From positions 1 to 26,150 of the IMG/VR virus record IMGVR_UViG_3300018080_001458: 26,150 nt of DNA. The stretch is one strand, 5' to 3'. Positions 1 to 26,150 of the stretch are shown here, piece by piece. This DNA comes from a virus. The notes under the pieces were generated by a model. It was not told the origin of the DNA. It ran no database searches and saw only the letters and a list, made by a program, of their open reading frames with translations. Each line of letters opens with the position of its first letter. Positions within the stretch are counted from its first letter, which is position 1. Made by a program: the position numbers and the translations under genes.

Positions 1-3
1 GTG

Positions 4-61
4 CATGGAAACCGATGAACCACGCAATGAATCAACCGGGGAGGTCGGCGCGGTTTCCATG
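4..61. repeat. 11-base inverted repeat at the end of the last sugar gene
   Basis: CATGGAAACCG (4-14) is the exact reverse complement of 51-61, with a 36-base spacer. It covers the stop of the last glycosyltransferase gene. It could fold in the transcript, but the spacer is long and no U-run follows inside the window. The short stretch before base 32 shows no supported gene. Confidence 0.4.
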
Positions 62-1318
62 TCTAGGAGTGATCCACTTAATCGGAACGTTGCTGACAGA
101 CAAGATACGTTGGCGGTGATTTAGAAATCTTTCTGGGTCACCGCCTTCTTTTACGTTCGAATCCACGCACCTTGCATAGTCTAACTTCTTATTGACACTT
201 GCATCAAAAGCTACGAGTCTTATTTCTGTTGTGTCAAACTTCTGTGCTAGCTTAATTGCACAGACAACTGTCAACGACATTGAGTGTGCTCCACCTAACT
301 CAGCCGGATTATAGATAATCTTTCGTGGGAATAATGAATAATGTTTCGCGGCTTGTACTGAGACTAGAAGTGTACCATATTGTGGTAAGCACCTATTCCT
401 AAGTGTCTCATCTTGTTGCATGACATATAGTGGATTTTGTAAATCAAGTGATTCAATCTTGTGGATTGATTCATTGATACAGATTATGGGCGCATGAGGA
501 TCTGTAAAAATTCTATGTGTAACATTATCAAGACTCGGCCCTTTTCCAATAATATAACAACTTGTATGCCTGAATATTGGTTCAATAGTCTCTAGTGGAA
601 GATTTGTGTCAGTCTGTGGGAACCACCGCTGTTCACCTTTAACTCTGATGAAATGTTCATCAAGAAATTTCATAGCATCATGATTACGTCTTACTAAAGT
701 AAATGAACCATCCGAGTGAAAACGAAGTCTTTGATTTTCTATGATAGTCGGAACATTTTCTTTAGATCCAACCTTCCTTTTGAAACGTCTGCTGGCTTGT
801 TGATGCTCAATAACCGGATCGCCCGAATCTTTCATAATATCAAAGATTTGTGTATATTGTGGTGGTGAGACTTCCACTCTCAGATTCTTGTCCTCTTTGA
901 TTGCTTGATCAAGAGTAACTTGATCCCACGAACCTGGATGCTTTGTTTGGATATGAAGCCACCTGTGAACCAGTCTATGGACTCGCTCATTATTTCTGAG
1001 GAAAATGGTTCCTGACAACAATTCTTTTCCTCTAAGATAATGAACAGAAACATCGACAAAAGAGTCTAGTGAGTCATAAAAACTTGGATACTGATAAATA
1101 ACAGCATCAGCATCGATATACAGTAAATCCTGGTTCGGGAACCGATTTAACATATCAAGGATGAACTCTGGCTTGATTGCAATATTCGCTAACCAATGAC
1201 CCCGACTCTCATAACCATGAACATAATAATTTAATCCTAGCCTATCAATCGAAGCAACAAGATTCTGTATCTCCTGTTCGTAAGGAGTATTCTTAGTATA
1301 GTAAGCAACGATAATCAT
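32..1318 (-). CDS. Two-domain protein: GT-A glycosyltransferase plus GKGPSLD (DUF115-like) domain
   Basis: A 428-residue fusion. The first part (about 1-230) starts MIIVAYYTKNTPYEQEIQ and carries LLYIDADAVIYQYP (DxD near 69-71), ELLSGTIFLRNN and WDQVTLDQAI, matching nucleotide-diphospho-sugar transferases of the Nucleotid_trans type. The second part (about 250-428) starts YIIGKGPSLD and has ICINES, MSLTVVCAIKLAQKF and RLVAFDAS, lining up with the N-terminal domain of the gene two places upstream. The same domain thus sits here at the C-terminus and there at the N-terminus. It likely builds a short glycan with the two neighbouring enzymes. Confidence 0.7.
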   Translation of the reverse strand: MIIVAYYTKNTPYEQEIQNLVASIDRLGLNYYVHGYESRGHWLANIAIKPEFILDMLNRFPNQDLLYIDADAVIYQYPSFYDSLDSFVDVSVHYLRGKELLSGTIFLRNNERVHRLVHRWLHIQTKHPGSWDQVTLDQAIKEDKNLRVEVSPPQYTQIFDIMKDSGDPVIEHQQASRRFKRKVGSKENVPTIIENQRLRFHSDGSFTLVRRNHDAMKFLDEHFIRVKGEQRWFPQTDTNLPLETIEPIFRHTSCYIIGKGPSLDNVTHRIFTDPHAPIICINESIHKIESLDLQNPLYVMQQDETLRNRCLPQYGTLLVSVQAAKHYSLFPRKIIYNPAELGGAHSMSLTVVCAIKLAQKFDTTEIRLVAFDASVNKKLDYARCVDSNVKEGGDPERFLNHRQRILSVSNVPIKWITPRHGNRADLPG

Positions 1319-2031
1319 TGTTCACTCCACTGTTTGGCATATCTTTGAATCACACGTCGTTTACAAGACATCAAATGTTCTTGGTGCGTGATTTGTTGTT
1401 GTGTATCATGCATCCGATAATAATACAAACACTCTTGAATGTGTCCCCATTTAACACCAGCAAGTACAGAACGCATATTCCAATCTCGATCTTCACTTAC
1501 TATTAACTCCTCATCAAAGAGACCAACTTTTGCAAAAACAGTTTTGCTTGTTAAGATAGATGCACAAACAGGGCCACCTTCTTTGGAATCCACCATATAA
1601 TGTTCTGCCACTAACTTACGCCCTCGAACAGCTTTCATTGACTGAGGTGTTACCATGAACATGTCTGTTGATACAATCATGTTTTCTTCTATAACAGCCA
1701 TTTGTTTCTCAATCTTTGTTGGATGATACCAATCATCAGCATCCAGCCTTGCAATGTATTCTCCTTCAGCCTTACTCAGTGCAATGTTTAAGGCTGCTGG
1801 GCATCCTCTGTGGTTAGTTGTATATAGCTTGATTCGGGCATCATCATACATCAACTCTTTGACGAGTTCTGCTGATCCATCATTACTTCCATCATCAACA
1901 CAAACAATTTCAATGTTTTTATATGTTTGTCTTAGACAACTAAGAAGTGCTCTGGTTAGAAAACGTTTCGCGTCGTAGATAGGCATTAGAATGCTTACTA
2001 ATGGCTTGTTTGTGATTTCTTTGTTGCTCAT
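1315..2031 (-). CDS. GT2-family glycosyltransferase
   Basis: A 238-residue GT2 enzyme: PLVSILMPIYDAKRF, IVCVDDGSNDGS, RLDADDWYHP (DxD near 98), and SEDRDWNMRSVLAG. It is clearly related to the GT2 half of the preceding gene product, including the shared ends (YYYYR...H...Q then a basic helix), so the two arose by duplication. AAGGA at good spacing supports the ATG at 2031. The first 30 codons, including the first strand and nucleotide-binding segment, are written over the end of the preceding gene in another frame. It overlaps the next gene by ATGA. Confidence 0.78.
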   Translation of the reverse strand: MSNKEITNKPLVSILMPIYDAKRFLTRALLSCLRQTYKNIEIVCVDDGSNDGSAELVKELMYDDARIKLYTTNHRGCPAALNIALSKAEGEYIARLDADDWYHPTKIEKQMAVIEENMIVSTDMFMVTPQSMKAVRGRKLVAEHYMVDSKEGGPVCASILTSKTVFAKVGLFDEELIVSEDRDWNMRSVLAGVKWGHIQECLYYYRMHDTQQQITHQEHLMSCKRRVIQRYAKQWSEQ

Positions 2032-3178
2032 GATTCATCCTTAGAGTTATTTGTTTTTCGTGTCTCCGATAATAGTAATAAACGTCAGGAATAAATCCCC
2101 AATTAACACCAGCAATACACGCTCGCATATTCCATTCACCATCAGAAGCTGCAAGTAATGAGACATCGAAACCACCAACTAAATCATAAACACGTTTCCA
2201 AGCGACTATCGTTGCGTTTACAGGGCCATCATTAACACTACCGCGCATATATGTGTGTTCTTTCATGTGAGTATTTGGGCAAACTCTTCTGGTCTTATCA
2301 TCATAGACCCACTCCATTCGACATGTAACTAAATCTTTCTGTGGATTAGACTGTAAATATGTGACACAATCTAAGAGTCTTGATGGATGATCCCAATCAT
2401 CAGCGTCTAGTCTAGCAATAATTTGACCACATGACATATCCAAACAAGTGTTTCTTGCCGTTGGACAGCCCAAATGTGGTATTTGTCTTAACCTAATACG
2501 ATAATCTTTATCAGCATATTGTTTGGCAATATTGTAAGTGTTATCCTTGGAACCATCATCAACAATACACAATTCCCAATTCGTATGTAATTGAGCTTGA
2601 ACACTTTTAATTGCATCTGCAATATAAGTAGACGCATTATATGCTGGCATCATTATACTAACTAAAGGAATTGTTCGGTGTTCAAAAATAGCTGTTACTT
2701 GCTCCTTGATTAGTGTTTCTTTAATCTGATTACTAATCTTAGTATATCCATCAGAATTGGTTCCCTCTCCACGAATCTCTTTGACAGATTCAGCATATCC
2801 TGTTCTTTTATCAATAGCATCAAATCCTACGAAGTGAATAATCTCAGCACCAAGAGTCTTAAGTACTTGTATTGCGACAACTGCTGTTGAAAAGAGATTT
2901 TTGGCATGTATGCCTTTACGCCAAACGAACACGTTGTCTATTTTGATATGACTGTGCTCATGTTTACGCAGTAGCGTGATGGAAGGATCAAGAGACAGTT
3001 CATATTTGTGTAAAACCTCATAGTCTATAGCTATGGCATATTTACATTGTTTAATCAGGAAAGCTGTTTCGTTGATACAAACAATCGGGCCTGTGGCTTT
3101 ACTCCAGTCATAATAATCTAAACTCGGGCCTTTACCAACCAACCAAACTTCTTTAGGGAGTGATATGTTTTCCCGCAT
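1940..3178 (-). CDS. Two-domain protein: GKGPSLD (DUF115-like) domain plus GT2 glycosyltransferase
   Basis: A 412-residue fusion. Residues 1-150 carry VWLVGKGPSLD (11-21), ICINET, STAVVAIQVLKTLGAE and HFVGFDAI, resembling DUF115/MptE-like domains (including flagellin Maf glycosyltransferases) and, more loosely, the GNGPSL motif of GT42 sialyltransferases. Residues about 168-400 are a GT2 domain: VSIMMPAYNAS, CIVDDGSKDN, RLDADDWDHP (DxD near 258) and SDGEWNMRACIAG. It probably adds two sugars or reads a sugar-lipid acceptor. Its last 92 bases overlap the next gene out of phase. It belongs to a second sugar cassette at the left of the window. Confidence 0.72.
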   Translation of the reverse strand: MRENISLPKEVWLVGKGPSLDYYDWSKATGPIVCINETAFLIKQCKYAIAIDYEVLHKYELSLDPSITLLRKHEHSHIKIDNVFVWRKGIHAKNLFSTAVVAIQVLKTLGAEIIHFVGFDAIDKRTGYAESVKEIRGEGTNSDGYTKISNQIKETLIKEQVTAIFEHRTIPLVSIMMPAYNASTYIADAIKSVQAQLHTNWELCIVDDGSKDNTYNIAKQYADKDYRIRLRQIPHLGCPTARNTCLDMSCGQIIARLDADDWDHPSRLLDCVTYLQSNPQKDLVTCRMEWVYDDKTRRVCPNTHMKEHTYMRGSVNDGPVNATIVAWKRVYDLVGGFDVSLLAASDGEWNMRACIAGVNWGFIPDVYYYYRRHEKQITLRMNHEQQRNHKQAISKHSNAYLRRETFSNQSTS

Positions 3179-3587
3179 CTTGACATTCCTTACAATCTCC
3201 TAAAGTTACGATAGTCCTATTTAACAGACAATTACGAATAGATTTGTTGCCCCCACAACAATTACGAACAATAACTTTAACATCAAGATGTTTACACTCT
3301 TCAAGGATAGGTTCAAAGATGCTTGGATTTAATTTGGATCTTTTATATCCTTCAGGCGGGGTTGCTGATTTGGGGTTCGAGATAACAACAATAGTTCCAT
3401 TTGGATTGTTTCTTGTTCTCATACTGTCTCTCCATAAAGAATTAAGATAGTTATGGTCGACATCGGTCAGCTCGATCACCACCGACGTATCATCATTGAT
3501 AGCCATCTCCCGGTAGCGTTCTAACATTTCCGGCTGGTTAAGCCGTTCAGCGCGGGCTTTGACTGCTGATATTTTGACGGTTTTCAT
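3153..3587 (-). CDS. Unknown small protein with C-terminal cysteine cluster
   Basis: A 144-residue protein starting basic and helical (KTVKISAVKARAERLNQPEMLERY), then alpha/beta (TIVVISNPKS; LDVKVIVRNCC), with six cysteines near the end: EECKH, NCCGG, RNC, GDCKECQ. The closing CX2C and nearby cysteines could form a metal site. I do not recognise a family. It starts with an ATGA overlap with the cysteine-rich gene, and its end overlaps the following glycosyltransferase start by 26 bases. Confidence 0.5.
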   Translation of the reverse strand: MKTVKISAVKARAERLNQPEMLERYREMAINDDTSVVIELTDVDHNYLNSLWRDSMRTRNNPNGTIVVISNPKSATPPEGYKRSKLNPSIFEPILEECKHLDVKVIVRNCCGGNKSIRNCLLNRTIVTLGDCKECQDAGKHITP

Positions 3588-4177
3588 GTAGCCTCCGTGA
3601 CGACAATATTTGTAATGCTAACTCTGTAGGGTGCGGGACTCGGTAGTGCGCATCCGTTAATACTTGTGTCTGTATAATTCCCTACAGGAGTATTTCCTGT
3701 CGTTTTCGCAGTGGTGAGGTCGACTATATACCATACCATGCCGACGCTGAACAAAATTGTCCATTTGCAGTTAATTGTGTCCAGACCCAGCTGAAATGTG
3801 ACGTTATATGTGTGTAAGTCACATACACATAATGACACAGGGTCCTCTCCCGGAGGAGGAACCCACCTGCATGTCGCCTCAGCGGCCTCCACCGTCTGAT
3901 TTACTGATGTACTGCACTGTCCGTTACAGAATGTGGCTGGCATATATTCGTCGCAATCACCATCTATAAATTCCTCTATTTCAATATCAAAGCTGACGTT
4001 ATATTCATCCAGCAACCCGCCACATTCCTCAACAACCCCGTTATAAAGATTGGCCCAGCTTTCACCTTCATCATCACCGCATGGGCAGGAGCATGGGGCT
4101 GACTGACAAGCAACCCCACATTTGAGGACACCATCAATACAACACCAATCTTGACATTCTAAAATAACTGTAGCCAT
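3584..4177 (-). CDS. Cysteine-rich tail-region protein
   Basis: A 197-residue protein with 17 cysteines, eight of them in the first 33 residues (CQDWCC, then CGVACQSAPCSCPC). No signal peptide is seen. The C-terminal half is beta-rich (YNVTFQLGLDT; TILFSVGMVWYIVDL). No known metal-site spacing stands out. It could bind metal ions or form disulfides once the particle is released; similar cysteine density is rare in phage tail proteins. It starts on the TAATG of the tail-tip gene, so it is probably made with it. Function unknown. Confidence 0.6.
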   Translation of the reverse strand: MATVILECQDWCCIDGVLKCGVACQSAPCSCPCGDDEGESWANLYNGVVEECGGLLDEYNVSFDIEIEEFIDGDCDEYMPATFCNGQCSTSVNQTVEAAEATCRWVPPPGEDPVSLCVCDLHTYNVTFQLGLDTINCKWTILFSVGMVWYIVDLTTAKTTGNTPVGNYTDTSINGCALPSPAPYRVSITNIVVTEAT

Positions 4178-7100
4178 TATGTTGGATCTTCTGTTAGGAT
4201 TTGGAAATCATGGACAATTCCACGAATCAGTTTGAATGACTTCCATTTATAGGTAATAACTACATTTCCGTCCGAATCACATTCAATCAAGTCAACATAA
4301 CGAATAGCATTAGCTCCAGTGTAATCCTCTACGTAGTCATCATTGTCAACGACTAAGAAGGTCTCAGTGTGGACAACATCCCCACCATAGGACACTGTGA
4401 TCTTGACATTATCATCACCTGACCCTCCATCAATATACCAATAGCCTTCATAGTCACCATCACCATCAAATGTGATTGTTGCTATTTCTGAATCATCATC
4501 ATAATCATACAATTTATCATTTTGATCTGAGCTTGCTAACGACACTGTAGCTGTTTGATTTGCGGGGCCTGTTACTTTGATTCCGAAATTACCTGTTGTA
4601 CCTCTGACAACTTGTGTGTCTGAGTCAGGTGCAGTGACAATTTCAAGTACGCTAGTCGTACCATCAATATAAAATACAGGAGACTCACCATCTTGTATTT
4701 CATATTTTTTCTCTTCATCAACCAATGATACTTGAATCACTCCTTTAGCAGACGTTGTTCCGTTGGATATAGACACATAGCCTTGCCAATGACCGTCTCG
4801 AATACGTATGACATTTGTGTCTATGATGTCATCATCATCTGTGCTGTTTAATGTGACATCAGCATCAACGGATACGCCGAATCTTCTGTCTCGATTATTA
4901 TACACATACACATCCACAAGAAAATTTGTTTCTCTTGTTACATTTTCTCTATCCAATATTACAACAAAATAAAGACCTTGTTCTTTTGTTCTTTGTGTTA
5001 TTATATTATCATGACTCTCACAATCAATTACATAATCTGTTTCAATTAGACCTGCAGCTGGGCTTATTGGTGGACCGTTATAGTCATCTATAAGATGGTT
5101 TGGATCACCTGCCCAATAACCAACATCCTCACAAGGTTCTTGTGTGCTATCGTTATCACCGTCTTTAGATGCTATTTCAAGGAGTAATTCAACAGAACTA
5201 TTTGCAGTATTATGTGTAGCTGTTTGTATAAAGCTCCTAAGTATATTATTACTGATTATTGGTGTATTTAATGTAACACAATCCAAAGTTTCCAGGTCTA
5301 AGACACTTAATGGTGATGTCTGTCTAAGTGTTCTCCATACGTTTGAGTAACGATAACCCCAAAACGTAGCACTTAATTCTACAAGCTCTTGGCTGTTATA
5401 GATAAAGAAATCAAACTCTTTCCTTATAGACCCATACATAGCTTCATTATTTTGATAATGGTATTCTCGATTTGTGAAGCCCGCCCTACCAGTATAATCC
5501 TTGCTCCAAATAGCCACGAACCTTGTAACAAGCTCACTGTAACTAGAGAAACCATAGATAAGACTTTCTCTCATTATGGAATCATTATCAGCTGTCATTT
5601 CACTCGTAGGTGTTTCCGATAGGTATCTGATAAAGACAACGCCAGATCTAATAATCAAGGCACATCGAGCTTGCCATGCTATATTTTTACACAACTCTAG
5701 CACATTACCAACATCAAACAGGCAGAAATTTGATGGCATATCTGTGAGTTTGAGTGCCACAGACTCAAAACTAGCTGTATCAACCTCAAGTGCTGTATAT
5801 GTTTCAATTAACCACTTGATTGCATTTGCTGTATTATTTGTTAATGTAGATGTAAATGATACAAAAATCTGTGAACCATCCCATTTTTCACAGTCTTTCT
5901 CTTCTAATGGTTCCACAATCTCAATGGCTGTTGTTTCATATCCGTTAATTGTTTTAGAGAGATGTTTAGTATAGTAAGATGAAGGGATAGGTTCCAGTGA
6001 TTTAACTGTTTTAATGTCCTCTGTGGCAGTTGTCGTGTGTTTAATAAATCCTATTAGTGTACCTTGATTGTCTCTAATTAAGGCTGGAAATCTGGTTCGT
6101 GTGATTTTCTTCTGTCGATAGTCTTCAGCCTCCACTTCTCTATATGCACAGACTTCGTGAATCTGAGTTGCAGGAAACTGATTACAAACATAAATATCTG
6201 TATCACCAGACCTATATCTTACTATTGATCCTATTGGTAACTGCCAAGAGTCGGGTGTGACAACCGATGATGGATAATTTGTCCCTATAATTTTTTCAAA
6301 CCCAGGATAATCATATGCCTCTGTACCTGGTATTTCAAAAGAAACATTCCACGCCGTTCGTGGCCATTTTGCCACCTCACTAATTGTATCTCCCGCATCT
6401 AAAAATACTTCTGTTGTGGAATTGGTCGGTGTCCAGGATTTTAGAAACGTACATTTTTGACCTTCTTGTTTAACACAATAATTAACCATGTTGCCGTAGG
6501 TGGCGTGATTTACGTGGCAAAAGAAACCTTGTATTGAGTCCGTTCCTGTTATCCAACATTCAGATGCATCAGTAAAATCACTATTTTCTCTTGTGTCCAC
6601 AGCTATATTTGTGAATGCAGGAACGTTCTTTTGGCTAATAATAAATGTTCTTGTGCCTTCTGTAATTGAACCAGAAAATCTTAATCCATTGATTAAGACT
6701 ATGATACTTTCATCACGTGGAAATTCATAATTATCATCAATGATAAAAGATGAAGATTCATTTGTTAAAGTTGTTAAAAGTCTTCCATATTCAAAACTCT
6801 GAACAGGAATTGCAGGAACCTTTATGACCGTTCCGAATGCTAGAGGCCAGGCTTGACCTGCATCTTCAGCGTTACCCTCATAGCTATCTCCCGCTGGAAT
6901 ATATCCATATTCACGCTCCTCGACTCTTGATTCGATGGATAGTGATAGATGTCTTTCATGTTCTAACCATGTTGCATCACCAACTAGCTTACCTTTCATA
7001 AGTGTGATAACGTTACTATCGGCAAGACCATCATAATGTTGATAAACAGTGCATTCAGTCCCAATAACACTTTCTATATTAAGCAATTCTTTTAGGGAGC

Positions 7101-7344
7101 CATCGGCATCTGATAAAAGAATCGAGATTGTACTTATATCATTAGGTTGTGATATTGTCAATTCTTGTTGAAATGATCCTGTTGTAATCAGTAGTGGCTT
7201 ACAAACATTTCCATTAAATGTATATACCTGGTCACAATAATATTCATCACCAGAAGCCCATTCTATCTTGATGATGTTAAATGGCTTGCTACCATATTGT
7301 GTCTGTATTTCTGTTAAAGCGTTGCCCGTAATACCTTTAGTCAT
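4177..7344 (-). CDS. Large tail-tip protein with C-terminal Ig-like domains
   Basis: A 1055-residue protein. The N-terminal part (1-200) is beta-rich with GDATWLEHERHLSLSIESRV and AWPLAFGTVIKVPAIPV, a pattern of siphophage tail-tip or baseplate hub proteins (DUF2163/BR0599-like proteins have similar features). The middle (about 200-740) has many aromatic and strand-rich parts. Around 770-1005 there are two Ig-like/filamin-like modules, each ending near a G-Y-W/V motif (WQGYVSIS; YEGYWYIDGG), often found on exposed phage tail proteins. Asp-rich loops could bind calcium. It likely helps in host contact and tail-tip closure. Confidence 0.6.
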   Translation of the reverse strand: MTKGITGNALTEIQTQYGSKPFNIIKIEWASGDEYYCDQVYTFNGNVCKPLLITTGSFQQELTISQPNDISTISILLSDADGSLKELLNIESVIGTECTVYQHYDGLADSNVITLMKGKLVGDATWLEHERHLSLSIESRVEEREYGYIPAGDSYEGNAEDAGQAWPLAFGTVIKVPAIPVQSFEYGRLLTTLTNESSSFIIDDNYEFPRDESIIVLINGLRFSGSITEGTRTFIISQKNVPAFTNIAVDTRENSDFTDASECWITGTDSIQGFFCHVNHATYGNMVNYCVKQEGQKCTFLKSWTPTNSTTEVFLDAGDTISEVAKWPRTAWNVSFEIPGTEAYDYPGFEKIIGTNYPSSVVTPDSWQLPIGSIVRYRSGDTDIYVCNQFPATQIHEVCAYREVEAEDYRQKKITRTRFPALIRDNQGTLIGFIKHTTTATEDIKTVKSLEPIPSSYYTKHLSKTINGYETTAIEIVEPLEEKDCEKWDGSQIFVSFTSTLTNNTANAIKWLIETYTALEVDTASFESVALKLTDMPSNFCLFDVGNVLELCKNIAWQARCALIIRSGVVFIRYLSETPTSEMTADNDSIMRESLIYGFSSYSELVTRFVAIWSKDYTGRAGFTNREYHYQNNEAMYGSIRKEFDFFIYNSQELVELSATFWGYRYSNVWRTLRQTSPLSVLDLETLDCVTLNTPIISNNILRSFIQTATHNTANSSVELLLEIASKDGDNDSTQEPCEDVGYWAGDPNHLIDDYNGPPISPAAGLIETDYVIDCESHDNIITQRTKEQGLYFVVILDRENVTRETNFLVDVYVYNNRDRRFGVSVDADVTLNSTDDDDIIDTNVIRIRDGHWQGYVSISNGTTSAKGVIQVSLVDEEKKYEIQDGESPVFYIDGTTSVLEIVTAPDSDTQVVRGTTGNFGIKVTGPANQTATVSLASSDQNDKLYDYDDDSEIATITFDGDGDYEGYWYIDGGSGDDNVKITVSYGGDVVHTETFLVVDNDDYVEDYTGANAIRYVDLIECDSDGNVVITYKWKSFKLIRGIVHDFQILTEDPT

Positions 7345-7705
7345 CTTTAGTTCCTTCTAGCTCAAGGACAAAACCGTTTTGATTATCTCTAACAACAGTT
7401 TGTTGGGTTGGCCCAGATACAATCTTCATTGACCAATTTTCATTATTATAATCAGTATACTTGATTATGTTACCACCGGCTGTATTGATGAAAGCAATCA
7501 GATTAGTGATTTGTATATCAGTCAACAAGACAAACTGTAAAACGTGTCTATGATTTTGTGCAGGTTTGATGTAAGTATATGCCTTACCTGAAATCATTGT
7601 ATGTAAGACTAGACCTGTTTCAATAGACTCCCCGTTACCCAATTCGGGATTCGGGAGTTGTAGTGTGTCTGTCGGTGTGTCGTGTGGATAAGATAATGTA
7701 ATCAT
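7337..7705 (-). CDS. Distal tail protein, lambda gpM-like layout (copy 2)
   Basis: A 122-residue relative of the preceding protein by layout: LTDIQITNLIAFINTAGGNI, then YTDYNNENWSMKIVSG, ending in FVLELEGT. The two look like an old tandem duplication. Small proteins in this place usually sit at the tail tip, joining tube and fibre. It overlaps the start of the large tail-tip gene by eight bases. Exact role unknown. Confidence 0.5.
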   Translation of the reverse strand: MITLSYPHDTPTDTLQLPNPELGNGESIETGLVLHTMISGKAYTYIKPAQNHRHVLQFVLLTDIQITNLIAFINTAGGNIIKYTDYNNENWSMKIVSGPTQQTVVRDNQNGFVLELEGTKDD

Positions 7706-8064
7706 GATACTGCCTCTCGAAACTGAAGTGTAACATCATAATTGGCATCATCATGATTTGTTATCAGTTCATTCGGATTGCTGATAAGAAAACCATTTCT
7801 TGTTGTGCCAAGATGATCTTCCCATGTGAGAAGTAGACCTGCCTTACTGAGAATGAATGTTCGAAGATCATCAACTGTCTCCTTCTTAACTTCAATGAAC
7901 TTGTATAAATATATTTTGAGTTCCTTACGATTAGAAACTCTTACAATATTTATATAGTTGCTTGAAGATCGATGTACTATTTGTCCTTTGTCTCTAGTGA
8001 CAGTATCATTGAAACTAGGACTTCGTAATTGAATACTCGTTGAACCTTCAGTTATTGTAAACAT
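7702..8064 (-). CDS. Distal tail protein, lambda gpM-like layout (copy 1)
   Basis: A 120-residue beta-rich protein directly after the tape measure gene. The layout is N-terminal strands, KKETVDDLRTFILSKAGLLL (helix, then Gly turn), WEDHLGTTRNGFLI, and a final strand VTLQFREA. This resembles the order of lambda gpM-like minor tail proteins (a helix followed by a Gly turn, a Trp/Asp loop, and a closing strand), but identity is too low for certainty. It overlaps the next gene, which has the same layout, by four bases. Confidence 0.5.
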   Translation of the reverse strand: MFTITEGSTSIQLRSPSFNDTVTRDKGQIVHRSSSNYINIVRVSNRKELKIYLYKFIEVKKETVDDLRTFILSKAGLLLTWEDHLGTTRNGFLISNPNELITNHDDANYDVTLQFREAVS

Positions 8065-11000
8065 TATATCCTAACCCTTCCACGACGTATTTCGTTTCGT
8101 AGTTCTCTACCAATATTCACAGCATCAACTTTCGAGCTACCAGAACTGTGGACACTGATATTGAAATCACCGTTTAGATTGGTTACTTGTCCTCCATGAG
8201 CCATTGGTTGAGGTGAATTCATTCTGATTAATTGGCTATAGAATCTTTCAGTTGACCGCTGATTCATTACAAACTCACCGGGGCTCAACATTGCAGGTAT
8301 AGTATCTGATCCTTTGGTTGCAAACCCACCACCAGCGAAGTATTGAAATCCACCAAATTTATTGTTAGTAGCTTGGCTTTGAGGATTTGAATAATCATTT
8401 GTTTTCTTGTTTTCTTCTTTCAACGTCTCAATCTGTTTGTTCATCGATTTCATAGTTTCAATAAGATCATAATATGTTGCTAAAAACTCTTGATTTTGAT
8501 CAGTAAATTTCTCATTCAGTGATTTTTGGGTTGTTATTCTAAAATTATATTCTGTTTCAATATATTTGATCATTTGTCTTTGTTTACTGATGGCGTCGGA
8601 CAAAATGATTAAATCACCTTTGTTCAAATCTTCAACAAATCGACGACTGAAATGTTTAGCATCTTCCAATGCTCTCTGTTCATTACGTTCTAGAACACCA
8701 CCACTCTCATCCTGTCTTTTTATAGCCTCGTCAATACCAGTCTCTCTGTCATTGATAGCATTTAAGATTCTTGCATATTTATCCAGTTGATAAACATCCG
8801 TATCACCAGTAAGTTCAGATCGAATATTTCTAAAAGTCTCTAATAGTGAAAACATTTCTTCAGCAACACCAAGATTCTGGGCTCTGTCTGCTGGTATTTG
8901 TTCAAGAGACATTATACTTTGTGTCAAAGCTCGGATATAAACATCCTCATATTTCTGTAGGTCTTTTGTGTTTTCCTCCAGTAAATTACGCAAAGTTTCA
9001 GCATCTTTAATCGCTTGTTTTTTACTAGCTTCTACGATCTTGGAGGCTTCGTCTAATTTATATGTTTCTTCTTTAGCAACCATAGCTTTCTTCAAATCTG
9101 CGATTTGTGAATCATATTCTTTGACATCTGCCAAACTACCAAGAAGTTCAGTCTCATATTTCTTCAGCTTCTCAAGTCGATTGACTTGCTTTGAAAACTC
9201 GCGAACTGCTTCTTTAGGATCAGTCAAAGCTACAGTATCTTCATAACTAAACTCTAAAACATCTTCTAAATATTTCTCCCATGTTTTCTTTTGCTTGGTA
9301 AGTGTAAACTCTTGTTCTTTAGCTTGCTTCAGTTGCTCTGCTTGCTCTTTCCGAATTTGTTCAAGGAGTTTTACACGAGTCTGATAATACTTGTTTATAG
9401 TTTCCTCAATCTCAACCCGTTCTAGATTGAAGACATCTGTATCTTTAATACTATCACGAATGTCATTCCACTCTTTATGGAAGTCTAGTGTTGCATCGTT
9501 TATTTGATGCTGAATCTCACGTAATTCAACCGCATTCTTGATTGGGTCTCTATGGAGTTGTGACTCCTTCAGCTTTAATACTGAGATTTCGTCATTGTAA
9601 TCTGCTCTTGCTTTTCTCAGTTCGCGGAATAATTTTGCTCGTTTTTTAGCATTAGTTTCATTCTGTGTCTCAAGCTGTGCTTCAAGATTTATTTGTTTAA
9701 TCAACAGTTGACGATATTCCTCATCAAAAATCTTGAATGCATCATAGTCACCTTCTTTAGCAACTATTGCAGATTTCTTTTGCAACATGGTTAATCTTTC
9801 AATAACCATGTCAATTTGTTCTCTTATCTCAGCTTCATTGAACTGGAGTCCAAATATGTCTTTCTGTGCTGAGAACTCTGAGTCTTTTATTTCTTTCCTT
9901 ATGTCCTCAATATTAGACTTGATTTCTTGTATCCGTTTGGTGGTATCTTTAATTTGTTCTTCAAAAAGCTCAATGCTTGCTTTCTGAGAATCTTTCATTG
10001 CATCTACACTGGCTTCATAAGCCTCAGCATTCGCAAACAAGGCAGTGTTTACAGCACCAATATGTTTTGCTGTTGCTTGTATTGTTTCAGCACCGAGGTC
10101 TGCTATCCCTCTAGTTATATTATTTGTGATGTTTACAAATAGTGCGTTCCAGCTGTCTAATAATTTTGCATTTTGTGCTACCAACTGACTACTGGTATAT
10201 TGAGCATCTACAGCTGCAATCTTAAATCTGTTGATATGATCCATCAATTCAGAAAAAGCCACGCCCGCTGTTGCAAGTGTTAAGAATAGTGGGTTAGTTG
10301 CAGCAACCTTCAGTAAGTAAGCTCCTAAAACTGATAATGCTGGAACTAGAAGCTGTGTAATAGCTTTTGCCGTACTTCTGATTACTGTATCAGCACCATC
10401 AAATGTATCAAAGAATATTACAATTTTGTTTAAGAAGTCTGTGCCAATGTCAACTTTGAAATAGTTCTTAACTTTGTTAAGCTCAATTTCAAACTTCTTT
10501 CCAACGTTGGACATAACTAAGTCAACGGCTTTTTCATAGTCCAGCAACGGATCTTTTAAGGCTTCTTCATTTTTCTTATAGATTTCAAATCCTTCACCTG
10601 AAAAAGCTAAGGTACCAGTCAAACCACGGAGTCGATTAACAAGTTTTGCAATCTCCGTTGTTTGGCCTTTAGTCCTTTCTTGTAATTCTTTAAGGAATCC
10701 ACCAAGACCATATACTTGAATCGCGGCTTCCCCTGATGAAACACCTAACTCGGAAAAGAATTTCTTCATCTCACCAGTTGGCTTGATAAGTTTCAAAAGG
10801 ATTCCGCGAATCTGTGTGGCAGCTTCATTATACTTGATACCTTGTATAGTAAGTGTTGCAATAGCTGCATTGAGTTCATACATCTCAATATTAAGTTTGT
10901 TTGCAATAACTGAAATACGACCGTAGCTTTGTGCCATTTCATTAGCACGAACTCGACCAAGTTCAATAGTCTTGAAGAAGGTAGCGGCAGTTATTTCAGC

Positions 11001-12131
11001 TTCATAAGCTGATTTCTCAAAAGAGTTCAAAGCTGCTGTAAGAAGATTAACTGCATCATCAGTCGTTGAAACAGTTGCGACTGCAAATTTATTAGCTGAG
11101 GAAAGAAAGGTAAGAGCCTCTGAACCTTTGGCAATCTGATTAGATATTGCTTGGTATGTTGCTTCAGCCTGTTGAGCAATATCAAGCCCCCAAACATCTG
11201 ATATTTGACGCAACCCACCTAACCACTCATCTGTGCTTAACTGTTGCTTCTGTGAAATGGTCTGTATTTCAGAGATAGCTTTTTGAATTGCTACTGCTTG
11301 TCTTACACCCTCTGACATACCACGAACCAGGGCACTTACAGCTTGATGTGCTAACTGGACAGCTACAAGATGGACGATATTTTCCCACGATAGTCTTAGA
11401 TGTGCAATCTGCTTGCGATGGGCCTCAGTGGCTCTTGAGGCTCTACTGATACTCCTATCATACTTATTACCAAGATCAAGAGACTTGCCCCAACCTGTAT
11501 TATATTGATTCTGCAGTCTGAGGATGTTAAACATCTGCTTTTGGATGTTTCTCATCTGTGGATCACTGATCGCAGTTACATCACCGATTCGAACTTTTTC
11601 CCATAATGCTCGAACCTTTGCAGAGGATACTTGATGCTGTTTCACATATGACTTTAAGCTACCAACTGCATCTTTGAGATTAAACAATCCCTGTAAGTTA
11701 AGCTGTTTTGGATCTGTTTTTGATTGGATGGACTTGCCAATATATGCCGCGGCCTTTCTTGCATCCGCGACAGCCCTTGCTTTCGCTTCATTTAATTTTT
11801 GTTCTTCAATCAGAGCTTTTCTTGTTGCCTTAGCAGCTTCCTTCATTGCCGCTGTTTCACGCGTAAGAGTTGTGGCTCTTCTAGTCTCTGTATTTATACT
11901 TTTGCCTTTGGCATCATATAATTGTATTGTTGATCTTGTTGAATTTTCAGTTTCAAGACGAACTTCTGCGAGTACATTTTTGACAGCCTTGCCAACCTGA
12001 AGATATTTAGTAACCGCGTTTACATGCTTGACAGTTTCGCCAGTCATATTCTCCCATTCCTTCGCAATGCGTTGTGCTTCGCGAACGAAATCCTGGCCTT
12101 CCATCTGATAGCTTATTTGTTCTTCTGGCAT
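8064..12131 (-). CDS. Tail tape measure protein
   Basis: A 1355-residue protein that sets tail length and is expelled with the DNA at infection. The region around 270-560 (IQTISQKQQLSTDEWLGGL through GLTGTLAFSGEG) matches TP901-type tape measure domains. Hydrophobic segments at about 590-640 (ITQLLVPALSVLGAYLL, PLFLTLATAGVAF) are the usual membrane-active part. A very long coiled coil covers about 720-1240. Near the C-terminus is AMLSPGEFVMNQRSTERF, a hallmark of this family. At roughly 0.15 nm per residue it implies a tail near 200 nm (inference). It is the longest gene in the window and follows the chaperone block. Confidence 0.9.
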   Translation of the reverse strand: MPEEQISYQMEGQDFVREAQRIAKEWENMTGETVKHVNAVTKYLQVGKAVKNVLAEVRLETENSTRSTIQLYDAKGKSINTETRRATTLTRETAAMKEAAKATRKALIEEQKLNEAKARAVADARKAAAYIGKSIQSKTDPKQLNLQGLFNLKDAVGSLKSYVKQHQVSSAKVRALWEKVRIGDVTAISDPQMRNIQKQMFNILRLQNQYNTGWGKSLDLGNKYDRSISRASRATEAHRKQIAHLRLSWENIVHLVAVQLAHQAVSALVRGMSEGVRQAVAIQKAISEIQTISQKQQLSTDEWLGGLRQISDVWGLDIAQQAEATYQAISNQIAKGSEALTFLSSANKFAVATVSTTDDAVNLLTAALNSFEKSAYEAEITAATFFKTIELGRVRANEMAQSYGRISVIANKLNIEMYELNAAIATLTIQGIKYNEAATQIRGILLKLIKPTGEMKKFFSELGVSSGEAAIQVYGLGGFLKELQERTKGQTTEIAKLVNRLRGLTGTLAFSGEGFEIYKKNEEALKDPLLDYEKAVDLVMSNVGKKFEIELNKVKNYFKVDIGTDFLNKIVIFFDTFDGADTVIRSTAKAITQLLVPALSVLGAYLLKVAATNPLFLTLATAGVAFSELMDHINRFKIAAVDAQYTSSQLVAQNAKLLDSWNALFVNITNNITRGIADLGAETIQATAKHIGAVNTALFANAEAYEASVDAMKDSQKASIELFEEQIKDTTKRIQEIKSNIEDIRKEIKDSEFSAQKDIFGLQFNEAEIREQIDMVIERLTMLQKKSAIVAKEGDYDAFKIFDEEYRQLLIKQINLEAQLETQNETNAKKRAKLFRELRKARADYNDEISVLKLKESQLHRDPIKNAVELREIQHQINDATLDFHKEWNDIRDSIKDTDVFNLERVEIEETINKYYQTRVKLLEQIRKEQAEQLKQAKEQEFTLTKQKKTWEKYLEDVLEFSYEDTVALTDPKEAVREFSKQVNRLEKLKKYETELLGSLADVKEYDSQIADLKKAMVAKEETYKLDEASKIVEASKKQAIKDAETLRNLLEENTKDLQKYEDVYIRALTQSIMSLEQIPADRAQNLGVAEEMFSLLETFRNIRSELTGDTDVYQLDKYARILNAINDRETGIDEAIKRQDESGGVLERNEQRALEDAKHFSRRFVEDLNKGDLIILSDAISKQRQMIKYIETEYNFRITTQKSLNEKFTDQNQEFLATYYDLIETMKSMNKQIETLKEENKKTNDYSNPQSQATNNKFGGFQYFAGGGFATKGSDTIPAMLSPGEFVMNQRSTERFYSQLIRMNSPQPMAHGGQVTNLNGDFNISVHSSGSSKVDAVNIGRELRNEIRRGRVRI

Positions 12132-12132
12132 G

Positions 12133-12675
12133 TTACTTTCCTCGTTTGAAACCGTCAGCTAATAGCGGTAAGTATTTGGGATCGCGTTTATTGGATTCAA
12201 TAAAATCAATAAAGGCTCGTTCACCAATAGGTAAACTGTTCCATGCTTTTGTTTGGAATCCATTTTCATGTAATACATACTGATAAATAACAATCTGAAA
12301 AGCAAACAAGAATCTCATATCGGAAACTGTGCCATATTTGATAGTATATGCCTCTTGTCCAAGAGTCATACCTAGAGACTTTGTTTTCTTCGTTTTTGGA
12401 TGATAACCACCAGCTGCATCAGTATATCCTTTTCTAGGATTACCAATCCCTGTCAAAGAAGCCTCTACAACTTGTCCAAGTTGAACACGTCGGGCTAATG
12501 GAATAAGTGATGCTTTAGACATACCACTATCAATTTGTATTACATCTGCATCAATGATTGCTGTAATAAATGCCTGTATTGAGTCTTTCCAAAAACGTGA
12601 TAATTTGCGTTGCGCTGATTCAGTGAACGCCTTCTGACTGAATTTTAAGTTTGTCCTTTTAATTATGATTTTCAT
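12133..12675 (-). CDS. Unknown tail-block protein between chaperone and tape measure
   Basis: A 180-residue basic protein I cannot assign to a known function. The N-terminus has helices (FWKDSIQAFITAIIDADVI), then DSGMSKASLIPLARRV, a Gly-rich part with AAGGYHPKTKKTKSLG, and a conserved-looking end (FQIVIYQYVLHENGFQTKAWNS... FIDFIES). The DSGMS-ASL-PLAR and YHP features suggest a compact virion or assembly protein. The ATG follows CCAAA with no ribosome site close by. The stop is one base before the tape measure ATG. Confidence 0.5.
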   Translation of the reverse strand: MKIIIKRTNLKFSQKAFTESAQRKLSRFWKDSIQAFITAIIDADVIQIDSGMSKASLIPLARRVQLGQVVEASLTGIGNPRKGYTDAAGGYHPKTKKTKSLGMTLGQEAYTIKYGTVSDMRFLFAFQIVIYQYVLHENGFQTKAWNSLPIGERAFIDFIESNKRDPKYLPLLADGFKRGK

Positions 12676-12687
12676 TTTGGGTAAGGT

Positions 12688-12710
12688 GGGGCGGGATATT
12701 ATCCCGCCCC
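12688..12710 (-). repeat. GC-rich hairpin between chaperone extension and next gene
   Basis: Perfect palindrome with GGGGCGGG arms and an AT-rich 7-base loop. It starts seven bases after the frameshift-product TAG and ends 12 bases before the next ATG. No U-run follows on either strand, so it is not a standard terminator. It may stabilise mRNA, or bring the GGAG at 12716-12713 closer to the ATG at 12675, which lacks its own ribosome site. Confidence 0.65.
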
Positions 12711-12716
12711 GTCTCC

Positions 12717-12932
12717 CTACTGTTGCTTTAACCCTGCTAGCTCACATTCTTCAATCTCGCGTATTTGATTATACGCTATCAAGTCGGCCTGCGCCTCAGC
12801 GCTATTATCCTCCCAATCGGCTTTTACTCCGTGGGGTCTGATTCCGAATCTTTCGCAGGCACGCCACTCGGCGTAATACTCAGTTCGGAACTTCGGGATA
12901 ATTGTTCTTTGAGAACTTCGGCCTGACCAGCT
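12717..12932 (-). CDS. Tail chaperone -1 frameshift extension (GT-like product)
   Basis: The -1 frame of the chaperone gene is open from the slippery site to a TAG at 12717, adding 71 residues to the first 148 for a product of about 219. The added part looks like real protein: EYYAEWRACERFGIRPHG, then VKADWEDNSAEAQADLIAYN, then QIREIEECELAGLK. It has no ATG or GTG of its own, so frameshifting is the only clear way to make it. It fills the otherwise empty stretch between the 0-frame stop and the next gene. Lambda G/GT is the model: the short form coats the tape measure and the long form recruits tube subunits. Confidence 0.78.
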   Translation of the reverse strand, partial: SWSGRSSQRTIIPKFRTEYYAEWRACERFGIRPHGVKADWEDNSAEAQADLIAYNQIREIEECELAGLKQQ

Positions 12933-13375
12933 AAAAAACGCTTACGAGCCTCATCAATTTTGCCTTGATTCAATCCACAAGCTGTGAGAACTGCACCAGT
13001 GATTTGGTTAATCTCCATAACAGAGAAACTTGCATCTTCCAGTTCCTTGATAAAATTACCATAGGTGTCTGGGTTCAGCATATTCACTGTTTCCCACTCC
13101 AAGTTTTCTGTTGCTTGGAGCGATGTAAGCATCATCCAGTGTGTCCTCTTCCTGGCGTAATCCTCAAGTTCTTCTTGGAACTTTTGATCATCGATATCTA
13201 CTTCTTGAGCACCACCTGGTTTCAGCAAGGTTGGAGGTTTTGGTCTTGGGCACAGCTCTTCAAACTCATCATAATTCAAAACGCAAGCACATTTGAACAC
13301 ACAATCGCCCTCCGGCCGTGGGATTACCACGACTTCGGGTTGTCTCTCGGATATTTTCTTACCGTTCAATTTCAT
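12824..13375 (-). CDS. Tail assembly chaperone, short (0-frame) form
   Basis: A 183-residue acidic helical protein between the tail tube and tape measure genes, the slot of lambda G. The first 60 residues include a Cys- and Pro-rich part (FKCACVLNYDEFEELCPRP); the rest is helical (TVNMLNPDTYGNFIKELEDA, then NQITGAVLTACGLNQ). Such chaperones coat the tape measure protein while the tail grows. At codons 147-148 (TTT TTA) it contains a UUUUUUA slippery heptamer, allowing a second, longer product read in the -1 frame. After the slip site the 0-frame tail (35 residues) is low in complexity, as expected if selection acts mainly on the other frame. Confidence 0.75.
   Translation of the reverse strand: MKLNGKKISERQPEVVVIPRPEGDCVFKCACVLNYDEFEELCPRPKPPTLLKPGGAQEVDIDDQKFQEELEDYARKRTHWMMLTSLQATENLEWETVNMLNPDTYGNFIKELEDASFSVMEINQITGAVLTACGLNQGKIDEARKRFLAGQAEVLKEQLSRSSELSITPSGVPAKDSESDPTE
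12932..12952 (-). promoter_or_regulatory. Programmed -1 frameshift site: SD-like element and UUUUUUA
   Basis: T TTT TTA in the correct phase for tandem slippage occupies 12938-12932. A GAGG (12952-12949) lies ten bases upstream of it, the spacing known for Shine-Dalgarno stimulation of -1 frameshifting in dnaX. A small AT-rich hairpin (arms GTTCT/AGAAC) lies 15 bases downstream at 12904-12916; whether it stimulates is unclear. Confidence 0.75.
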
Positions 13376-13422
13376 TTGGTAAGCTCCTAAATAAAGTAGA
13401 TTGAATCAAGGCTTAACATCAA

Positions 13423-13950
13423 TTATTGTGCGGCACGTGTCGCAGTTGCGGTGGTTGCATTGCAACGTCCGGAACAGGAGATTGTACCTGCACGAAGATC
13501 GTGTGACAGATCTTCATAACGGAAATCCGGCAACGTAATTGTTTCAACATCACCAGTTGAACAATCAGGCGTATTCACGACAACGATATCAACTGCGAAC
13601 GGACGGCACTGATCAGAATCCGAAGACGTCCAATCAGCCGCGCCACCTTGATTCTTGAGAGCATCTTCAACAGTGGGCGTTGCGCCAGTACTGTTGCGTC
13701 CACGGACGTATTCCCAAGTCAAATCAAAGCTGACATCCATTGGCTGTTCATCGCCATCACGAACCTCATCCAAGAGGCCACGATTCAACGTGTACTCTCG
13801 CTCAACCTTTTCGCTATAGGTCAAGTTTCCTTCACCTATTTTGATTTCGATTGAGTTTTGAGGATCTGAACCATCCTTAATGTACAACACACAATCTTTG
13901 AGGTCAATCTGCATAAATGCAGGTACCTCAGCATTTAGAAAATACTTCAT
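13423..13950 (-). CDS. Major tail tube protein
   Basis: A 175-residue beta-rich protein expected to form the tail tube. I place the start at the ATG at 13950, directly after AAGGAGAGAAAG; a longer frame starting at 13983 would translate this ribosome site. It starts MKYFLNAEVPAFMQID, like the capsid protein, and later has FDLTWEYVRG, FAVDIVVVN and LPDFRYEDLSHDLRAGTIS, which fit tail tube strands. Place, size, strong ribosome site and the following tail chaperone gene support the call. It ends with CSGRCN and a Thr/Ala-rich tail. Confidence 0.75.
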   Translation of the reverse strand: MKYFLNAEVPAFMQIDLKDCVLYIKDGSDPQNSIEIKIGEGNLTYSEKVEREYTLNRGLLDEVRDGDEQPMDVSFDLTWEYVRGRNSTGATPTVEDALKNQGGAADWTSSDSDQCRPFAVDIVVVNTPDCSTGDVETITLPDFRYEDLSHDLRAGTISCSGRCNATTATATRAAQ

Positions 13951-13962
13951 CTTTCTCTCCTT
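13951..13962 (-). promoter_or_regulatory. Ribosome binding site of the tail tube gene
   Basis: AAGGAGAGAAAG, identical over 12 bases to the site before the capsid gene and likewise touching the ATG. It decides the start at 13950. Confidence 0.8.
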
Positions 13963-13964
13963 GG

Positions 13965-14411
13965 TTATGAGCTTAACACACAACTAAAACTACCATCAAC
14001 AGTTGCCTGTCGAAGTGGTATGGTTGGCTCTATTTGTCCAAAGTCTCTGATCTTGATCTCACCTACTGGTCGTAGACAGGCAAGATAACTATCATCATCT
14101 TCGGCGTTCAAGCCATATTTGTTCACAGTTATAGCAGTGAAGCCTTCTGCTATTTTACCTGTGAGAACATTTATAGTATAAACATTAGTTGTAACAGGTA
14201 TTTGTATAAGAACATTAACTCGAATATCAACCTTAAAATCACTGTGGCTTATTTGTGTAAAAACTGGGCCGTCAACTCTAACTTCAAACGTCTTATCGTT
14301 TTCATTGACAGAATCTTTTCCGTCAAGTTGATACTTAAAATCAGATTCTTCCAATAAAGAAAGATGTTTATGTATTGATGCTATAATCCATTTTGTCCAG
14401 CTATCATTCAT
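13965..14411 (-). CDS. Putative tail terminator / tail completion protein
   Basis: A 148-residue alpha/beta protein with an N-terminal helix (WTKWIIASIHKHLSL) followed by beta strands (TFEVRVDGPVFTQIS, KVDIRVNVLIQIP). Lambda gpU-like tail terminators have a similar size and occupy the same slot just before the tail tube gene. No sequence motif proves the family. It overlaps the previous gene by four bases, and its stop lies 15 bases before the tail tube start. Confidence 0.5.
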   Translation of the reverse strand: MNDSWTKWIIASIHKHLSLLEESDFKYQLDGKDSVNENDKTFEVRVDGPVFTQISHSDFKVDIRVNVLIQIPVTTNVYTINVLTGKIAEGFTAITVNKYGLNAEDDDSYLACLRPVGEIKIRDFGQIEPTIPLRQATVDGSFSCVLSS

Positions 14412-14851
14412 ATTACACCTTCCGCTTTCGTGACTGTTTTAACCTCTAGGAGAACAGTCCTATTATCGTCTGTGTCAACTTTGTCAGATATTTTGAACGT
14501 ATCTGCTTCTGTTATTACAAAAGTATTATCTTTATCGATGGTGAAATCACCAAGTTGCGCTTTTCTGATAATAATAATCTGTGATTCAATATCAAGCAGA
14601 CCACCGTGTTTGAACTGAGACGTAATCATTTTATAGAAAGCTGCCTTACGTGTGTTTACTGGAAGCACAACTGCACGTGTTATTTCCTTGGTCTCAGTTT
14701 CTCGTGTTTGTTCACCTGTTTCAACATCAAATGAACTCGACGTAATCTTCTTTAGTGAAATAGAAACCCCATACTGCCTTTCCAGAGCATATGCATTAAG
14801 AGTTATATATGATAGGCTATTCTTGCGTGTTATCGTCATTTTGCAGACCAT
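14408..14851 (-). CDS. Head-tail connector or completion protein
   Basis: A 147-residue soluble protein I cannot name. It is beta-rich and charged (SLKKITSSSFDVETGEQT, then GLLDIESQIIIIRKAQ, FVITEADTFKIS). Size and place, after the capsid and before the tail terminator candidate, match head completion or stopper proteins of siphophages. The ATG at 14851 lies right after a GAGG with too little spacing; the ATG at 14839 (MTITRKN) is an equally good start. It overlaps both neighbours. Confidence 0.5.
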   Translation of the reverse strand: MVCKMTITRKNSLSYITLNAYALERQYGVSISLKKITSSSFDVETGEQTRETETKEITRAVVLPVNTRKAAFYKMITSQFKHGGLLDIESQIIIIRKAQLGDFTIDKDNTFVITEADTFKISDKVDTDDNRTVLLEVKTVTKAEGVI

Positions 14852-15134
14852 CCTCTTCTAAAACTTCCATATCTTTAGTAAGGCAGGGGCGACGACGAAG
14901 TGCGTGTATAAGTGCTCTTGTAGTTCTTGTTGATTGAGCAAGAGCCTTTGTTGATTTTTCAACCAAGTCTTGTAAAATAGTTTTCTCATACACTTCAAGA
15001 TTTTCCAATCTTTTTGCCAAACTTCCTTTCAGTTTGACATCCTCTTTATAGTTCAAATAGTCTCGAAAAATCAAATAAGCAATTAAGCCTGCTGCAAGTC
15101 CATATCTTTTAATGATTTCAAGAAGAGGCTCCAT
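14817..15134 (-). CDS. Holin-like membrane protein (BhlA/UviB-like), coiled coil
   Basis: A 105-residue protein with one N-terminal hydrophobic segment (about 9-25, GLAAGLIAYLIF) followed by a charged helical coiled coil (about 28-80) and an acidic tail. This order resembles BhlA/UviB-type holin-like proteins. Its place just after the capsid gene, inside the head block and away from any lysin, is unusual, so a membrane-linked assembly role is an alternative. It has a good AAAGGA ribosome site after the capsid-gene hairpin. Confidence 0.5.
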   Translation of the reverse strand: MEPLLEIIKRYGLAAGLIAYLIFRDYLNYKEDVKLKGSLAKRLENLEVYEKTILQDLVEKSTKALAQSTRTTRALIHALRRRPCLTKDMEVLEEDGLQNDDNTQE

Positions 15135-15155
15135 GATTATTCCTTTCTGTAATTA

Positions 15156-15181
15156 AGGTCGGTGGCTCCGAAGAGCCACCG
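15156..15181 (-). terminator. Strong UUCG hairpin after the capsid gene (weak terminator or mRNA stabiliser)
   Basis: Perfect 11-base-pair inverted repeat (GTCGGTGGCTC arms) with a UUCG loop closed by C-G on the minus-strand transcript, an exceptionally stable tetraloop. It begins 12 bases after the capsid stop. No U-run follows (CTTAATTACAG), so it is not a classic intrinsic terminator; it more likely protects the capsid mRNA end or gives partial termination. Confidence 0.65.
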
Positions 15182-15193
15182 ACACGATTTGCC

Positions 15194-16582
15194 TTAACCC
15201 AACAGAACAGCACCCAAGGACGAGTTCAGAACCGCGACACCACAGAGCATGTCAACAGTGACCAAGTGGCCCTGTTTGACACCATCATAGGTGATTGTTA
15301 CGCGGATTGAAAGATCATCCTCGTTTGCAACCGCCGAATTTGCAAGATTCGACTGCGGTTTCGGCAAGGGACGAGAAACAAGAGCCAACGCATCCCGATG
15401 GAAGGCAAAGCTGTAGTTACCAGCCGGCCCAACACCAATCACATCGTTGTTGGATGCCGCAGTATCCAGCGGACGATCCAAGAGCAAGGATGTGGTGGTC
15501 GGAGTCTTGAGTGCGCCGTACACATCCGCCGAAGAGGTTGCGCCGTGCGTGATCATCTGTCCGACCTGTGGAGCAACTGAGAAGCCATCAATGGCCAGCT
15601 CTTTAACATAACCGGATGCATATCCATCCGAGTAGTTGATTGCCCCAGGCGTGTAGACCCGAACAACAGCATCGTTGGCAACAGCCGCATCAAGACCAGG
15701 CGAAACAGTCAACTGCGTGGGCGTTGCCCCACCAACTGTTCCAGTGATAAGCTGCGGATAACCATCAATGGTACACCAGCTTCCAGCGGCAATTGCGGCA
15801 CTGAATCCATCCACGGTAATCGTGGTTGCACCAGCTGCATGGCCACCGGAGTTATTCACTGCACCAACAACGGTCGTGGAACCACTGGTTCCAGTCCGAA
15901 GGATCGTGCGGTTGTTTTTGCTTTTGATGTGGTTGAATCCGAGGATTGTACCAATCTCAGCATTCCTCAACGCCTGACCACCATCACCACGTTTGTCAGC
16001 GTGGCGGAAATCCTCAATGCTACCAAGCATGTTGGCCGCCATCTGAGAACTGTGAATGATGGTACGATCATCGGGAATCAGCAAACCATCCATCGTGCTT
16101 CCAAGCTGAAGAATCGTCGCCGCTGTCGGCGTCGTGTCAAGCTGACCTTCACGATTGGACAGGAAACGATAACGCTGTGCCAACAGGATTTCATCCATGC
16201 CTTGGGCGATGGAACGAACTGCCGGAACAAGATGACGATTAACCAGATTCGCCATCGTGGTGGCTTCTTCACCATCACGAATGCGGAACGAGTTGTAAAG
16301 GTACTGATTCAGTACCACCGGCACGGAATCTTCACCGATGTCGTCAACGGTAACATCATCATTGACACCTTTACGACGCATGGTATGTTTCTGCGGACGA
16401 CTTGCGTTCACAGTCTTACCAACGAAGCCAGGCTCTTCATCGAAATCACGATACACACGATTGGGCATCACGATCTCTTCATTCAACACCATCAGGGCTT
16501 CTTGTGCCCAAACTTCTGCTTCCAGTGCTGCAACATCATTATCAAACGTAGCAGCTTCAACATTCAGAAAATACTGTTTCAT
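15194..16582 (-). CDS. Major capsid protein, P22 coat-like
   Basis: The main head protein, about 462 residues. I place the start at the ATG at 16582: an upstream frame extension to 16600 would read KERK from the ribosome site itself (AAGGAGAGAAAG). It starts MKQYFLNVEAATF. The regions near VYRDFDEEPGFVGKTV, VPVVLNQYLYNSFRIRDGE and MDEILLAQRYRFL match P22-type coats. Around residues 250-390 are two related beta-rich modules (each starting ...DGFS), before a C-terminal region with ALALVSRPLP and the TYDGVKQGHLVTVDMLCGVAVL end. The gene is GC-richer than its neighbours, as expected for strong codon selection. Confidence 0.86.
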   Translation of the reverse strand: MKQYFLNVEAATFDNDVAALEAEVWAQEALMVLNEEIVMPNRVYRDFDEEPGFVGKTVNASRPQKHTMRRKGVNDDVTVDDIGEDSVPVVLNQYLYNSFRIRDGEEATTMANLVNRHLVPAVRSIAQGMDEILLAQRYRFLSNREGQLDTTPTAATILQLGSTMDGLLIPDDRTIIHSSQMAANMLGSIEDFRHADKRGDGGQALRNAEIGTILGFNHIKSKNNRTILRTGTSGSTTVVGAVNNSGGHAAGATTITVDGFSAAIAAGSWCTIDGYPQLITGTVGGATPTQLTVSPGLDAAVANDAVVRVYTPGAINYSDGYASGYVKELAIDGFSVAPQVGQMITHGATSSADVYGALKTPTTTSLLLDRPLDTAASNNDVIGVGPAGNYSFAFHRDALALVSRPLPKPQSNLANSAVANEDDLSIRVTITYDGVKQGHLVTVDMLCGVAVLNSSLGAVLLG

Positions 16583-16594
16583 CTTTCTCTCCTT
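16583..16594 (-). promoter_or_regulatory. Ribosome binding site of the major capsid gene
   Basis: AAGGAGAGAAAG lies directly before the ATG at 16582, with AAGGAG six bases from it. The same 12 bases precede the tail tube gene. It decides the start, because the longer frame would translate this site. Confidence 0.8.
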
Positions 16595-17420
16595 ATGCAA
16601 GTTTCAGTTTTCCTTCACGACGTAACTTGCGGTATTTGGCTGGATTTTCTTTGGCCAACTTAGCCATGTCAACATCCTCACCACCACCGCCACCTTTATC
16701 CTGTCCGAACCCAGGACGACCATCCACGACAAACAGATTGGCAAAATCATCCATTTCTTTCATCCTTTTAATGGCTTCAATAGGAGTCAAGTCAAGGACA
16801 ACGTCTTTGCCTTCTTCGTTCTTGTCATGGAACTTGATTCTTGGTTCAAGTTCACCAGTGGGTTCGCCATCAACCAACACCTCAGAGAGCTGAGTCTGTG
16901 GGCGCAATATTGACAGAATCTGATTTGCACGATATGCACCAGCTTCTGTCGCCGCGCTCCGAATTGCTTGCGCAATACTGGATTCTGTGTATCGAGTCTT
17001 CCATGTGTCTCGATCTTCAGTCAATCCTTTAATCTGATTTTCGTAATCATCACGAAGCTTCTTGGCACTTTTCTTGGCCAACTGTTCCGTGGTGAGTGTT
17101 TGATCTTTCAACTGTTCAATACGAGCTTCCAACTCTGCGCGTTCTTCCGCAGACAACTTTGTCTTGCTTTTGAAAGCCTCAAGCTCTTTCACAAGGGCTT
17201 GATTCTGTTCTTGGAACTTGCGCTTTTCCTTGGCCATCATATCATTCACCTGTTTCTGGGTGAATGTGGTATCTCCTCCACCAGTATCTCCACCAGCATC
17301 GCCACCGGCATCTCCACCAGTGTTATCACCTGTGTCACCACCGGCATCTCCACCAGTGTCACCACCAGCATCATCAAACGAGGGCATCTCAAAGTTCCAA
17401 TACAAGTCATACTTCTTCAT
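16593..17420 (-). CDS. Scaffolding protein
   Basis: A 275-residue acidic protein expected to guide coat assembly and then leave the prohead. It begins MKKYDLYWNFEMPSFDD, close to the starts of the capsid and tail tube proteins. Residues 18-50 are a Gly-Gly-Asp-Thr/Ala repeat. After this comes a long charged coiled coil (about 60-150), a folded part with SILRPQTQLSEVL, a Gly-rich linker, and a basic tail (KYRKLRREGKLKLA), the usual coat-binding end of scaffolds. It lies immediately before the capsid gene. An AAGGAG ribosome site is 6 bases before the ATG. Confidence 0.8.
   Translation of the reverse strand: MKKYDLYWNFEMPSFDDAGGDTGGDAGGDTGDNTGGDAGGDAGGDTGGGDTTFTQKQVNDMMAKEKRKFQEQNQALVKELEAFKSKTKLSAEERAELEARIEQLKDQTLTTEQLAKKSAKKLRDDYENQIKGLTEDRDTWKTRYTESSIAQAIRSAATEAGAYRANQILSILRPQTQLSEVLVDGEPTGELEPRIKFHDKNEEGKDVVLDLTPIEAIKRMKEMDDFANLFVVDGRPGFGQDKGGGGGEDVDMAKLAKENPAKYRKLRREGKLKLA
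17272..17376 (-). repeat. Tandem Gly-Gly-Asp coding repeat in the scaffold gene
   Basis: About eight imperfect 9- to 12-base units code for GGDT, GGDA and GGDN near the N-terminus of the scaffold. Third-position changes between units show it is not a fresh expansion. It makes a flexible acidic linker between the conserved N-terminal peptide and the coiled coil. Confidence 0.7.
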
Positions 17421-17430
17421 TTCTATCTCC

Positions 17431-17877
17431 TTAACTGACCCTATGTATGTTTATGGAGCCTGTCTCACGCAGGTATGGTTTGAGATATCTCCAAGCAGTC
17501 GGGCTTGGGACTCCTGCAATAAGATGTTCAGGCGCAAATGTACGGTCATAGGTGGTCTGTACATCTGCATGTTTATGCATCTTAACAGATAAATTTTGAA
17601 ACTCTAATTCTGGATCAACACCATCAAGTAACGTTAGAGCAATTTCAGCACAAGCATATTGAATGTCAGTTGGAACGGTTGTGTCAGTATTTCTTGGGAA
17701 CTGACGTTCTTGATCTTCATCATACTTATCATCAAGAAAATTTAGTCGATCTATGATTCGCGTCGCCATCTTCAACGCTTTTGTTTTATCATCTGTTTCA
17801 GCATTGTCCCACGGTGACGTATATAATCTTTCACCAAAATAAATGTCAGCATCTTCTATTGTGATGTATGCATCCAT
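17431..17877 (-). CDS. Head-tail connector, DnaT_2-like
   Basis: A 148-residue protein that starts YITIEDADIYFGERL, then has helices (TKALKMATRIIDRLNFL), RQFPRN and TDIQYACAEIALTLLDG. This is the pattern of the phage family labelled DnaT-like ssDNA-binding protein, whose members sit after the portal and behave like gp6-type head-tail adaptors. The single-strand DNA label is probably historical; here the position between portal and scaffold supports a connector role. Its start overlaps the portal stop by one base, and its stop lies within the ribosome site of the scaffold gene. Confidence 0.75.
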   Translation of the reverse strand: MDAYITIEDADIYFGERLYTSPWDNAETDDKTKALKMATRIIDRLNFLDDKYDEDQERQFPRNTDTTVPTDIQYACAEIALTLLDGVDPELEFQNLSVKMHKHADVQTTYDRTFAPEHLIAGVPSPTAWRYLKPYLRETGSINIHRVS

Positions 17878-19589
17878 TATGCGTCTCCACGAGTCTTCGT
17901 TTTCGTGTCATCTGATTCAAGTTTTGATTGTGAAATCTTCTTCTCACCCTTAGCAGACGCTGATGGATCAACATCTAAGTCACCAACACCACGAGCGCCA
18001 TCTGATTGTGATTCCTTGATCCGTGCAAGTCTACGAGCATGTTCTTCTTCAGCCTTGGTGTGTTCATCCTTTGGCATGGACATGAGTCTACAACCTGTCT
18101 CAGCAGTGATTAAGCCTTCTTCATGTAACTCAATGATTGTTTCTGGGTCAATCATAAGTTGTTCTGCAGATTGGATTTCATTAATCATTACATCAATCTT
18201 TTCAGAACTACTACCACCACTCCGAAGAAGTCTAACAATCTCAATCATTGTTTCACGTTGAAATTCTTTTGATGGTATTTTACTTACAAACTCAAGTTGA
18301 TCTTTAGCTTCTTGAATCCGTTCATTCATACCTTTAATACTGTATTTCTGTGGATAGACAATGAGAACATCATCACGATAATCCTCATAGCTTGCCCAAA
18401 ACTCAGCAATGCGTCTTTCACCATACTCAAGTTCCATTCCAATATAAGAAAGACCAGCCTCCAAGCTCTTTTCATCAAAGGCTTTAGCCTCAGCAGACTG
18501 GCGCCGTGGTTCGAGATCTGTAATACTGAGATTTACCAGTTGTCGAATCTCTTGCTTCAACTGATCCTGCTTCTTCATACTTGCTTCAAGAGGCCCTGTT
18601 GGTGGCGCTATAAAATCTGGTCTATCTGTTCCTGTTGGATACCGTCTACCCTTAATTGCTCCTAATTCAAGTTTTGGATCTTTAGCTTTTTGTGCTTCAT
18701 CACTTTCACCACCGTGTCCAGAACCTCTTGATTCAGCAAGTCTTTGTTGAGCAAACTCCGATGCTGGATTATATTGCTCCGTGTATAAAGGGAATAGAGA
18801 TTTCTGTGCGATTGTTATATCAGATGATCCTAAATTGAGCAGGGCGATTTGATGATCTGCTACATCTGTCAAGAGACTGTGTGACAGTTCAAGAATGACC
18901 AACGGGATTTCTGGTATATTAGATGTTACCTTCCTTCCACTAACTTCATTGCCTTCAGAGTCAAATACACGCATTGTTACGCCTGAATCATCTAAAGTAA
19001 AAAGTCGATAAATTTCTTGGCTTTCTTCTGTCAAACCATAATCATCATCATAAACGTCCTCAGATGTTCTAAGTAAAACTGAAACCAAGACGCCATCAAC
19101 ATATCGCCAGTTGATAATATCCTCAGCCCTATAAATATAAATATATGGACGAATTGAGTTTGCTTCTCCAAGTGTGGGTTTTTCAAGCCATGTATTTTTG
19201 TCAACAAAGATACCAACCTTACCAATAGGTAAGAGTTCGGGAAGAACTTCACGACCCATGAAACCAGTCATATTATTTCCGGTTCTATCTACACCACCAA
19301 ATTTTCCAGCAATAGCTTCCGTATATGAACGAGGCCCGCCACGACGAACAACATCTACAAGACGCTGGAAAATAGAGTTCTTGATATCAATAATCGCAGC
19401 TTTCGCGTGTGCAGGTGCATATGCTTTTTCTTTTCGTAACGTGAAATCATTCGCGTTTTCACTTGTGGAGTACTTGCTCAAATACTCATCAATGAAACTT
19501 CTACCACCTTCAAAAACAAGACGATATTTCTTCCATTGTTCGATCTTAGCATCGTGGCTAGGATGTGTTAATGTTATGATGTTAGCCAT
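17877..19589 (-). CDS. Portal protein, DUF4055-like
   Basis: The 570-residue portal, which would form the ring at one head vertex through which DNA passes and to which terminase and connector proteins bind. WKKYRLVFEGG, YAPAHAKAAIIDIKNSIFQR and the FGGVDRTGNNM region match DUF4055-type portals. The C-terminal 70 residues are charged and low in complexity. An in-frame TTG at 19595 would add two residues; I prefer the ATG at 19589 because a GAGG lies at good spacing before it, just inside the end of the terminase gene. The stop overlaps the next start. Confidence 0.82.
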   Translation of the reverse strand: MANIITLTHPSHDAKIEQWKKYRLVFEGGRSFIDEYLSKYSTSENANDFTLRKEKAYAPAHAKAAIIDIKNSIFQRLVDVVRRGGPRSYTEAIAGKFGGVDRTGNNMTGFMGREVLPELLPIGKVGIFVDKNTWLEKPTLGEANSIRPYIYIYRAEDIINWRYVDGVLVSVLLRTSEDVYDDDYGLTEESQEIYRLFTLDDSGVTMRVFDSEGNEVSGRKVTSNIPEIPLVILELSHSLLTDVADHQIALLNLGSSDITIAQKSLFPLYTEQYNPASEFAQQRLAESRGSGHGGESDEAQKAKDPKLELGAIKGRRYPTGTDRPDFIAPPTGPLEASMKKQDQLKQEIRQLVNLSITDLEPRRQSAEAKAFDEKSLEAGLSYIGMELEYGERRIAEFWASYEDYRDDVLIVYPQKYSIKGMNERIQEAKDQLEFVSKIPSKEFQRETMIEIVRLLRSGGSSSEKIDVMINEIQSAEQLMIDPETIIELHEEGLITAETGCRLMSMPKDEHTKAEEEHARRLARIKESQSDGARGVGDLDVDPSASAKGEKKISQSKLESDDTKTKTRGDA

Positions 19590-19591
19590 GT

Positions 19592-21250
19592 TCAAACCTC
19601 ATTGATGGTGTGTACACCTGCTTGTGCCATTAAAAGTGTATAAGCAATTTCTGCATATGTTCTCGCGTGAGCAAAATGGTCGGGGTTTTCGCGAGAATCA
19701 TACTTACCAACTGAGTTACCATCTGAATCCAATCTGTAGACCCTAACAGGTGTCTTAACGTGTCCCTTATATTCTTCTGAAAGATCATATGGCAGTCTTA
19801 TTCTTGTCTTATGGAATCGCTGTAGTGCAACGTCCATCCAAGATGTTCTATCTACTGTAACCATACCTATTTCGTCACCTTTGTCAATAATCAATTTGCC
19901 TGATACACTATTACCATAGTGGCAACGGCGAGCCATTCCACAAAATCGTTCACAAAATGATTTTGACATCCGCTCTTCTGGTTGTGCGTCAATGACAACA
20001 TAGTTGACACCATACTTTGCAACCAAAACATCTAGTTCATGGAAATCATCAACAGTGGTTTCAAGTCTAACAACTGGTACAGCATTGTCATTTGGATCAA
20101 TGCTTGTGTTATTTGGTTCTGAATACCACTCGTCAATTTCTACATGTAATTTGGTTCCAACATCAACACCCATTGTTATTGGGTTTGGGCTTGTCAGCTC
20201 TTCAACGGACTTATGATTCCCTATACATTGTTCGATGTGTGAATCCGTCAATAAGATACTTGAAACAATGTGCGGGAGCCCAAGTTTTGAGTTATATAGT
20301 TCTTGTTCATATGCAGGATTCTTTTCGGCCCTCAAAACAAATGTCGCAATTTCGTATGGCTTAGTGGTTGGTGAATATAGTTGATTAATGTAAAATCCGC
20401 GAGCCATCATGTTAGAGTTTGTGGGAACCCACACACCATCTTTTAGATAATATTCTTTTTGATCGTGTGGTAAAATTCCTTTGCATTGTGGCCTTGGACA
20501 AACGATGTATGAATCCATGATTGCACGATCATCTGGGTCGTCAGCTGTTATGACTAAGCAGTCTGGATATGTTAATTCAATCTGATGTCCACAGTGTATG
20601 CATTTGAAATAAAAATGGTCTTGAGTTGATTTCTTAAAAAATTTATTGATTCCCTTATCAGGAAGTGATGGTGTTGACAATAGATAAAATGATTTTTCAA
20701 GCTGTCCTGCTGTACGTTCAAGAGCAAGGACAACATTGTCTTGCACCATTTCTTCAACTTCATCAAAAACAATATGGCTGACAGGTAATGATTTCAAGCC
20801 GCGTCGTGAGCGACTGCCACGAATAAATAGATTAGCATTTCCTGCTCGTTTGTGTTTGATGTTCTTAACATCAGAAAACATGTTATTCAGATGTGGGCTT
20901 AGTTCAAGAGCAGGATCAAAACGTGATGCTGAGAAGTCAGCCGCATCCGGTGTCGCCGCTGGCAAAACATACAAACAGGATTGTCCATGCATGTCTAGTG
21001 CATAAAAGACTCTGTTTAATCCGACCTCTGTGAAAGCCATCTGTGCAGCCTTCTGACCAACAGTCATTTCTTCTTCACAGTCCATCATTCCGTTTGTCCA
21101 CGGATGATGTTTATCAGACCACAAGCCAGGAAAAGGAGCACCCATGACACGATACTGTTTAGCCCAACGACTACAGCATGTCACAGACTTCCGTTTCAAA
21201 CCGGAAGCTATACGCTCTTTTAACATTGTTTTAAGGTTTGAGGTACTCAT
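19592..21250 (-). CDS. Large terminase subunit, GpA-like
   Basis: The 552-residue DNA-packaging motor, which translocates DNA into the prohead and cuts it. The ATPase part has the degenerate GpA-family Walker A (TVGQKAAQMAFTEVG, about 63-77), lacking the classic GKT as in lambda gpA relatives. HIVFDEVEEM near 160 is Walker B. A treble-clef-like metal site is visible as CIHCG and CPRPQC near 218-257. The nuclease part begins with ITMGVDVG near 355 and continues with YVVIDAQPEERMSK near 413; these acidic residues bind metal. The length suits the family. It is followed directly by the portal gene, the usual order. Confidence 0.87.
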   Translation of the reverse strand: MSTSNLKTMLKERIASGLKRKSVTCCSRWAKQYRVMGAPFPGLWSDKHHPWTNGMMDCEEEMTVGQKAAQMAFTEVGLNRVFYALDMHGQSCLYVLPAATPDAADFSASRFDPALELSPHLNNMFSDVKNIKHKRAGNANLFIRGSRSRRGLKSLPVSHIVFDEVEEMVQDNVVLALERTAGQLEKSFYLLSTPSLPDKGINKFFKKSTQDHFYFKCIHCGHQIELTYPDCLVITADDPDDRAIMDSYIVCPRPQCKGILPHDQKEYYLKDGVWVPTNSNMMARGFYINQLYSPTTKPYEIATFVLRAEKNPAYEQELYNSKLGLPHIVSSILLTDSHIEQCIGNHKSVEELTSPNPITMGVDVGTKLHVEIDEWYSEPNNTSIDPNDNAVPVVRLETTVDDFHELDVLVAKYGVNYVVIDAQPEERMSKSFCERFCGMARRCHYGNSVSGKLIIDKGDEIGMVTVDRTSWMDVALQRFHKTRIRLPYDLSEEYKGHVKTPVRVYRLDSDGNSVGKYDSRENPDHFAHARTYAEIAYTLLMAQAGVHTINEV

Positions 21251-21987
21251 ATCAATTTAATGAACTCTTGACGTTCCCATATAGTATTGTTGATTGCAAG
21301 CCAAGCAGGGGTGACCGTTGTCACATAATGTTTGCGCAATTCAATTAACAGATTTGTGATTTGCGATGGGTCTTCGTTGTAATAGAACTCTTCAATATTT
21401 TCACGAAAACGAACAAACCAAGATCCACTGCAAACATCACGATGTTTTTCTTCAAATATCTCAGCCGCTTTTTTATGACCTAACCATTTACGCAACCATT
21501 TAGCAGCTTTTTGCCAATTCATAACAAGTTCTTTTCTTGGATACTGGATTCTTGCATCAGACAATTCCGTCATATCTGTTGCTGTATCTCGTCTAACTGT
21601 TTGCGGGGCGTTTGGAATACATATCAATAAATGGCTCCCTCTCAACGCAATCAGATTCCTGCGTCTTGATTCGGGTTGAGTCATTTCACCGATCTCGTCA
21701 GTGTTTATAATCGAGCTAACGTGTACGAAATTGGCAAGTTTCCACGCTTGTTTAAGTGTAATAGGGCCTCCGCGTTCTGGATGTTTTTCATCATTTATCC
21801 AGTCTCTTATTTGTCCAACTTGCCCCACTCTAATTGGAATGGATTTCACACCAAACTCACCAAGATGAATTACAGCAGATCCTAGATACTCTGGATTCTG
21901 TTGTATCATCCCTGAAAATCTCGCGACAGACAAGACTTGTGGTTCAGGTAGGTTCCAATTATTTTGTGCAAGTGTTTGAAAGCTCAC
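21247..21987 (-). CDS. Unknown 246-residue protein in the small-terminase position
   Basis: I do not recognise this protein. It lies just upstream of the large terminase gene and overlaps it by four bases, the place where many phages keep the small terminase subunit. The sequence is mixed alpha/beta in its first half and basic and helical in its second (for example WQKAAKWLRKWLGHKKAAEIF near 155-175). TLKQAWKLANFVHVSS near 77-92 could be a DNA-binding helix pair. It is longer than usual for a small terminase and shows no clear helix-turn-helix start, so the role is only suggested by position. No signal peptide or membrane segment is seen. Confidence 0.5.
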   Translation of the reverse strand: MSFQTLAQNNWNLPEPQVLSVARFSGMIQQNPEYLGSAVIHLGEFGVKSIPIRVGQVGQIRDWINDEKHPERGGPITLKQAWKLANFVHVSSIINTDEIGEMTQPESRRRNLIALRGSHLLICIPNAPQTVRRDTATDMTELSDARIQYPRKELVMNWQKAAKWLRKWLGHKKAAEIFEEKHRDVCSGSWFVRFRENIEEFYYNEDPSQITNLLIELRKHYVTTVTPAWLAINNTIWERQEFIKLI

Positions 21988-22208
21988 GGTCGTGTACTCC
22001 GTTTAACTGCTTCACCGACTGCTTGACCAATGCCTTCTGGGTCGACCACAGTTGGAATAACTTTGTTTTGATAGATGATAACGATGGAACTTTCAGCAGG
22101 AACATAAACACAACCATTAAGAAAATAAACAACAATAACGAGTAAAATAGGTATAAGAATCTCAGCAACCCATTGATTCTTGCATCTTTGAGGTAATTCA
22201 TGCATCAT
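21984..22208 (-). CDS. Small lipoprotein-like or single-pass membrane protein
   Basis: A 74-residue protein with one strongly hydrophobic segment (about residues 14-32) after a short positive N-terminus. It ends in FLNGC, which resembles a lipobox (Leu-x-Gly-Cys), so it may be lipid-anchored at Cys33, leaving a 41-residue exposed tail. It is tiled exactly between neighbours, with ATGA overlaps on both sides, which supports this frame over a longer overlapping frame. The start could be the first or second ATG. Phage lipoproteins of this size can be outer spanins or superinfection-exclusion proteins; no lysis gene is nearby and the tail is not Pro-rich, so neither role is shown. Confidence 0.5.
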   Translation of the reverse strand: MMHELPQRCKNQWVAEILIPILLVIVVYFLNGCVYVPAESSIVIIYQNKVIPTVVDPEGIGQAVGEAVKRSTRP

Positions 22209-22855
22209 ATTTTCATCCTTTCATGATCATATGTTCCAACTTCACGACGTTTTTGATACATTTCTTTCATCTTATGTGATGTTCCACGTCCCCACCAATT
22301 TTGTCCATTAGTTCCGAGATGTAATAATCTAATGTCTAATCTAATTCGTTCATGTCTTGGCCAGAGAGACTGAAAATCAGAGTCGAAACCACCAGCGTGT
22401 TTCCACTCTGTAAACATTGGATTAGGTCGTTTTGGTATTCTCTGACCTTGCAAATGAAATATCCAAAAATAGCCAGGAAATTCTTTTTCATTAAGCCTTT
22501 CACCTTTCTCCCAACGATGAGCACCATATAGCATATTCTTATCAAGTCTTGGGAGTTGATTTTTCCAATCCATAGGAGGCAATATGTCAGAATCAAATAT
22601 GCAGATAAAATCATCTTCACCTCGAACAGTTTCGATAGCTTGATTCATTGCTCCCGCTTTATTGAAACTTGCACCATTTTCATAAAATCTATCTGTGCTA
22701 AATGTGCTTACGTTGCCAAATTTTTGAGCAACTTGAACTGTTTGCCAGTCTTGTAAATCAGTGATGACGATTATTTCCGACAATGATCCAGACCAAACTT
22801 CAAGAGTCTGTGATAGATAATCTGAATAATTGACACAAACTGTCAAGCCAATCAT
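22205..22855 (-). CDS. GT-A glycosyltransferase with DSD motif
   Basis: A 216-residue protein with the layout of a metal-dependent GT-A glycosyltransferase. GASFNKAGAMNQAI (about 61-74) matches the helix before the active site, and FICIFDSDILPP (about 83-94) carries the DxD motif at Asp88-Ser-Asp90. WKHAGGFDSDF and RIRLDIRLLHLG fit the acceptor-side region. It resembles galactosyl- and GalNAc-transferase-like GT2 relatives more than the other GT2 proteins here. It follows the sulfotransferase with a four-base overlap and overlaps the next small gene by four bases, so it should be co-translated with the sugar cassette. Donor and acceptor are unknown. Confidence 0.72.
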   Translation of the reverse strand: MIGLTVCVNYSDYLSQTLEVWSGSLSEIIVITDLQDWQTVQVAQKFGNVSTFSTDRFYENGASFNKAGAMNQAIETVRGEDDFICIFDSDILPPMDWKNQLPRLDKNMLYGAHRWEKGERLNEKEFPGYFWIFHLQGQRIPKRPNPMFTEWKHAGGFDSDFQSLWPRHERIRLDIRLLHLGTNGQNWWGRGTSHKMKEMYQKRREVGTYDHERMKI

Positions 22856-23382
22856 CTGTCACCTCGTTGCTCACTTGTGTTTTTTGGCTTGTTGAAAGAT
22901 TCCTTAGCCAACTCAAAATCTCCTTCAGCATCAATCCAGTCCCAAAAATCTTTTAATTGATGCTGGATTTTCTCTATCATCAATAGTTTCTTTTGTGATT
23001 CTGGTATCTGTTGAAATACTATTGAACAAGTATGTAGTAGGCACCGCGTTGTGATTCTAGCTGCCTCATCAAGATTAGTTGGCTTAAGTGTATTATAGAA
23101 CACCCACCAGTCACGTAGCCATCTTCCTTTATCTAAAACTCTTATTGAAGCAGTTACTTTTTCTGGATTCCTAGTAAGCCAAACGAATTTAGCATCAAGA
23201 TACTTGCTCATCAATTCTGGTATAATGACTCTGAATTGTGGATTAACCTCAATATGATTATCTGGATATTCCAAATCATAATTTATAGATTCATGAGCAC
23301 ATGTATAGTTAGTCATGTATTTACAAGATTCTGCAAATGAAACAGAACCGCATCTTCCTGAACCAAAAACAAATACTCTCAT
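22852..23382 (-). CDS. PAPS-dependent sulfotransferase-like protein
   Basis: A 176-residue probable sulfotransferase moving sulfate from PAPS to a hydroxyl or amine, most likely on a sugar given its neighbours. The N-terminal GSGRCGSVSFAES (residues 7-19) is the 5'-phosphosulfate loop, here with Arg-Cys in place of the more usual Lys/Arg-Ser/Thr. The second signature is AKFVWLTRNPEKVTASI, with Arg71 and Ser79 eight residues apart as expected for 3'-phosphate binding. The protein is short for the family (usually 250 or more), so it is a minimal form. It overlaps both neighbours by four bases. Sulfotransferases are unusual in phage structural regions. The family is well supported; the acceptor is unknown. 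Confidence 0.75.
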   Translation of the reverse strand: MRVFVFGSGRCGSVSFAESCKYMTNYTCAHESINYDLEYPDNHIEVNPQFRVIIPELMSKYLDAKFVWLTRNPEKVTASIRVLDKGRWLRDWWVFYNTLKPTNLDEAARITTRCLLHTCSIVFQQIPESQKKLLMIEKIQHQLKDFWDWIDAEGDFELAKESFNKPKNTSEQRGDR

Positions 23383-24275
23383 TGCTTGTGCCTCAATCCT
23401 TGATAATCTGTAGCTTCATCAATAGTTGAATCCAACGATGTGTGTACAACTCTCTTTTGTCTACGATTACCAACCATCTGATATGATCTACTTATATCAT
23501 CAACAAACTCAACATCATTATGTCCCTTCATTTTGAGAGGAACACCACAATTATGACAAAAGCATAATTGATCTTGAAAATCGATAACAGGATGTTTCCA
23601 CCAAGTTGGAGTAAATGGCATCCCGTATTGTGTTTCTTCTGTCATACCAGCAAAGGCCGCACCAACTTCACATAGATAACAGAACAGTTCACCATCGTGT
23701 TCTGTGACAGCAGGACTCCAGCGTTGATTCACATCACAATTTGCGATAAGATCATATCGTTGAGATTCTTCGATACCAAAATCTATAGGTGATACAAGCA
23801 CAGGTGCATGATGGCTTGGTGTCGTTCCCCAAATCGGGGTCGCTGGATCAATGTGTTCCGCCATCTCCATTTGTGCCTCTTTATTGGTATGTACATTGAG
23901 ATTCATATATCCATATGTATCTACGATGATCTTGCCATAACCTCTAAAATTATTTGTCCAAAGACCGCGTCGCTTTTTGTCTGGAATCCTTTCTTTCATG
24001 TATGCTGTGATTTCTTTGAACTGTGGGTGGATACACGGATTGCCACCAAAGATACCAATGACTCCTGGATAATCGATTAGAGAGTCAATGGCTCGTTTTA
24101 CATTATCAAGTTTCATACAGAAACGATTACGTTGGTGGCAAATAAGTTGTGTGCAATTTGAGCATTGTCCAATGTCACAATGGTTTGTGATGATGATCTG
24201 AATTACACCATAGCAACCGTCCCCACGCTTTTGGCCTGGGTATTTCATTTTTCTCATGCATTCTATCTTATTCAT
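23379..24275 (-). CDS. Radical SAM protein with SPASM-like C-terminal cysteines
   Basis: A 298-residue probable radical SAM enzyme, which would use a [4Fe-4S] cluster and S-adenosylmethionine for radical chemistry. Cys33, Cys38 and Cys41 sit in TNHCDIGQCSNC, a CX4CX2C spacing instead of the usual CX3CX2C; Cys46 is close by. GIFGGNPCIHPQF at 74-86 matches the family's GGEP-type motif, with Asn for Glu. WTNN near 104 fits a later strand. Toward the C-terminus, FCYLCEVG and LCFCHNCG give a second group of cysteines like a SPASM or twitch auxiliary cluster. It sits between a glycosyltransferase and a sulfotransferase with ATGA overlaps, so it may act on a sugar or on a peptide of the virion; the substrate is unknown. 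Confidence 0.72.
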   Translation of the reverse strand: MNKIECMRKMKYPGQKRGDGCYGVIQIIITNHCDIGQCSNCTQLICHQRNRFCMKLDNVKRAIDSLIDYPGVIGIFGGNPCIHPQFKEITAYMKERIPDKKRRGLWTNNFRGYGKIIVDTYGYMNLNVHTNKEAQMEMAEHIDPATPIWGTTPSHHAPVLVSPIDFGIEESQRYDLIANCDVNQRWSPAVTEHDGELFCYLCEVGAAFAGMTEETQYGMPFTPTWWKHPVIDFQDQLCFCHNCGVPLKMKGHNDVEFVDDISRSYQMVGNRRQKRVVHTSLDSTIDEATDYQGLRHKQ

Positions 24276-25027
24276 TGTATCTGAACCACATATGATTGTT
24301 GCCTGCCACGAGTTAACATCCTAACTTGATTATGTTTATCCCTAACAGGAAGACTGTTTAACTGTTTTGTTATGTATATACCAGTTGTTGCAATTAAAAT
24401 TTCATCTTCCACAACAAAACACTCAACGCCTTCCTTATATAATTGTTTACTAAATAAAATACGTTCTTTTGTTTGATTAGCAGTGACTTCAGATTTGTGA
24501 TTATAGTGATAGAGAATCTTGTTAATATGGTACTCGGTCAAAATGATTCCAGAATCGATTAATGGTTTGTACCATAGCTGATCATCGCCATACCCTAGAT
24601 TCTCATCCCAAGCTACCTTCGTTGCTATCTCTTTACGCCACGCACATAAATGATTTGCTTTCATTAAGACGATATCACCAACTGTTTGTTGATCTTGATA
24701 TCTAACCCCAAAGGCTTGTCTGTGGAAAGATTTTCCATTTGTGTTTTGTTCAAGCTCAAAGGTCACAACGTCGAGACCTAAAGCACATGCTTTTCTTAAG
24801 TCATAAACAAAGTCACTTGATACTGAATCATCATCATCAACGAAACAAATATATGTTCCTTTTGCTCGTGCTGTTAATAGGTTTCTTTTAGTTCCGCTTG
24901 TCTTTTCACCAAAATCGGCTTCTGTCAGAACTTCAACATCATTGAAACGAGTTGCCTGTTTCTTGAGACAGGCAACTGTTTCTTGTGAACGTTGCTTTAA
25001 TACTGGTATGAGGATTGAAAGTATCAT
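24272..25027 (-). CDS. GT2-family glycosyltransferase
   Basis: A GT-A fold glycosyltransferase of about 251 residues that would move a sugar from a nucleotide sugar to an unknown acceptor. I chose the ATG at 25027, directly after the TAA of the preceding gene, because the family's first strand (SILIPVL) follows it at once; an upstream ATG at 25057 would add ten residues with no family match. TKRNLLTARAKG is followed by an acidic DDDD at about 64-67, the metal and nucleotide-sugar site. GYGDDQLW near residue 155 fits the late catalytic acid motif. It overlaps the next gene by four bases (ATGA). First gene of an AT-rich sugar-modification cassette. Donor and acceptor cannot be read from the sequence. 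Confidence 0.8.
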   Translation of the reverse strand: MILSILIPVLKQRSQETVACLKKQATRFNDVEVLTEADFGEKTSGTKRNLLTARAKGTYICFVDDDDSVSSDFVYDLRKACALGLDVVTFELEQNTNGKSFHRQAFGVRYQDQQTVGDIVLMKANHLCAWRKEIATKVAWDENLGYGDDQLWYKPLIDSGIILTEYHINKILYHYNHKSEVTANQTKERILFSKQLYKEGVECFVVEDEILIATTGIYITKQLNSLPVRDKHNQVRMLTRGRQQSYVVQIQ

Positions 25028-25028
25028 A

Positions 25029-25649
25029 TTACCACACAATCGCCTGTAGGACACCAAGTGTTACAGCATTCCAGACCTGCTCGTTGAGCTGCCCCTTCTT
25101 GTTTCGGGTCGCCTGTACATGGCCAAAGACCTCAGCAGCAATAGCTTTGATCATGTCACCGTCAAGTTGGATTGCCATTCCGGTCTGTGAAAACTCCCAT
25201 GTGATTGTAAACGCCGGATCAACTTGCAGGAAGCCAAGAGCTTTACCTAGTTCTTCCTGTGTCTCTTTACTGGTACTGATCGGGATATCATTCCACACGG
25301 TTCCGGCCAGTTCTTCAGCTTCACGGGCAGTTTCAAGTTCATTCAGTTTTTGCCATCTATCGTCGTCAGTCGCCGGATCATCGGGCATCCTCGCTGTTCC
25401 CTGCTGAACAGGGCCGGAATCCGTCATAAGGACGGTCGTCTCTGTATGATCTACTGCATCCGCAGGCGGCGTGTAGGGCGTGACCGGCACGATCTCATGC
25501 CGCGCCAGCCCGTTTGCATCCGGTCGCTGGAACTTGCGTCCACAGTGCGGGCATGTTTGTCTGTACCAGCCCACGAGGGTTTTGCAGTGCTCGTCGGAGA
25601 TGGTGTCTCCCTGTGAGTAGGGTGTCGTGTATGCATATTTCTGTGTCAT
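25029..25649 (-). CDS. DUF4376-like protein with an incomplete N-terminal zinc finger
   Basis: A 206-residue soluble protein. The C-terminal half (about 115-206) contains WNDIPISTSKETQ, a stretch around FTITWEF, then an Ala-rich helix ending near the C-terminus. This resembles DUF4376, often found in phage proteins near tail-fibre genes. Near residues 33-51 is CPHCGRKF followed by LARH, which looks like a C2H2 zinc finger, but the fourth ligand is missing at the usual spacing; Cys22 might replace it. The middle is acidic and Pro-rich and probably disordered. It sits between the LamG-like gene and the first glycosyltransferase and shares the LamG gene's higher GC. A tail-fibre accessory or assembly role is a guess from context. 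Confidence 0.55.
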   Translation of the reverse strand: MTQKYAYTTPYSQGDTISDEHCKTLVGWYRQTCPHCGRKFQRPDANGLARHEIVPVTPYTPPADAVDHTETTVLMTDSGPVQQGTARMPDDPATDDDRWQKLNELETAREAEELAGTVWNDIPISTSKETQEELGKALGFLQVDPAFTITWEFSQTGMAIQLDGDMIKAIAAEVFGHVQATRNKKGQLNEQVWNAVTLGVLQAIVW

Positions 25650-25658
25650 GATTGTCTC

Positions 25659-26150
25659 CTATGCGTTGGATTTTATCCAATCGACCATGGTCGCCAGTTG
25701 ATCGGCGGTCAGTGCATTGTCATAAATAAGCACATGATTGCAGCTGCCTGTGCAGTTGGCGTTTGGGTAGTACCCGATGTTTAAATTGTCTGACGGGTTG
25801 TACGGTGTTTTGCTCACCGAACATGTGCGTTGACCGATTAGTGTTGTATCTTTATACATGCGTTGATTGTTTGAGCCACCGCCCCCGTCAAATACTCCTG
25901 TGTACACTGTGTTTGCTGAATTGGTGGGATATGCAAATAGGTTATTTGCAAAGCCAATTCGCCAGTCCATTCTGTTATCCATCAAAAGCAACGCCGTTTG
26001 ATCGGCGTGATTACGCCCCCCCTGGCTTAGACTGGGCAGAAGTATGCCATCTATTGTTTGTACATATATCATTACAGTTAATTGCGCCTTATTATCGAGC
26101 AGGGGCGCATGTGTACTATGTCTCCCGTCGCCGGGAAGCTGGAGTGCAAC
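25659..26150 (-). CDS. LamG-like (concanavalin-fold) protein, 5' end outside window
   Basis: The C-terminal part of a LamG/concanavalin-like lectin domain. The first ATG in view is at 26072, but the same frame is open without a stop from there to the window edge. The extra 26 codons read as typical LamG start sequence (ALQLPGDGRHS, then AQLTV), so the true start lies beyond 26150. The end also fits LamG: NIGYYPN, then VLIYDNALTADQLATMVDWI, like the usual closing strand of these domains. LamG domains bind sugars or proteins and are common on phage tail fibres and adhesins, so a role in host attachment is inferred. The stop lies 9 bases before the next gene. This gene and its neighbour are GC-richer than the following sugar cassette. 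Family call fairly sure; role inferred. Confidence 0.7.
   Translation of the reverse strand, partial: VALQLPGDGRHSTHAPLLDNKAQLTVMIYVQTIDGILLPSLSQGGRNHADQTALLLMDNRMDWRIGFANNLFAYPTNSANTVYTGVFDGGGGSNNQRMYKDTTLIGQRTCSVSKTPYNPSDNLNIGYYPNANCTGSCNHVLIYDNALTADQLATMVDWIKSNA

Follow-up and report, generated by a model that had tools for sequence, protein, structure and literature searches.

The window, that is, the whole stretch of DNA analyzed here, is a virus record of 26,150 bases (IMGVR_UViG_3300018080_001458, positions 1 to 26,150). Based on Pfam and PHROG profile scans, its minus strand carries a late-gene cluster with terminase, portal, P22-like coat and tail genes. Judged by their appearance, the genes that flank this structural module on the same strand (32-3178 and 22205-25057) are glycosyltransferase-like and sulfotransferase-/radical-SAM-like. 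Among the tail genes, two overlapping open reading frames are placed between the gene in the tail-tube position and the tape measure gene, with one extra gene before the tape measure. The features, from upstream to downstream, are as follows.

13423-13983, minus strand: probable major tail (tube) protein, 186 aa as listed, assigned from position and conservation
12824-13375, minus strand: candidate G-like tail assembly chaperone, the frame-0 product, 183 aa (open reading frame, structural model, 31-row alignment)
12949-12952, minus strand: Shine-Dalgarno (SD)-like GAGG, a possible weak stimulator, 10 nt upstream of the heptamer
12932-12938, minus strand: slippery heptamer T TTT TTA, coding Phe147-Leu148, in phase and conserved
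12717-12931, minus strand: T-like extension in the -1 frame, 71 codons (12932-12720) and a TAG (12719-12717) (35-row alignment, structural model)
12688-12710: perfect 11-bp inverted repeat, in the spacer that separates T from the gene after it
12133-12675, minus strand: gene of 180 aa between the GT pair and the tape measure gene, conserved in position
8064-12131, minus strand: tail length tape measure protein, 1355 aa (PF10145, 2.5e-24; PHROG tape measure, 1.8e-21)

The neighboring genes are largely maintained in the relatives described below. The upstream gene at 13423-13983 is kept in 33 of the 36 relatives, and it is this conservation, together with the tail-tube position, that makes it the probable tube protein; the protein has no match of its own in Pfam, PHROG or the sequences of solved structures. 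Nearly all relatives have a counterpart of the 12133-12675 gene (about 155-200 aa) in the corresponding position, and Pfam and PHROG scans of this protein gave no match. Some members of this gene set have in common a V-P-x-W-T-G motif, which recalls tail completion proteins. Of the 32 relatives with a readable downstream candidate, 28 have a protein resembling the window's tape measure at the equivalent site. In the window the T stop is 41 nt from the start of the next gene (12675). The inverted repeat that lies in between has the arms GGGGCGGGATA/TATCCCGCCCC, occurs as a single copy within the window and has no adjoining T run. Many relatives have, instead of such a spacer, a 4-nt overlap of the T stop with the start of the next gene.

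Frame 0 at 12938-12932 on the minus strand reads CGT TTT TTA GCT, which places the heptamer in the X XXY YYZ phase. Because of a TAA at 12944-12942, the -1 frame opens just ahead of the slip; it then runs for 71 codons to the TAG ahead of the next gene. It contains neither ATG nor GTG, and the single TTG, at 12782, lies deep inside the extension. The phase of the heptamer, the 71 open codons up to the TAG, the lack of ATG and GTG, and the GAGG ten bases upstream of the heptamer (12952-12949) had been noted in a preliminary description of the sequence and were confirmed. The same description regarded the stretch covered by the -1 frame as otherwise intergenic. This holds for 12717-12823, which is read in the -1 frame alone, whereas the first ~35 codons of the extension overlap the end of G. 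The G protein comprises 148 aa that are common to the long form, followed by a 35-aa tail of its own, and the fusion GT has a length of 219 aa (148 + 71). A lone 71-codon open frame is weak evidence by itself, and the bare heptamer is not rare, as the window holds 5 copies on both strands against 9.4 expected.

Conservation and predicted structure of the two products

We compared the locus with 36 non-redundant relatives, 34 of them from viral contigs (found in three scans) and two from bacterial metagenome-assembled genomes (MAGs), one of Anaerolinea (Chloroflexota) and one of Planctomycetota, found in one scan of genome contigs. Together with the window these make up 37 loci. The preliminary description had made its reading depend on relatives keeping both the heptamer and the -1 frame, and the outcome is in its favor. 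An exact T TTT TTA stands in 26 of the 37 loci, and the -1 protein family is present at the same place in 36/36 relatives, a count that is partly the result of selection because the later searches had the T domain in the query. In the first search, with the G part alone as query, all five loci that were found have both T and the exact heptamer. The -1 proteins of the viral relatives are 27-57% identical to that of the window.

The codons at the site are conserved far beyond what codon use would give. Phe-Leu is encoded in 34 loci, in 26 of them by TTT TTA, against 3.7 expected from the codon use of each locus. With the preceding T included, the count is 26 against ~1.5, with a P of about 1e-35 that treats related loci as independent, an assumption that fails. 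Saturation of synonymous sites is to be expected, given the long terminal branches in the tree (median 0.52 changes per site). The ranking of codon conservation within G serves as an internal control that does not assume independence. Over 47 conserved G columns (median 0.42), the Phe and Leu of the heptamer rank first and second, with values of 0.97 and 0.80. By comparison, no codon exceeds 0.39 in the remaining conserved Leu columns, and the second Phe column stands at 0.63. In the heptamer, Phe is encoded by TTT in 35/36 and Leu by TTA in 28/35. Conservation of the final A can be attributed in part to the start of a Ser or Thr codon in the -1 frame, yet coding in that frame would not account for the choice of TTT or for the opening T of the Leu codon. 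The conservation of the -1 protein, of the heptamer and of its codons across the relatives excludes chance.

The T alignment (35 rows) shows P13, R16, Y20, C26, R28, P33, W40 and Q56 as invariant or near-invariant. The structural model of the 71-aa T domain consists of two helices (pLDDT 83.9), for which Foldseek gave no meaningful match. The T sequence has no match among solved structures and, in the searches done, the domain matches known T proteins neither in sequence nor in fold. A search of the extension against phage proteins had been proposed earlier as a check. Scans with the T domain in the query recovered its family in the relatives (viral contigs and MAGs). Pfam gave nothing usable for the extension, the only PHROG match was a weak one, to phrog_17856 (unknown function, four members; best 8.6e-5), and tblastn with two fusion proteins against 50,697 phage records found no match.

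The AlphaFold2 model of G (pLDDT 81.6, pTM 0.67) has as its best solved match YqbN (3klu), with a Z of 6.8 and an rmsd of 3.5 over 98 residues at 10% identity; the next match has a Z of 3.1. The YqbN score is moderate, as a Z below 8 taken alone could mean merely a common arrangement. The weak Foldseek matches of the model include several named tail assembly chaperones, and YqbN is listed among the phage tail assembly chaperones together with HK97 gp13 (PMC9603447). The G protein has no usable match in Pfam, PHROG or PDB sequences. The YqbN match is supportive of a predicted tail assembly chaperone fold rather than proof of it, and it is this match, the weak chaperone matches and the agreeing gene position from which the identity of G as a tail assembly chaperone is proposed.

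Stimulators, variant slip sites and alternative readings

The GAGG was originally described as a stimulator at dnaX-like spacing. It is present at the 10-nt spacing in 18/37 loci and at some spacing in 22/37, and it is absent in 15/37. It sits on conserved Glu-Ala codons and is therefore partly forced by the protein. Within these codons GAG is used in 18/26 cases against 10.6 expected (P about 0.002, loci counted regardless of kinship), whereas the Glu just before, taken as a control, shows no such bias (8/27 against 10.5). The mean anti-SD pairing is -4.9 kcal/mol against -3.9 kcal/mol in synonymous shuffles (Wilcoxon P 0.008, again regardless of kinship). The codon bias and the pairing lend modest support to an SD-like stimulator, and with the element missing from 15 loci we regard it as a putative weak aid.

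A conserved downstream RNA structure was sought at the slip site across the relatives and was not found. Over the relatives, the mean folding z of -0.84 at the site does not fall below that of several flanking positions (-0.9 at -420 and -200 and -1.2 at +80), and the window itself gives -0.29 (81 nt) and -1.25 (70 nt). Individual relatives, such as L027 and L035, show strong downstream folds.

The 11 of the 37 loci that lack TTTTTTA carry variants, some of them imperfect for tandem slippage: TTTTCTA in six loci (L017, L022, L024, L025, L053 and L054), and TTTCTTA, TTTTTTG (L041), TTTTATA, GCTTTTA and TTTTTAG in one each. The TTTTCTA and TTTCTTA loci group in one supported 8-row set (96/85) with one TTTTTTA member. 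For the TTTTCTA loci, P-site slippage would be the simplest reading, because tRNA-Phe re-pairs perfectly in the P site and tRNA-Leu cannot re-pair on UCU. CTA is fixed in all six although it makes up only 2-32% of their Leu codons and is a minor one in most of these loci, which suggests P-site slippage at a slow codon. In L052 (2959-2965), a very divergent row (end branch 3.9), the site is T TTT TAG; the stop codon of G itself would occupy the A site, and the shift would occur at this TAG. One possible option, which we put forward tentatively and rate as somewhat less than probable, is that the recoding mechanism changed within one chaperone family: mostly tandem slippage on U UUU UUA, in a subclade P-site re-pairing on U UUU CUA with CTA perhaps slowing the A site, and U UUU UAG in L052, with an SD-like element rather than a hairpin tuning the rate.

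These variants also bear on the foremost rival of ribosomal frameshifting, namely slippage of RNA polymerase on the T6 run, which would create a mixed mRNA pool, part of which places T in frame. There is a T6 run at the junction, as this reading needs, although six bases are short for known transcriptional slippage. Polymerase slippage would not require the X XXY YYZ phase in which the run always stands, and loci with short runs keep the same -1 protein (T3 in L014; T4 in L017; T5 in L022, L024, L025, L053 and L054). Polymerase slippage could not be excluded at a similar Lactococcus site (PMC10986495). Here, with the phase fixed and the arrangement maintained at T3-T5 loci, we consider it quite unlikely. 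Still less probable is an independent small T gene that has a start of its own and merely overlaps G. T does follow directly after G, and separate small tail genes exist in some phages, but the -1 frame of the window offers only the TTG noted above, 29/37 loci have no ATG, GTG or TTG in the first 25 codons of this frame, and the starts found elsewhere share no common place. In addition, the G codons of the slip site are conserved beyond the needs of the G protein. A sequencing or assembly error of one base too many or too few, for which a homopolymer run is a typical site, is refuted as the cause of the split by the independent relatives, since the same split is seen in 36 non-redundant relatives from many samples and the G frame runs 6-35 codons beyond the site to its own stop in all but L052.

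Proposed mechanism and comparison with known systems

With these alternatives set aside, programmed -1 ribosomal frameshifting that yields a tail assembly chaperone pair of the G/GT kind is very probably what the sequence encodes, and this reading is strongly supported by the comparative evidence, the predicted fold and the synteny. What we observe directly is a slip site that is in phase and conserved, a -1 protein maintained across the relatives, the order of the genes and a TAC-like fold in the model. From these we infer the slippage itself, its rate, the tandem mechanism, the aid by GAGG and the roles in assembly. Most ribosomes would stay in frame 0 up to the TAA, which gives the short form of 183 aa. 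On a minority of ribosomes, tRNA-Phe and tRNA-Leu on U UUU UUA would slip back by one base onto UUU UUU, and translation in the -1 frame would then give the 219-aa long form, with the 148 common residues followed by the T domain of 71 aa. If lambda is a guide, the tape measure protein may be coated by many G and few GT molecules, the T domain may recruit the tail tube protein, and both G and GT may leave before the virion is completed. Several observations weigh against the reading: no downstream structure is conserved, 15 loci lack the GAGG, 11 have another heptamer, and the T domain matches no known T in the searches done. A further one is that U UUU UUA proved far less slippery than A AAA AAG when tested in E. 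coli (PMC5009743), though such low slipperiness would suit a low level of GT.

The mechanism itself is already known. New are the conservation of U UUU UUA, the TTT CTA subclade and a protein family with no usable match in Pfam or PHROG. The family adds to the tail chaperones one that is absent from Pfam and PHROG profiles, and the long forms of such chaperones would escape gene callers. The hosts are poorly known bacteria, with two relatives lying in Chloroflexota and Planctomycetota MAGs. The varied slip sites around one conserved protein junction make a natural series for the determinants of frameshift rate where there is no hairpin.

In lambda, the genes for the tail tube and the tape measure flank those for G and GT, and the heptamer is GGGAAAG. 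The locus described here has an extra gene between the GT pair and the tape measure, and its proteins have no sequence similarity to those of lambda. It resembles lambda, where a short chaperone is accompanied by a -1 extended form made at a low level (PMC5009743), in that it would yield such a pair. In lambda a product ratio near 30:1 is crucial, with the G part binding the tape measure protein and T binding the tube protein (PMC5009743). The chaperone fold of B. subtilis YqbN (3klu) and HK97 gp13 (2OB9) offers a second comparison, in that the predicted G aligns with YqbN but has no family profile match; in the searches done here no protein similarity to any named tail chaperone family was detectable.

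The closest likeness in the slip site is to E/E+E' of P2, where a -1 shift also takes place on T6 followed by a purine, at the end of a small tail chaperone gene and with no hairpin reported (PMC3091744; PMC3931495). The P2 tail chaperone gene uses TTTTTTG without a downstream hairpin, a site conserved in KS5, KS14 and KL3, and secondary structure is said to be rare at phage frameshift sites (PMC3091744); Smp131 has T7G (PMC3931495). The last base is G in P2, whereas the window has T6A and not the T6G of E/E' (among the relatives, L041 has TTTTTTG), and the P2 operon is a contractile-tail one. The preliminary description had further claimed that UUUUUUA with an SD-like stimulator and no hairpin would be a distinct variant. 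While the frameshift itself is very probable, on the phase of the site, its conservation, the -1 protein, the fold and the synteny, this part is not well supported, because P2 and its relatives already use a poly-U heptamer without a hairpin (PMC3091744; PMC3931495). In the literature searched, which lay mostly outside subscription papers, we found no UUUUUUA in a phage tail chaperone, and an earlier report is possible.

Outside phages, the heptamer of the window is identical to that of HIV-1 gag-pol, where U UUU UUA, combined with the HIV stem-loop, is functional on ribosomes of E. coli (PMC7282821). The HIV site has a strong stem-loop, whereas none is conserved here. Since the genes are unrelated, the common heptamer of HIV-1 and this phage family is a case of convergence.
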